In this document: positions 1-56,696 of the stretch, in pieces
Layout: every line of letters starts with the position of its first letter
Position numbering within the stretch: position 1 is the stretch's first letter
NCBI GenBank assembly: GCA_018262575.1
Contig: JAGSYU010000013.1
Span: 1 to 56,696, forward strand
From: Pseudomonadota bacterium
Lineage (GTDB): Bacteria > Pseudomonadota > Alphaproteobacteria > Rhizobiales > Pleomorphomonadaceae
Length of the DNA: 56,696 nt
Direction: 5' to 3'
Position numbers and translations under genes: made by a program
Notes under the pieces: generated by a model
What the model saw: the letters and a program-made list of their open reading frames with translations, nothing else
What the model was told of the DNA's origin: nothing
Databases searched by the model: none

Positions 1-169
1 ACCAGTTGGATCGGGCGCATGATGTTGCCTCGTGACAAAGGACGACGAGCGTTCCACTCGACGCCAAGTACACGGGGTAACGCTGAATTTATGGTTAATG
101 ACCTGTTTGAAATCGTCTCGGTTTGTATCGGCCGTTCAGGAAACGTCAGGAATTGGCGGCTTCGCTGCC
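1..169. other. Noncoding left edge
   Basis: No convincing gene lies here. The segment follows the stop codon of the minus-strand prepilin peptidase remnant. It carries an ATGGTTAA motif at 91-98, the reverse complement of the CtrA half-site TTAACCAT, so it may be the promoter region of a gene to the left of the window. Confidence 0.5.
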
Positions 170-567
170 TTACATCTTCACAAAGACGGTGAACCACTCT
201 GTCTGGGGGAAGACCATGAGCGCCGCGGCGGCAAGCGCTACGCCATAGGGAACGCCGCCGCCCTTTTCGTGCAGGCGCTGCGCGGGTGGCCAGGCGAGCA
301 GAAAGGCAGGCAGCGGCAGAGCACGAAAGCCGAGGACGGCGAGCGACAGCGCGCCACCGAACAGGGCGGTCAGCACCAGGAAAGGCAGAGCCTGTTCAGT
401 CCCGAGCCAGAGCGCGATGGCCGAGCCACGAGCGCCAGCGCCAGGAAGGCGATAGCGAGCGCCGCCGGAAAGCGATTGGGGATCTGCATGGTCAGGAGGT
501 CGTAACAGGCGGCGACCGTGACAACGATGGGGAAGATGGCGGTGAGGAGGGTCGCGACGATCAGCAA
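170..567 (-). pseudogene. cpaA: Prepilin peptidase (CpaA/TadV type), internally deleted
   Basis: This is a remnant of the A24 aspartic peptidase that cleaves Flp pilin leaders in the inner membrane. The start chosen is a TTG at 567, nine bases after GGAGA. The N-terminal half reads through a membrane segment and CYDLLTMQIPNR, which holds the first catalytic Asp. Near 418-432 the frame jumps: the remaining homology (AIALWLG, then LTALFGGALSLAVL, GGGVPYGVALAAAALMVFPQ) is in another frame. The expected middle of the protein, including the second catalytic Asp in the GGGDAK motif, is absent. Intact members have about 170 residues; the 398 bases here fall about 115 short and are not a multiple of three. 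The product cannot be an active peptidase as written. It is either a real lesion or an assembly error. Confidence 0.85.
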
Positions 568-682
568 GGCGGCGTTTCTCCAGGGCGCACTCCGGACGGA
601 GAGACGGCGATCGAAACTAGCCAAACAGAGTAAACGGCGCCTGAACGGCAGGCGACAATCACGAGTCCCGGCCCGGAAATTG

Positions 683-707
683 AAAAGGGAGGCCGTTCTG
701 GCCTCCC
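683..707 (-). terminator. Rho-independent terminator after flp pilin gene
   Basis: On the minus strand GGGAGGCC, a 5-base loop and GGCCTCCC form a perfect 8-bp stem followed by TTTTC. It lies downstream of the Flp pilin stop and upstream of the prepilin peptidase remnant, so it would separate abundant pilin mRNA from the peptidase gene. Confidence 0.8.
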
Positions 708-835
708 TTCCTGAACTTGATTTCTGCCTCGGCGGCCCGTTGACGCTTCTTCGTCCCCGCCTACAGTCACCCACTTCGGAGTGGTGATCTGTGGAGCAGC
801 CGAACTCTCAGCCGCTAGCAGCAGCCCTTGTTGGC

Positions 836-1018
836 TTACGGCGCCACAGCAGTCGGCTTCATCGCGTCAGTGATGTTGTTGAACGTCGTACCGATCTGGT
901 CACCAAGAGTGGTGGCGGCGGTGATGATGGCGACGGCGATCAGCGAGGCGATCAGGCCGTATTCAATGGCGGTGGCGCCGGACTCATCCTTGAGGAAACG
1001 CGACACGAGAGCCTTCAT
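836..1018 (-). CDS. flp: Flp family type IVb pilin
   Basis: This 60-residue protein is the major subunit of a Tad/Flp tight-adherence pilus. It starts MKALVSRFLKDESGATAIEYGLIA, which contains the prepilin cleavage region and the G-x-x-x-I-E-Y-G motif with the conserved Glu at +5 of the mature pilin, then one long hydrophobic helix. A start 7 codons upstream is possible, but GTAGGAG lies about 8 bases before the ATG at 1018. The gene is divergent from the Pil_N-domain gene. The leader upstream carries CtrA-like motifs (1174-1188), consistent with the CtrA control of pilA known in Caulobacter. Its processing peptidase next door is broken, so another prepilin peptidase would be needed for assembly. 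Confidence 0.93.
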   Translation of the reverse strand: MKALVSRFLKDESGATAIEYGLIASLIAVAIITAATTLGDQIGTTFNNITDAMKPTAVAP

Positions 1019-1430
1019 TTGGTTTACTCCTACGCTCACTTATCTGACAGCACAGGTTCGATGGTCTAATTTTTTGCCTGACCCGTCTGAACCGCAATCA
1101 ATCTAGGCTGTGAGCTGTTTCCGTCGAGTTAAGGCGATCGTTGAAACACGGCCCTATCGGCAGAAATCGCTGGATGGTTAAAGTTAACTGAACCGTCCGG
1201 CAAAAAACTCTTCCTTTACCTCGGCGCAGACCGTCGATGAATCCCGGGCTCGGCCGAAAACGCCTTTTTATCATCGCCATGCGGTCGCTAACGGCACGGT
1301 CAATTTGGCACGCCGGCTTTCGCTTCGGTGGCTCACTGCGGCGGGCCTGCGGAAAAGCGCTGGGGCGTTGGCGCTTTATTTACCAACTTCCGGGATGATT
1401 GCGGTGAACAGGTGGTTACCGGAGCGTCCC
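1019..1430. promoter_or_regulatory. Divergent promoter region between flp and the Pil_N gene
   Basis: This 412-base region shows no convincing gene. It holds the ribosome binding site of flp (GGAG near 1029) and of the Pil_N gene (GGAG at 1421-1424). At 1174-1188 lies ATGGTTAAAGTTAAC, which on the minus strand reads GTTAACTTTAACCAT and contains the CtrA half-site TTAACCAT plus a second TTAAC. The position about 155 bases upstream of the pilin start fits a distal regulator site. Confidence 0.5.
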
Positions 1431-1970
1431 ATGTCTTCAAGGCTCGTTCGTTCGGCTTTTCTGGCGACCGTGCTGACCGGACTGGTCGCCGCGGTCTTGG
1501 CGCCGGCTACCGGCCACGCCGCCGACATGGTCAAGGTCGAGCTCGATCAGGCTCGCCTTTATCGTCTGGCTGCACCGGCCAGCACCATCATCATTGGCAA
1601 CCCGTCGATTGCCGATGCGACGTTGCAGGATTCCCAGACGTTGATCGTTACTGGTCGCGCCTACGGCCAGACCAACCTCATCGTCCTCGATGAACAGGGC
1701 GAGACCATCACCGACGTTCAGCTCGCCGTGCTCTCTGCATCGGAGAACCTCGTCACGATCTACAAGGGCGTTAAGCGGCAGTCGCTGAGCTGCCTGCCCG
1801 AATGCCAGCCAGCGGCCGTGCCGGGCGACGATTCCGAGCATTTCAGTGGCATCCTCGGCCAGGTCGCCCAGCACAACGGCGCCGGCAGCGGCAGCCCGAC
1901 CACCGCTTCGACCGGCGCTGCGGGCGGCGCATCGGCCGCCTCGGCTCCAGCCGCTGCCACCGGTCAATAG
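1431..1970 (+). CDS. Pilus assembly protein with Pil_N domain (CpaC-like N-terminus)
   Basis: This 179-residue exported protein has an N-terminal signal peptide (cleavage near ATGHA-ADM, residues 26-31), then a T2SS/T3SS pilus assembly N-terminal domain at about residues 32-105 (motifs IIIGNPSIADATL and LIVTGRAYGQTNLIVLD, as in the N-terminal part of CpaC). The rest is a Gly/Ala/Ser/Thr-rich tail from about residue 140. No secretin domain follows, so this is a short stand-alone protein and not the outer-membrane channel. The start at 1431 follows GGAG by 6 bases. It heads the tadE/tadG pair and probably acts in the periplasm during Flp pilus assembly; the exact role is unknown. Confidence 0.75.
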   Translation: MSSRLVRSAFLATVLTGLVAAVLAPATGHAADMVKVELDQARLYRLAAPASTIIIGNPSIADATLQDSQTLIVTGRAYGQTNLIVLDEQGETITDVQLAVLSASENLVTIYKGVKRQSLSCLPECQPAAVPGDDSEHFSGILGQVAQHNGAGSGSPTTASTGAAGGASAASAPAAATGQ

Positions 1971-2053
1971 AACATGACTGGCTACACCGCTTGGTAAGGT
2001 GTTCAAGGCACACTCTGCCCTTGCGAGCTACCTCGCTGCGGGGAGACGTCTGA

Positions 2054-2629
2054 TTGCGCTTGACCTGGCCCCTCCATCACTCCCGCCCGACTGTCGCCGC
2101 CGGTGACAATACCTCGACGCGCGCGCGGCTCCTTGCCGACCGCCGCGGTGCGGTGGCCATCGAGTTCGCCATCGTCTCGATCCCCTTCTTCCTGCTGCTG
2201 TTCGCCATCCTCGAGATGGCGCTGATGTTCTTCGTCGGCCAATTGCTCGACACCGCCACCGTGTCGGCGGCTCGCCTCATCCGGACGGGGGAGGCCAAGG
2301 CGCAGTCGCTCAGACAGGACCAGTTCAAGGACAAGATTTGCCTGGGCATGGTCAATCTTGTCGACTGCAAGGAGACGCGACTTTATGTCGACGTTCGTTC
2401 TTATTCGAGCTTTGCCGGCTATACGCCGACCAGCCCGCTCGACAAGGACGGCAATATCACCTCGACCACGTTCACGACTGGCAACAAGAACGAGATCATC
2501 GTCGTCCGCAGCTTCTACGCTTGGCCCGTCCTTTTCGACTTCCTGGCGCGTGGCACCACGAGGCTGGCTAACGGCGACCAACTGCTCGGCGCCGTCGTCG
2601 CCTTCCAGACGGAGCCCTTCCCATGGTAG
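2054..2629 (+). CDS. TadE family pilus assembly pseudopilin
   Basis: This 191-residue protein has a TadE-like domain: RRGAVAIEFAIVSIPFFLLL at about residues 30-50 is the pseudopilin cleavage/hydrophobic segment with the conserved Glu, followed by a periplasmic domain. TadE and TadF are minor pseudopilins processed by the prepilin peptidase and are needed for Flp pilus assembly at the inner membrane. The start is a TTG at 2054 with GGGGAGA 8 bases upstream. The 3' end overlaps the next gene by 7 bases, so the pair is translationally coupled. Family assignment is firm; TadE versus TadF cannot be settled by eye. Confidence 0.85.
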   Translation: MRLTWPLHHSRPTVAAGDNTSTRARLLADRRGAVAIEFAIVSIPFFLLLFAILEMALMFFVGQLLDTATVSAARLIRTGEAKAQSLRQDQFKDKICLGMVNLVDCKETRLYVDVRSYSSFAGYTPTSPLDKDGNITSTTFTTGNKNEIIVVRSFYAWPVLFDFLARGTTRLANGDQLLGAVVAFQTEPFPW

Positions 2630-3210
2630 CGCTGTCTCGGCCGGTAGCGGCGGGCTTCTGTCGGCTTGCCCGGCGGTTCGTGAGGGAGCGTGGCGGCGTG
2701 TCGGCCGTGGAGTTCGCGCTGATCCTGCCGCTGATGCTGGTGATCTACGCCGGCTGCGGCGAGGTGACGACAGCGCTGGTTCTCGATCGCAAGGTCAGCC
2801 GGGCCGCCAGCACCATCTCCGATCTCGTCGCTCAGCAGACGTCGGTCAGTGCGGCGCAAATGACCAACATCTTCGACGCGACGACAGCCATCCTCGAGCC
2901 GTATGACGCGTCGGTGGCCAAGGTGGTGCTCGTCGTCGTCAACATTACCTCGTCTGGACAGACGGTCGCCTGGTCGAAGGCGCGCAATGACACTGCCGCG
3001 ACGGCGACCAAAGCACCGCCCACCGGGCTTGCGGTTCCGAGCGAAATCGCGTCGGTCGGCGATCAGGTGGTGATCGGCCGGGTCACCTATGCCTACACCT
3101 CACCCTTCGCTGACATCATGAAAAGCATCACCGGCGGCGCGACCTATGACCTGAAGCACGTGTTCTATCTGAAGCCGCGCCAAGGAAAGACGGTCGCCTT
3201 CACCAGCTAG
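2623..3210 (+). CDS. TadE/TadG-like pilus assembly protein
   Basis: This 195-residue protein again shows the pseudopilin signature, ERGGVSAVEFALILPLMLVI at about residues 22-41, followed by a periplasmic domain. It overlaps the upstream TadE gene by 7 bases, which fits a two-gene pseudopilin pair. It lacks the von Willebrand domain of long TadG proteins, so TadF or a short TadG-like protein are both possible. It depends on a prepilin peptidase for processing, and the one encoded beside the pilin is broken. Confidence 0.8.
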   Translation: MVALSRPVAAGFCRLARRFVRERGGVSAVEFALILPLMLVIYAGCGEVTTALVLDRKVSRAASTISDLVAQQTSVSAAQMTNIFDATTAILEPYDASVAKVVLVVVNITSSGQTVAWSKARNDTAATATKAPPTGLAVPSEIASVGDQVVIGRVTYAYTSPFADIMKSITGGATYDLKHVFYLKPRQGKTVAFTS

Positions 3211-3275
3211 CCTGGCAAGGGGGGCGTTCCTCATGGGAGCGGGAAGGCGACAGTTAACGAGCCGGCAAGGCGGGG

Positions 3276-4961
3276 ATGCTAGGATCGGCCGGAAAGTGCA
3301 GTCTGACGCCTTTCCCTGAGAGAACGCGTTCCGTGGCATCCTCGGCCTTTCACATTTCCACGATCCTGAGGCCATCGGCGCTCGCCTTTGGTGCGGTGCT
3401 CGTTGCCCTTCTGTCGATCACCAGCTTCGTTCGTGATCACGACGACGAGCGCTATATCGAGCGACGATATGCCGACGTGGGCAAGATCCTGTCGGCGGCG
3501 ATTGACCCTCGCTTTCAGAGCAAGGCCGACGAGATCACCCGCGTGGCGGAGCGGTTGGTGGTGATCGGTGCCATCCGCGGTGGGGTTCTCTACGACGGCT
3601 CCGGGCACGAGCAGCAGGTGTTCGGCGAGAAGATCGAGGCGAGCTTCAACTCGGTGATGCGAACCGGGCGCACGGTGTTTCGGCCGGCTGGCAGCAGCAA
3701 GGCCGATTTTTACTATCCGCCGGAGGCTTCGCTCACACCGTTCCACATCTTCCTGCGCGTTGATGTCGGCGAAATTACCAGCCTTGAAACGGTCCGCGAC
3801 GAACGGGCGATCACCATTGCGCTCGGTGGCGCCGCTGCCGCGGCGACGATTACCGAGATCGTCATGATGATGATGGTCTGGTGGCCGCTGCGCCGGGTCC
3901 GTACGGTGGTCGAAGGCATGCTGCACGATCCCGCTTCGGCCGATCGCGGTCAGCCGCTCAAATCGTGGGGTGGTGAGGTTGGCAAGCTGACGTTTGCCTT
4001 CGAGTGCCTGCGCTCAATGTTGGCCGACGTTTGGCGGACGCGCGTCATGGTGGCCGATACCATCATCGAGTCTTCGCCCTTCGCAGTGCTGCAAATCAAC
4101 GGCGACGGTCATCCCTTTTTTGCCAACCCGTCCTGTGCCCGCCTGTTCGGGCGCGATATCCTGAGGACCAACGAGGTATCGCCGCTGATGTTCCGCGACG
4201 TGACGAGCGGAGCGCGTCTTGGCCTGAAGGCTTATGTCGAAACCCACAAAAGTGGCATTCGGGCCCTGGAGTTCCCGACGCCGAACGGGCCTAAGCAGGC
4301 GCTCGTGGCCTCGTTGGTCCTCGGGTCGGAAACCAGGGCACCGGTCAACGTATTGGTCGGCGTCGACATCAGTTCGCTGCACGGCGCGCGCGTTGCCGCG
4401 GAGGCGGCTCTCAAGGCTGGCGTCGAAGACGTTGCGCGGGCCACGACGCGGACCTTCGAATACAAGCAGATGCTGGAAGCCTGCCTTGCGCTGATGGGGG
4501 GCGGCAAAAAGGGGCGGGAACATCTGCAAGTCGCTGCCTTTGCGCGCGAATGGCTCGACACAGCGGCGGAAGCGGGGGCCGTGCAGCTGTCCGAGGTTGA
4601 TGGCGAGGACCCGGAGTTGGCCGGTGGCGCGGACAACCTGCGCGCGGTGGTTCGCTTTGCCGCCTTCGCCGCCTATACCTCGGTCGGCACCTTGCCAGTC
4701 GACATGAAGATCGACGTACGGGGCATCGACTTCGAGACCGCGGGCCTGCAGGTGCAAGCGCGGGCCGCCAACGGAGCCAAGGGCGCCTGCGTTGCCGACG
4801 CTAATTTGGCGCTCGCCGCCCTCAAGGCGGCTGTCGCCCGCGTCGACGGTCAGTTTTCCGAGGTAGAGACGGACGAGAACGGCGCCGTCGTCGTGCGTGT
4901 CATTCTGCGCGGTGCGGCCGAGCGCATGCAGACGGCAATGAAGTCGAAGACCGCCGAATAG
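3276..4961 (+). CDS. Membrane sensor protein with periplasmic domain and PAS domain
   Basis: This protein of up to 561 residues has a transmembrane segment near residues 30-52, a periplasmic domain of about 125 residues, a second transmembrane segment near residues 180-203 (TIALGGAAAAATITEIVMMM) and a cytoplasmic part. A PAS-like domain occupies about residues 258-370 (MVADTIIESSPFAVLQING). I see no histidine-kinase H box with N, G1 and G2 boxes, and no GGDEF, EAL or methyl-accepting motif, so the output is unknown. A GTG at 3333 (GAGA upstream) is an alternative start. The gene follows the pilus genes in the same direction after 65 bases and may tie pilus function to a signal, but that is inference. 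Confidence 0.6.
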   Translation: MLGSAGKCSLTPFPERTRSVASSAFHISTILRPSALAFGAVLVALLSITSFVRDHDDERYIERRYADVGKILSAAIDPRFQSKADEITRVAERLVVIGAIRGGVLYDGSGHEQQVFGEKIEASFNSVMRTGRTVFRPAGSSKADFYYPPEASLTPFHIFLRVDVGEITSLETVRDERAITIALGGAAAAATITEIVMMMMVWWPLRRVRTVVEGMLHDPASADRGQPLKSWGGEVGKLTFAFECLRSMLADVWRTRVMVADTIIESSPFAVLQINGDGHPFFANPSCARLFGRDILRTNEVSPLMFRDVTSGARLGLKAYVETHKSGIRALEFPTPNGPKQALVASLVLGSETRAPVNVLVGVDISSLHGARVAAEAALKAGVEDVARATTRTFEYKQMLEACLALMGGGKKGREHLQVAAFAREWLDTAAEAGAVQLSEVDGEDPELAGGADNLRAVVRFAAFAAYTSVGTLPVDMKIDVRGIDFETAGLQVQARAANGAKGACVADANLALAALKAAVARVDGQFSEVETDENGAVVVRVILRGAAERMQTAMKSKTAE

Positions 4962-4982
4962 CGGCCGCCGCGTCGCGCCAAT

Positions 4983-5495
4983 CTACTGGCTTAACACCAA
5001 GCGCCCGTTCTCGATGGAAAATGCCTTGAGGCGACCAAGAAAGCTCATGCCGAGCAGGTTGGTGGCTAGCTGGTCATCAGACAGCACGAGGGCGTCGACG
5101 CCGGTCACCCGGATGTCGCCGATCTCCACCTCCTGGAGGCGGACACGCGCCGCCTGGGCGATACCGCCCGCGGTCGATACCTTTTCCGTATAGTCGCCGG
5201 GCAGGACGATCAGACCGACCGCGCGCGCGTCGGAGGCGCGCAGCGCCACCAGCGTCGCACCGGTATCGGCCAGCATGGAAAGTGGCCGGCCGTTGACACG
5301 GCCGGTGAGGATGAAATGGCCGCGGTCGTCGGACGCAATCTCGGTTCGCCCCATGACGGCGGCCCGCTTCGGCGTAGCAGCCGGCGCTGGCGCCTCGCTG
5401 GCCGAGGGCAGCGTGGCGAGCCGCTGCAGCTCCGGTGCAAAGAAGCCGATCACCACCGTCGCGGCCAGTACCCATCCAAGGAGACGGAGCATCAT
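4983..5495 (-). CDS. Retropepsin-like aspartic protease, TIGR02281 family
   Basis: This 170-residue protein has one N-terminal transmembrane segment or uncleaved signal (LLGWVLAATVVIGFFA) and a clan AA aspartic protease domain at about residues 55-165. The catalytic motif LADTGATLVALR (Asp-Thr-Gly) is present, as is the closing LLGMSFLGRL segment typical of the family. One catalytic Asp per chain means it must act as a dimer. It is probably an inner-membrane protease facing the periplasm. The ATG at 5495 (a second ATG follows at once) is preceded by GGAGGG. The gene stands alone and convergent to the PAS protein; the substrate is unknown. Confidence 0.8.
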   Translation of the reverse strand: MMLRLLGWVLAATVVIGFFAPELQRLATLPSASEAPAPAATPKRAAVMGRTEIASDDRGHFILTGRVNGRPLSMLADTGATLVALRASDARAVGLIVLPGDYTEKVSTAGGIAQAARVRLQEVEIGDIRVTGVDALVLSDDQLATNLLGMSFLGRLKAFSIENGRLVLSQ

Positions 5496-5574
5496 GCCCT
5501 CCGCGCAGCCGGATCGGCCGCCCGGACACGTTAGAAGAGGGCGGTTCCCAAAGCCTTAAGCGTCGATCCGGCGA

Positions 5575-6732
5575 TCAGTCCGCCGCGGACAGGCTTGCCT
5601 TCGCCAGCGTCGCCCAAACGAGGGAGCCGGGTGCAATGGCGTCGTCGGCAAAATCATAGGCGGGATGGTGCAGGCCGGCCGACGGGCCGTTGCCCATGAA
5701 GAAATAGGCGCCCGGTACGCGTTCGAGATAGAAGGAGAAGTCCTCGGCAGCCATCATCGGCGCTGCGGCGCGATCGATTGCGTCCCTGCCGAACAGTCCT
5801 TCAACAACATCACCAACCCGCGTCGCGGCGGCGGCGTGGTTGACCGTCACCGGATAGCCGCGTTCGTAAGCAAGTCGCGCCTCGGCGCCAAAGGCGGCGG
5901 CTACCGCCGTTGCGAGGCGGCCGACCGAGGCTTCGAGCTCGCCGCGAACCTTTCCATCGAGCGCGCGGACAGTGCCGGACAGGCGGGCGGTCTGCGGAAT
6001 GACGTTGTCGGTGTTGCCGGCATGGAAGGTGGTGATCGACACCACGCCTGACGCGAGCGGATCGGTGTTGCGCGCCACGATCGACTGAAGCGCCGTGACC
6101 AACTGGGCACCGACAAGGATGGGATCGATGGTCTCCTGCGGTCTGGCAGCGTGGCCGCCCCGGCCGAGGATGTCGATGTAGAAGCGGTCGGTCGAGGCCA
6201 TGATGGCGCCGGGTCGAACGGCGAACCGGCCGACCGGCAGGCCTGGCAGGTTGTGGAGACCATAGATCTCGTTCACCGGGAAGCGCTCGAACAGGCCGTC
6301 GTCGATCATCGCCTGGGCACCGGCGCCACCTTCTTCAGCCGGCTGGAAAACGAAGACGACGGTGCCGGCGAAGTCGCGGGTGGTGGCGAGGCGGCGGGCA
6401 GCGGCGAGCAGGGTAGCCGTGTGGCCGTCGTGGCCGCAGGCATGCATGGTACCGGGCGTCTCGGACGCCCAGGGTGCGCCGGTGATCTCCTCGATGGGCA
6501 ACGCATCCATGTCGGCGCGCAGCGCCACGGCACGACGGCCCGGCTGCCCGCGAAGAACGCCGACCACGCCGCTGCCGCCCACGCCTGTTACCACCTCGTC
6601 CAGGCCGAAGGCGCTGAGCTTCCTGGCCACGAAGGCGGAGGTTTCGGTGAGGGCGTAGAGCAGTTCGGGACGGCGATGCAGATCGCGGCGCCAGAGCACG
6701 GCGTCTCCGGCGATCTCTTCAAGGGCGGACAA
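5575..6732 (-). CDS. M20 family amidohydrolase (hippurate hydrolase type)
   Basis: This 385-residue M20D-type metallopeptidase hydrolyses N-acyl amino acids or similar amides. Metal ligands are visible in HACGHDGHTA, in the EEGGAGAQ segment and in HNLPGLPVG, and the C-terminal AEDFSFYLERVPGAYFFMGNG block is characteristic. The substrate (hippurate, N-acetyl amino acid, IAA conjugate) cannot be read from sequence. The start is a TTG at 6732 with GAGG 8 bases upstream, and the length is normal for the family. It is divergent from the CAP-domain lipoprotein gene. Confidence 0.88.
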   Translation of the reverse strand: MSALEEIAGDAVLWRRDLHRRPELLYALTETSAFVARKLSAFGLDEVVTGVGGSGVVGVLRGQPGRRAVALRADMDALPIEEITGAPWASETPGTMHACGHDGHTATLLAAARRLATTRDFAGTVVFVFQPAEEGGAGAQAMIDDGLFERFPVNEIYGLHNLPGLPVGRFAVRPGAIMASTDRFYIDILGRGGHAARPQETIDPILVGAQLVTALQSIVARNTDPLASGVVSITTFHAGNTDNVIPQTARLSGTVRALDGKVRGELEASVGRLATAVAAAFGAEARLAYERGYPVTVNHAAAATRVGDVVEGLFGRDAIDRAAAPMMAAEDFSFYLERVPGAYFFMGNGPSAGLHHPAYDFADDAIAPGSLVWATLAKASLSAAD

Positions 6733-6922
6733 GGGCTGACCTCTCTACGGACAATTGCGGAGGAATATCAGCCTAGCATGCCGGCAGCGGCGAAGGCGAG
6801 GGGCTATCGCCATCCGTGGAGTCTGCCGGAATTTGCCGAATTTTAACCACCTGTTCGTGTTCTTGGTGGCAAATCCGCCTGCCAGTCGGCCCAGCCGATC
6901 GAGCCATCATGGAGATTTCGCC

Positions 6923-7516
6923 GTGTCCGGACGCGCCTTCGCCCTTCTGCTGCCGCTTTGCGCGGCGCTGCTTGTTGCTGCCTGTCAGAGCACGCCGCCG
7001 CCGCCGCCCAAGCCAACCTTTTATGAGGATCTCGCCTCGCCAGTGGCCCGCGTCGATGAGACCAAGATGCTGTCCATGCTCAACCAGTATCGTGCCCAAT
7101 CGGGGATTGCGCCGCTGACGCTCGATCCGCGCCTCAGCCGCATCGCCGGGGATTACGCGAAGAAGATGGCGGCGGCCGACAAGATGGGCCACGACGTCGA
7201 CGGGCATTCGCTGCTGGGGACGCGCCTCAAGGGCTACGGCTATCCCTTCTCCAACGCCGGTGAGAACGTGGCGGCCGGCTACCACACGCTGGCTGAGGCT
7301 TTCTCGGGTTGGCGACAGTCGCCGCCGCATGATCGCGGCATGAAGGACCCGGATATGAGCCTGATGGGCATCGCCACCGCTTACAACCCGAACTCCAAGT
7401 ACAAGGTGTTCTGGTGCCTGATTCTCGCCCATCCGCCGGTGGACACCGCCGACGGCACGCTGATGGGTGCGACCGGCGGCCCGGCCCCGTCGACGACCGT
7501 CCTGACCATCAGGTGA
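6923..7516 (+). CDS. CAP-domain lipoprotein
   Basis: This 197-residue protein starts with a lipoprotein signal peptide ending in LLVAACQS, so Cys is the likely lipidation site. A CAP (SCP/PR1) domain follows at about residues 50-175: MLNQYRAQSGIAPLTLD, the GHDVDGH segment, GENVAAGY and W-x-x-SPPHDRGM. I chose the GTG at 6923 because GGAG lies 8 bases upstream and the signal peptide begins there; an upstream ATG at 6755 would add about 56 residues of implausible sequence. Bacterial CAP proteins are poorly understood; some bind lipids or act on the envelope. Confidence 0.85.
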   Translation: MSGRAFALLLPLCAALLVAACQSTPPPPPKPTFYEDLASPVARVDETKMLSMLNQYRAQSGIAPLTLDPRLSRIAGDYAKKMAAADKMGHDVDGHSLLGTRLKGYGYPFSNAGENVAAGYHTLAEAFSGWRQSPPHDRGMKDPDMSLMGIATAYNPNSKYKVFWCLILAHPPVDTADGTLMGATGGPAPSTTVLTIR

Positions 7517-7528
7517 GGAAAGGCGGCC

Positions 7529-7549
7529 GGGGCGGCGAACCGCCGCCCC
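7529..7549 (+). terminator. GC-rich hairpin after CAP gene
   Basis: GGGGCGGCG and CGCCGCCCC pair perfectly around a 3-base loop 12 bases after the stop codon. There is no T-tract, so this may be a mRNA 3' end stabiliser or a factor-dependent terminator and not a classical one. Confidence 0.5.
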
Positions 7550-7651
7550 CGATACCTGACAGGTCGGACCTCTCCACGGCATGCCGGCCACGCCGGCGCC
7601 GGTCCGGTTGCCTCGGCTTGATCGGTGCCGCGTCGACGCGCCGGGCGGACG

Positions 7652-8068
7652 TCATCGCCCGGATTTCAAGAGACGGCTCAGCAGCGCGAACAGGATGTCG
7701 CGGTCGGAAGCGCCGAGCGGCGCAAAGGCGTTGGCAATGATCCTGGCGTGGATCTCCGCGCCTTGGCTGCAGAGGGATGTTCCAAGCGGCGTCAGTTTAT
7801 GCGCGACCGCCCGGCCTGGGCCGCTTTCCCGGACGATCAGCCCGCGCTGAATGAGGCGATTGGTCAGCGTTCCGAAGGCCTGGTCCGAGTTGAAGCTCAG
7901 CTGTGCCAGCCGATGTTGCGACAGGCCGGGATTCCGCTCTATCTCGCGCAAGGCGTTCCACTGAATCAAGCTGACGCCCAAGGGCGCGAGCGCCTCGTCA
8001 AGTTGCCGATGATGGCGGTCTTGAAGGCGCTTGATGAGAAGGCCGAGACTCTCAGGTGTGGTTGACAT
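7652..8068 (-). CDS. MarR family transcriptional regulator
   Basis: This 138-residue winged-helix regulator begins MSTTPESLGLLIKRLQDRHHR. The DNA-binding core is visible as LSQHRLAQLSFNSDQAFGTLTNRLIQRGLI, followed by the wing VRESGPGRAVAHKLTPLG. MarR dimers usually repress a divergent operon and release DNA on binding a small phenolic or toxic ligand. The divergent neighbour is a (broken) alpha/beta hydrolase, the usual arrangement. The ATG at 8068 lies inside the left arm of a perfect inverted repeat (8058-8107), so the regulator very likely represses itself too. No clear Shine-Dalgarno sequence precedes it. Confidence 0.88.
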   Translation of the reverse strand: MSTTPESLGLLIKRLQDRHHRQLDEALAPLGVSLIQWNALREIERNPGLSQHRLAQLSFNSDQAFGTLTNRLIQRGLIVRESGPGRAVAHKLTPLGTSLCSQGAEIHARIIANAFAPLGASDRDILFALLSRLLKSGR

Positions 8069-8107
8069 ATCAACATATTTATATAAACATGATGATATGT
8101 CAACCAC
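8058..8107. promoter_or_regulatory. Operator/divergent promoter: 15-bp perfect inverted repeat
   Basis: GTGGTTGACATATCA (8058-8072) is repeated exactly in inverse at 8093-8107, around a 20-base AT-rich spacer. Each arm contains TTGACA, usable as a -35 box for the gene it points to, and the spacer offers TATAAA/TATAAT-like -10 sequences on both strands. One regulator bound at the two arms would therefore block both the marR and the hydrolase promoter. Confidence 0.8.
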
Positions 8108-8121
8108 CAAAGGAGGCCGTT

Positions 8122-8908
8122 ATGGCAAATTCATCGGTCCGATCATTGGGTTTGCCGGATGGACAACTGGAGCTCCGCGTTGCCGAAGTTGGCAAAGGGC
8201 GGCCGTATCTCCTCCTTCACGGGGGCGCCGCCCCCCCGGTCGATGCAGGCGCTGTTCGCAGCGTTGGCCGCGACCGGCCGGGCCATCCTGCCCACACACC
8301 CCGGGTTCGACGGCGAGGCGCGGCCCACCTGGCTTTCGACCATCCGCCGCCTGGCAGAGTGCTATCTGGCCTTGCTCGACGAGATGAACCTTCAAGACGT
8401 GGTCGTCGTCGGCAATTCGGTGGGGGGCTGGATTGCCGCGGAGATGGGCCTGCTGGGGTCGCCGCGCGTGGGCTCTATCGTGCTGATCAACGCGGTGGGA
8501 ATCGACGCCGAGCCATCCGGCCATCCGATCGTTGATCCGATGGCCGTTTCGCCGGAGAAGCGGGCGGCACTGGCGTTCCATGACCCGGCGCGATTTGCCA
8601 TTGCACCGCGCGACCCGGACGGGTTGGCGATGATGGCGGAAAACCAGCGCACCCTCGGCGTCTATGCCGGCGAGTCGTTCATGCACGACCCGACGTTGCG
8701 GGCAAGACTGGCGGGCTTGAACGGTCCGGTCCTTGTCCTGTGGGGCGAGAGCGACCGTATCGTCGACCTGGCCTACGGTCGGCGCTACGCGGCGGCCATT
8801 GCCGGAAGCCGGTTTGAGGTCGTTGCCGCTGCCGGCCATTTTCCACAGATTGAGCAACTGGACGAGGTTCAGCGCCGCATCGCCACCGTCGTATCGGCGG
8901 CTGACTAG
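8122..8908 (+). pseudogene. Alpha/beta hydrolase, frameshifted in a C7 run
   Basis: The gene starts at ATG 8122, five bases after AGGAGG, and reads MANSSVRSLGLPDG through GRPYLLLHGGAAP, the oxyanion-hole HGG motif. In the run of seven C at 8231-8237 the homology moves to the frame that continues PRSMQALFAALAATGRAIL, VVVGNSVGGWIAAEM (nucleophile elbow G-N-S-V-G), LWGESDRI (acid) and AAGHFPQIE (His) to the stop at 8908. Removing one C restores a protein of about 261 residues with a complete Ser-Asp-His triad. As written translation stops in the wrong frame at 8535. Slippage, phase variation, a real mutation and a sequencing error all remain possible. It is controlled by the divergent MarR regulator. 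Confidence 0.85.
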
Positions 8909-8933
8909 GCGGCCGGTTCGTTGCCTGGCTGGC

Positions 8934-9464
8934 TCAGGCCTCGGCGGCGCCGTCTCCCTTGCCCGAGAAGGCGACCGTGAGCGCGGCATACAGTTCACGT
9001 GGCGTGAAGGGCTTGCGAAGCGTCGCCGTAGCCCGCAAATCGGTCGGCATGCGTGCCGAGGCGCTGACCATGAGGACGGGCGGCAGTCCGCCAGCGAAGC
9101 GGGTTTCCAGCGCATCGAGCACGTCAGCCGCCGTTTCGGCGCGCAACGTCCAGTCGACGATCACCACGTCGGGCCGGCAAGCGGCGGCGACGGTCAGCGC
9201 CTCGGCACTGCCGCCGGCCTCGAACACATCGACCTCGAAGGATTCCAGAATGCTCGCCATCAGCATGCGGGCGATCGGGCTGTCGTCAATGACGAGGGCT
9301 ACTGGGCGAGCTTCGTCTGCAGCCGCGTCGTCGCCTTCGTTGGCGCGTGCCGGGGCAGCTGAGCGGCGCCCGAGGAGGTGGCCGAGCAGGCGGCGGCCGC
9401 CGATGATCGCCTGGGCACCGCCGGAACCGGCGGGCGAGGAGGCAGGGGACGATCGCATGGGCAT
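8934..9464 (-). CDS. Single-domain response regulator (receiver)
   Basis: This 176-residue protein has about 55 low-complexity residues and then a CheY-like receiver domain at about residues 55-165. Acidic pocket VIDDSP, phospho-acceptor Asp in VVIVDWTLR and the conserved Lys in LRKPFTPRE are all visible. The loop between the MVSAS strand and the LRKPF Lys is shorter than usual. There is no output domain. I chose the ATG at 9464 because AGGAAACCGACC precedes it; a TTG at 9494 would add 10 residues. No cognate kinase is adjacent, although the PAS protein at 3276-4961 is in the neighbourhood. Confidence 0.8.
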   Translation of the reverse strand: MPMRSSPASSPAGSGGAQAIIGGRRLLGHLLGRRSAAPARANEGDDAAADEARPVALVIDDSPIARMLMASILESFEVDVFEAGGSAEALTVAAACRPDVVIVDWTLRAETAADVLDALETRFAGGLPPVLMVSASARMPTDLRATATLRKPFTPRELYAALTVAFSGKGDGAAEA

Positions 9465-9583
9465 GGTCGGTTTCCTGGCAAACAGATCGGTCAAGAGTAT
9501 GTGCCGGACCTTTCCGCCGTCTTAAGCATGGCCATCTTCGCTGGGAACTTGCTCCAAAAGAATGATCTTTCTTCGATCGCCCG

Positions 9584-9611
9584 TTGACGGCCGACCGCCG
9601 ACCGCTATATT
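9584..9611 (+). promoter_or_regulatory. Sigma-70-type promoter of tRNA-Leu
   Basis: TTGACG (9584-9589) and TATATT (9606-9611) are separated by 16 bases and end 11 bases before the tRNA, a good housekeeping promoter. Confidence 0.7.
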
Positions 9612-9622
9612 CCGCCTCCGCT

Positions 9623-9705
9623 GCCCCAGTGGCGAAATGGTAGACGCGGCAGACTCAAAATCTGTTGCTCGCGAGGGCGTGCTGGTTCGAGTCCGGCCTG
9701 GGGCG
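9623..9705 (+). tRNA. tRNA-Leu (anticodon CAA)
   Basis: The acceptor arm GCCCCAG pairs with CTGGGGC at 9698-9704. The D arm contains GGCGAAATGGTAGACGC, and the anticodon stem GCAGA/TCTGT encloses the loop CTCAAAA, giving anticodon CAA, which reads UUG. A long variable arm of the class II type follows, and the T arm is GCTGG-TTCGAGT-CCGGC. The discriminator position reads G where Leu tRNAs usually have A, and CCA is not encoded intact. A good promoter lies just upstream. Confidence 0.93.
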
Positions 9706-9889
9706 CAATGCCTGGCCAACGCCGAACCGATCTCTCGATCAGCGGCTGTCTTCAGGACGCAGCTGATCAACACGTCGGCGGACCGATCTCCGCCTGTTCC
9801 AGCCAAACCCGCATCGAACACACGCTGCCATGGTCACAGGCCTGGTCGGGTAAACACCGCGATTGCCTCTCCACCACTGGCGCCAGCGG
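9706..9889. other. Short noncoding gap
   Basis: This lies between the tRNA and the convergent LacI-family gene. I see no gene, and no clear terminator for the tRNA. Confidence 0.4.
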
Positions 9890-10918
9890 TCAGCCTCGGT
9901 CGCGCAGGCAGGTGGAACTCTCGCGCACCACCAGATCGGGCGTCACCTGGGTGTTGCGGGGCGGCGGCAGGTCACCACGATGGCGAATCAGTTCGATCAC
10001 CCGGTCGACGGCGAGTTGCGACACGCGCGAGGCGTTGTAGTCGACGGTGGTGAGCGGCGTCACCGCGTACTCGGCGAATTCGATATTGTCGAAGCCGACG
10101 ATGGCCATATCGGTCGGCACCCTGATCCCTGCCTGGGCGCAGAAGCGCAGCACGCCGAGTGCCAGCGAGTCGTTGGCGGCGAACACGGCGGTCGGCTTGT
10201 CGGCGCGCGACATCAGGCTGGCCATCGCCCAGTAGCCGGCCTCGGCCGAGTGGCCCTTCGGATCGATGAACAGCTCGGGAAGGACGGCCAGCCCGGCATC
10301 GGCATGGGCCTGCAAATAGCCCTCGCGTTTTTCGACGTTGCCGAGCGCCGGTGCCGGGTCGATCAGGGCGATCGCCCGGTGACCGTTGCCGATCAGGTGA
10401 CTGACCGCCTTGTAGGCGCCCATCTGCTCGTTCATCGACACCGCGTCGATTCCCGAGTCGCCGGAGCCAACCAGCAGCACGATCGGATAGTTGCGCTGCC
10501 GGAGGGCGCGGATGTGGTCGAGGCGGTTATGGTTGGTCGGGAAGATCAGCATGCCATCGGCCCGCCGCGAGCGGAAGGTCTCGATCATCCGCGTCTCGAC
10601 CTCGAGCGTGTTGTTCGAGGTGGCGAACAGCGTCGTGTAGCCGGCCTTGGCGAGGTGACTCTCGATCGACTGGGCGACGTGGGTCAGGATCGGGTTTTCG
10701 AGGTCGGTCAGGATCAGGCCGATCGACTTGGTCTCCTGATTGACCAGCGATTTTGCCACGTAGTTCGGCAGATAGTTGAGCTCGGACGCCGCTGCGCGGA
10801 TGATCGTCTTGGTCTCGGGGGGGATGCGCGGGCTGTCGCGCAGGGCGAGAGACACCGTGTTGATGGAAAAGCCGGTTTTCTCGGCCACGTCCTTCAGTCG
10901 TGCCAGCGGCTTTGCCAT
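9890..10918 (-). CDS. LacI family regulator of sugar cluster A
   Basis: This 342-residue regulator has an N-terminal LacI helix-turn-helix (RLKDVAEKTGFSINTVSLALRDS, residues 7-29), hinge helix (LPNYVAKSLVNQETKSIGLI) and a periplasmic-binding-protein-like effector domain. RBS GGGAG precedes ATG 10918. It is the last gene of the minus-strand group aldo/keto reductase - VOC - lacI, divergent from an ABC sugar importer. Two similar palindromes, at 12374-12387 and 11399-11414, have the central CG typical of LacI-family operators and are probably its sites, so it would control both the importer and itself. Confidence 0.9.
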   Translation of the reverse strand: MAKPLARLKDVAEKTGFSINTVSLALRDSPRIPPETKTIIRAAASELNYLPNYVAKSLVNQETKSIGLILTDLENPILTHVAQSIESHLAKAGYTTLFATSNNTLEVETRMIETFRSRRADGMLIFPTNHNRLDHIRALRQRNYPIVLLVGSGDSGIDAVSMNEQMGAYKAVSHLIGNGHRAIALIDPAPALGNVEKREGYLQAHADAGLAVLPELFIDPKGHSAEAGYWAMASLMSRADKPTAVFAANDSLALGVLRFCAQAGIRVPTDMAIVGFDNIEFAEYAVTPLTTVDYNASRVSQLAVDRVIELIRHRGDLPPPRNTQVTPDLVVRESSTCLRDRG

Positions 10919-10935
10919 CGAGCAAGTCTCCCGTC

Positions 10936-11373
10936 TCAGCGGCCGGCCGGTAGGGCCGAGATCGCCCGGTATTGCAGGCAGTCCGGTGCCATTTCCATCA
11001 GCTCGATGCGGTTGCCGTCCGGATCTTCAATCCATGCGCCGCGGTTGCCGTCAAGCCCGGACTGTATCGGCGAGGTGAGCGGCACGCCGGCGGCGAGAAA
11101 CCGCGCCGCCGTCGCCTCGATGTCCTCGACGGCAAAGCAGATATGGTTGACGCCGACCGCCGCCTCGTCAGCGGCGCGGCCAGGATGGCCGGAGGGAAAC
11201 AGCTCGAGAAACACCGTGTCGGTGATGCGCAGATAGACGATCCACGCTTCCCCGCGGTCGTTGACCAGCCGGGTCATTTCCGCGAGACCAAGCCGATCGC
11301 GGTAGAAGTCGAGCGATGCGGCGAGATCCTGCACTTTAAGGGCGAGATGGCCGAAGCCGCTGATGCCTGTCAT
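10936..11373 (-). CDS. VOC family protein (glyoxalase-like)
   Basis: This 145-residue protein of the vicinal oxygen chelate superfamily has two beta-alpha-beta-beta-beta modules. Candidate metal ligands are His in GFGHLALKVQD, Glu in FLELFPSG, His in VNHICFAVED and Glu in NRIELMEM. I start at ATG 11373 because GGAG lies 8 bases before it. It sits 17 bases upstream of the lacI gene in the same direction. The reaction is not predictable; VOC enzymes include glyoxalases, epimerases and dioxygenases. A second VOC protein (16776-17255) is encoded in the divergent arm. Confidence 0.8.
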   Translation of the reverse strand: MTGISGFGHLALKVQDLAASLDFYRDRLGLAEMTRLVNDRGEAWIVYLRITDTVFLELFPSGHPGRAADEAAVGVNHICFAVEDIEATAARFLAAGVPLTSPIQSGLDGNRGAWIEDPDGNRIELMEMAPDCLQYRAISALPAGR

Positions 11374-11398
11374 GGTCTTTTTCTCCATTGGGCAAACT

Positions 11399-11414
11399 GT
11401 ACGAACGTTAATAC
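11399..11414. promoter_or_regulatory. Candidate LacI-family operator upstream of VOC-lacI
   Basis: GTACGAACGTTAATAC is an imperfect palindrome centred on CG that resembles the perfect palindrome at 12374-12387 (shared TTAnCGnTAA core). It lies just upstream of the VOC gene and would allow autoregulation of the regulator. Confidence 0.5.
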
Positions 11415-11471
11415 AAAAGTTGTAGTGGGGATTTCACGCAAGGGTAAGGCTGGCGTGGTGCCGGCGATCGA

Positions 11472-12296
11472 TCAGGCATCCCAGTCGGGGCCCCAATCCG
11501 GATCGATGGCGCGCGGCCCGTCGGTTAGCGCGTCGATGGCCGCGATGTCGGCCGCCGTCAGCGCCAATCGGATGGCCGCGAAATTGGAGGCGATGCGTTC
11601 GGGCCGCGACGAGGTGGGAATGGCGGCATAGCCCTTCGCCAGTTCCCAGGCCAGGGCCACCTGCTCGACGCTGGCACCATGCGTGGCAGCGATCGCCTCC
11701 AAGACCGGATTGCCGCCGAGGCCGCCATGGGCGATCGGCAGGTAACAGGTGACGACAATGCCGCGCTTCTGGCAGTTATCAGCGACTTTGCGGTTTTTGA
11801 ACAGCGGATTGAGTTCGATCTGGTTGGTGGCGATCCGCCCTGTGCCGAGCCGGCGCTCCGCCTCGCCGATCAGGGCAATGGTGAAATTCGATACGCCGAT
11901 CAGCCGCGTCAGACCGGCGTCCTGCGCCTCGGCGAGCTGGTCGAGATAGGCGGCCAGCGGCAGTTCGCCGTTGGGTGACGGCCAGTGGATCAGCGTCAGA
12001 TCGATCTGGTCGACGGCCAGCGCGTCGAGGCTGCGCCGCAGCGATGGCAGCAGCTTGCCGGCCGCGAAATTACCCGTGTCGATCTTGGTGGTGACGAAGA
12101 TCTCCTTCCGCGGCAGTCCGCTCCGGCACAACGCCTCGCCGACCATCGGTTCGGTGTCGTAGCTCTGCGCCGTATCGATATGCCGGTAGCCAACCTCCAG
12201 CGCCTTCAGGATGGCCGCGACGCCGTCTTTCCCCAGTCGGCCATAGGTTCCGTAACCCATTGCTGGAATTTCATTTTCGACAGAATCTGCCGCCAA
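11472..12296 (-). CDS. Aldo/keto reductase
   Basis: This 274-residue NADPH-dependent oxidoreductase of the AKR superfamily resembles 2,5-diketo-gluconate reductases. The catalytic tetrad is visible: Asp and Tyr in YRHIDTAQSYDTE, Lys in VTTKIDTGN and His in LIHWPSP. The cofactor tail IPTSSRPERIASN is present. I choose the TTG at 12296 because GGGGGAGG lies 5 bases upstream; the longer frame from 12344 has no ribosome binding site. It is divergent from the sugar importer across the palindromic operator and probably reduces a carbonyl of the imported sugar or a derived keto-sugar. Confidence 0.85.
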   Translation of the reverse strand: MAADSVENEIPAMGYGTYGRLGKDGVAAILKALEVGYRHIDTAQSYDTEPMVGEALCRSGLPRKEIFVTTKIDTGNFAAGKLLPSLRRSLDALAVDQIDLTLIHWPSPNGELPLAAYLDQLAEAQDAGLTRLIGVSNFTIALIGEAERRLGTGRIATNQIELNPLFKNRKVADNCQKRGIVVTCYLPIAHGGLGGNPVLEAIAATHGASVEQVALAWELAKGYAAIPTSSRPERIASNFAAIRLALTAADIAAIDALTDGPRAIDPDWGPDWDA

Positions 12297-12373
12297 CTCA
12301 GCCTCCCCCGCCACTTGGCCCTTCGTCTCGATGCCGTAAAACAACCTTGACGAAGGCTACTTCCTATGCTTCA

Positions 12374-12387
12374 TATTAGCGCTAATA
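12374..12387. promoter_or_regulatory. Perfect LacI-type operator palindrome
   Basis: TATTAGCGCTAATA is a perfect 14-bp palindrome with central CG in the 146-base divergent region between the reductase and the importer. TTGACG at 12348-12353 is a candidate -35 box for the importer, so the operator would overlap or follow its -10 region and block transcription. Confidence 0.75.
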
Positions 12388-12442
12388 CAAGGCCGACGCA
12401 AGAGGACGCGGCAGCCGGACAAGAAGATATCGGGGAGGGACC

Positions 12443-13339
12443 ATGGGCATTCGCTGGAGCCGGCTGACGCCGCAGCTCGCCCTTGCGCCGGCCGTGGCGC
12501 TGACGGCCATCGCCTTCATCGGCTCGATCGGCTGGACGATCCTGTTGTCCCTCACCTCGAGCCGTCGTCTGCCGGACTACACGATCGACTGGAGCGATCC
12601 GTTGCGGCAATACCGGCGCCTGTTCGCCGACCTCGGCTGGAACATCGCGCTGTCCAACCTGATCATCCTGGCCATCGGCTCGGCGCTGGCCATCGTATTC
12701 GGCTTCGTGCTGGCGGCGATGATCGAGCGCGAGCGGCGCGGCGAGGACTTCTTCCGCACCGTTTTCCTCTATCCGCTGGCCATCTCGCTGATCGTCACCG
12801 GCGTCGCCTGGCGCTGGATCTTCAATCCGTCGCTCGGCATCGAGAGCTTCTTCCATTCGCTTGGCATGACCTGGGTGTCGTTCAACTGGCTGGCCGACGG
12901 CCGGACAGCGATGTACGCCATCATCCTCGCCTCGGTCTGGCAGAGCTCGGGCTTCTACATGGCGCTGATGCTGGCCGGCCTCAAGGCAATCAACGTCGAG
13001 ATCTGGAGCGCGGCGCGCATGGACGGCGTCGCCCTGTGGCGCGTCTATCTCGAGATCATCATCCCCATGATGAAGTTCACCTTCCTCACCTGCGCCATCC
13101 TGCTGTCGCTTGGAGTCATCAAGGCCTACGACATCATCGTCGCCATGACCAACGGCGGCCCTGGCCAATCCACCTGGCTGCCGGCTTATTTCACCATCAA
13201 GGCGATGTCGGCCAAGGGCAATCTGGCTTTCGCCTCGGCGGCGGCGGCGATGATGCTGGCCATCACCGTCGTGGTGTTCCTGCCGCTCGTCCTGCTCACC
13301 GCCTGGCAGCAGCGCGCCCGCAAGGGAGCTGCCGGATGA
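12443..13339 (+). CDS. Sugar ABC transporter permease, MalF/UgpA type
   Basis: This 298-residue inner-membrane permease has six predicted transmembrane helices. The coupling-helix EAA-like loop that contacts the ATPase is visible as AARMDGVALWRVYLEIIIPMM near residue 193. Start ATG 12443 follows GGGAGG. It overlaps the next permease gene by 4 bases (ATGA). It forms the import channel with the second permease (13336) and the UgpC-type ATPase (14255), fed by the binding protein at 15460. The sugar is not identifiable from the permease. Confidence 0.9.
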   Translation: MGIRWSRLTPQLALAPAVALTAIAFIGSIGWTILLSLTSSRRLPDYTIDWSDPLRQYRRLFADLGWNIALSNLIILAIGSALAIVFGFVLAAMIERERRGEDFFRTVFLYPLAISLIVTGVAWRWIFNPSLGIESFFHSLGMTWVSFNWLADGRTAMYAIILASVWQSSGFYMALMLAGLKAINVEIWSAARMDGVALWRVYLEIIIPMMKFTFLTCAILLSLGVIKAYDIIVAMTNGGPGQSTWLPAYFTIKAMSAKGNLAFASAAAAMMLAITVVVFLPLVLLTAWQQRARKGAAG

Positions 13340-14241
13340 CCGAAACCTCCTCTCCGCCAGCCGGCACCGTGATGTTCCCGCGCCCGAAGAAACGCATCCG
13401 AGGCCGCAGCATCGCCATTCTGGTGTTCCTGACTATGGCGGCGCTGTTCTTTTGCATCCCGCTCTACGTGCTGGTGACCACCTCCTTCAAGACGATGGAC
13501 CAGATCCGCGAGGGTGCCATCTTTTCGTTGCCGGAGGTCTGGACCTTCGAGGCGTGGCGCTATGCCTGGGACGAGGCCTGCTCCGGCATCACCTGCGAGG
13601 GCCTGAAGCGCGGCTTCGTCAACTCGCTGGAGATCCTGTTCCCGTCGCTGATCGCCTCGATCGCCATTTCGGCGGTGACCGGCTACGCGCTGGCGCTGTG
13701 GAGCGTCCGCTGGGCGGGCGGCTTCCTGTTCCTGCTTTTCCTCTGCGCTTTCGTGCCGTTCCAGATCATCATGTATCCGCTGATCGTCATCACCGTGAAC
13801 ATGGGCATCTACGGCTCGATCTGGGCGGTCGCCTTCATCCACACCGTGCTGGCCATGCCGGTGCTGACGCTGATCTTCCGCAACTACTACAAGGATATAC
13901 CGCCGGATATCATCAAGGCGGCCGTGATGGACAACGGCTCTTTCTGGCGGATCTTCATCGAGATCATCCTGCCGATGTCCGGCAACATCCTGATCGTCGT
14001 GTTGATCATGCAGATCACCTCGATCTGGAACGACTACCTGATCGGCGTGACCTTCGGCGGTCTCGGCGCCCAGCCGATGACGGTCAACCTTGCCAACATG
14101 GTCACCGTCACCACCGGTACCGTTTCCTACAACGTCAACATGGCGGCGGCGCTGCAAACGGCCATTCCGCCCCTGGTGATCTACTTCGTGCTCGGCAAGT
14201 TCTTCGTCGAGGGCATCGCCGCAGGCGCCGTCAAAGGTTGA
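13336..14241 (+). CDS. Sugar ABC transporter permease, MalG/UgpE type
   Basis: This 301-residue permease has six transmembrane helices and the EAA-like loop KAAVMDNGSFWRIFIEIILPM near residue 194. The C-terminal FVEGIAAGAVKG is typical of MalG-type subunits. The start ATG 13336 overlaps the stop of the first permease by 4 bases, indicating coupled translation. The next gene, the ATPase, begins 13 bases after its stop. Confidence 0.9.
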   Translation: MTETSSPPAGTVMFPRPKKRIRGRSIAILVFLTMAALFFCIPLYVLVTTSFKTMDQIREGAIFSLPEVWTFEAWRYAWDEACSGITCEGLKRGFVNSLEILFPSLIASIAISAVTGYALALWSVRWAGGFLFLLFLCAFVPFQIIMYPLIVITVNMGIYGSIWAVAFIHTVLAMPVLTLIFRNYYKDIPPDIIKAAVMDNGSFWRIFIEIILPMSGNILIVVLIMQITSIWNDYLIGVTFGGLGAQPMTVNLANMVTVTTGTVSYNVNMAAALQTAIPPLVIYFVLGKFFVEGIAAGAVKG

Positions 14242-14254
14242 GTGAGGAGAGCCA

Positions 14255-15340
14255 ATGCCCCGCGTTTCCTTCGAACATATCGTCAAGAAGTTCGGCGAGG
14301 TCATGGTCCTCAACAGCCTCAACCTGGCTGTCGACGACGGCGACTTCCTGGTGCTGCTCGGCCCATCGGGCTGTGGCAAGACGACGCTGCTCAATCTGCT
14401 CGCCGGCCTTTCCGACGTCACCTCCGGCCGCATCATGATCGGCAACCGCGACGTCACCGAGCTCGATCCCAAGGACCGGCGCCTTGCCATGGTGTTCCAG
14501 TCCTACGCGCTCTACCCGACCAAGACGGTGCGCGGCAACCTGCGCTTCGGCCTCTCCGCCAGCAAGCTGCCGCAGGAAGAGATCGAAAAGCGCATCGCCT
14601 GGGCCGCCGACATGTTGCAGATCGGACCGTTGATGGACCGGCGGCCGGCCCAGTTGTCCGGCGGACAGCGCCAGCGCGTCGCCATTGGCCGGGCGCTGGT
14701 CAAGCACGCCGACGTCCTGTTGTTCGATGAGCCACTCTCCAATCTCGATGCCAAGCTCCGCACGGAAATGCGGATGGAAATCAAGAAGCTGCACGAGGAG
14801 CTCAACCCGACCGTCGTCTACGTCACCCATGATCAGATCGAGGCGATGACCATGGCGACCAGGATCGCCATCATGAATGGCGGCAAGATCGAGCAGTTCG
14901 GCACGCCCGACGACGTCTACGAGCGGCCGGCCAATCTGTTTGTCGCCGGTTTCATCGGCTCGCCGTCGATGAACCTGCTGCCGGCCACCGTTGAGCCCGG
15001 GGGGCAGGCGCGTCTCGCCGACGGCAGCCCGCTCGACATGTCGGCTTATGCTTTCGGCGCCGTACCGCCGCCCGGCACCGCGCTGATGGCCGGCCTCCGC
15101 CCCGAGCATTTCGCCCTTGCCGGTCCGGCGGAGGCCGCCTGTCGCTTCACCCTCAAGGTGCGCCATATCGAGCGCACCGGATCGGACGTCATGCTGGCGC
15201 TGGCTTTTGGCGAGGCCACCCTCACCGTTCGGGCCGCGCCGGCCGATGCCGGTCACCTCAGGACAGGCGATCCGGTCAGTGTCCAGTTTCCAAAGGATCG
15301 CCTCAACCTGTTCGACGCCGGGAGCGGGCGCCGCATCTAG
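14255..15340 (+). CDS. Sugar ABC transporter ATP-binding protein, UgpC/MalK type
   Basis: This 361-residue ATPase energises the importer. Walker A GPSGCGKTT (residues 36-44), Q loop, signature LSGGQRQRVAIGRAL, Walker B LLFDEPLSNLDAK and the His switch in THDQIEAM are intact. A C-terminal TOBE/OB domain (from about residue 235) is present, as in MalK/UgpC. RBS GAGGAG precedes the start. A terminator-like hairpin follows the stop, so the binding protein downstream probably has its own transcript. Confidence 0.92.
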   Translation: MPRVSFEHIVKKFGEVMVLNSLNLAVDDGDFLVLLGPSGCGKTTLLNLLAGLSDVTSGRIMIGNRDVTELDPKDRRLAMVFQSYALYPTKTVRGNLRFGLSASKLPQEEIEKRIAWAADMLQIGPLMDRRPAQLSGGQRQRVAIGRALVKHADVLLFDEPLSNLDAKLRTEMRMEIKKLHEELNPTVVYVTHDQIEAMTMATRIAIMNGGKIEQFGTPDDVYERPANLFVAGFIGSPSMNLLPATVEPGGQARLADGSPLDMSAYAFGAVPPPGTALMAGLRPEHFALAGPAEAACRFTLKVRHIERTGSDVMLALAFGEATLTVRAAPADAGHLRTGDPVSVQFPKDRLNLFDAGSGRRI

Positions 15341-15348
15341 GTTTTCTG

Positions 15349-15395
15349 GAGCAAAGGCCGAACGAGCTGAAACAGCCTTTTGCTCTTTGTTTTTC
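15349..15395 (+). terminator. Terminator between ATPase and binding-protein genes
   Basis: GAGCAAAGGC and GCCTTTTGCTC (one bulged base) form a stem around a 16-base loop, followed by TTTGTTTTT. A second short dyad, CCGAAAA/TTTTCGG, lies at about 15411-15441 in the leader of the binding-protein gene. Confidence 0.65.
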
Positions 15396-15459
15396 ACACA
15401 TCCGCTTGATCCGAAAAGCCTGCAATTTTTCGGGCGGATTCTCTAGGGAGGAGAAAAGG

Positions 15460-16704
15460 ATGAGATCGCATCGCTACAGCCTGGGCCTCGCCCTCGCCGC
15501 CACGCTGTTATCCGGCGCGGCTTTCGCCGAGGATCTGGTCATCTACCAGGATTGGTCGTCACCGGCCGAGGTCAAGGCGCTCAATGTGCTGAAATCCGCC
15601 GCCGAGAAGAAGGGGATCAACTGGGTCGACATCACCATCCCCCACGACACCGGCTCCAACGTCACGCTGCTCAACCTGGTGACCGGCGGCACCCCGCCCA
15701 ACGTTTTTTCGGAAAACAACCCGGCCGTCTACATGGACCTCGAGAAGATGGGCCTCGGCCGCACGCTGACCGGCCTGTTCAAGGACCTTGGCGCCGTCGA
15801 CCATTTCCCGGCGGTGGTGACCAAGGTCATCACCATCGACGGCGAGATCCGCAAGATACCGCTCGGCATCCAGATCGACGGCATGGTCTACTATAACAAG
15901 GCTGTGGCGGCGAAAGCCGGCGTCGATCCTGAGAAATGGACCTCGCTCGACGCCATGTTCGCCGACTTCGACAAGGTGAAGGCGGCCGGCTTCATCCCGC
16001 TCGCCCTCGGCGCGCAGCAGTGGCAGGTTGGCTATCTCACCCATGCGCTGGTCGCGACGCTGGGCGGCGCCGACTATTTCACCGAAATCTACGGCCCCGA
16101 GCCCAAGGCCGAGGCCCTCGATTCGCCGGTGCTGAAGGACGCGTTCACTTGGCTGCGCAAGTTCCAGCAGGCCGCCGACCCCGGTTCGGTCAACCGTGAC
16201 TGGAACATGACCACCAACACCGTCATCTCCGGCCAGGCGCTGATGCAGATCCACGGCGACTGGATGAAGGGCGAATGGCGGGCGGCCGGCAAGGAAGCCG
16301 GCAAGGACTTCGGCTGCGCACAGATCCCTGGCGCCAAGGCTGTCGTGGTGTCCGTCGACAGCTGGGGCCTTCTGGGTGGCCAGCCGGAAGCCAAGGACAA
16401 AGCCGAGCTCGATTTCGCGTCCGTCGTGGTCGACCCGGTCGTCAACGCCGACTTTGCCGCCGCCAAGGGCGCGACGCCGGTGCGCGCCGACGCGCCGACC
16501 GACAAGCTCGACGTCTGCTCGCAAGGTGTGCTCGACATCCTGAAGGACCCGACCCACCAGGTGCAGAATCCGCATTCGATGGTCGACCCCGACTGGCAGG
16601 CGTCGATCTGGGAAGTGGCCTTCAATTTCTGGAGCAGCCCGTCGATGACCGTCGACGAGGCGATCGCCAGCATGAAGAGCAACTACGACACCATCGTGAA
16701 GTAA
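15460..16704 (+). CDS. Sugar ABC transporter substrate-binding protein
   Basis: This 414-residue periplasmic protein has a signal peptide (LGLALAATLLSGAAFA-ED) and a family 1 extracellular solute-binding fold, resembling glucose/mannose-type binding proteins (IPLGIQIDGMVYYNK, QIHGDWMKGEW). ATG 15460 follows GGGAGGAG; an in-frame start at 15406 would put 18 residues before the signal peptide. It is encoded after the membrane and ATPase genes, behind a terminator-like hairpin, and is followed by a strong hairpin at 16726-16751. The ligand is probably a hexose or hexose derivative, at low certainty. Confidence 0.88.
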   Translation: MRSHRYSLGLALAATLLSGAAFAEDLVIYQDWSSPAEVKALNVLKSAAEKKGINWVDITIPHDTGSNVTLLNLVTGGTPPNVFSENNPAVYMDLEKMGLGRTLTGLFKDLGAVDHFPAVVTKVITIDGEIRKIPLGIQIDGMVYYNKAVAAKAGVDPEKWTSLDAMFADFDKVKAAGFIPLALGAQQWQVGYLTHALVATLGGADYFTEIYGPEPKAEALDSPVLKDAFTWLRKFQQAADPGSVNRDWNMTTNTVISGQALMQIHGDWMKGEWRAAGKEAGKDFGCAQIPGAKAVVVSVDSWGLLGGQPEAKDKAELDFASVVVDPVVNADFAAAKGATPVRADAPTDKLDVCSQGVLDILKDPTHQVQNPHSMVDPDWQASIWEVAFNFWSSPSMTVDEAIASMKSNYDTIVK

Positions 16705-16725
16705 CCCGCGCCCGCGAAAGCGCAT

Positions 16726-16751
16726 CCCGGTCCGGAGCCAGCCGGACCGGG
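16726..16751 (+). other. Perfect 10-bp hairpin after binding-protein gene
   Basis: CCCGGTCCGG and CCGGACCGGG pair perfectly around a 6-base loop, 22 bases after the stop codon. No T-tract follows. It is suited to protecting the 3' end of the binding-protein mRNA from exonucleases. Similar stems follow the other two binding-protein genes of the window. Confidence 0.65.
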
Positions 16752-16775
16752 GCATCAACCATCGAGTACCCGACC

Positions 16776-17255
16776 ATGGACAACAGACTTCTCGACGAAG
16801 ACCGCGTCTTTCAGATCTGCTTCGTCACGCACGACGTCGAAGCGTCGGCAAGATGGTTCTCCGAGCTGACCGGCAAGCCGATCCCGCCAGAGGGCCGAGC
16901 GGCTGATCCTGCGGAAGCGCAAGCCACCTACAAGGGCATGCCGGCTACCGTTGGCTGTCGCATCATCATGTTTGCCTTCGGCAACATCGACGTCGAGTTC
17001 CTGCAGCCCGGCCCGGAAAAGAGCGCCTGGCGCGATCTCCTCGAGGAGAAGGGCCCCGGCTGTCACCACATCGCCTTCAAGACGAAGAACCTCACCAAGC
17101 GCCACACGTTCCTGGAAGGACACGGCCACAAGCTGTTGCAGCGCGGCGAATTCGACGGCGGCCACGGTCGCTATGCCTATTACGATACCGTCAAGGATCT
17201 TGGCGTGCTGATCGAGTTGCTGGAATTCGACGATGACAAGGAGCTGCAGTCGTAA
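16776..17255 (+). CDS. VOC family protein
   Basis: This 159-residue vicinal oxygen chelate protein carries candidate metal ligands His in CFVTHDVEASA, Glu in IDVEFLQPG, His in CHHIAFKT and Glu in LIELLEFDDD. It resembles lactoylglutathione lyase/methylmalonyl-CoA epimerase-like proteins and may epimerise or isomerise an intermediate of the imported sugar. No good ribosome binding site precedes ATG 16776, which lies 25 bases after the hairpin. It is followed by a TIM-barrel isomerase gene. Confidence 0.78.
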   Translation: MDNRLLDEDRVFQICFVTHDVEASARWFSELTGKPIPPEGRAADPAEAQATYKGMPATVGCRIIMFAFGNIDVEFLQPGPEKSAWRDLLEEKGPGCHHIAFKTKNLTKRHTFLEGHGHKLLQRGEFDGGHGRYAYYDTVKDLGVLIELLEFDDDKELQS

Positions 17256-17278
17256 GGGCCCGTCGTAGGAGAACCGCC

Positions 17279-18034
17279 GTGCGCTACCAGATTTCCTACC
17301 AGCTTTATTCGTCGCGGAATTTTCCGCCGCTCGAGGCCCAGTTGCCGGTGCTGAAAGCGCTCGGATATGACGCGATCGAACCCTGGCTACCCGCCTATGA
17401 AGCGGACGCTGGGGCGTTTCGTCGCGCGCTCGACCAAGCCGGCCTTGCCTGCCACGGCTTCCACATGCCGCTGAGCGGCCTTGTCGATGAGCCGAACCGC
17501 TTCATCGACATCGCGCTGACGCTCGGCGCCCGCTATCTGATCCCGCCCTTCGTGCCCGAGGAGCAGCGGATCAATACGAAGGACTTCTGGAAGGGCATTG
17601 GCGAAAATCTGGCCGCCGGGGCCGAACGGGTGGGCCGGCACGGCCTCAAGGTGGTCTGGCACAACCATGATTTTGAATACGCCGCCCTGCCGGACGGCTC
17701 GCGGCCGATCGAGCATATCCTGGGGCAAGGCCAGGACGTGCTGTTCGAGATCGATTGCGGCTGGGTCACCCGTGCCGGCGCTGACCCGGCGGCCGAACTC
17801 GTCCGCTACGCCGACCGCATCGCCTTCATCCAGATGAAGGACACGGCGCTGGCCGGCACGACGACCGATGACGGCTGGACCGCCACCGGCGACGGCATCA
17901 TCGACTGGCCGGCCCTGGTGCCGCTGATGCGCAAGACCGCCGCCGAACACATCGTCGCCGAACACGACAACCCCGCCGACTGGCAGCGGTTTGCCGGCCG
18001 GTCGATCAACTACATGCGCTCGCTCGGTCTGTGA
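17279..18034 (+). CDS. Sugar phosphate isomerase/epimerase (TIM barrel)
   Basis: This 251-residue protein of the xylose isomerase-like TIM-barrel family (AP endonuclease 2 superfamily) includes inosose dehydratases, hydroxypyruvate isomerases and keto-sugar epimerases. Probable metal and substrate residues appear in VVWHNHDFEY, FEIDCGWVTRAG, FIQMKD and AEHDNPADW. GTG 17279 follows AGGAGA by 6 bases. Its place after the VOC gene suggests a role in converting the imported sugar; the reaction is unknown. Confidence 0.82.
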   Translation: MRYQISYQLYSSRNFPPLEAQLPVLKALGYDAIEPWLPAYEADAGAFRRALDQAGLACHGFHMPLSGLVDEPNRFIDIALTLGARYLIPPFVPEEQRINTKDFWKGIGENLAAGAERVGRHGLKVVWHNHDFEYAALPDGSRPIEHILGQGQDVLFEIDCGWVTRAGADPAAELVRYADRIAFIQMKDTALAGTTTDDGWTATGDGIIDWPALVPLMRKTAAEHIVAEHDNPADWQRFAGRSINYMRSLGL

Positions 18035-18057
18035 GCGCGGCAAACGAGGAACAGGAC

Positions 18058-18882
18058 ATGGCGAGCGAAGTGGCAATCTTCAGGCTTGAAAGCCGCAGCG
18101 TCGAGACCGTTCTCAAGACCGACCGGCTGGTCGAGGCGCCCAACTGGACCAAGGACGGCAAGGCGCTGGTGATCAACGGCGACGGGCGGCTGTTCCGCGT
18201 CCCGCTTGATCATCCCGACCTGATCGAGATCGACACCGGCTTTGCCCGCGAGTGCAACAACGACCACGGCATCTCGCCCGACGGCACAAGGCTGGTGATC
18301 TCCGATTCAACCGAGAAGGGATCGAGCGGCATCTATACGCTGCCGATTGCCGGCGGCGCGCCGACGCCCGTCACGGACAAGGTGCCATCCTACTGGCACG
18401 GCTGGTCGCCGGACGGCAAGACGCTGGCCTATGTCGCCAACCGCATCGGCACCTTTCAGGTTTATACGATCCCGGTCGGCGGCGGTCTCGAGAGGCAGGT
18501 CACGTCCGGCTTCGACCATTGCGATGGCCCGGACTATTCGCCGGACGGCCAGTGGATCTGGTTCAATGGCGAGAAGAACGGCGCCGTCGATCTCTGGCGC
18601 ATCCGGCCCGACGGCCGCGATCTTCAGAAGATGACGGACGACGAACGGGTCAACTGGTTCCCGCATCCCTCGCCCGATGGGCGGCACATCGCCTATCTCG
18701 CCTACCTGCCCGGCGTGAGGAGCCACCCAAGCGGCCAGCATGTCGAACTCCGGTTGATGCCAGCCGTCGGCGGTAAACCAGAGGTGCTGCTGTCGCTGTA
18801 CGGCGGCCAGGGAACGATCAATGTTCCCTCGTGGGCGCCGGACTCCTCGGCCTTCGCCTTTGTCCGCTACAGCGAGGACTGA
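18058..18882 (+). CDS. TolB-like beta-propeller protein (PD40 repeats)
   Basis: This 274-residue protein is built of WD40-like PD40 repeats: ISPDGTRLVISDS, GWSPDGKTLAYVAN, YSPDGQWIWFNG, PSPDGRHIAYLAY and WAPDSSAFAFVRY. No signal peptide is visible, so it should be cytoplasmic, unlike TolB. Some cytoplasmic relatives are sugar lyases or bind sugars (oligogalacturonate lyase type), but I see no decisive catalytic set. ATG 18058 follows GAGGAAC; a GTG at 18031 would overlap the upstream stop. It is the last gene of cluster A and converges on cluster B. Confidence 0.75.
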   Translation: MASEVAIFRLESRSVETVLKTDRLVEAPNWTKDGKALVINGDGRLFRVPLDHPDLIEIDTGFARECNNDHGISPDGTRLVISDSTEKGSSGIYTLPIAGGAPTPVTDKVPSYWHGWSPDGKTLAYVANRIGTFQVYTIPVGGGLERQVTSGFDHCDGPDYSPDGQWIWFNGEKNGAVDLWRIRPDGRDLQKMTDDERVNWFPHPSPDGRHIAYLAYLPGVRSHPSGQHVELRLMPAVGGKPEVLLSLYGGQGTINVPSWAPDSSAFAFVRYSED

Positions 18883-18900
18883 CCAAAGCCAAATTCCTGA

Positions 18901-19042
18901 GAGCCTGACTCGAAATTCGCTGGGGCGAGGTAGATGGCGATGGTTTCGAGAACCGGAGCGGAGCGAACTTAGGGTTCGTGAGCACCGGAAGCGCTGAAAT
19001 CGAAGCCAGATGCCCGTCCCAGTAGAGTTTCGAGTCGGGCTC
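18901..19042. repeat. Foldback (imperfect palindrome) element
   Basis: GAGCCTGACTCGAAA (18901-18915) is matched at 14 of 15 positions by its inverse at 19028-19042. Inside, CTGGGGCGAG and CCCGTCCCAG, then TGGTTTCGA and TCGAAGCCA, and finally CGAAC/GTTCG pair in turn, giving a nested hairpin of about 142 bases between two convergent genes. It could be a dispersed intergenic element of the MITE/REP kind, a bidirectional terminator or a structured RNA. No transposase or target duplication is apparent, and I see no second copy in the window. Confidence 0.65.
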
Positions 19043-19052
19043 TGAAGCTCGA

Positions 19053-19748
19053 TCACATGACAAGACTCTGGCGCAGGGCGTTGAGCTTGCCGACGCTGCC
19101 GGCAATGTCGTCGCGCGAAATGCAGGTGGTGCCACCGACGAAAATGTCGACGAGGCCGGCACCGTAGTCGGTGATGTTCTGTGTCGAGACGCGGCCGTCG
19201 ATGCTGATCGCCGTGTCGCAGCCGCGGGCGTCGATCAGGGCGCGCAACTCGCGGATCTTGCGATCGGCGAAGGCGACCTGCTTCTCCCCCTTGTTCCAGG
19301 CATAGCCGGGGTTGATCAGCATCAGCAGAACGGCGTCGCACTTCTCGATGACGCAATCGAGCAGGCCGATCGGCGTCGCCGGCTTGAGCGCCACGCCGGC
19401 CCGCACGCCCTTGGCGCGGATGCGGTTGAGCTGGTTGTCGACATGCCGCTCCGATTCCAGGTGGAAGACCAGTTGCTCGACGCCGATGTCGATCAGTTCG
19501 TCGACGAAATAATCGTTGTCGGTCGCCATCAGGTGCACGTCGAACTTCAGCTTGGTGAGCTGACGCAGGCGACGGACGGTCTCGAGACCGAGCGGCAGAC
19601 TGGGGCTGAAATGGCCATCGATGATGTCGACGTGCAGCACCTCGATGCCAGCCGCCTCGCACGCCCTCACCTGGGTCTCCAGGTTGCAAAGATCGAGGCA
19701 GATCAGCGAGGGAGAGACGATGCAGGACGTGCGCCAGGAAAAGGTCAT
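19053..19748 (-). CDS. Ribulose-phosphate 3-epimerase family protein
   Basis: This 231-residue TIM-barrel epimerase has the RPE signature: SPSLICLDL, catalytic Asp/His in LHVDIIDGHFSPSLPLG, FDVHLM and a phosphate-site loop FVGGTTC. The usual V-D-G-G strand reads ISIDGR, and the PGF-x-GQ loop reads NPGYAWNKGEKQ, so it is a divergent member. It may act on xylulose/ribulose 5-phosphate or, like AlsE, on allulose 6-phosphate. The start ATG 19748 overlaps the PfkB kinase stop by 4 bases. The kinase probably makes its substrate. Confidence 0.85.
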   Translation of the reverse strand: MTFSWRTSCIVSPSLICLDLCNLETQVRACEAAGIEVLHVDIIDGHFSPSLPLGLETVRRLRQLTKLKFDVHLMATDNDYFVDELIDIGVEQLVFHLESERHVDNQLNRIRAKGVRAGVALKPATPIGLLDCVIEKCDAVLLMLINPGYAWNKGEKQVAFADRKIRELRALIDARGCDTAISIDGRVSTQNITDYGAGLVDIFVGGTTCISRDDIAGSVGKLNALRQSLVM

Positions 19749-20689
19749 CGGGCAACTTCCTTGTTGATGAGAGTGAGGATTTCGGCCCGCGTCGGCAGGG
19801 CAGCGATCGCCCCCTTGCGTCGTACGCAGAGGGAGCCGGCGGCGGCGCCGTAGGTGGCGGCGTCGCGCAGCGCATCGAGGGAGAGGTCGCTGACGCGCCG
19901 GACGCCGACGGTGACGAGATGCGCCAGGAACGCTCCCCAGAAGGCGTCGCCGGCACCGGTTGCGTCGATGGCCACGGCCGGTGGTGCCGGCACGTCGATG
20001 GTTTGGCCGGCAAAGTGGCAGCGCGCGCCGCGCGCGCCCAGCGTTTCGATGGCGACGGTGATGCCGTGCGTCTTCAGGCAGCCGGCAAGGCCCGTGGTTC
20101 CACCGACCAGATGCACCTCTTCCTCGGATACCTTGAGCAGATCGACGAACGGCAGCGCCTCGGCGATCTTCTCAGTGGCGTCGCTCTCACGCTGCCAGAG
20201 CGGCGCCCGATAGTTGACGTCGAAGGAGACGAGTTTGCCGCTCCCCCGGGCAAGCCGCAGCGCCTCGATCGTCGCCTCGGCGGACGGCGATCGGGACAGC
20301 GAGCAGGAGCCGATGTGAACGATGCTCGCCGCCGCAACCACCTCAGGACGGATATCGGCCGGAGTGAGCAGCATGTCGGCACCCGGCTTGCGGACGAACG
20401 TGAAGCTGCGTTCGCCGTCTTTGCCGAGCGTGACGAAGGTCATCGTCGTCACCGCCTCGTCGGTCAGCCTTTTCAGGACCACGTCGACGCCGTTCTCTTC
20501 GAGCGTCGCCACCAGGAACCGGCCGAAATCGTCGTTGCCCATCATCCCGAGAAAGGCAGCCGACAGCCCGCTGCGCGTCGCCGCGATGGCGACATTGGCT
20601 GGCGCGCCACCGGCGTTGCGCACGTAGCTGCCCGGCTCGGAGCCGGGAAGGAAGTCGATGACCATTTCGCCGATGCAAAGAAGATCCAC
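19745..20689 (-). CDS. PfkB family sugar kinase
   Basis: This 314-residue ribokinase-like kinase is ATP-dependent. N-terminal signature GGAPANVAIAATRSG and C-terminal DATGAGDAFWGAFLAHL (catalytic Asp and anion hole) are intact. I start at GTG 20689 (VDLLCIGEMVIDFLPG), with GGAG 9 bases upstream; the frame from 20788 adds 33 unlikely residues. It resembles fructokinases, but given the isomerase beside it a ketose such as xylulose or fructose is a reasonable substrate. It overlaps the epimerase gene. Confidence 0.88.
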   Translation of the reverse strand: MDLLCIGEMVIDFLPGSEPGSYVRNAGGAPANVAIAATRSGLSAAFLGMMGNDDFGRFLVATLEENGVDVVLKRLTDEAVTTMTFVTLGKDGERSFTFVRKPGADMLLTPADIRPEVVAAASIVHIGSCSLSRSPSAEATIEALRLARGSGKLVSFDVNYRAPLWQRESDATEKIAEALPFVDLLKVSEEEVHLVGGTTGLAGCLKTHGITVAIETLGARGARCHFAGQTIDVPAPPAVAIDATGAGDAFWGAFLAHLVTVGVRRVSDLSLDALRDAATYGAAAGSLCVRRKGAIAALPTRAEILTLINKEVAR

Positions 20690-20836
20690 GAAGCAACACT
20701 CCACTGGCCTTCCATCCCCTCTCCGGGATGAAGCTCGCCGTTCCCGGACGGAATCGGATTCGTTTGAAGTTGCCGGACGGGCGGTCACGTCGGCCCTTGC
20801 GGGCCGACGATGACGGGTCGGTTCGGCCGGCGGCCG

Positions 20837-21517
20837 TCAGGCAGCCTGCGGATACTCGGTGCACAGCAGCCGGTAGGGCGGCTCGTCCTCTTCGATCTTC
20901 GGGAAGCGCGGATACTGCTCGACGAAGCGGTTGTCGGTGTTGTCGTCGTTGCACATCGAGACTTCGCCGATCAGCACCGACCCGGTGCCCGGCTGGACGA
21001 TGAACTCGTGATAGTAATAGGGATAGAAGGTCAGGCTCTCGCCGGGCTTGATGACGATGTCCTCGCCGGCCTTCACCGTATAGCGGCGGCCGTCGCGGTT
21101 GATCTCGACGTCGGTGTCGGCCATTTTGCCGTCCTTGTTCGCATTATAGAGGCGAAAGATCAGATTGCCGCCACCGCGGTTGATGATGTCTTCCATCTTC
21201 AGCCAGTGGAAGTGCATCGGCGACACCTGCCCTTCCTCGATCATGATGATCTTCTCGGCATAGGTCTTGGTGTATTTCTTGTTCTTGATGTTGCCGTTGC
21301 GCAGCGTGATCAGGGCGATGCCGAGTTCGGCGTATTTGCCCATGCCGTAGTCGGTAACGTCCCAACCGAGCATGTTGTCGCGGATCTCGTCGTAGTCGTG
21401 CCCGGTTTTCGCCCAGTCCTCCGGCGTCCAGTGGAGGAACGGCGGCAGCGCGAACTTGTAGTCGCCGAGCATATTTTCCATGCGCCGGATGGCGCCGTTG
21501 ATTTCGGATCTCTTCAT
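20837..21517 (-). CDS. D-lyxose/D-mannose isomerase family protein (cupin)
   Basis: This 226-residue cupin-fold isomerase belongs to the Lyx_isomer family, which interconverts D-lyxose and D-xylulose or D-mannose and D-fructose using a divalent metal. The metal site is seen in SPMHFHWLKMEDIINRGGG (H-x-H and Glu) and YYYHEFIVQPG (His). ATG 21517 begins MKRSEINGAIRRME, the normal family start; the frame from 21718 adds 67 spurious residues. It sits between the kinase and the DUF4432 gene, and would supply a ketose to the PfkB kinase. Confidence 0.88.
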   Translation of the reverse strand: MKRSEINGAIRRMENMLGDYKFALPPFLHWTPEDWAKTGHDYDEIRDNMLGWDVTDYGMGKYAELGIALITLRNGNIKNKKYTKTYAEKIIMIEEGQVSPMHFHWLKMEDIINRGGGNLIFRLYNANKDGKMADTDVEINRDGRRYTVKAGEDIVIKPGESLTFYPYYYHEFIVQPGTGSVLIGEVSMCNDDNTDNRFVEQYPRFPKIEEDEPPYRLLCTEYPQAA

Positions 21518-21533
21518 CGGGGTTTTCTCCGGT

Positions 21534-22595
21534 TCATCGGCCTGACAGCCGATGGGCTTCTTCCTGAACGCGGTTGATTTCCTCATCGCCGTCGAGGACG
21601 GTGATGGTGAGTTCAAAGACTTCCTTGGTCTGGGGCGGCAGCATGTGCAGGTCGTTGGCGGCGATATGGTGCGGCTTGCCGTAGACCGACGAGTTGGCCG
21701 GCTCGAGGCCGATCGCATAGTCGCCGGCCGCCATCGACTTCCACTGCATGAAATAGGGCAGCACCTGGCGATTGAAGCCCAGGCGGACGCCGAGCTTCAG
21801 CTCCGGGTTGACGAGGGCGGCGAAGGTGTTGCCGGCGGCGTCGGCGGCCAGCTCATGCAGGAACACAGACTCCGGCTCGTTCTCCCGCGGCGGCTCGACG
21901 GACGACCAGTTTGCCAGGTGCGGCCGACTGGTCTCGTCGCGTGGCCGCGTTTCGAGCACCGGCAGGACGACGCGGGCCGTCTCCGACAACAACGGATGAC
22001 CGACGTTGAAATGGTAGAGCAGCATCAGCGGCTCGGGCCGGAAGGCCTGGTTCTCGACCTCGTCGATGATCCGGACGGTTCGCTCGCCGAGACGGGTCTC
22101 GATCGACCGCCTGAGCACGAGGTTCTCGCCGAACAGCTCGGCTTCGCGCAGCTCGCCGGAGACGCGCAGCACGTAGTCGTCGCCCTCCCAGACGGCGTCG
22201 GCTGCCCGGTGCTCGGCGGGCGTCGTGCGGATGCGGCCGTGCATCGGGTAGTCCTTGCCGTCGACGGTGCAGGGCGCGCAGATATTGTCGTAGCCGGCCG
22301 TGAACAACAGCCCGCCCATGATCGACCGCTGCGCCTCCGCGCCGTGGGTGTCGTAGGCGGTGCGGCCGATCAGCCCGGGCTTCGACAGGAAGTTGAAGCC
22401 GACGCCGCGATAGCTGAAATCGCCGATGTCGAGGCCCTTGTCGGCAAGGACATCGAAGGCGAGCGGCCCGTTCTTCACCGTGTAGGCGGTGAGGCCGTCG
22501 GCGCGTCCCTCGCGGAAGGTCACCGGGCGGACGGACGCCACCTGCTGCAGGCTGCCGGTGCGGGCCAGCAGATCGCGCTTGGACAGGGCGGTCAT
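21534..22595 (-). CDS. DUF4432 family aldose-1-epimerase-like protein
   Basis: This 353-residue protein has a galactose-mutarotase-like fold. Family-typical segments are VLADKGLDIGDFSYRGVGFNFLS, GGLLFTAGYDNICAP, MHGRIRTTPAEH, LLYHFNVGHPLL and FMQWKSMAAGDYAIGLEPAN. Such proteins accompany sugar catabolic operons and may interconvert anomers before isomerisation; the exact activity is not established. ATG 22595 overlaps the upstream SIS gene stop by 4 bases. Confidence 0.82.
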   Translation of the reverse strand: MTALSKRDLLARTGSLQQVASVRPVTFREGRADGLTAYTVKNGPLAFDVLADKGLDIGDFSYRGVGFNFLSKPGLIGRTAYDTHGAEAQRSIMGGLLFTAGYDNICAPCTVDGKDYPMHGRIRTTPAEHRAADAVWEGDDYVLRVSGELREAELFGENLVLRRSIETRLGERTVRIIDEVENQAFRPEPLMLLYHFNVGHPLLSETARVVLPVLETRPRDETSRPHLANWSSVEPPRENEPESVFLHELAADAAGNTFAALVNPELKLGVRLGFNRQVLPYFMQWKSMAAGDYAIGLEPANSSVYGKPHHIAANDLHMLPPQTKEVFELTITVLDGDEEINRVQEEAHRLSGR

Positions 22596-23164
22596 TCGAG
22601 GTTGGCGTGGTGCTGCCACAGCCCCTTCAGGTCGAGCTTGCGCTCGTCGATGATCATCTTGGCAACGATGTCGCCGAACAGCATCAGCGATTGCTCGAAC
22701 AGCGAGGTCATCGGCTGCTGGGAGTCGATCTCGTCGTTGAGGTAGAGCTTGGTCCGGACGGGAATGCGCACCATGAAGTCGGCGACCTCCCGCATGTCGG
22801 ACTGCGGGTTGGAACCGATATGCACCACCTTGGCGCCGATCGCCTTCGCCTTGCGGGCGATGGCCAGCGGGAACAGCGACGAGCCGCTGCCCGAGCCGAC
22901 GATCAGCAAGTCCTTCGGCGTGATGGCCGGCTCGGTGATGGCGCCAACGTAGGTGATGTCGATGCCGAGGTGGGCAAAGCGCTTGGTGACGGCCTGGAGC
23001 GCCAGCAGGACGCGGCCGACGCCGACCACGAACACTTTATCGGCGGCGAGCAGCACGTCGACGAAGGCCTGCACCTGGGCGGGCTCGATCCGGTCGAGCG
23101 TCCGGGACAATTCCTCGACCACCAGATGGGAGGTGTCGCGGAATGCGCTTTCATAAGGATGCAC
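22592..23164 (-). CDS. SIS domain sugar-phosphate isomerase, HxlB-like
   Basis: This 190-residue SIS-domain protein is homologous along its length to 6-phospho-3-hexuloisomerase, ending in HHANLE like HxlB. Shared blocks are VFVVGVGR, LIVGSGSGSSLFP and PMTSLFEQSLMLFGD. The phosphate loop that reads GAGRSG in true HxlB (and in the gene at 29083) is GVGRVL here, and the region between differs, so the substrate is probably not hexulose 6-phosphate. The GTG start at 23164 follows GGAG. It belongs to the importer operon of cluster B. Confidence 0.82.
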   Translation of the reverse strand: MHPYESAFRDTSHLVVEELSRTLDRIEPAQVQAFVDVLLAADKVFVVGVGRVLLALQAVTKRFAHLGIDITYVGAITEPAITPKDLLIVGSGSGSSLFPLAIARKAKAIGAKVVHIGSNPQSDMREVADFMVRIPVRTKLYLNDEIDSQQPMTSLFEQSLMLFGDIVAKMIIDERKLDLKGLWQHHANLE

Positions 23165-23202
23165 GGTCTTTCTCCGATGCAGTTCCGGTTAATAGGAAAG
23201 AA

Positions 23203-23241
23203 GGGCACGGCGGAGCGGAGGAGAGGCGCCACGCCGTGCCC
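23203..23241 (-). other. Perfect 10-bp stem between permease and SIS genes
   Basis: GGGCACGGCG (23203-23212) and CGCCGTGCCC (23232-23241) pair around a 19-base loop in the gap between the permease stop and the SIS start. It has no T-tract and may mark an RNA processing point between transport and catabolic genes. Confidence 0.5.
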
Positions 23242-23254
23242 GCCATCGGCGGGA

Positions 23255-24273
23255 TCAGCCGCGCCGGGCGTTCAAGGCCTGGACCTGGTAGATCAGCACG
23301 GCGCCGAGGATCAGCAGAGCGCGGGCGACGTACTGCCAGTACTCGTCGATGTTGAGCAGCGTCATGCCGTTCAGCATGATCGACAGGAACAGCACGCCGA
23401 CGAAGGTGCCCCAGACGCGGCCCTTGCCGCCCATCAGACTGACGCCGCCGATGACGCAGGCGGTGATCACCGTGAATTCCCAGGTCACGCCCACCGTCGG
23501 GTTGCCGGCCTGGATCTGGCTCGACACCATGATGGCTGAGAGCACGGTGAAGATGCCGATCATCGCCATCACCGCCATGCGGACGCCGAGCACGTTGATG
23601 CCGGACAATCGCGCCGACTCGGCATTGCCGCCGACGGCATAGGCCGACTTGCCGAACACCGTGTATCTCGAGATGAACCAGGTGATGATGAAGACGAGCA
23701 GGAAGACGAAGGCCTGGAAGGGGATGCCGAAAATGGCGCCCGAGCCGAAGAAGAAGAACCATTCCGGATAGGGCGTCACCGGGAAGCTGCCGGTCAACAG
23801 ATAGGCGCCACCGCGGAAGGCGGCCATCCAGGCCAGCGTGGTGATGAAGGTCGGCACGGCCAGCGCGTGGCGCACCCAGCCGGTGAACATGCCGGCAAGG
23901 ATGGCGATGGCGATGCACAGCACGACGCCGACGGCGACGGCGAACTCGGCTGACCAGCCGGCGGTGGTCATGCTGTCGGTGACCACGGCGAGCAGGCAGC
24001 CGAAGAAGGCGAGGCCCGAGCCGACCGAGATGTCGATCTCGCCGAGAATCAGGACAAAGGTCATCCCGAAGGCGATGATGCCGGTCATCGCGGCATTGCG
24101 CAGGATGTTCATCCAGTTGTCCCAGGTGGCAAAGCCTGGGGCGCTGAAGGCCAGAAGCACGATGATGGCCAACAGAATGGCCTCGAGGACGAAGTCGGAC
24201 AGCTTGAAGAAGGGCCGGCGCGGGAGGGGGGCGCCGAGCGTGCGCTTGGTCCTGCCGGAGGTGTTGCTGGTGG

Positions 24274-24277
<4 letters not shown>
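23255..24277 (-). CDS. Sugar ABC transporter permease, RbsC type
   Basis: This 340-residue permease of the ribose/galactose/allose type (BPD_transp_2) has about 8-10 transmembrane helices. The motif ILGEIDISVGSGLAFFGCL in the first third and GGNAESARLSGI and GGVSLMGGKGRVWGTFVG near the end are characteristic. ATG 24277 overlaps the ATPase stop by 4 bases. It forms a homodimeric channel with the RbsA-type ATPase. Confidence 0.92.
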
Positions 24278-25782
<1,505 letters not shown>

Positions 25783-25798
25783 CCGTTCCTAACGTGCG

Positions 25799-26749
25799 TT
25801 ACTTGACGGTCTTGGCGTATTCGGCAACCGCCGCGGCGTTGGTGCGCGACAGCGTCAGACCGGGAACGATGATTTCCTTGTCGACCGTTTCACCCTTCAG
25901 CGATTTGACGGCGTTCTCCATGGCGAGAGCGCCGATCTTGAACGGGTCCTGGGCGGTGGAGGCCTGCAGGATGTCGTCCTTGGACTGCAGGAAGCCAACG
26001 ATCTGCTTGTCGAGGTCGATTCCGAACACCGGGATCTTCTTGCCGGAGTTCTTGACGGCCAGCACGGCGCCGATCAGGCCACCAGCATTGCAGCCGTACA
26101 TGAGATCGATATCAGGATGAGCCGTGATAATGTCGGCGGCCTTCTTGATGGCCTCTTCCGCGACCGGCGACGAGGCCTCGGCAACCAGCGTTACGCCGGG
26201 GATGTCCTTGATTTCCGCCCAGAATCCGTCCTGGCGGGCGTTGCTTTCCGGCGGCAGCTGAGCCTTGTAGTTGATGATGGCGATCTTGATTTCCTTCTTG
26301 TCGCCATAGTGGGCCTTGATGTAGGCGGCCGCTTCCTTGCCGGAGCCGGCACCGAGCAGCGTGTTGTCCGACATCACCGTCGACACCGGGAAGTCAGCCG
26401 CCAGCTTGTTGTTGAAGCTGATGATCTTGATGCCCTTGTCGTTGGCTGCCTTGATCGCCGGGATCGAGGCGGCAGCCGGATCGAGGTAGGTGATGGCAAT
26501 GGCGTCGACACCACGCGCGGCGTAGGTGTTAACGACCTCAACTTCCTTGCTGATCTGGTTCGACGTGTTGGACGTCAACAGGTTGACGCCTTCCTTTTCA
26601 GCCACCGACTTCATGCCGAGCAGCGTCGTCTTCATGAACTGGTCTTCCTGGAAGACGATGCCGGCAACCGTGAATTTCTTGTCGGCCGCTTGCGCGACGA
26701 CAGGCAGCATGAAGACGGCCGCGAGCGCAGCCGTGACGAGCTTCTTCAT
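25799..26749 (-). CDS. Sugar ABC transporter substrate-binding protein, RbsB type
   Basis: This 316-residue periplasmic binding protein (Peripla_BP_4 fold) has the signal peptide MKKLVTAALAAVFMLPVVAQA-AD. Ribose/allose-type features include GIVFQEDQFMKTTLLGMK, GVDAIAITYLDP and LMYGCNAGGLIGAVLAVKNSG. ATG 26749 follows GGGAGG. It is the first gene of the cluster B operon: binding protein, ATPase, permease, SIS, DUF4432, lyxose isomerase, PfkB kinase and epimerase. The ligand is probably a pentose or hexose handled by those enzymes. Confidence 0.9.
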   Translation of the reverse strand: MKKLVTAALAAVFMLPVVAQAADKKFTVAGIVFQEDQFMKTTLLGMKSVAEKEGVNLLTSNTSNQISKEVEVVNTYAARGVDAIAITYLDPAAASIPAIKAANDKGIKIISFNNKLAADFPVSTVMSDNTLLGAGSGKEAAAYIKAHYGDKKEIKIAIINYKAQLPPESNARQDGFWAEIKDIPGVTLVAEASSPVAEEAIKKAADIITAHPDIDLMYGCNAGGLIGAVLAVKNSGKKIPVFGIDLDKQIVGFLQSKDDILQASTAQDPFKIGALAMENAVKSLKGETVDKEIIVPGLTLSRTNAAAVAEYAKTVK

Positions 26750-26993
26750 TGAGAGACCTCCCAAGGATCGCGGACGGTGACGAGCCGCCTCGTGCCGTTC
26801 ACGGGGGCCTCACCTGTCTGGCGACGCACCGATCCTCCTCGGTACGTAACGGCGACATATAGCACCGATTTCGGGTGTTGCAACAAAAAAGAAAGAATAA
26901 TTTATGTATTATAAAGTATAAATAGAGACAGAATCAGTGCGAGCGCGGCAATTTGCCACGCTTGTTGAGATATGTTCTGCTTTATTATTGATG
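26750..26993 (-). promoter_or_regulatory. Promoter region of the cluster B operon
   Basis: This noncoding stretch of 244 bases lies between two same-strand genes, with an AT-rich core in otherwise GC-rich DNA. A minus-strand TATAAT (26908-26913) is a candidate -10 box; no good -35 is evident. Between it and the gene lie TGTTGCAACA, a perfect 10-bp palindrome (26876-26885), and the dyad CACCGATTTCGGGTG (26863-26877), both candidate operators. Confidence 0.5.
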
Positions 26994-28091
26994 CTAGTTC
27001 CGCCCGCTCTCCGTTGCGTCAATCGTCAGCACCGACTGTCGGTGGACAATCTCGGTCCGCAGCATCGCCGCCTGGGAGGAGCCTTCGCCGTTGATCTCCG
27101 CCAGCAGTAAATTCATCGCCAAACGCCCGAGTTCGTAGGTTGGGCGCCGGATCACCGTCAGGGGCGGTGTGAACACCGACACCCACGGCGGGTCGTCGAA
27201 CAGGATCAGAGACAGGTCGCGGCCGATCTCGAGACCGATCTCGCGAGCGGCGGCGATACAGCCAATCGCCATCTCCTCGTTGGTGGCCAGGATGGCGGTC
27301 GGCCGCGGTTCGTCCTTGAGGATTGCCATCGCCGCCGCTCTTGCGTGCTTGAACTCGCCGCGGCTGTAGCGCAGCCATTTGTGCGTCGGCGTGATGCCGG
27401 CCTCGCCCAGGCCGACGGTGCCGCCGTGCATGCGCGCCTCCGCCGTCCAGACGATGTCCGGCGGTTCCTTGGTCGAGTGGCCGGCCACCGCGGCGGTTGC
27501 CACCATGAGGCCGATGCGGCGATGGCCGCAGGCAACGAAGTGACGGACCGCCTCGCGTGACGCGGCGAAATCATCGGTGGTGACCGAGCTGATCTTCAGC
27601 CCCTCGACATAACGGTCGAGCAGGACGATCGGCACCGAAAGGCCGCCGTCTTCCGGCTGGAGATGGCTGAAATGTCGGCGCGACGAGGGGACGACCACCA
27701 TGCCGTCGACGCGCTTTTCCACCAGCACGCGGATAGCGTCACGCTCGGATTCGAGGTCGTCGCCGGTGTTCAGCACCAGGATCTGGTAGTCGGATGAGGC
27801 GGCTGTGTCGATGATGGCGCGGATCGAGGTGCTGAAGAAGGAGTTGGAAATGTCGGCGACGACGACGCCGATGGTCAGCGTGCGGCCGGACCGCATCGAG
27901 CGGGCGAGCTCGTTGACCCGATAGTTGAGCGCCTCGGCGGCGGCCAGCACCTTGGCGCGTGTCTCCTTGGTCACCAGGCCGTAGTTGCCGAGCGCCCGGG
28001 CGGCGGTGGCGCGCGACACGTTCGCCCGCTGGGCAACGTCGATCAGGCGTGCCCGCTTGCGTGTGCCGTCGCCGATCTCGCCGTCATCCAT
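26994..28091 (-). CDS. LacI family regulator of sugar cluster B
   Basis: This 365-residue LacI-type regulator has its helix-turn-helix in RARLIDVAQRANVSRATAARALGNYG (about residues 13-38) and hinge VNELARSMRSGRTLTIGVVV, then a sugar-binding effector domain. ATG 28091 follows GGGAGG. It sits upstream of the RbsB-type operon in the same direction and is divergent from hxlA-hxlB. The palindrome at 28140-28157 in front of it is a likely operator, so it may also repress hxlAB. Confidence 0.88.
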   Translation of the reverse strand: MDDGEIGDGTRKRARLIDVAQRANVSRATAARALGNYGLVTKETRAKVLAAAEALNYRVNELARSMRSGRTLTIGVVVADISNSFFSTSIRAIIDTAASSDYQILVLNTGDDLESERDAIRVLVEKRVDGMVVVPSSRRHFSHLQPEDGGLSVPIVLLDRYVEGLKISSVTTDDFAASREAVRHFVACGHRRIGLMVATAAVAGHSTKEPPDIVWTAEARMHGGTVGLGEAGITPTHKWLRYSRGEFKHARAAAMAILKDEPRPTAILATNEEMAIGCIAAAREIGLEIGRDLSLILFDDPPWVSVFTPPLTVIRRPTYELGRLAMNLLLAEINGEGSSQAAMLRTEIVHRQSVLTIDATESGRN

Positions 28092-28427
28092 GTGCCCGCC
28101 TCCCGGGATCGGTTCAAGACCGTCTCGCTGGTTTCACCGAATGAGACCGATCTCATTTCGAAAGCAGGCTGCCACAGGTGCTCTGGCCTGTCAATATTGC
28201 CGAAATATCTATGTAGTGGACCGCTTCTACGACTTTCGGACCTGAGCTAGACTGTAGATTGAGCGCTCGGGGAGGTGCTGGGCGATGACGAAGCCCGTTT
28301 GGCGTGGGGGTACGATGGTCCGACGACATGCGTCGTGGGATCGTGCTCATTGGCGAGTCGTCTCTCCCGGAGACGTTTGCATCATTCGCGGTCCGGACGG
28401 GGCCGGCACCAGGAGGATAGATCGGCC
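28092..28427. promoter_or_regulatory. Divergent region lacI / hxlAB with palindromic operator
   Basis: This 336-base region has no convincing gene; an upstream in-frame start for hxlA at 28275 lacks homology. AATGAGA-CCGA-TCTCATT (28140-28157) has perfect 7-bp arms and a central CG, as expected of a LacI-family operator. The ribosome binding site of hxlA is AGGAGG at 28411-28416. Confidence 0.6.
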
Positions 28428-29057
28428 ATGAAGCTGCAGCTTGCACTGGATGACATCTCGATCGACGACGCGGTGGCTCTGCTCGATCGGGTGCATCCGT
28501 TCATCGACATCGTCGAGGTGGGTACGCCCTTCCTCATTGAGGAGGGGCTGCGGCCCGTACGCCTCTTCCGCGCCCGTTACCCCAACCTGCCGGTGCTGGC
28601 TGACGTCAAGATCATGGATGCCGGCTATTACGAGGCGCGGCAGGCCTTCGCCGCCGGGGCGGCCTACGTCACCGTGCTGGGCGTTACCGATCTCCTGACA
28701 GTCAAGGGCTGCCTTGAGGTCGGGGCGGAGTTCGGCGGCACCGTCGTTGCCGACATGATCTGCGTCGAGGATCTGCCGAAGCGGATCGGCCAGCTCGAGG
28801 GGCTCGGCGTCAGGGCTCTGGCGGTCCACACCGGCGTCGACCAGCAGGCGGCCGGCCGTACGCCGGCCGATGAGCTGGCCTTGATGAAGCAGGTGTCACG
28901 TCACTCCGAGCTGTTTGTTGCCGGCGGCATCACGCCGGCGACGGTATCGCACTACATCGCTCTCGGCGCCGATGTGGCCATCGTGGGCGGCGGCATCCGC
29001 CACGCCTCCGATCCGGTGAAGGCGGCGGAGGAACTCGCCCGGCTGGCTCGCCAGTGA
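28428..29057 (+). CDS. hxlA: 3-Hexulose-6-phosphate synthase
   Basis: This 209-residue TIM-barrel enzyme of the HUMPS/OMP decarboxylase superfamily condenses formaldehyde with ribulose 5-phosphate to D-arabino-3-hexulose 6-phosphate in the ribulose monophosphate pathway; the reverse reaction releases formaldehyde. The sequence follows Bacillus HxlA closely from memory: MKLQLALDD, VEVGTPFLIEEGL, catalytic VLADVKIMDAG, VHTGVDQQAAG and AIVGGGI. ATG 28428 follows AGGAGG. HxlB is encoded 25 bases downstream. Related KGP decarboxylases (UlaD) are the main alternative, but the HxlB partner favours this call. Confidence 0.88.
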   Translation: MKLQLALDDISIDDAVALLDRVHPFIDIVEVGTPFLIEEGLRPVRLFRARYPNLPVLADVKIMDAGYYEARQAFAAGAAYVTVLGVTDLLTVKGCLEVGAEFGGTVVADMICVEDLPKRIGQLEGLGVRALAVHTGVDQQAAGRTPADELALMKQVSRHSELFVAGGITPATVSHYIALGADVAIVGGGIRHASDPVKAAEELARLARQ

Positions 29058-29082
29058 AGGGTCGTGGAGACGGAGAGCAAAA

Positions 29083-29643
29083 ATGAATCTAGCAGACACC
29101 AGCGGCGCCATCCTCGACGAACTGCGGTCCGTCCTGTCGAAGGTTCCATCAACCGAAGCCGGCGCCTTCGTCGACGACCTCCTGGCGGCGCGGCGGATCT
29201 TTGTAGCCGGCGCCGGCCGGTCCGGGCTGGCCGGGCGTGCCTTTGCGATGCGCCTGATGCACTTCGGGTTCGATGCCTTCGTGATCGGGGAGATCGCCAC
29301 CCCGGCCTATTCCAAGGACGATCTGCTCGTCGTCTGCTCGGGATCGGGCGAGACGGGGAGTCTCGTGTCGATCGCCGAGAAGGCCAGGCGGATCGGCGGG
29401 AAGATCGCGCTGGTGACGATCGTCGCCGAGTCCACCATCGGCAAGCTTGCCGACCGTCGCCTGGTCCTGCCGGCGCCGTCGCCAAAGGCGAAGGGCGGCG
29501 AAGCCGTCCGGTCGATCCAGCCGATGGGCTCGCTGTTCGAACAGGCGGTGTTGCTTCTCCTCGATGCAGTCATCCTTGACCTGATGGCGCGGCGAGGGGT
29601 GGAGAGCGAGGAGATGTTCACCCGTCACGCCAACCTGGAGTGA
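29083..29643 (+). CDS. hxlB: 6-Phospho-3-hexuloisomerase
   Basis: This 186-residue SIS-domain isomerase converts 3-hexulose 6-phosphate to fructose 6-phosphate. Motifs match Bacillus HxlB: AGAGRSGLAGRAFAMRLMH, GEIATPAY, CSGSGETGSL, IQPMGSLFEQAVLLLLDAVIL and C-terminal FTRHANLE. GGAGAG lies a few bases before ATG 29083. Together with hxlA it forms a complete formaldehyde-fixing module, unusual in Hyphomicrobiales, where the serine cycle is the norm for C1 growth. Confidence 0.92.
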   Translation: MNLADTSGAILDELRSVLSKVPSTEAGAFVDDLLAARRIFVAGAGRSGLAGRAFAMRLMHFGFDAFVIGEIATPAYSKDDLLVVCSGSGETGSLVSIAEKARRIGGKIALVTIVAESTIGKLADRRLVLPAPSPKAKGGEAVRSIQPMGSLFEQAVLLLLDAVILDLMARRGVESEEMFTRHANLE

Positions 29644-29722
29644 TGCCGGCCGGGTGGTGCCTGCAAGATGCGCCTTCCGACGTCGTTTCGCTTTGGCTTT
29701 CGACCTGCTACATCGGACGGAC

Positions 29723-30520
29723 ATGCTGCCTCCATCCGATCGACCCATGTCCGACTCCGCGTCAAGCCAATCCTCGCTGATCGTCTTTCTCCGTGGTGCC
29801 CTCGACCGGCATTCGAGCGGCGTCATCTACCGCGACCTGGCGGCGGCGCTCAGGCAGGCGATCACCGAGGACGTGCTCGGAACCGGCGATGTCTTGCCCG
29901 GCGAACGGGACCTTGCCGAGGAGATTGCCGTCTCCCGCACCTCGGTGCGCAAGGCGATCGAGGCACTGGTCGGCGATGGCGTGCTGATTCGCCGCCATGG
30001 CGCCCGCACCGCCGTTGCCGAGCGCGTCGAGAAGCCGCTGTCGGCGCTGACGTCCTTCTCCGAGGACATGCGCTCGCGCGGCATCGAGCCGGGCATGACC
30101 TGGATCAGCCGCGAAGTGGGACCTGCCTCGCCGGCCGAGATCATGGCGCTGCACCTGTCGGTAGGCGCCCGCGTCTGCCGCCTGAAGCGCCTCCGGACCG
30201 GCGACGGCATGCCGATGGCCATCGAGCACGCCGTGGTGCCGGCCGATGTTCTCGACGACCCCGAAGTGGTCACCGGCTCGCTCTATGACGTGCTGGCCGA
30301 GCGTCAGCGCCGGCCGGTCAGGGCGCTGCAACGGCTGCGCGCCGCCGTGGCCGGTGCCGAGGACGGGCGCCTGCTTCACCTCGAGATCGGCGCGCCGCTG
30401 CTGGTTGCCGAACGCCGCTGCTTTACCGCCGATGGCACCCCGGTGGAGTTCACCCGCACCTACTATTGCGGCGAGCGCTACGACTTCCTGGTGGAGCTGC
30501 GCGCCCAGGACCAGATGTGA
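29723..30520 (+). CDS. GntR family regulator with UTRA domain (NagR/PhnF-like)
   Basis: This regulator of about 265 residues has an N-terminal GntR winged helix (YRDLAAALRQAITEDVLGTGDVLPGERDLAEEIAVSRTSVRKAIEALVGDGVL) and a C-terminal UTRA effector domain that typically binds a phosphorylated amino sugar. It precedes the NanE-NanK fusion and an ABC importer, so ManNAc-6-P or GlcNAc-6-P is a fair guess for its ligand. The start is uncertain: ATGs at 29723 and 29747 are possible and neither has a clear ribosome binding site. Confidence 0.85.
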   Translation: MLPPSDRPMSDSASSQSSLIVFLRGALDRHSSGVIYRDLAAALRQAITEDVLGTGDVLPGERDLAEEIAVSRTSVRKAIEALVGDGVLIRRHGARTAVAERVEKPLSALTSFSEDMRSRGIEPGMTWISREVGPASPAEIMALHLSVGARVCRLKRLRTGDGMPMAIEHAVVPADVLDDPEVVTGSLYDVLAERQRRPVRALQRLRAAVAGAEDGRLLHLEIGAPLLVAERRCFTADGTPVEFTRTYYCGERYDFLVELRAQDQM

Positions 30521-30530
30521 TCACTTTGAT

Positions 30531-30581
30531 ACCAGTTGAGCAAAAAGTAGGCCTTTAGTCCAAACTGGTTGCTGACTGGTT
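30531..30581. promoter_or_regulatory. Candidate GntR operator repeats
   Basis: ACCAGTT (30531-30537) is inverted as AACTGGT (30563-30569), and ACTGGTT is repeated directly at 30564-30570 and 30575-30581, one helical turn apart. They lie between the GntR gene and nanEK. The TGGT/ACCA half-sites resemble those of NagR-type regulators. Confidence 0.55.
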
Positions 30582-30625
30582 CTTACGCTGCTACCACTAG
30601 CTCGGTGTACAGCAGCGAGGAAACC

Positions 30626-32161
30626 GTGTCCGACTGCCTCAAGCGTTTCGCTTCATCCCTCGTCGTCTCCTGCCAGCCGGTGCCGGAAGGTCCGCTCGAC
30701 CATCCCGATCAGGTGGTCGGCTTTGCGCTGGCGGCGCTGGCCTCCGGTGGCCGTGGCCTCCGCATCGAGGGCATCGCCAACCTCCGGGCCGTTCGGGCGG
30801 CAACCGATGCGCCGATCATCGGCCTCATCAAGCGCGACCTCGATACGTCGCCGGTGCGCATCACGCCGTTCCTGGAGGATGTCGCGGCGCTGGCCGAGGC
30901 CGGTGCCGACATCATCGCCTTCGACGCCACCAACCGTGTTCGCCCGGTTGCCGTCGCCGACCTGTGCAAGGCCGTGCACGCCCTTGGCAAACTGGCCATG
31001 GCCGACATCTCGACCATCGAGGAAGCGAAGGCAGCGGTGGCGCTGGGTGTCGATGTCGTCGGCACCACCATGTCCGGCTATACCGGCGGCCCGGAGCCCT
31101 CCGATCCCGATTTTCAATTGCTCGCCGCCGCCGTGCGGCTCGGCCGGCCGGTCATCGCCGAGGGGCGCATGCGCGTTCCCGAGCAGGCGGCCGAAGCCAT
31201 CCGGCTCGGCGCTCACGGCGTGGTCGTCGGCTCGGCCATCACCCGTCCCGAGCACATCACCCGCTGGTTTGCCGACGCCATCGGCGCGGCGCGGGCGGTG
31301 TCCGCCCGGCCGGCGCTGGCCTTCGACCTCGGCGGAACCAAGACGCTGGTGGCGCTGGTCGACGGCGATCGCATTGTCGAGACGACCGAGCGGACCACCG
31401 ACCGACGCCTTGGCCCCGATGGCTGGTGCGACGCCATCGCCGACATGATCGCTCCCTGGCAGGGCCGGTTCGGCGCGGTGGGCGGTGCGGTCACCGGCGT
31501 CGTTCACGCCGGCCGCTGGTCGGCGCTCAATCCGGGCACGCTGCCAGTATCCACAGGTTATCCACTGGCCGACGCGCTGGCGAGCCGCCTCGGTCAACCG
31601 GTGACGCTGCACAACGATGCCCAGGCCGCCGCCTGGGGCGAGTACCGTTTCGGGGCCGGCGCCGGCCGCGACCTGCTGTTCGTCACCGTTTCCACCGGCA
31701 TCGGTGGTGGCGCCGTCATCGGCGGCCGGCTGCTCACCGGTCGGGGTGGCGTTGCCGGCTCGGTCGGCCTCACCTCCGGTGCGTCGGCCGACGGTGCCTT
31801 CGGACCGCTCGAGACGCTGGCAAGCGGTCGCTTCCTGGCCGAAGCCGCCTCGGCGGCCGGCCACGCCGTCGACGCGCCGGCTGTCTTTGCTGCGGCCGCT
31901 CGCGGCGAGCGCTGGGCGACGGTCCTCGTCGACCGCTCGGTCGACGTGGTGGCGCGGCTGTTTGAGAATCTGCAACTGCTGTTCGACCCGGACATCATGG
32001 TCGTGGGCGGCGGCGTCGGCCTTGCCGACGGCTACCGCGAGCGCCTCGAAGCGCGGCTGGCGCACCTGCCACCGCACCTGAAGCCCGAGATCCGCGCCGC
32101 GGCTCTCGGAAAAAATGCTGGCGTGATCGGCGCCGCCGATCTCGCCCGTCGCACATCATAA
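30626..32161 (+). CDS. nanEK: Bifunctional ManNAc-6-phosphate 2-epimerase / ManNAc kinase
   Basis: This 511-residue fusion joins two enzymes of amino-sugar catabolism. Residues about 1-225 are NanE (TIM barrel): GGRGLRIEGIANLRAVR, PIIGLIKRD, catalytic DATNRVRP, TTMSGYTGGPEPSDPDF and VIAEGRM. Residues about 230-510 are a ROK-family kinase (NanK): LAFDLGGTKTLVALV, LHNDAQAAAWGEYRFGAG, VTVSTGIGGGAVIGG and VVGGGVGLADGY. The ROK zinc-binding cysteine motif (CxCGxxGC) is replaced by SVGLTSGASADGAFG, so the kinase lacks that site. GTG 30626 follows GAGG. It heads an operon with an ABC importer. Confidence 0.9.
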   Translation: MSDCLKRFASSLVVSCQPVPEGPLDHPDQVVGFALAALASGGRGLRIEGIANLRAVRAATDAPIIGLIKRDLDTSPVRITPFLEDVAALAEAGADIIAFDATNRVRPVAVADLCKAVHALGKLAMADISTIEEAKAAVALGVDVVGTTMSGYTGGPEPSDPDFQLLAAAVRLGRPVIAEGRMRVPEQAAEAIRLGAHGVVVGSAITRPEHITRWFADAIGAARAVSARPALAFDLGGTKTLVALVDGDRIVETTERTTDRRLGPDGWCDAIADMIAPWQGRFGAVGGAVTGVVHAGRWSALNPGTLPVSTGYPLADALASRLGQPVTLHNDAQAAAWGEYRFGAGAGRDLLFVTVSTGIGGGAVIGGRLLTGRGGVAGSVGLTSGASADGAFGPLETLASGRFLAEAASAAGHAVDAPAVFAAAARGERWATVLVDRSVDVVARLFENLQLLFDPDIMVVGGGVGLADGYRERLEARLAHLPPHLKPEIRAAALGKNAGVIGAADLARRTS

Positions 32162-32178
32162 AATCCAAGGGGACACAA

Positions 32179-33498
32179 ATGACGCGACTGAAAACCCTTC
32201 TGACCAGTGCTGCCCTGTTTGCGGCGCTGGGAGTGACCGGGGCCATGGCCGAGGTGACGGTGCTCGGCTGGCCGGGCGGGCCTGAGGAAGCCGGCCTGCG
32301 CAAGGCGGCCGATGCCTACAACACCACGGCCTCCGACGCCGACAAGGTGAAGCTGATCTTCTTCAATCGCGATGGCTTCTTCGACAAGCTGGCCGCCGAC
32401 CTTGCTGCCGGCTCGACCGACTTCGACGTCAACCTGCTCGCCACCTACGCGCTCGGCCGCTACGCGCCGTTCATGGATCCGATCACCCTGCCGGAGGCCT
32501 CCAAGTCAACCTTCCCCGAGAAGGTGCTGGCCACCATGCAGTATGACGGCAAGCAGTATGGCATCCCGACCGACCTGTCGCTGCACTTCATGTATTACCG
32601 CACCGACCTGATCGAGAAGCTGCTTTCCGACGCCGACTGGAAGGCGAAATACGGCGAGATCTCCGAGAAGTACCTCGGCAAGAAGCTCGAGCCCAAGGAC
32701 CCCGACGCCTGGGCCTGGGAAGACTGGATGGCGACGGCGCTGTTCTTCACCAAGTCGATCAATTCCGACAGCCCGACCCGCTATGGCACGGTCCTTCAGA
32801 TGAAGAACCTGTTGTTCAACATGATGGTCTGGCAATCGACAGCCCGCGCGCAGGGCGGCGACTGGCTGAACGACAAGGGTGAGGTCATCGTCGACAGCCC
32901 CGCCTATCGCGCGGCGCTCGACATCTACAAGAAGCTCTATGACGAGGGCACGTCGCCCAAGGATTCGACCACCTACGAGTTTGCCGAGGCCAATGCCGCC
33001 TTCGGGGCCGGGCAGGCCGCCACCATGCTGCAGTGGAACGCCGCCTTCGGCGACCTCGACAACAAGGAAAAGACGCCAGCCGTGGCCGGCAAGATCGGCA
33101 CCGTGGCGCCGCCGGCCGGACCGGAAGGCCGCTTCACCCATATCCACGGCCTCGGCCTCGGCATCAACAAGGCCTCCCAGCACAAGGAGGGTGCCGTCAA
33201 GTTCCTGAACTGGCTTGGCACACCCGACGCCATGGAGATCTACTCCAAGGCCGGCGGTTCGCCGGCACTCAGCGACGCGGTGGTGGCCAAGGTCAGCGCC
33301 GAGCGGCCTGATCTCGTCAAGCTCGGCCAGTATGCCGGCTCCTACGGCTTCGTCATGCACGGCGGTACCGCCGCCAAGGCGCTGCAGGTCTATGAACTGC
33401 AGGCCAAGGAGTTCACGGCCTACTGGTCCGGCGGCAAGTCGCTCGACGACGCGCTGGCCGCGACCAAGACCGGCATGGCTGAGCTCCTGAAGCCCTGA
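32179..33498 (+). CDS. Sugar ABC transporter substrate-binding protein (cluster C)
   Basis: This 439-residue periplasmic binding protein of the family 1 solute-binding fold has a signal peptide ending in GVTGAMA-EV. Typical segments are VLGWPGGPEEAGLRKAADAYN, FDVNLLATYALGRY, YGIPTDLSLHFMYYRTDLIEK and LQWNAAFGDL. AAGGGG precedes ATG 32179. It follows nanEK by 17 bases and precedes two permeases and an ATPase, so its ligand is likely an amino sugar or an oligosaccharide that yields ManNAc; this is inference from context. Confidence 0.88.
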   Translation: MTRLKTLLTSAALFAALGVTGAMAEVTVLGWPGGPEEAGLRKAADAYNTTASDADKVKLIFFNRDGFFDKLAADLAAGSTDFDVNLLATYALGRYAPFMDPITLPEASKSTFPEKVLATMQYDGKQYGIPTDLSLHFMYYRTDLIEKLLSDADWKAKYGEISEKYLGKKLEPKDPDAWAWEDWMATALFFTKSINSDSPTRYGTVLQMKNLLFNMMVWQSTARAQGGDWLNDKGEVIVDSPAYRAALDIYKKLYDEGTSPKDSTTYEFAEANAAFGAGQAATMLQWNAAFGDLDNKEKTPAVAGKIGTVAPPAGPEGRFTHIHGLGLGINKASQHKEGAVKFLNWLGTPDAMEIYSKAGGSPALSDAVVAKVSAERPDLVKLGQYAGSYGFVMHGGTAAKALQVYELQAKEFTAYWSGGKSLDDALAATKTGMAELLKP

Positions 33499-33588
33499 CG
33501 GTCTGGACGGTGGCGGCAGCGCCACCGCTGTTCCACCCCCGGCGGATGCGGTAGACTAGAGTTGAGCCAGCAGCGCCGCGCCGCCGAT

Positions 33589-33621
33589 CCCGCGCGCCAG
33601 TCCCCCCGGCTGGCGCGCGGG
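33589..33621 (+). other. Perfect 12-bp hairpin after binding-protein gene
   Basis: CCCGCGCGCCAG and CTGGCGCGCGGG pair perfectly around a 9-base loop, about 90 bases after the binding-protein stop and 40 bases before the first permease. Such stems commonly set a high ratio of binding protein to membrane subunits by protecting the upstream mRNA or by partial termination. Confidence 0.75.
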
Positions 33622-33661
33622 GCGCCTTTCCTCTGACGCTGATTGCCGAGGACGAGACCGT

Positions 33662-34531
33662 ATGCCGCGGACTTCCCGTTTCGAGGGGCATCTCCTGATT
33701 GCCCCGCTCACGGCCTTCCTGATCGCCCTCCTGGGGTTTCCGCTTGTTCTCGATGTCGTCTACTCGGTTTCCCGCGTCGGCTTCGAGAACATCCGCGCGC
33801 CCGAGCTGATCGGCTTTTCCAACTACGCCAAGGCGGTCGCCGACCCGGAATTCTGGGCCGCCGCCTGGTTCTCGCTACGCTTCGGGCTGATCGTCGCCGT
33901 CATCCAGATGGTCGCCGGCCTCGGGCTCGCCGTGTTCCTGGCGCCGTTGTTTGCCAAGCGGCCCTGGCTGATCGCTCTCCTCATGCTGCCGATGATGGTG
34001 GCCCCGGCGCTGGTCGGCTTGATGTACCGGCTGATCCTGCACGAGTTCGTCGGCGCCGTGCCCTACTATCTCCTCGAATGGTACGGCGACTTTCCTGCCT
34101 TTCTCGGTCGGGACTGGGCGTTTACGACGCTGGTCACCATCGAGACGCTGCAGTGGACGCCGTTTGCGCTGTTGATCCTGCATTCGTCCTACGCGGCGAT
34201 CTCGCCGGACATTCGCGAGGCGGCGTCGCTCGATGGCGCGCGCGGCCGGCGGCTGTTCCTCAACATCGATCTGCCGCTGATGATGCCGGCCCTCGGCATC
34301 ACCTTCTTCATCCGCTTCATCGACAGCTTCCGGGTGTTCGACAACCTCTACACCCTGGTTGGGCCGGGTGCTGGCGGCTCCACCACGTCGATGAGCATCT
34401 ACATCTACCAGGCCTTCTTCAAGGTCGGCGACATCGGCCTCGCCGTGGCCGCCTCGATGCTGCTGCTCGTCGCCTCCTTCGTGGTGCTGTGGGCGATCAA
34501 CCGGTTCACGGCCAGAAAGGCGCCGCTATGA
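33662..34531 (+). CDS. Sugar ABC transporter permease, MalF type (cluster C)
   Basis: This 289-residue permease has six transmembrane helices, with the EAA-like loop REAASLDGARGRRLFLNIDLPL near residue 185. ATG 33662 lies 40 bases after the strong hairpin. Its 3' end overlaps the second permease gene by 4 bases (ATGA). Confidence 0.9.
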   Translation: MPRTSRFEGHLLIAPLTAFLIALLGFPLVLDVVYSVSRVGFENIRAPELIGFSNYAKAVADPEFWAAAWFSLRFGLIVAVIQMVAGLGLAVFLAPLFAKRPWLIALLMLPMMVAPALVGLMYRLILHEFVGAVPYYLLEWYGDFPAFLGRDWAFTTLVTIETLQWTPFALLILHSSYAAISPDIREAASLDGARGRRLFLNIDLPLMMPALGITFFIRFIDSFRVFDNLYTLVGPGAGGSTTSMSIYIYQAFFKVGDIGLAVAASMLLLVASFVVLWAINRFTARKAPL

Positions 34532-35361
34532 AGAAGCCGCTTCTCGGGGGGCTGCGCTGGCTGGTGTTCGCGCTGGCGGTGGTCATCCTGAACTTCCCGG
34601 TGATCGCCACGCTGGTGACGTCGCTGAAAAGCGATGCGGAGATCATGACCAATGCCTCGCTGATCATCGAGGCGCCGACGCTCGACAATTACGTGGCGGT
34701 GTTCGCCATGGCCGACCGCTTCGACATCCTGCATTTCCTCGGCAACAGCCTCGTCGCTTCGCTGATCGGCTCGGTGCTGGCCATCGCCATCGCCTTTCCG
34801 GCCGCCTACGCCATGGCCCGCCTCGAGGTGGGGCGGAGCTGGTTGCTGCCGCTCGCCGTCAACCTCCGGGCCGTGCCGCTGATCATCTTCGCCATCCCCA
34901 TTTACCTGATGTACCAGCAGGTCGGCCTGCTCGACACGCGGTTCGGCCTCGCCCTCATCTTCTGTCTCGTCAACGTGCCGCTGGTGCTGGTGCTGTTCGC
35001 CTCGTCGATCGCCGACCTGCCGCTGGAAATCGAAGAAGCCGGCCGCGTCGACGGTGCCGGTACGCTTCGCCTTCTCGTCTATGTCGTGGCGCCGATGTCG
35101 CTCAACGTCGTCGCTGCCTCGTCGGTGCTGGCCTTCATCTATTCCTGGAACGAGTTCCTGTTCGGCCTGATGCTGACCACCAACAACGCGACGCCGGTGT
35201 CGGTCGGCGCCTCCTTCTTCTTCGCCGCCTCCGGCGGCGGCGTGCGCTGGGGCGTTGCCGCCGCCGTCATGATCCTGGCGACGCTGCCGCCGCTCGTCCT
35301 CGGTCTGTTGATGTATCGCCAAATCGGCCGGTCGATGACCGCCGGTGCCGTCAAGGGCTGA
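34528..35361 (+). CDS. Sugar ABC transporter permease, MalG type (cluster C)
   Basis: This 277-residue permease has six transmembrane helices, with EAA-like loop EEAGRVDGAGTLRLLVYVVAP near residue 171 and C-terminal IGRSMTAGAVKG typical of MalG-type subunits. The start ATG 34528 overlaps the preceding gene. It pairs with the MalF-type permease of the same operon. Confidence 0.9.
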   Translation: MKKPLLGGLRWLVFALAVVILNFPVIATLVTSLKSDAEIMTNASLIIEAPTLDNYVAVFAMADRFDILHFLGNSLVASLIGSVLAIAIAFPAAYAMARLEVGRSWLLPLAVNLRAVPLIIFAIPIYLMYQQVGLLDTRFGLALIFCLVNVPLVLVLFASSIADLPLEIEEAGRVDGAGTLRLLVYVVAPMSLNVVAASSVLAFIYSWNEFLFGLMLTTNNATPVSVGASFFFAASGGGVRWGVAAAVMILATLPPLVLGLLMYRQIGRSMTAGAVKG

Positions 35362-35401
35362 CCCTACCGCTTCACCGCCACGAGATTTCCGGGAAACAAC
35401 C

Positions 35402-36472
<1,071 letters not shown>

Positions 36473-36485
36473 GGCCTGGCGGCGG

Positions 36486-37067
36486 CTAGTCCATCCTGGC
36501 GATTGACGCCGGGCGACCGCGCACCATGCGCGTCAGGGTGTCCTCGCGCCAGAGATAGGCGTGGGCGAGCGCCATGATGACGTGGCCGAGCGTCAGGGCG
36601 AGCAGCGCCCAGCCGAGGAGACCATGCACGGCGTTGGCCGGTGCCATGAGGGCCGGAATGCGCTCGCCACCACCGGCCAACACCTCGATGCCGAATACCG
36701 ACAGACCCCGGCCGCTGCCGTAGGCTCTGACAACGGCAACGAGCGGTACCGCCAGCATCAACAGGTAGAGCACGAGATACCCAAGGCGGGCGGCGGTGCC
36801 GAGCAGGCCGGCGGTGTGGACCGGACGGTTGCCGAGGTTGATCAGCGCCCAGGCGCCACGCAGGAGGACGGCCACCAGCAACAGGACGCCGACCGACATG
36901 TGCCAGGACCAGAAGAAGCGTGCCGCCGGCATCTCGCGGTCGACGCCGTGCAGGATGGCCGAGAGAAACTGCCAGGCGAACAAAGCGGCCATCAGCCAGT
37001 GAAGGGCTCGACTGACGGTGCCGTAGCCCTCGGGGTGGTCGAACAGCGTCGAATGATCCTTGGTCAC
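36486..37067 (-). CDS. Cytochrome b561 family protein
   Basis: This 193-residue inner-membrane di-heme protein has four transmembrane helices. Candidate heme-ligating histidines are in RALHWLMAALFAWQF, WHMSVGVLLL, NAVHGLLGWALL and LGHVIMALAHAYLW. Family members pass electrons from quinol or reduce superoxide (CybB-like). The GTG start at 37067 follows AGGAG. It stands alone, divergent from the DUF3329 gene. Confidence 0.88.
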   Translation of the reverse strand: MTKDHSTLFDHPEGYGTVSRALHWLMAALFAWQFLSAILHGVDREMPAARFFWSWHMSVGVLLLVAVLLRGAWALINLGNRPVHTAGLLGTAARLGYLVLYLLMLAVPLVAVVRAYGSGRGLSVFGIEVLAGGGERIPALMAPANAVHGLLGWALLALTLGHVIMALAHAYLWREDTLTRMVRGRPASIARMD

Positions 37068-37440
37068 GGCGGGGCTCCTTCGTCTGGCGGCGCGGTCATG
37101 CGTTACGCAAATATGCTTATATCAACCAGGAAGCGCCAGCGCGAAGTCGCCTCGCGCCCGGTTTGACGGCTGGCGGGGGCTCAAAACTCTGTGAAGCCAA
37201 GGCGCTGGTTCCCAGAGCACTCGAGCAAAAGCGTGCAGCGGTTTTGCGCTCAGGACAGGCGGGCGAAGAAAGACCTGAAGGGGGGCAGGGGAATCTGAGA
37301 GATCGCGACGCGTTTTAGGGCTGATCGGGCGAGACCCCAAGGTTGCCTTGCCCGGCGCCATACTTTAGATTTTCTGAGAATGCCGGGCCTGGCACCGCGA
37401 CGGAGGACGCCGCCGAATCTGGCCGGTCTCAGGAGGACGG
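37068..37440. other. Noncoding region with Rhizobiales-type dyad
   Basis: I see no credible gene in these 373 bases. Near 37225-37250 GCAAAAGCG-TGCAG-CGGTTTTGC forms an imperfect palindrome of the kind scattered in intergenic DNA of Hyphomicrobiales. The rest shows nothing recognisable besides AGGAGG just before the DUF3329 gene. Confidence 0.45.
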
Positions 37441-37716
37441 ATGAAGCGCGTTTCGGACATCAATCACCCCTTCTACCGGCCGCTCTGGCGGCGCGTGACG
37501 CTGGTCGGCGTCACGGGCGCCTGGGCATGTTACGAGAATTTCGTGGTCAAGGACCCGATGTGGATGGTGCTGACCGCCGGCGTGTTCGTCTATGCCGCCT
37601 GGGTATTCCTCATCAAGTGGACCGACCCGGAGGACAAGCCGGCGGAGATCACCGACGCCACCGGCGGAGAGCCGCCCGAGGTGGTGGAGCATGACGAAGG
37701 CGCCGATCGACGCTGA
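37441..37716 (+). CDS. Small membrane protein, DUF3329-like
   Basis: This 91-residue protein begins MKRVSDINHPFYRPLWRRVT and has two hydrophobic segments at about residues 18-35 and 39-60, then a charged acidic tail. The start motif (NHPF-x-x-PLWRR) and layout match the DUF3329 family of small inner-membrane proteins common in Hyphomicrobiales. The function is unknown. AGGAGG precedes ATG 37441. Confidence 0.7.
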   Translation: MKRVSDINHPFYRPLWRRVTLVGVTGAWACYENFVVKDPMWMVLTAGVFVYAAWVFLIKWTDPEDKPAEITDATGGEPPEVVEHDEGADRR

Positions 37717-37787
37717 CTTGCGATTAGTGCTAAGGGTTCCCACGTAGAAGGCGGCATTGCCGCCGAGACCATTTACGGGAGCCCGCC

Positions 37788-38192
37788 ATGACCACCGAGA
37801 CCTTCCCGATCACTCGTACCGACGAGGAATGGCGGCGCCTGCTCACCGACGAGCAGTATCGTGTCATGCGTGGCCATGGCACAGAGGCGCCGGGCAGTTG
37901 CGCGCTTCTGCATGAGAAGCGGCGCGGCGTATTCCATTGCGCCGGCTGTCATGCGCCGCTGTTCGCTTCGAACGACAAATTCGAGAGCGGCACCGGTTGG
38001 CCGAGCTTCAACGAGCCCGAGCCGGGTGCCGTCGAGACGTCGGTTGATCGCAGCCATTTCATGGTGCGCACCGAAGCGCACTGCGCCCACTGCGGCTCGC
38101 ACCTCGGCCACGTGTTCGATGACGGTCCGCCGCCGACCGGTCAGCGCTATTGCATCAACGGCGTGGCACTGGTCTTCCGGCCGCTGGACTGA
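37788..38192 (+). CDS. msrB: Peptide-methionine (R)-S-oxide reductase
   Basis: This 134-residue SelR-type enzyme repairs methionine-R-sulfoxide in proteins using thioredoxin. Zinc-binding pairs CAGC and CAHC, the core FESGTGWPSF, RTEAHCAHCGSHLGHVFDDG and the catalytic Cys122 in RYCING are intact. ATG 37788 follows CGGGAG. Its 3' end converges on the pyrophosphatase gene. Confidence 0.95.
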   Translation: MTTETFPITRTDEEWRRLLTDEQYRVMRGHGTEAPGSCALLHEKRRGVFHCAGCHAPLFASNDKFESGTGWPSFNEPEPGAVETSVDRSHFMVRTEAHCAHCGSHLGHVFDDGPPPTGQRYCINGVALVFRPLD

Positions 38193-38220
38193 CGACGGCG
38201 GGCCGATGGCCGGCCGTCGT
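38192..38220. terminator. Shared hairpin between msrB and ppa
   Basis: ACGACGGC and GCCGTCGT form an 8-bp stem with further inner GGCC/GGCC pairing in the 38-base gap between the convergent genes, suitable as a bidirectional terminator though without a strong T-tract. Confidence 0.5.
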
Positions 38221-38230
38221 CCTTGTGCTG

Positions 38231-38764
38231 TCAGACGTCGGTCTTGCCTTTGGCGATCGCCGCGAGGATCAGCTCCCCCGCTTCGTCGACGCCGCCCCAA
38301 CCGGTCACCTTCACCCACTTGCCGGGTTCGAGATCCTTGTAGTGCTCGAAAAAGTGCTCGATCTGGTGAACGGTGATCTCGGGCAGATCGTCGATCGTCT
38401 TGATCTTGGAATAGCGCGTGGTCAGCTTGTTGGAGGGAACGGCGATGATCTTCTCGTCGTGGCCACTCTCGTCCTGCATCTTGAGAACGCCGATCGGCCG
38501 GCAGTTCATGATGGCGCCCGGCACGATGGCACGGGTGTTGACGACCATGACGTCGATCGGATCGCCGTCGTCCGACAGCGTGTGCGGCACAAAGCCGTAA
38601 TTTCCGGGATAATGCATCGCCGTGTAGAGGAAGCGGTCGACGTACATGGCGCCGGCTGCCTTATCCATTTCGTACTTGATGGGCTCGCCGCCCAGCGGCA
38701 CCTCAATGATGACGTTGATGTCCTCGGGCGGGTTAGTGCCGATGGGAACGGCGTCGATGCGCAT
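38231..38764 (-). CDS. ppa: Inorganic pyrophosphatase
   Basis: This 177-residue family I cytosolic pyrophosphatase hydrolyses PPi to drive biosynthesis. The signature [11 protein letters not shown] holds the metal-binding aspartates, and [31 protein letters not shown] and [14 protein letters not shown] are conserved. AAGGATTAATC precedes ATG 38764. The length is normal. Confidence 0.96.
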
Positions 38765-38854
38765 GATTAATCCTTGAAAAGAAACAAAGTTGCGAGCACG
38801 TGTTTATCCGTAACGGTAGGGCGAAAGCAAGGCGGCGAAGCGAAGGCGGATCGC

Positions 38855-39376
38855 TCAGCCCCGTCCCACCGGCGGCCAGGCGTAGACGATGACCGGTACT
38901 AGGTGGCCGGCGATCTTCTCGCTGGAACCGACGACCTCTTGACCGCCGAGCCGCTCGTAGAAGCCGACGCCGACGGCATTGGCGGCGAGCACGCGCACCA
39001 CGAGGCCGTCAAGGCGCATGTCGGCGAGCGCTGCCCGGGCCTCTTCAAACAATCGCCGGCCGAGACCGACGCCGTGCATGTCGGGATGAAGATAGAGCTC
39101 ATAGATCTCGCCGCGGAAGGGCAGGGCGCGCATGCGGCTTGGTCCCAGCGTCGCGTATCCAGCGACGCGGCCTTCCACCTTGACGACCAGCATGGCGACA
39201 TTGCGAGCAATGGCCTTGGCCCACCAGTGAGCTCCGCGCCGCTCGATCATCCGCTCGAGCTCGACGCCGTCGAGAATTCCCCGATAGGCGTAGCGCCAAG
39301 CAGCGTCGTGGATGGCCGCGATTTCCGCGGCATCCTCGACGGCGGCGCGCTGGACGTCGATCGAAAGGGTGCTCAT
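38855..39376 (-). CDS. GNAT family N-acetyltransferase
   Basis: This 173-residue acetyltransferase has the acetyl-CoA-binding motif A seen as YLHPDMHGVGLGRRLFEEA and the downstream VRVLAANAVGVGFYERLGG motif. The N-terminal AVEDAAEIAAIHDAAWRYAYRGILDG matches the RimI-like subgroup. The acceptor is unknown. It is a single gene between ppa and the L,D-transpeptidase gene. Confidence 0.88.
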   Translation of the reverse strand: MSTLSIDVQRAAVEDAAEIAAIHDAAWRYAYRGILDGVELERMIERRGAHWWAKAIARNVAMLVVKVEGRVAGYATLGPSRMRALPFRGEIYELYLHPDMHGVGLGRRLFEEARAALADMRLDGLVVRVLAANAVGVGFYERLGGQEVVGSSEKIAGHLVPVIVYAWPPVGRG

Positions 39377-39430
39377 GGCGGGAGCTTAACCCGGTCCCTC
39401 CGGCAGCGGAAGACAAAAACAGCGGGCAAC

Positions 39431-39460
39431 AAAAACGCCGCCGACCGCCCTCGCGGCGGC
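39431..39460 (-). terminator. Terminator of the L,D-transpeptidase gene
   Basis: On the minus strand GCCGCCG, a 10-base loop and CGGCGGC are followed by GTTTTTG just after the stop codon, a classical Rho-independent terminator. Confidence 0.8.
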
Positions 39461-39467
39461 CGATCTG

Positions 39468-41039
39468 TCAGAACCAGCTGCCGATGCGATCGAGGATGCT
39501 CTTGTCGCTCGCCGAGACCACCGGAGCAGCCGGCGGGCTGGCGACGGGCGGCGGGCAGGGTGGTGTGCCGGCCGGAACCACCGCGCCAGGGGCGGCGCAG
39601 GCGATCGGCGGGGCGGCTGCCTGGCCAACCGCCACGGGTTGGCGGATGGAGGGGGGCGTCGGCGGGGCGGGCTGTGGGGGAATGGGAGCGGTCGCTGCCA
39701 TCGTCGGGGCGGCTGGTGTCGTCGGCCCGACAGCGGGGGCGGCCGGCGTCGGCAGGGCAGTCGTCGCTGCCACCGGGATAGTGGGCGCGGCGGCGGGCGT
39801 CGCCTCGTTGGTGTCGCCGCCGGTCACGAAAGAGAACAGGCGGGAGATGGCACCGGTGCGCTGCTGCTCGACGGGTTCGGCCATTGCGACGGCGTGGATC
39901 TGTGGCCCGCGCGGATCGGCGATCGGAACGGGTGCGCCGGTCGGCGGCACGATGACCGGCCCCACCAGAATGCCGGCGTCCGGGTTGGGTTCGGCTCCGA
40001 ACAGGCGGGCGATGGCACCCGGGTTGCGCTCGGCTTCGAGGCGGGCCGCTTCGGCTTCGGCCATCGCCATTTGGGCCTCGGTCTTGCGCTTCTCGGCAGC
40101 GAGCGCCAGCTGGATCCGCTTGTCTTCGTCGGCGCGACGCTCGTCCTCGAGCTTGGCGAACAGCACCTCCGCCTCGGCATAATCGGCTTTGGCCTTGGTC
40201 TGGAGCGAGGCGACGAGTTCCTTCGGCTGGCCCAGGTCGGCGGGGCAGGCCGCGACGGTGTCGAGTGGCTGGACCGGGTTGGCATTGAAGACATATTTGC
40301 GGCCGCAGACGTCCACCTTCGGTTCCAGGTGGGTCATCTCGAAGGTGTCATAGCCCTCTTTCAGCATCTTCCAGAACGGCATGTTGGCGTCGTTCCAGTG
40401 CTTGGCCATGTTCTTGCCGTCGAGACGGAACGGGAAGGCCTGCAGTTGGAAGGTCTTCTGGCCGCCGCGGAACGCCTCGCGGGCCAGCCCGTAGATCTCC
40501 TGGATCTGCGGGTCGGTCATGGCGTAGCAACCGCGCGACGAGCAGGAGCCATGCACCATCAGCGCCGAGCCGGTGCGGCCATTGGCCCGGTCGTAGGCGT
40601 TGGGAAAGCCGGTGTTGAAGGCGAGATACCAGTCCGACTTGGGATTCATCAAGCCGGTCGAAATGGGGTAAAAACCCTCCGGGGCTTGCCGGTCGCCTTC
40701 CCTGACCTTCGGGCCGAGATTGCCGGACCAGCGGCAGATGTCGTAGCTCTTGAGCAGCGCGTAACGGCCACTCGCGTTCATTTTCCAGACCTCGAACTTG
40801 TTCTCTTCCTTGAAGATGCGCATCAGCACCGGCGAGGAGGCCCTCATGTTGAGCGTCTTCATCAGCTCGACCGTCTTCGGCGGCAACGGCCGCTGTTCCT
40901 TCGGGCCGTAACCATAGCCGATTTCGTCGGCCTGACAGGCGGCCAGGAGCGCGGCAACGCCGAGTGCACCGGCAAGCCGGGCAAGGCGGCCGGCGGTCGA
41001 AAGGCCTGGGGAGGACGGGGTCGGGCGGAACGAGGTCAT
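39468..41039 (-). CDS. L,D-transpeptidase lipoprotein (YafK-like) with long Pro/Ala tail
   Basis: This 523-residue protein has a lipoprotein signal with lipobox LLAAC (Cys35) and a YkuD domain at about residues 70-200. The catalytic motif HGSCSSRGC (His163, Cys171) is intact. These enzymes form or cleave L,D cross-links in peptidoglycan or its links to envelope proteins. Residues about 285-350 look helical and charged (EAEVLFAKLEDERRADEDKR), and the last 150 residues are rich in Pro, Ala and Thr, probably a disordered wall-spanning tail. I start at ATG 41039 because ACGGAGAGC precedes it; 41057 is also possible. Confidence 0.85.
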   Translation of the reverse strand: MTSFRPTPSSPGLSTAGRLARLAGALGVAALLAACQADEIGYGYGPKEQRPLPPKTVELMKTLNMRASSPVLMRIFKEENKFEVWKMNASGRYALLKSYDICRWSGNLGPKVREGDRQAPEGFYPISTGLMNPKSDWYLAFNTGFPNAYDRANGRTGSALMVHGSCSSRGCYAMTDPQIQEIYGLAREAFRGGQKTFQLQAFPFRLDGKNMAKHWNDANMPFWKMLKEGYDTFEMTHLEPKVDVCGRKYVFNANPVQPLDTVAACPADLGQPKELVASLQTKAKADYAEAEVLFAKLEDERRADEDKRIQLALAAEKRKTEAQMAMAEAEAARLEAERNPGAIARLFGAEPNPDAGILVGPVIVPPTGAPVPIADPRGPQIHAVAMAEPVEQQRTGAISRLFSFVTGGDTNEATPAAAPTIPVAATTALPTPAAPAVGPTTPAAPTMAATAPIPPQPAPPTPPSIRQPVAVGQAAAPPIACAAPGAVVPAGTPPCPPPVASPPAAPVVSASDKSILDRIGSWF

Positions 41040-41304
41040 GCTCTCCGTTTCACTCATGGGCACCGCGGCACCGTCCGGGCGCTCTGTCGGGGGCCTGTCG
41101 GTCGCCCCCCGGGCGCCGGACAGCATATCATGAAGCAATCCTCGGTGGTCATGGTTACCAAAGGGTTACCGCCGAATAGTCCCAAGCCGACGCGCCGAAC
41201 GGCCGGTGCGTCCGATCGGCAAAGCCATCAGCAATTTCTCATTTCCATCAGAATCGTGAGAAATTCATGGCAAGATGGCCGACAATCGTGTCGGCGCCCC
41301 AAAA

Positions 41305-42264
<960 letters not shown>

Positions 42265-42423
42265 CCGGCTCTCTTCATTGTGCCCCGGCCACCGTCTTGT
42301 CTCCCGGGACAACCGAGGGTGCGGCGGCCGCGCACACTTGGCTTCCGATCCCCCGCCTTGTCAACGCCATTCGCCGCAAATGCCGGCAATTCTGTGGCCA
42401 TCTCCGTGCCAATACCGAAGCGA

Positions 42424-43353
42424 TTACGGCTCGGACAGCGGATGATGGTCGGCGACGAGGGCGGCGAGCCGGTGCTCGAGGACATGGGTATAGATCTCGG
42501 TTGTGCCGATGTCGGCATGGCCGAGCAGCTCCTGAACGATGCGAAGATCGGCGCCATTCTGCAACAGGTGACTGGCGAAAGCGTGACGCAGCACGTGCGG
42601 TGACACCTTGTCGGACGATATCCCCAGCCGGGCGGCGGCGTCCTTGAGATCGCGGGCGAAGCTCTGTCGGGTGACGTGGCCGGCCTCGGAGGAGGCCGGG
42701 AACAGGAAGGGGCTGCCGGCGTGGCGTCCGCTCACCTTCAGCAACCGGCGATAGGCGAGAACGGCGGCACGCGCCTTGTTGCCGATCGGCACCAGCCGGT
42801 CCTTGGCACCCTTGCCGCGCACGGTGATGGCGGTGATGCCGTCGCGGATGGCGCCAGCCGGCAGGGCGACCAGTTCGGAAACGCGCAGGCCGGAGGCGTA
42901 AAGCGTCTCCAGCATGGCCGAGAACCGGGCGCGTCGCAGCACCTCGGCCTGATCCTCGATGGGCTCGGCGGCGGCAGCGGCGACGGCGTCCATCAGCCGC
43001 CCCACCTCGTCGACGGAGAGCACCTTCGGCAGCGGGCGGCGGGTGCGCGGACGATCCACCCGGGCCGTGGGGTCGTCGGCGCGGCGGCCCTCGGTATAGA
43101 GAAACTTGTGCAATTGGCGGACAGCGGAGAGGCGGCGGGCCTGGGTGGCGGCGGCATAGCCCTCGGCTGCGAGCCCGGCGATGAAATCCTCGACGTCGGC
43201 GGTCCCGGCGTCGAGCAGGCCGCGGCCGCGGCCGGCGAGGAAGGAACGGTAGAGGTCGAGGTCGGTGCGATAGGCGATAAGTGTGTTGTCGGAGGCGGCA
43301 TCCTCGATGCTGGCCGCTTCGAGATAGGTCTCGATCAGCGTGGCGTCGCTCAT
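42424..43353 (-). CDS. xerD: Tyrosine recombinase XerD
   Basis: This 309-residue site-specific recombinase resolves chromosome dimers at dif together with XerC. The catalytic set is visible: Arg in ASGLRVSELVALP, Lys in VRGKGAKDRLVP, His-x-x-Arg in SPHVLRHAFASHLLQNGAD, His in LGHADIGTTE and Tyr in IYTHV. ATG 43353 overlaps the small upstream gene by 4 bases. Its chromosomal setting beside aroK is the usual Hyphomicrobiales one, so it is a housekeeping gene and not an element integrase. Confidence 0.93.
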   Translation of the reverse strand: MSDATLIETYLEAASIEDAASDNTLIAYRTDLDLYRSFLAGRGRGLLDAGTADVEDFIAGLAAEGYAAATQARRLSAVRQLHKFLYTEGRRADDPTARVDRPRTRRPLPKVLSVDEVGRLMDAVAAAAAEPIEDQAEVLRRARFSAMLETLYASGLRVSELVALPAGAIRDGITAITVRGKGAKDRLVPIGNKARAAVLAYRRLLKVSGRHAGSPFLFPASSEAGHVTRQSFARDLKDAAARLGISSDKVSPHVLRHAFASHLLQNGADLRIVQELLGHADIGTTEIYTHVLEHRLAALVADHHPLSEP

Positions 43354-43586
43354 GGGGCCTCGCTGGGGCGCGTGTCGCTCGGCTGATCGGGCGCGTCGGT
43401 GCCGACCGGGCTTGCCGCAACCGGCGGCGGTGACAGAAGGCGAGCGCCGGACAGCACCGCGGGGTCGATCGGCACGGTGAAGGTGCGCGGCTCGGGCGTT
43501 ACCAGGAAAGCCAGCGCCAGCACGGCGGCCGTGGCGGCAACGGCCAGCGCGAGGAGGAAGCCAAGGAAGCGGGTGATGGTCGGCAT
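43350..43586 (-). CDS. Small membrane-anchored hypothetical protein
   Basis: This 78-residue protein starts MPTITRFLGFLLALAVAATAAVLALAFLV, one transmembrane segment or signal anchor, followed by a Pro/Ser-rich tail. I do not recognise a family. It overlaps xerD by 4 bases, so it is probably translated with it, and is divergent from aroK. A short membrane protein between aroK and xerD is common in this order. Confidence 0.65.
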   Translation of the reverse strand: MPTITRFLGFLLALAVAATAAVLALAFLVTPEPRTFTVPIDPAVLSGARLLSPPPVAASPVGTDAPDQPSDTRPSEAP

Positions 43587-43678
43587 TGTTTCGCTCCGGG
43601 GGCCGCTCCGGCGGGTCGCGGGCGCTCGGCAACGCTAACGGCTTGACAGACGCGCCTGCCCAACCCATGAGACTTCTC

Positions 43679-44311
43679 ATGACCGACGTCAAGGCCAGCC
43701 GCAGCCGCGATCCCGACGCCGCCCTTCGGCGCGGCGGCGTCAACGCGCGTATCGTCGATTTGCTCGGCGGCCGTTCGGTGGTGCTGGTGGGCATGATGGG
43801 GGCGGGCAAGACGTCGGTGGGCAAGCGCCTGGCCGGTCGCCTCGGCCTCACCTTCATCGATGCCGACACGGCGATCGAAGAGGCGGCCAAGAAGAGCGTA
43901 CCGGAGATTTTCGCCGAGCATGGCGAGGCGTATTTCCGGCAGGGTGAGCGGCGGGTCATCGCCCGGCTGTTGCGCGAGCCGCGCCAGATCATCGCCACCG
44001 GCGGCGGCGCCTTCATGAATGCCGAGACGCGGGCGGCGATCCGCAGCGGCAGCGTGTCGATCTGGCTCAAGGCCGACTGGGAACTGCTCTACGAGAGGGT
44101 GCGACGACGGCCGACGCGGCCGCTGCTGCAGACCGCCGATCCCGAAGGTACGTTGAAGGCGCTCGTCGAGGCGCGTTATCCTGTTTATGCTGAGGCAGAC
44201 CTCGTCGTGCAGTCGATTGACGTGCCGCACGAGGCGATGGTCGACGCGGTGGTGTCGGCGCTGGAAGCTTGGCTCGTCCAGGAAGCGGAACGAGAAAAAG
44301 GGGCGCCGTGA
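43679..44311 (+). CDS. aroK: Shikimate kinase
   Basis: This protein of about 210 residues phosphorylates shikimate at O3 in the chorismate pathway. The P-loop GMMGAGKTS, shikimate-binding FIDADTAIEEAA, ATGGGAFM and the lid RRRPTRPLL are conserved. The start is uncertain between ATG 43667 and 43679. It is followed by aroB 34 bases later, the normal operon order. Confidence 0.94.
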   Translation: MTDVKASRSRDPDAALRRGGVNARIVDLLGGRSVVLVGMMGAGKTSVGKRLAGRLGLTFIDADTAIEEAAKKSVPEIFAEHGEAYFRQGERRVIARLLREPRQIIATGGGAFMNAETRAAIRSGSVSIWLKADWELLYERVRRRPTRPLLQTADPEGTLKALVEARYPVYAEADLVVQSIDVPHEAMVDAVVSALEAWLVQEAEREKGAP

Positions 44312-44345
44312 CGGCGCCGGAAGCTGGGAACGGGCGGGGGACGAC

Positions 44346-45485
44346 ATGACGGTTGAAGCGGAGACGGACGGCATCGTCAGGGTGCCGGTGTCGCTCGGAG
44401 AGCGATCCTATGACATCCTGATTGGCGAAGGACTGGTCGCCGACGCCGGCCGGTGGTTCCGCGCCGTGCTGCCAAAGGCGCGCGCCTGCATCATCACCGA
44501 CTCCAACGTATCCGGCCGGCATCTTGTTGCCTTCGAGAAGTCGCTGAGACGGGCCGGCGTCACCGCCAGCGCCGTGGTCATTCCGGCCGGCGAGGCGTCC
44601 AAGTGCTTCGATGTGTTCGAGCAGGTGGTCGACCAGGTGGTCGGTGGCCGCTACGAGCGCGGCGACGCGGTGGTGGCGCTGGGTGGCGGCGTCGTCGGCG
44701 ATCTCGCTGGCTTCGTGGCTGCCGTGGTGCGGCGCGGCATGCGCTTTGTGCAGGTGCCGACGACGCTGTTGTCCCAGGTGGACTCGTCGGTGGGCGGCAA
44801 GACCGCCATCAACAGCCGCCACGGCAAGAACCTCGTCGGCGTGTTTCACCAGCCCGACCTGGTGCTGGCCGATACGACGGTGCTCGACACGCTTTCCGAG
44901 CGCGAGTTCCGCGCCGGTTATGCCGAGGTAGTGAAATACGGCCTGATCGACAACGCGGCCTTCTTCGCCTCGCTTGAACGAAACTGGCGCGAGATCTTTG
45001 CCGGCGGGCCGGCGCGTACCGAGGCGATCGCCGTCTCCTGCCGCTCCAAGGCGGCCATCGTCGCTCGCGACGAGCGTGAGACCGGCGACCGGGCATTGCT
45101 CAACCTCGGCCACACCTTCGGCCATGCCATCGAGACGGCGGCCGGCTACAGCGGCACCGTGGTGCATGGCGAGGCGGTGGCGCTTGGCATGGTGCTCGCC
45201 CACGATTTTTCGGTGCGGCTCAACCAGATGTCGCCGGACGATGCCGGTCGTATCCGCGTCCACCTTTCAGACGTCGGCTTGCCGACGCGGCTGTCCGAAA
45301 TTCCCGGTGGCCCACCGTCGGTCGCCGCCTTCATGGAGCTGATCGGCCAGGACAAGAAGGTGCAGAGCGGTGCCCTGACCTTCGTCCTGAGCCGTGGCAT
45401 TGGCGAAGCCTTCATCGCCAAGGACGTGCCGGCCGAGGCGGTGCGCGCCTTCCTCACTGACAAGCTCAGCGAGGGACAGGCCTGA
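44346..45485 (+). CDS. aroB: 3-Dehydroquinate synthase
   Basis: This 379-residue NAD- and metal-dependent enzyme converts DAHP to 3-dehydroquinate. The NAD-binding GGGVVGDLAGFVAA, PTTLLSQVDSSVGGKTAIN, AGYAEVVKYGLI and the metal-binding LNLGHTFGHAIE are intact. The stop overlaps the start of the CorC-type gene by 1 base (TGATG), so translation is coupled. Confidence 0.96.
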   Translation: MTVEAETDGIVRVPVSLGERSYDILIGEGLVADAGRWFRAVLPKARACIITDSNVSGRHLVAFEKSLRRAGVTASAVVIPAGEASKCFDVFEQVVDQVVGGRYERGDAVVALGGGVVGDLAGFVAAVVRRGMRFVQVPTTLLSQVDSSVGGKTAINSRHGKNLVGVFHQPDLVLADTTVLDTLSEREFRAGYAEVVKYGLIDNAAFFASLERNWREIFAGGPARTEAIAVSCRSKAAIVARDERETGDRALLNLGHTFGHAIETAAGYSGTVVHGEAVALGMVLAHDFSVRLNQMSPDDAGRIRVHLSDVGLPTRLSEIPGGPPSVAAFMELIGQDKKVQSGALTFVLSRGIGEAFIAKDVPAEAVRAFLTDKLSEGQA

Positions 45486-46780
45486 TGGACGGACAGGGTG
45501 CGGAGATCGCCGATCTCTTGCTCGCTGGCGTACCGGTCGCCCTGTTTGTCGTCGTCACCGTGATCCTGTCGGCGGCCGGCTCGGCGCTGCTTGCCTCCAA
45601 CCGCACCAAGCTGCATCACATGGAGCGGCTCGGCGACCGTCGCATCACGCGCCTCGTTGATCTGACCGCCGAGCGGGCGCGGGCGGTGTCGGCCATCCGC
45701 CTGGCGCGACAGGTATCGACGGTGGCGCTGACCATCTTCGCGACGCGGGCCGTGCTGTTGTTCGAGACCAACCCCGGGCGCCTCGCCGCCTGGGCAGTCG
45801 GTGGCATTCTCCTCGCCGTCTTGCTCGACGCTGTGCCACGCGTCGTGGTGTCGCTGAGGCCGGAGCGATCGGCGCTGATCCTGCTGCCGGCCATCGAGGC
45901 ATCGGCCCGCCTGCTCGAACCGCTGATCGCCGGCATCGAAAAGGGGGTGATCGCTCCGCTGAGGATCATCAGCAAGGCGCCGAGCGAGGCGGCATGGACG
46001 GCGCATGAGGAGATCCGGGAGGCCGTCGACCTGCTGCATCGCGAAGGCGGCGTGGTCAAGGACGACCGCGACATGGTCGGCGGTGTGCTCGACCTCAGCG
46101 AACTGCCGCTGTCCGACCTCATGGTGCATCGCACCAAGATGCGGACGCTCGACATCGACATGCCGGTCGGCGACCTCCTGAAAGCGCTGATCGCCAGCCC
46201 CTTCACGCGCCACCCGTTGTGGCGTGACGAGCCGGACAACATCGTCGGCGTGCTGCACTCCAAGGAGCTGTTGCGCGCCGTCGACCGGGCCGGCGGCGAT
46301 GCCGCCAAGGTCTGCGTCGAGACGCTGATGACGCCGCCCTGGTTTGTGCCGGACACGACGCTGGCCGCCGACCAGCTCAGGGCGTTTCTGAAGCGCAAGG
46401 TCCATCTCGCGCTGGTGGTTGACGAATATGGCGAGGTTCAGGGCCTCGTCACGCTCGAGGATATCCTCGAGGAGATTGTCGGCGAGATCGCCGACGAGCA
46501 GGACGTGGTGGTACAGGGTGTTCGCCCCTATCCCGATGGCTCGGCCTCGGTGGATGGGGCGGTGCCGATCCGCGACCTCAACCGCATGATGGACTGGCGC
46601 CTGCCGGACGACGAGGCGACCACCATTGCCGGCCTCGTCATCCACGAGGCGCGGATGATCCCCGATCCCGGCCAGTCCTTCACCTTCCACGGCTTCCGCT
46701 TTCGCGTGTTGCGGCGGCAGAGGAACCGCATCACGGCGCTGAAGGTCGGGCCGATCGACGGCGCTTTCCGGCCCGAATGA
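45485..46780 (+). CDS. HlyC/CorC family CBS-domain transporter (CNNM)
   Basis: This 431-residue membrane protein has an N-terminal CNNM (DUF21) domain with about four transmembrane segments, a pair of CBS domains at about residues 200-330 (LMVHRTKMRTLDIDMPVG, GVLHSKELLRAV, VDEYGEVQGLVTLEDILEEIVGEI) and a C-terminal CorC/HlyC domain. Relatives move or regulate Mg2+ or Co2+. Position after aroB is conserved in the order. Confidence 0.88.
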   Translation: MDGQGAEIADLLLAGVPVALFVVVTVILSAAGSALLASNRTKLHHMERLGDRRITRLVDLTAERARAVSAIRLARQVSTVALTIFATRAVLLFETNPGRLAAWAVGGILLAVLLDAVPRVVVSLRPERSALILLPAIEASARLLEPLIAGIEKGVIAPLRIISKAPSEAAWTAHEEIREAVDLLHREGGVVKDDRDMVGGVLDLSELPLSDLMVHRTKMRTLDIDMPVGDLLKALIASPFTRHPLWRDEPDNIVGVLHSKELLRAVDRAGGDAAKVCVETLMTPPWFVPDTTLAADQLRAFLKRKVHLALVVDEYGEVQGLVTLEDILEEIVGEIADEQDVVVQGVRPYPDGSASVDGAVPIRDLNRMMDWRLPDDEATTIAGLVIHEARMIPDPGQSFTFHGFRFRVLRRQRNRITALKVGPIDGAFRPE

Positions 46781-46801
46781 ACTGCTTGAGGACGTCCGCC
46801 G

Positions 46802-47092
46802 TCATTCTCCCGGTGCGCGGGCCGTGACGGAGAGGGCGTGCAGGCCCGTGTCGAACTCGGCCTTCAAGGCGTCCATGACGAGGCGCTGGCGGGCGAGGCG
46901 GCTCTTGCCCTCGAAGGTCGCCGATACCACGTCCACCGCGAAATGGGTCTCGCCGCCCTCGCGCCAGCCGCCATGTCCGCGGTGACGCTCGCTGTCGTCG
47001 GTCACGCTCAGCTGGGATGGTGACAGTTCGGCGAGGAGCGCCGCCTCGATGCGGGTCTTGCGGGCGGAAGCGGCTGGGGTCATCGAAGCCAT
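46802..47092 (-). CDS. bolA: BolA family protein
   Basis: This 96-residue protein has the BolA fold: IEAALLAELSPSQLSVTDDSERHRGH, GGETHFAVDVVSATFEGKSRLARQRLV and the conserved His residues. BolA proteins act with monothiol glutaredoxins in iron-sulfur handling and in regulating cell shape. ATG 47092 follows GAGG by 7 bases. It is convergent with the CorC-type gene and divergent from the J-domain gene. Confidence 0.92.
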   Translation of the reverse strand: MASMTPAASARKTRIEAALLAELSPSQLSVTDDSERHRGHGGWREGGETHFAVDVVSATFEGKSRLARQRLVMDALKAEFDTGLHALSVTARAPGE

Positions 47093-47203
47093 CAGGCATC
47101 CTCGTCGGTTGGTGCGGGCGACACGATCTCGTATCTGGCGACCACCGGAGGCGATTGTCAACGCCTTGCCGGCACGCCTTCCAATGCCCATAATCGGCGG
47201 ATC

Positions 47204-47824
47204 ATGAACTCCTATTCCAAGCTCTTCGAAAAAATCCGGATCAAGCCGGACAAGGAAAGCGTCGCTCGCGGCCAGTTCCCTCCCTGCGAGTGGGAAGGCT
47301 GCGAGAGTGCGGGCGCCTACCGTGCGCCGAAGGGCCGTGGTCGCGAGGGGCAGTATCACCACTACTGCCTCGAGCACGTGCAGCTTTACAACAAGTCCTA
47401 CAACTACTTCTCCGGCATGGGCGACGACGCCGTCATCGCCTTCCAGAAGGACGCCATCACCGGCCATCGCCCGACCTGGACGGTATCGGTCAACCGCTGG
47501 GGACAGACCGACCCCAACGCCAGCCGTCGGCGGCCGACCGAGCCGACCTACAACGATCCGTTCGGCGTCTTCCATGGGTCGCGGGCCGGCGGTGCGCGGG
47601 CCGAGCCGGAAGAGCCGCGTCGGCACGTTTCGCCGATGACGCAGCGCGCTTTCGAAACGTTGCATCTTGAGGTCGGGGTCTCCAAGGAGGAGATCAAGGC
47701 GCAATACAAGGTCATGGTCAAACGCCACCACCCGGATGCCAACGGCGGCGATCGCTCTTCAGAGGAACGGTTGCGAGAGATCATCCAAGCCTATAATTAC
47801 TTGAAGACCGCCGGTTTCTGTTGA
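47204..47824 (+). CDS. J-domain (DnaJ-like) protein
   Basis: This 206-residue protein has a C-terminal J domain at about residues 145-204: AFETLHLEVGVSKEEIKAQYKVMVKRHHPDANGGD with the HPD tripeptide that stimulates DnaK ATPase. The N-terminal half contains a possible metal site (CEWEGCESAG with HHYCLEH). Its place just upstream of cobS is conserved in Hyphomicrobiales. A co-chaperone role for an unknown client is likely. Confidence 0.88.
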   Translation: MNSYSKLFEKIRIKPDKESVARGQFPPCEWEGCESAGAYRAPKGRGREGQYHHYCLEHVQLYNKSYNYFSGMGDDAVIAFQKDAITGHRPTWTVSVNRWGQTDPNASRRRPTEPTYNDPFGVFHGSRAGGARAEPEEPRRHVSPMTQRAFETLHLEVGVSKEEIKAQYKVMVKRHHPDANGGDRSSEERLREIIQAYNYLKTAGFC

Positions 47825-47890
47825 TCGGCCGCATTTTTCCCGATTCGACGGAGCGACTTCCTCCCTCCGCTGGTCGCTCCAGGAGGTTTT

Positions 47891-48760
47891 ATGGCTCAGC
47901 AGACGTATGACGCGCCGCTGCCCGATATCCGGGTCTCGGTCCGCGAGGTGTTCGGTATCGACACCGACATCGAAGTGCCCGCCTATTCGCAGGCCGACGA
48001 ACACGTTCCCGACCTCGATTCCGACTACCTGTTCGATCGTGCGACCACTCTGGCGATCCTGGCCGGTTTCTCGCACAATCGCCGTGTCATGGTGTCGGGC
48101 TATCACGGCACCGGCAAGTCGACGCATATCGAGCAGGTGGCCGCCCGCCTCAATTGGCCGCTGGTGCGCGTCAACCTCGACAGCCACATCAGCCGCATCG
48201 ATCTGATCGGCAAGGATGCCATCGTCCTCCGGGACGGCAAGCAGGTCACCGAATTCCGCGACGGCATCCTGCCCTGGGCGCTGCAGAACAACGTGGCGCT
48301 GGTGTTCGACGAATATGACGCCGGCCGACCGGACGTGATGTTCGGCGACACCTCCGGCCTCTATCACGGCACGCAGCAGATCAACCAGGGCCAGATGGAC
48401 CGCTGGTCGATCGTCACCACGCTCAACTATCTGCCGCATGACCACGAGGTGAACATCATCGCCGCCAAGGCCAAGACGTTCGCCGGTCCGGAAGGTCACG
48501 ACGCCATCTCCAAGATGGTGCGCGTCGCCGACATGACGCGCTCTGCCTTCATCAACGGCGACATCTCCACGGTGATGAGCCCGCGCACGGTGCTGACCTG
48601 GGCCGAGAACGCCGCGATCTTTGGTGACGTCGGTTTTGCTTTCCGTCTCACCTTCCTCAACAAGTGCGACGAGACCGAGCGGGTGCAGGTGGCCGAGTTC
48701 TATCAACGCTGCTTCGGCAAGGAACTGCCGGAGAGCGCGGCCAACATCCTCCTGAGCTGA
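47891..48760 (+). CDS. cobS: Cobaltochelatase CobS subunit with 38-residue internal deletion
   Basis: CobS is the AAA+ subunit that, with CobT and CobN, inserts cobalt into hydrogenobyrinate a,c-diamide in aerobic B12 synthesis. Walker [10 protein letters not shown] and Walker [10 protein letters not shown] are present. The text then jumps from AGRPDVMF straight to [15 protein letters not shown]. Typical CobS proteins have about 38 more residues there, including a strand ending F-A-T-A-N-T, which is sensor 1. The frame is kept, and 289 plus 38 gives the normal length of about 327. AGGAGG precedes ATG 47891. As written the AAA+ core should not hydrolyse ATP normally; a real deletion or an assembly collapse are both possible. 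Confidence 0.9.
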
Positions 48761-48778
48761 CCCACAGGAGGTCGTGAG

Positions 48779-50692
48779 ATGGCGCATCCCGAAACGCAGA
48801 AGGGCGGCCCGCCAGTCGTCGAGCCGTTCAAGAAGGCGGTGACGACGGCGATGCGGGCGATCTCCGGCGACAGCGAGCTGGAGGTGGTGTTCGCCGCCGA
48901 CCGCCCGTCGCTTGCCGGCCACAAGGCGCGCGTGCCCGATCCGCCGCGTCGGCCGACGGCCTTTGATGTCGCGGTGACCCGCGGTGCCGGCGATGCGCTG
49001 GCGCTGCGCCTTGCCTGCCACAACGAGGCGGTGCACCGTACCTTCATTCCCGAGGGACCACGCGCCAAGGCGGTGTTCGAGGCGATGGAGCAGGCGCGCT
49101 GCGAGGCACTTGGCTCCCGGGTCATGCCCGGCGTGGCCGGCAATCTCGCCGCCATGCTCGAAGAGCGCTACCTCAGGGCCAATCTCCAGCACATCGAAAA
49201 TCGCGAGGACGCGCCGCTGTCCGAGGCGGTGGCGCTGATGGTGCGCGAAAAGCTGACCGGTGCGCCGCCACCCAAAAGCGCGCAGGCGTTGATGGATGCC
49301 TGGCGTGGCTTCATCGAAGAGCGGGCGGGGGGCGATCTTGATGGCCTGTCCGACGCCATTTCCAGCCAGCAGGCCTTTGCCCGCGCGACGCGCAATCTCC
49401 TGGTCAACCTCGAGATGGGGGACGAACTCGGCGGTGATCCCGACCAGGATCAGAACCAGGACGGCGAACAGCAGGAGGCGGAGGACAGCGAGGCATCGGC
49501 CGAGCCGGCCGACGACGCCGAGGCCGACCAGACGGCGGCCCGCGAGCGCGAAGTGGCCGGCGAGGATGAGGAAACCTCGGAGGGCGACGCCGAGTCGGAG
49601 ATGTCGGATGATCCCGGCGACTTCGACGAGGATGACGAGTCGCGCGATCCCGGCGAGGCCAAGCGGCCCGAGCTGCCATTCACCAACCAGCCGCCGGTCA
49701 GCGATTACAAGACGTTCACGACCAAATTCGACGAGGTGACGCGGCCGGAAGACGTCTGCGACGGCGCCGAACTCGAGCGGCTGCGCGCTCTTCTCGACAA
49801 GCAGCTCGCCAATCTTGCCGGCGTGGTGGCGCGCCTTGCCAACCGCCTGCAGCGCCGCCTGATGGCCCAGCAGAACCGCGCCTGGGACTTTGATATCGAG
49901 GAAGGCATTCTCGACACGGCTCGCATCACCCGGGTCGTCACCGATCCGCTGGCGCCGCTCGCCTTCAAGATGGAGCGCGACACCGATTTCCGCGACACGG
50001 TGGTGACGCTGTTGATCGACAATTCCGGCTCGATGCGCGGCCGGCCGATCACCGTGGCTGCCGCTTGCGCCGACATTCTCGCCCGTACGCTGGAGCGCTG
50101 CGGCGTCAAGGTGGAGATCCTCGGATTTACCACCAAGGCGTGGAAGGGCGGGCAGGCGCGCGAGGCGTGGCTTGCCGCCGGCAAGCCGGCCGGGCCTGGT
50201 CGCCTCAACGATCTGCGCCACATCGTCTACAAGCCGGCCGACGCCCCCTGGCGGCGGGCGCGACGCAATCTCGGCCTGATGATGCGCGAGGGATTGCTCA
50301 AGGAGAACATCGACGGCGAGGCGCTCGACTGGGCGCACCAGCGTCTGCTCGCCCGCCCCGAGAACCGCCGTATCCTGATGATGATCTCTGACGGCGCGCC
50401 GGTCGACGATTCGACGCTGTCGGTCAATCCCGGCAACTATCTCGAACGCCACCTGCGCTACGTCATCGAAGAGATCGAGGAGCGCTCGCCGGTGGAACTG
50501 ATTGCTATCGGCATCGGTCACGACGTGACGCGGTTCTACAAGCGCGCCGTCACCATCGTCGATGTCGAGGAACTGGCCGGTGCCATGACCGAGCAATTGG
50601 CGTCGCTGTTTGAAGAGCAGCCGGCCCAGAAGGCGATCCGGGCCGGCGTGAAGCCGAAGCGTCGGCATGTCTCGACGCTGGGCCTTACATGA
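48779..50692 (+). CDS. cobT: Cobaltochelatase subunit CobT
   Basis: This 637-residue partner of CobS has three parts: an N-terminal domain, a very acidic linker at about residues 214-305 (Asp/Glu-rich), and a C-terminal von Willebrand A domain whose MIDAS motif DNSGSMRG begins near residue 415. Length and layout are normal. AGGAGG lies 7-8 bases before ATG 48779. The gene looks intact, in contrast to cobS. The stop overlaps the next start by 4 bases. Confidence 0.95.
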
Positions 50693-51705
50693 GAGGCCGG
50701 TGGGCGCTGCTTTCCGCCCTGTTGGCGCTCACCGTGTCGGCGACCAGCGCCGCCGACATCTCGACCCGCATCACCGCGCGGCCGCTCTCCGGCTTCTCGG
50801 TCATGGAGCCTTTGCGGGTTCGCTTCGGCCGCCTCGACTACATCGGCGGCTTTGAGATCCGCGCCGACCGACGCGAAGTCGGCGGTCTGTCCGGTCTTGC
50901 AGTCACCGGGGCTGGCCGGCGCCTCTTGGCGCTCAGCGACGACGGGCTGATGGTGCAGGCGAAGATTGAACGCGACGGCCGTGGCCGGCCGGCCGGTCTG
51001 TCGGCGGCGTCGATCCGCCGCCTCTCGACCGACAAGGGGCCGGTATCGCGCGACAAGGCGCTTGCCGACACCGAATCGATCGACCTCTACGCTGGTGATG
51101 GTGGCCGTCCGTTCGGCGTCGTCTCCTTCGAGCGGCGGCCGATGGTGATGGTCGGGCCGCTTGGCGCCGACGGCTTCCTCGGCCCGCTGACGGCGATCAG
51201 CCTGCCGAAGGAGGTCCGCCTTCTCCAGGCGAATCGTGGCCTTGAATCGGTGGCGGCGCTGCCGGCCGGCAGCGGCCTTGCCGGTCGCTTCGTCATTCTC
51301 GCCGAAGCGGCCGAGCGGGGCGCCCGGACCGATAACCCGCCCGGCTGGGTGGTCGGCGGCAAGGCGCCGGTCGCCTTCCGCGTCCGCCGCTCGGGCGGCT
51401 ATGATCTCACCGACGCCAAGGTCGGCCCCGATGGCCGCCTCTACGTCCTGGAAAGGACCTTTTCCATCCTGTCGGGCGTCCGCTGCCGCATCCGTGTGTT
51501 TGATCTTTCCGACATCCGCTCCGGCGCGGTGATCGACGGCGACACGCTGCTCGAGGCGAGCATGGCGGAAGAGATCGACAACATGGAGGGGTTGTCGATC
51601 TGGAAGACGGCCGGCGGTGAAACCCGAATTTCGCTGATCTCCGATGACAACCGCGCCTTCCTGCAGCGGACGCTCTATCTCGAATTCCGTCTCAGAACGC
51701 CATGA
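50689..51705 (+). CDS. Esterase-like/phytase-like secreted protein
   Basis: This 338-residue protein has a signal peptide ([17 protein letters not shown]) and a phytase-like beta-propeller domain (Phytase-like family): [51 protein letters not shown] and [23 protein letters not shown]. Enzymatic activity is not established for the family. It overlaps cobT and the Rsm22-like gene by 4 bases each, so the three are translated together. Confidence 0.82.
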
Positions 51706-52697
51706 GCGACCGGCGCCTTCCTCCGGCGCTCGCCGCGGCCGTGGCCGATCGCGTCCGGCCCGTCGATCTCGGCGCGGCGGCGGCCCGGCTGTCGGCCGGC
51801 TACCGCGCCAACCTGCCGTCACGGCGGGCGGCTCCTGACGCCGCCGGTGTCGCCGCCTACGCGGCGAGCCGCATGCCGGCTACCTATGCGGCCGTCACGG
51901 CGGCCTTTGATCGTCTCGCGGCGGCGCGACCGGATTTCGCGCCGGCAACGGTTCTCGACCTTGGCGCCGGCCCGGGTACGGCAAGCTGGGCGGCGGCCAC
52001 GTTGTGGCCATCGGTCGGTTCGGTGACCATGGTGGAGGCAAGCGCCGATTTCCGGGCCCTCGCGGCCGATCTGGCCCACGCCGGACCGCCGGCTCTGGAC
52101 AAGGCCGACATTCAACGCGGCGACATCGCGCAGCCGTCCAGCCTGCCGGACGGGCCGTTCGATCTGGCAGTTGTCGCCTACGCGCTCACCGAACTCGATC
52201 TGTCCGCCGCCGAGCAACTGGTGGCCGCGCTCATCGGCCGGGCCGGCCGGATCGTGGTCGTCGAGCCGGGAACGCCGCGTGACTATCGCCGGCTGATGGC
52301 GGTGCGGCAGGCGGCCCTTGCCGCGGGGGCTCGCCTCATCGCCCCCTGTCCGCATGCTGGCCCCTGTCCGCTGCCGGCAGACGACTGGTGCCACACCTCC
52401 GTCCGCGTCGAGCGCAGCCGCGCCCATATGCGCCTCAAGGGCGGGACGGTGCCCTTCGAGGACGAACGCTACGCCTATCTGGTGCTGGAGTCGCCGGTAT
52501 TGGCCGTATCCGGAGACGAAAACGGCGGCCGCATTCTGCGACCGCCGCGTCTTTCCAAGCATGAGATCGTCTTCAGCCTTTGCCGCGCCGACGGAACGCT
52601 GGGCGAGGCCCACGTCGCCAGCCGTGATCGGGCTGCCTTCAAGACGGCCGGCAAGCTCGGCTGGGGCGATGCCCTTCCCGACAGCTTTGAGAAATAG
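51702..52697 (+). CDS. Rsm22-like small-ribosomal-subunit methyltransferase
   Basis: This 331-residue SAM-dependent methyltransferase-like protein is related to mitochondrial Rsm22. Motif I is VLDLGAGPGTASWAA near residues 87-101. The region CPHAGPCPLPADDWCH holds cysteine and histidine residues suited to binding an iron-sulfur cluster, as in Rsm22/METTL17. It is thought to act in ribosome small-subunit assembly. It converges on the queuosine transporter gene. Confidence 0.88.
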   Translation: MSDRRLPPALAAAVADRVRPVDLGAAAARLSAGYRANLPSRRAAPDAAGVAAYAASRMPATYAAVTAAFDRLAAARPDFAPATVLDLGAGPGTASWAAATLWPSVGSVTMVEASADFRALAADLAHAGPPALDKADIQRGDIAQPSSLPDGPFDLAVVAYALTELDLSAAEQLVAALIGRAGRIVVVEPGTPRDYRRLMAVRQAALAAGARLIAPCPHAGPCPLPADDWCHTSVRVERSRAHMRLKGGTVPFEDERYAYLVLESPVLAVSGDENGGRILRPPRLSKHEIVFSLCRADGTLGEAHVASRDRAAFKTAGKLGWGDALPDSFEK

Positions 52698-52703
52698 GCT
52701 GGG

Positions 52704-53252
52704 TCAGCTCCGGGCTGGCTGCTGGTAGGGCTTCACCCAGTTCATCAGGCTGGCGTAGGGCAGAAGCGACGTCAGGGCCACCAGCATCTTCACCGAGAAA
52801 TCGCCAAGCGCCCAGGTGGTCCAGGGCAGGCCGGAGCCGGCGAACGCGATGGAGAAGAAGATGACGGTGTCGAGCGCCGAGCCGATCGACGAGGAGACCA
52901 GCGGCGCCCGCCACCAGGAGCCGGCGCGCAGCCGGTTGAAGAGGGTGACGTCGAGCAACTGGGCGCAGAGGAAGGCGGTGCCGGAGGCAAGCGCGATGCG
53001 TGGCTCCGATAGCCAGACCGACAGCAGGACTGCGATGGCGAAGCCGACGTAGACGACGCGACGCGTTTTTACCGGCCCGAACCAGCGGTTGGTGAGGTCG
53101 GTCACCAGGAAGGCGAAGGGATAGGTAAAGGCGCCCCAGGTGAGGAGGTCGCCGAGCCCGAAGGGCGTGAAGGGGTATTGGACGAGGATATTGGATGCGA
53201 CGACGGTAACAACCATCGCCAGCACCGAAGGGGTGAGGCGTTTGTCAAACAT
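52704..53252 (-). CDS. Queuosine precursor transporter (YhhQ/VUT family)
   Basis: This 182-residue inner-membrane protein has about six transmembrane helices. Family motifs are TYPFAFLVTDLTNRWFG and SEPRIALASGTAFLCAQLLDVTLFNRLR, with SSIGSALDTVIFFSIAF. YhhQ-type proteins import queuosine precursors such as preQ0 or preQ1. ATG 53252 lies 10 bases after GGAG. The leader contains a perfect CCGGCC-CGTA-GGCCGG hairpin (53306-53321); I could not match it to a preQ1 riboswitch by eye. Confidence 0.85.
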   Translation of the reverse strand: MFDKRLTPSVLAMVVTVVASNILVQYPFTPFGLGDLLTWGAFTYPFAFLVTDLTNRWFGPVKTRRVVYVGFAIAVLLSVWLSEPRIALASGTAFLCAQLLDVTLFNRLRAGSWWRAPLVSSSIGSALDTVIFFSIAFAGSGLPWTTWALGDFSVKMLVALTSLLPYASLMNWVKPYQQPARS

Positions 53253-53354
53253 TCCAGAAGGTCTCCGGCAGTACAGACCAGGCTTTTGGAGCTATGGGAC
53301 GAAGACCGGCCTACGGGCCGGATTTCGCGTGATGTGTACCATTAAGGGCACACA

Positions 53355-53391
53355 TAAATAAAGCCGCGATACCGTTTCCGGCATCGCGGCT
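53355..53391 (-). terminator. Terminator of rpmB
   Basis: On the minus strand AGCCGCGATGCCG, a GAAA tetraloop and CGGTATCGCGGCT form a 13-bp stem with one G-T pair, followed by TTTATTT. Confidence 0.9.
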
Positions 53392-53421
53392 CATTTCACA
53401 AGATCATGCGCCGGAGCAGAC

Positions 53422-53700
53422 TCAGGCAGCAACGGCCTCGGCGGCCTTCTTGGCGATCTGCTTCTTGATCAGCCGGGCACGCGGCGACAGCTCGTCGTCG
53501 CCAGCCTTGGCGAGATAGGCATCAAGGCCGCCACGATGCTCGACCGAACGCAGAGCGTTGGCGCAAATGCGCAGGCGCACCGACTGGCCGAGCGTATCGG
53601 ACAGGAGCGTCACAGCCAGGAGATTCGGCAGGAAGCGCCGCTTGGTCCTGTTGTTGGCGTGGCTGGCGCCGCTTGCGTCTTGCCGACGGCGCCGTTTCAA
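53422..53700 (-). CDS. rpmB: 50S ribosomal protein L28, N-terminus atypical
   Basis: From [15 protein letters not shown] to the end this 92-residue protein is a standard alphaproteobacterial L28 ([42 protein letters not shown]). The usual first 20 or so residues, of the form M-x-RRC-x-LTGK, are not there: the frame reads [12 protein letters not shown] before SHANN, with an in-frame TAG three codons before the only possible start, a TTG at 53700. AGGAACGCGAC precedes that TTG. L28 is normally present and important for growth, so a local sequence error or small rearrangement in the first 50 bases seems more likely than a functional variant. Confidence 0.88.
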
Positions 53701-54022
53701 GTCGCGTTCCTATAGTCGGTCGGCATCGGCCCCGTCAACCCCGGAAGCGAGCGGAAGCAGGCAAAAATGCCGCCGGGCCGGGCGAAAGCGACGGCTGGAC
53801 GCCTGCCGCATTTCACAGCACTGGAACATCCAGGCTTTCGCGACGTTAACCATCCGGTTACCATGACAGTCGATCATCCGACGCAGGGCGATCGGCCGAC
53901 CGGCCGCCGTTCTTCCATCGGCGGGCCCATTGCCCGCCGGGATGATCTTCCATACGTCGTTCCGGTCGCCGATGGCGGTCGAGGGTGAGGACGGTTCGCC
54001 GTCCGCAAACGGAGGTTCCGTG
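53701..54022. promoter_or_regulatory. Divergent region between rpmB and the DUF3108 gene
   Basis: No gene is visible in these 322 bases. GTTAACCAT at 53845-53853 contains the CtrA-like half-site TTAACCAT, and a related GGTTACCAT follows at 53856-53864. GGAGG at 54011-54015 serves the DUF3108 gene. Confidence 0.45.
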
Positions 54023-54868
54023 GTGGTTCGTGTCGAAACTCTCCCGCGTCGCTTGAAAGGCGCCATGGCCGCGGCGGTCTTCGTTGCCGCGCTGTCCGCC
54101 GTGCCGCCGCCCGGCGCGGCCGCGGCGCGCGAGGGCGAAGTCCAGGCTCTGTATGCCGCATCCTTCATGGGTATTGGCATCGCCAAGGGGTCGCTGTCGA
54201 TCAAGGTGGAGCGCGGCGCCTACGCCGCCAAGCTGCACATCTCCACGGCTGGTCTCGCCCGCATCGTCAGTTCGGAAGAGAGCTATATCGACGCCAAGGG
54301 CTACGTTGGCCGCTCGCTGGTGCCGTCCACCTACGAGTTGATGAGTCGCGGCGACACGGTAACGCAGGTGTCGATGTCGCTCGGTGGCGGCAACGTCCGC
54401 AGCCTCAGGGCCATTCCCGAGCTCATTGAACGCGAAGACCGCGTGCCGGTGACGGCGACGGCCAAGCGCCGCGTGATCGATCCACTGTCGGCGGCGATCC
54501 TGCCGATGACCCGCGACGACAAGGACGTTTGTGACCGCACCCTGCCGGTGTTCGACGGCTGGACGCGCTACGACATTCAACTCAGCTACACCAGTACCGA
54601 TCCGGTCGATGTTCCCGGTTACAAGGGCGATGCCGTCCACTGCTCGGCGCGCTGGGTGCCAGTGGCCGGCCATCGCGAGGGCACCAAATCCACCGAGTAC
54701 ATGCGCGACAACCGCGACCTCGACGTCTGGTTCGTGCCGATGGCCGAGGGGCGGGTGATGGTGCCGAGCAAGATCTCGGTCAAGACCATGCGCGGCTTGT
54801 TACTGGTGGTGGCAACCCAGTTCGGCGACAATGCCAAGCTCGGCAAGGTGGAGCAGGCGGCCAACTGA
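54023..54868 (+). CDS. DUF3108 domain protein, exported
   Basis: This protein of about 281 residues has a signal peptide (AMAAAVFVAALSAVPPPGAAAA) and a DUF3108 domain: ALYAASFMGIGIAKGSLSIKVE, STAGLARIVSSEESYIDAKGYV and VWFVPMAEGRVMVPSKISVKT. It is periplasmic; the function is unknown. Start choice: GTG 54023 lies 7 bases after GGAGG, with GTG 54020 and ATG 53972 possible. The gene pairs with rpmB and the helicase in the usual order for the group. Confidence 0.82.
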   Translation: MVRVETLPRRLKGAMAAAVFVAALSAVPPPGAAAAREGEVQALYAASFMGIGIAKGSLSIKVERGAYAAKLHISTAGLARIVSSEESYIDAKGYVGRSLVPSTYELMSRGDTVTQVSMSLGGGNVRSLRAIPELIEREDRVPVTATAKRRVIDPLSAAILPMTRDDKDVCDRTLPVFDGWTRYDIQLSYTSTDPVDVPGYKGDAVHCSARWVPVAGHREGTKSTEYMRDNRDLDVWFVPMAEGRVMVPSKISVKTMRGLLLVVATQFGDNAKLGKVEQAAN

Positions 54869-54891
54869 CACCGCCGCATGGATGGAAAAAG

Positions 54892-54913
54892 GCGCCCTTC
54901 GGGGCGCTTTTTT
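54892..54913 (+). terminator. Rho-independent terminator after DUF3108 gene
   Basis: GCGCCC and GGGCGC form a stem closed by a TTCG tetraloop and are followed by six T, 23 bases after the stop codon. Confidence 0.93.
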
Positions 54914-55472
54914 GTTGTCGGCGGGTGGCGCTTCCATTGTCCTTTGTGCCGATCCAGGACAGAAGTGTTAACGCTTCGGTGACCGACGCAGGCCATAAGG
55001 GCGGCGAGGCGACGACATCTTGTGCGTCGGGCAGCCAAGTCGGGTACATGTGGGCGGAGCAAAACGAGAACATCGGTCTGTCAGCGATTCGGCCCGCCTT
55101 CGTTCTTGCTTCGTTGAAATGGTTAACGCGTGTGCCGCTCTACTTTCTCGCTCGAGTATAATTGGTTAACCATGATTTTCATTTGGAGTCTTGGTGACGA
55201 TCTGATCTTGACATCGATTCTTGCCCCGAATCGATCGACTCGTCCTTTGGAGTCTCCGGATTCAAGATAGCGCAGCGAAGACTCTCCGGCCCTCCATATC
55301 TTGTGGAGAACGAATGCGGAATCTCTTTGAAATTGCGATTCGTCCCGCATCCGTTCCCGTTTGATTCCTTTTGGCCGCCGCCGCCATGCTTCCGCCGGTT
55401 TTTTCTGGCCTCTCGGCCGGACTTTCGTATAGGGAAAGTCACGGCCCTCATCGCGCAACCGAACGGGACCCT
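54914..55472. promoter_or_regulatory. Large intergenic region with GANTC cluster and CtrA-like motifs
   Basis: These 559 bases hold no credible gene. Ten GANTC sites (the CcrM methylation target) lie in 55196-55367, at 55196, 55216, 55228, 55237, 55250, 55259, 55280, 55319, 55337 and 55363, and one more at 55086. GTTAAC occurs at 54967, 55122 and 55165; the last two sit in ATGGTTAA (55119-55126) and TTAACCAT (55166-55173). Base composition is more AT-rich than the flanks around 55140-55200. It may be a cell-cycle-regulated promoter for the helicase or a replication-linked site. Confidence 0.6.
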
Positions 55473-56696
55473 ATGAATATCGTCCGAGAGGCCCCTCTGT
55501 CCTCGCTCGCCCGTGCCCGGGCGGTGACGGCGGTGCTGGGGCCGACCAATACCGGCAAGACCCACCTCGCCATCGAGAAGATGCTGAGCCACGGCTCCGG
55601 TGCCATCGGCTTGCCGCTGCGCCTGTTGGCGCGCGAGGTCTACGGCCGGGTCGTTGCCCGTGTTGGCGCGGGCGCGGTGGCGCTCGTCACCGGCGAAGAA
55701 AAGATCGTGCCGCGCAGCGCCCGCTATTGGGTGGCGACGGTGGAGGCGATGCCGCGCGACCTTGACGTCGCCTTCGTGGCCATCGACGAGGTGCAACTGG
55801 CCGGTGACATCGAGCGCGGCCACGTGTTCACGGACCGCCTGCTCAACGTGCGTGGCCGGCAGGAGACCATGCTGCTCGGCGCGGCGACGGCGCGCCCCCT
55901 GATCGAACGGTTGTTGCCGGGGGTCGTCGTCACCACGCGGCCGCGCCTCAGCCACCTCGCCTATACCGGTGCGAAGAAGATTACCCGCCTGCCGCCGCGT
56001 TCGGCCATCGTCGCCTTCTCCGGCGACGAGGTCTATGCCGTCGCCGAGTTGATCCGCCGCCAGCGCGGCGGCGCGGCGGTGGTGATGGGCGCGCTTTCCC
56101 CGCGCACCCGCAATGCGCAGGTGGCGCTGTTCCAGAATGGCGACGTCGACTTCCTGGTGGCGACCGACGCCATCGGCATGGGCCTCAATCTCGACGTCGA
56201 CCACGTCGCCTTCGCACAGGCGCGCAAGTTCGATGGCTACCAGTATCGCGGCCTGACGGCTGCCGAACTCGGTCAGATCGCCGGTCGGGCCGGCCGTTAT
56301 CTCAACGATGGCACCTTCGGCGTGACCGGCCGGGTGATGCCCCTTGATGACGACATCGTCACGGCCATCGAGGGGCATGACTTCGAGCCGGTGGGCGTCT
56401 TCCAATGGCGCAACGGCGACCTCGATTTTTCGTCGGTCGACGCGCTCCGGGCCTCGCTCGAGCAGTTGCCGGGCATCGAGGGGCTGACGCGGGCACTGCC
56501 ATCCGACGACCAGCGGGCACTCGACTTCGCTCTTCGGGCCGAGGATGTGGCAGCGGCGGCGCGCGGCCGCGAACGGGTGGCGCTGCTGTGGGATGTCTGC
56601 CAAGTTCCCGACTTCCGCAAGATATCGCCGGCCCAGCACGGTGATCTCATCGTCGCACTCTATCGATTCCTCATTGCAAAAGGCGTGATTCCAGAC
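55473..56696 (+). CDS. SUV3-like superfamily 2 helicase, 3' end cut by window
   Basis: The visible 408 residues run to the window edge without a stop. It is a DEAD/H-like superfamily 2 helicase of the mitochondrial SUV3-related type found in Alphaproteobacteria. Walker A GPTNTGKT is at residues 24-31, DEVQ in VAFVAIDEVQLAGDIERGH, motif III GAATARPLIERLLPG, then SPRTRNAQVALFQNGDVDFLVATDAIGMGLNLDVDHVAF and motif VI GQIAGRAGRY. It probably remodels RNA, perhaps with RNA degradation enzymes. ATG 55473 has only a weak upstream GGGA. The gene follows the GANTC-rich region. Confidence 0.9.
   Translation, partial: MNIVREAPLSSLARARAVTAVLGPTNTGKTHLAIEKMLSHGSGAIGLPLRLLAREVYGRVVARVGAGAVALVTGEEKIVPRSARYWVATVEAMPRDLDVAFVAIDEVQLAGDIERGHVFTDRLLNVRGRQETMLLGAATARPLIERLLPGVVVTTRPRLSHLAYTGAKKITRLPPRSAIVAFSGDEVYAVAELIRRQRGGAAVVMGALSPRTRNAQVALFQNGDVDFLVATDAIGMGLNLDVDHVAFAQARKFDGYQYRGLTAAELGQIAGRAGRYLNDGTFGVTGRVMPLDDDIVTAIEGHDFEPVGVFQWRNGDLDFSSVDALRASLEQLPGIEGLTRALPSDDQRALDFALRAEDVAAAARGRERVALLWDVCQVPDFRKISPAQHGDLIVALYRFLIAKGVIPD

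Follow-up and report, generated by a model that had tools for sequence, protein, structure and literature searches.

Why ten copies of a methylation site should be packed together ahead of a helicase gene is the question raised by a stretch of DNA from an alphaproteobacterium of the family Pleomorphomonadaceae; we refer to the whole stretch analysed, 56,696 nucleotides long, as the window. GANTC is the site methylated by CcrM in Alphaproteobacteria, and the 56.7-kb window contains 83 such sites in all, ten of which lie within the 182 bases at 55186-55367. An earlier note on this DNA had placed ten sites in the 172 bases at 55196-55367; the cluster stands, but that interval holds only nine sites because the first site of the array begins at 55186. 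The same note's SUV3-like helicase is indeed encoded downstream, starting at 55473, as a Suv3-type DEXQ helicase recognized by Pfam (PF22527).

53930-54868, + strand: DUF3108 gene (PF11306), upstream, start uncertain
55186-55367, no strand: GANTC array of ten sites, starting at 55186, 55216, 55228, 55237, 55250, 55259, 55280, 55319, 55337 and 55363
55473-56696, + strand: Suv3-type DEXQ-box helicase (PF22527, 5.7e-25; PF00271, 1.4e-11), N-terminal 408 aa, the gene continuing past the window end

The ribosomal L28 gene at 53422-53720 apparently lacks its usual N-terminus in frame (the Pfam match begins at profile position 17), and a frameshift or an assembly error is likely.

Removal of the cluster leaves 73 GANTC sites in the window, or 0.235 per 182 bases, a rate at which ten or more sites have a Poisson probability of 1e-13; the densest other 182 bases of the window hold three sites, and local composition alone predicts 0.69. 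When the 592-base intergenic region was dinucleotide-shuffled 2,000 times, its densest 182 bases held a mean of 2.6 sites and a maximum of 8. The complete chromosome of a same-genus relative carries 1.33 GANTC sites per kb and at most 4 per 182 bases, as estimated from 14 sampled 20-kb stretches that make up 280 kb of its 5.48 Mb (5.1%). A comparable background, 0.90 to 1.83 sites per kb with about twofold more between genes, is given for Ensifer in the accessible part of a published study (PMC8725594). The possibility, raised in the earlier note, that the density falls within the ordinary intergenic spread is not supported, as the array is far above every background sampled (sampled stretches rather than a full genome scan). 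Chance or base composition as the explanation has a somewhat lower local GC content in its favor and nothing else; the density of the array and its conservation refute it, and we give it practically no credence.

That conservation is selective. In an alignment of 19 upstream regions from the family, identity to the window is 95.8% over the GA.TC columns of the ten sites and 64.5% over the other columns of the same stretch (the figure for the sites becomes 97.5% on 18 loci when L014, which has fewer sites, is omitted), and among the 13 same-genus loci alone the values are 99.4% and 72.5%. Each site is retained in 14 to 18 of the 18 other family loci, and the absence from close relatives that would have spoken against a functional cluster was thus not observed. 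Changes at the N that preserve the site do occur (e.g., GAATC to GAGTC at 55228); the N is mostly conserved as well, so that selection on the array, as read from this alignment, seems to exceed what CcrM recognition needs. Arrays of at least 7 GANTC sites per 182 bases are present at 19 of 19 family loci and at 9 of 38 other loci of the order (by locus set, 24 of 30 in one and 4 of 27 order loci in a second, with L081 comprising 652 bases only), and at 1 of 62 loci from a class-wide search (L032, which itself belongs to the same order). The dense array is not general beyond the window's family.

Judged by sequence comparison, the array overlies a much older element of about 90 bp that is common to many Alphaproteobacteria and that, in the window, reaches past the interval first noted to span 55046-55376 in two copies. 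Both copies are among the 63 from which we built a sequence-only profile, R1.

55046-55129, + strand: core element copy 1, a repeat of copy 2, with centre CGATTCG at 55085-55091 (R1 profile, 3.8e-15)
55086-55090, no strand: central GANTC site of core copy 1, retained in 17 of 18 other family loci
55292-55376, + strand: core element copy 2, with GAACGAA arm, centre CGATTCG at 55336-55342 and GTTC arm (R1 profile, 6.9e-15; alignment)

The last three sites of the array (55319, 55337, and 55363) fall within copy 2. The layout of the core consists of GAACRAA at -29, GAA at -18, YGATTCG at 0, C at +8, TTYGTTC at +13 to +19, and a weaker GTTC at +27, with the arms held at fixed spacing about the centre (45 bp arm to arm); TTAA lies near +38 in 68 of 163 cores, and additional GANTC sites within the core occur at -18, -8, +11, and +22, roughly one helical turn apart. 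GATTCG is invariant in 63 of 63 aligned copies, for which the seed pattern had left the N of GANTC open, and the base before it is a pyrimidine in all 163 non-redundant cores (C in 121, T in 42), a set gathered with a pattern that demanded GATTCG and degenerate arms and not the pyrimidine. The core pattern in its exact form had no match in viral contigs, and on that ground a phage origin of the element is rejected.

The arms GAACRAA and TTYGTTC do not covary across the 163 cores (pairing at the R/Y position is 0.72 observed and 0.71 expected), as is expected of two inverted protein sites on duplex DNA and not of a hairpin, and RNAalifold predicted no base pair in the 63-copy core alignment. 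The core therefore looks like a predicted duplex-DNA protein site. A small RNA gene or structured leader ahead of the helicase, which would account for the single-sequence fold (z of -2.36) and for the stems that GANTC pairs of the family array can form (consensus of -23.4 kcal/mol against a column-shuffle mean of -1.0, with 0 of 60 shuffles as low), is very unlikely. These stems follow from a conserved array because GANTC is self-complementary, and their covariation term is near zero (0.19 kcal/mol); in addition, the core alignment has no consensus fold, the Watson-Crick fraction of the arms equals expectation, and Rfam at the gathering score matches nothing but a distant tRNA. An RNA element is rejected for the core for want of both a consensus fold and arm covariation, and a tRNA or other Rfam family at the locus is rejected because its sole match, tRNA-Leu, lies far off.

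In about half of the cores the right arm resembles the alphaproteobacterial LexA box, GTTC-N7-GTTC, both in spacing and in sequence (a perfect right arm in 77 of 163), and the element might accordingly be an SOS operator at which LexA binds the right arm (and the left arm), with the overlap with GANTC being incidental. The left arm, however, takes the form GAAC-N7-GAAC in only 10 of 163 cores, and a perfect GTTC-N7-GTTC is absent from the window region. The core further differs from the LexA box by its central YGATTCG and its fixed arm-to-arm spacing, and an operator would leave the constancy of that centre, the 45-bp spacing, and the copies between convergent genes described below unexplained. 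LexA as the full explanation is rejected on the failure of the left arm, and we regard an SOS operator as improbable.

The distribution of the core is dominated by a single locus. A helicase match is present in 59 of 60 relatives, and R1 at an E value of ≤1e-3 yielded 96 matches in 47 of these 60 genomes (those that supplied R1 copies being counted), with no core detected in the other 13. In 45 genomes, a total of 83 of the 96 matches precede the helicase by no more than 1.2 kb and share its strand; at least two such copies occur in 35 of these genomes, and 33 of 38 copy spacings measure 201 to 261 bp. The remaining 13 matches are not adjacent to the helicase, 11 of them in helicase-bearing genomes and two in G009, where no helicase was found. 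Across a sample of 289 genomes of the class, 33 were R1 positive at the same threshold, with a single copy in all but two, and the core went undetected in 256; the weakest positive, G341, may be due to chance, and the many-genome searches used stricter filters by which weak matches are lost. A fixed-spacing pattern scan of named genomes recovered at least 118 stretches; among the matches listed, the helicase lies downstream, always on the strand of the element, in 64 of 80, and the 16 without it comprise eight with 400 bases or fewer downstream and eight with about 800 or more and other neighbors. Neighbor genes were called by a simple in-house choice of open reading frames, of which only those named by Pfam are verified. 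Our search of the open-access literature found no account of an element of this kind ahead of the helicase.

In Brevundimonas aveniformis and a MAG that looks related to it (L194, L187, and L300), a core lies about 300 to 500 bp upstream of a small gene that appears Hpt-like by eye; a further copy in B. aveniformis precedes the helicase by about 1 kb (L309). TTATCCACA, presumably a DnaA-box-like sequence, occurs about 60 to 70 bp before a core upstream of the helicase at L046 and L049, from two related genomes of the class.

Copies in other settings are informative as to what the element might do. G102 encodes the element, CcrM, and GcrA, yet has no helicase match; at L163 the core stays beside an L28 gene (rpmB) without the helicase as a neighbor, L132 is a copy away from the helicase, and G045 has three copies beside a DUF3108 gene on a contig separate from that of the helicase, which has a copy of its own. 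Other copies lie between convergent genes (L131 and L273), including three in G037 between converging ribonuclease T2 and transketolase/E1-type genes and one in G229 between convergent reading frames. The element is dispersed in two Xanthobacter species, with 11 copies in one and 12 in the other at an E value of ≤0.1, several of them at matching places, and with three tandem pairs per species whose members are about 100 to 300 bp apart (L167, L228, L307, L308, L314 to L317, and L321 to L328).

The Xanthobacter copies are what would be expected of a CcrM-associated family of long intergenic repeats in Alphaproteobacteria, perhaps with little function of its own. The CIR elements of Caulobacter, reportedly described by Chen and Shapiro in 2003, are said to be long repeats of intergenic regions, present in up to 21 copies per genome, in which an inverted repeat is centred on a CcrM site. 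By this description, which is all that the comparison draws on, they are like the core in being long and intergenic with a CcrM site amid an inverted repeat, but they are numerous, whereas the core usually occupies one locus and is kept by position. Most positive genomes have a single locus of one to three copies, and across many families its neighbor is usually the same gene; conservation of this sort is not that of a drifting repeat, and we consider a repeat family of this kind quite doubtful.

The strongest rival to a control site governed by CcrM and GcrA is a site for chromosome organization or replication control, similar in role to parS, datA, or SeqA clusters, that acts independently of transcription and has the helicase as an accidental neighbor through conserved gene order; we regard it as possible, if unlikely. 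The copies away from the helicase (13 of 96 matches in relatives, G102, L163, and L132), those between convergent genes, and the dispersed Xanthobacter copies all argue for it, as does chromosomal position. Sites resembling parS were found in 29 of 29 genomes searched, with the element on the same contig in 22, and in these 22 measurable genomes parS, a GTTTCACGTGAAAC-type palindrome, is never closer than 11 kb to the element; the identity of the element with parS is rejected on this basis. In the 20 genomes besides the two Xanthobacter species, the copy nearest to parS is 12 to about 600 kb away, which as a fraction of the half chromosome (computed from rounded sizes, and for G322 across contig ends with a rounded length) is below about 0.36 in 19 and about 0.65 in G102. 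Each Xanthobacter species has five copies no more than about 75 kb from parS, and the pair closest to it adjoins rho and an Nfu-type gene. Against these points, second copies can be far from parS (about 1.95 Mb in G053 and about 725 kb in G037), proximity to the origin, for which conserved gene order could account, may only mirror the conserved place of the helicase, and most copies lie upstream of one gene with one orientation (64 of 64 helicase-flanked copies among the matches listed), which is unexpected for a free site.

The earlier note had also suggested a replication site. In the complete genome of the relative G012, the sampled GC skew reverses somewhere from 411 to 782 kb and parS lies at 609 kb, and the element, at 960 kb, is about 180 to 550 kb from the skew switch and parS, so that it is not the origin there (14 coarse samples in this one genome). 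A chromosomal replication origin is rejected for G012 by skew and parS location.

Known chromosomal sites offer partial likenesses. At oriC of Escherichia coli, SeqA binds clusters of hemimethylated GATC sites, and such clusters are like the array in their dense methylation sites, a spacing of about a helical turn, and a place in the origin half of the chromosome; the methylase differs, and the array is not at the origin in G012. The ParB site parS is also chromosomal and origin proximal, with the five Xanthobacter copies lying around it, but the core is unrelated to it in sequence, is much longer, and contains a CcrM site. The repABC-Ch2/ori2 module of Agrobacterium, as presented in the accessible part of its description, likewise gathers several GANTC motifs (nine) in one alphaproteobacterial control region and has hemimethylation proposed as its switch, but it is a secondary replication origin, and the array here is far denser and off the origin in G012 (PMC11514494).

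A control site read through CcrM and GcrA remains the best reading, which partly upholds the cell-cycle-governed promoter or methylation-sensitive switch suggested in the earlier note; its support comes from the GcrA-type centre, the co-occurrence of CcrM and GcrA, and the upstream TTGACA. The window's own genome encodes CcrM (N6_N4_Mtase and RAMA) and GcrA (1.3e-54). Among the core-positive genomes of the class, GcrA is present in 33 of 33, against 187 of 289 overall, and CcrM (E value of ≤1e-60) in 32 of 33, against 210 of 289, an association that is inflated because the positive genomes are related; the CcrM exception, G229, is 92% complete in 320 contigs, and 178 of the 210 CcrM-positive genomes have no core match. 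Core-positive genomes of the class mostly have a high-scoring, unbroken GcrA match, and in many negatives the match falls in two pieces; the element may accompany one form of GcrA, or the pattern may be one of phylogeny.

Between the two core copies, the family loci share a layout in which TTGACA is followed by GANTC sites, with CtrA-like half-sites and the conserved GANTC array.

55123-55127, + strand: TTAAC half-site (from sequence; inverted pair)
55157-55162, + strand: TATAAT hexamer just before the CtrA-like site (consensus resemblance only)
55164-55173, + strand: GGTTAACCAT, which includes TTAACCAT at 55166-55173 (from sequence)
55208-55213, + strand: TTGACA, a -35-like hexamer two bases before GATTC at 55216 (alignment of 17 loci)

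TTGACA is retained in 18 of 19 family loci, and in the 17 aligned loci it is directly followed by GATTC, GAATC, and GACTC sites, with two losses; a consensus scan of the + strand found no good -10 element at 16 to 18 bases from it. The region looks like a candidate promoter with methylation sites in its spacer and -10 region, an arrangement of the kind at which GcrA is said to act. The CtrA motif is TTAA-N7-TTAA, and the CtrA-like motifs that had been noted beside the array were found as two half-sites by eye: we take TTAAC and TTAACCAT to be CtrA-like, and the latter is retained in 11 of 13 same-genus loci and 12 of 19 family loci. Between core copy 2 and the start of the helicase, at 55397-55430, lies an inverted repeat that is rich in G+C and has T runs; within it, 55404-55421 is terminator-like on the + strand and might end a short upstream transcript.

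In the accessible part of one study, activation by GcrA in Caulobacter is tied to methylated TGATTCG, with YGAKTCK as a broader motif and YGAKTCG elsewhere, and the YGATTCG centre fits this extended motif as published there (PMC7987155). The same part of that study did not recover the extended motif in Brevundimonas subvibrioides and describes a GcrA regulon largely rewired even between related genera, and the word "helicase" is absent from its main text as accessible (PMC7987155). In its YGATTCG, the CcrM and GcrA encoded in the same genomes, and the promoter-like TTGACA that in the family stands beside GANTC, the locus is like the sigma-70 promoters activated by GcrA and CcrM in Caulobacter and Brevundimonas; it differs in having a ten-site array and two tandem, rigid composites of about 90 bp with GAAC/GTTC arms, in being kept across orders mostly at one locus, and in having some copies between convergent genes.

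We suggest that the element probably serves cell-cycle control and is read by GcrA, a regulator that senses methylation. For the fuller proposal, that the locus, built on an alphaproteobacterial element of long standing, is a control site gated by methylation through CcrM and GcrA and has a putative arm-binding partner, our confidence is somewhat short of even. CcrM would methylate the GANTC sites, GcrA with sigma-70 RNA polymerase would read the methylated YGATTCG centres, and a putative arm-binding protein would occupy the flanks of the core. As the origin half of the chromosome is where the element mostly lies, replication would leave it hemimethylated at an early stage, and it would remain so until the late action of CcrM, a switch that the dense array would sharpen. 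The likely output would be transcription timed by the cell cycle, either of the helicase operon or of a short transcript upstream.

Promoter control of the helicase does not explain the copies between convergent genes (L131 and L273) or those without a helicase (G102 and L163), and GcrA alone would hardly seem to require arms so exactly spaced. A further reading is a methylation-sensing nucleoprotein site, a usually duplicated 90-bp element of the origin half, marked by CcrM at its centre, at which a predicted protein, with or without GcrA, would bind according to methylation state and couple fork passage to chromosome or cell-cycle events; we think this rather unlikely. If true, such a site would be an alphaproteobacterial counterpart of SeqA/datA-type control, and the array in Hyphomicrobiales would amplify its signal. 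Methylation by CcrM is a central mark of the alphaproteobacterial cell cycle, and a long-kept site, mostly at one locus and with a GcrA-type centre and a putative arm-binding partner, would offer a single system for testing how methylation state is read. We know of no SeqA-like function in Alphaproteobacteria, and the element may possibly be an object in which to look for one.
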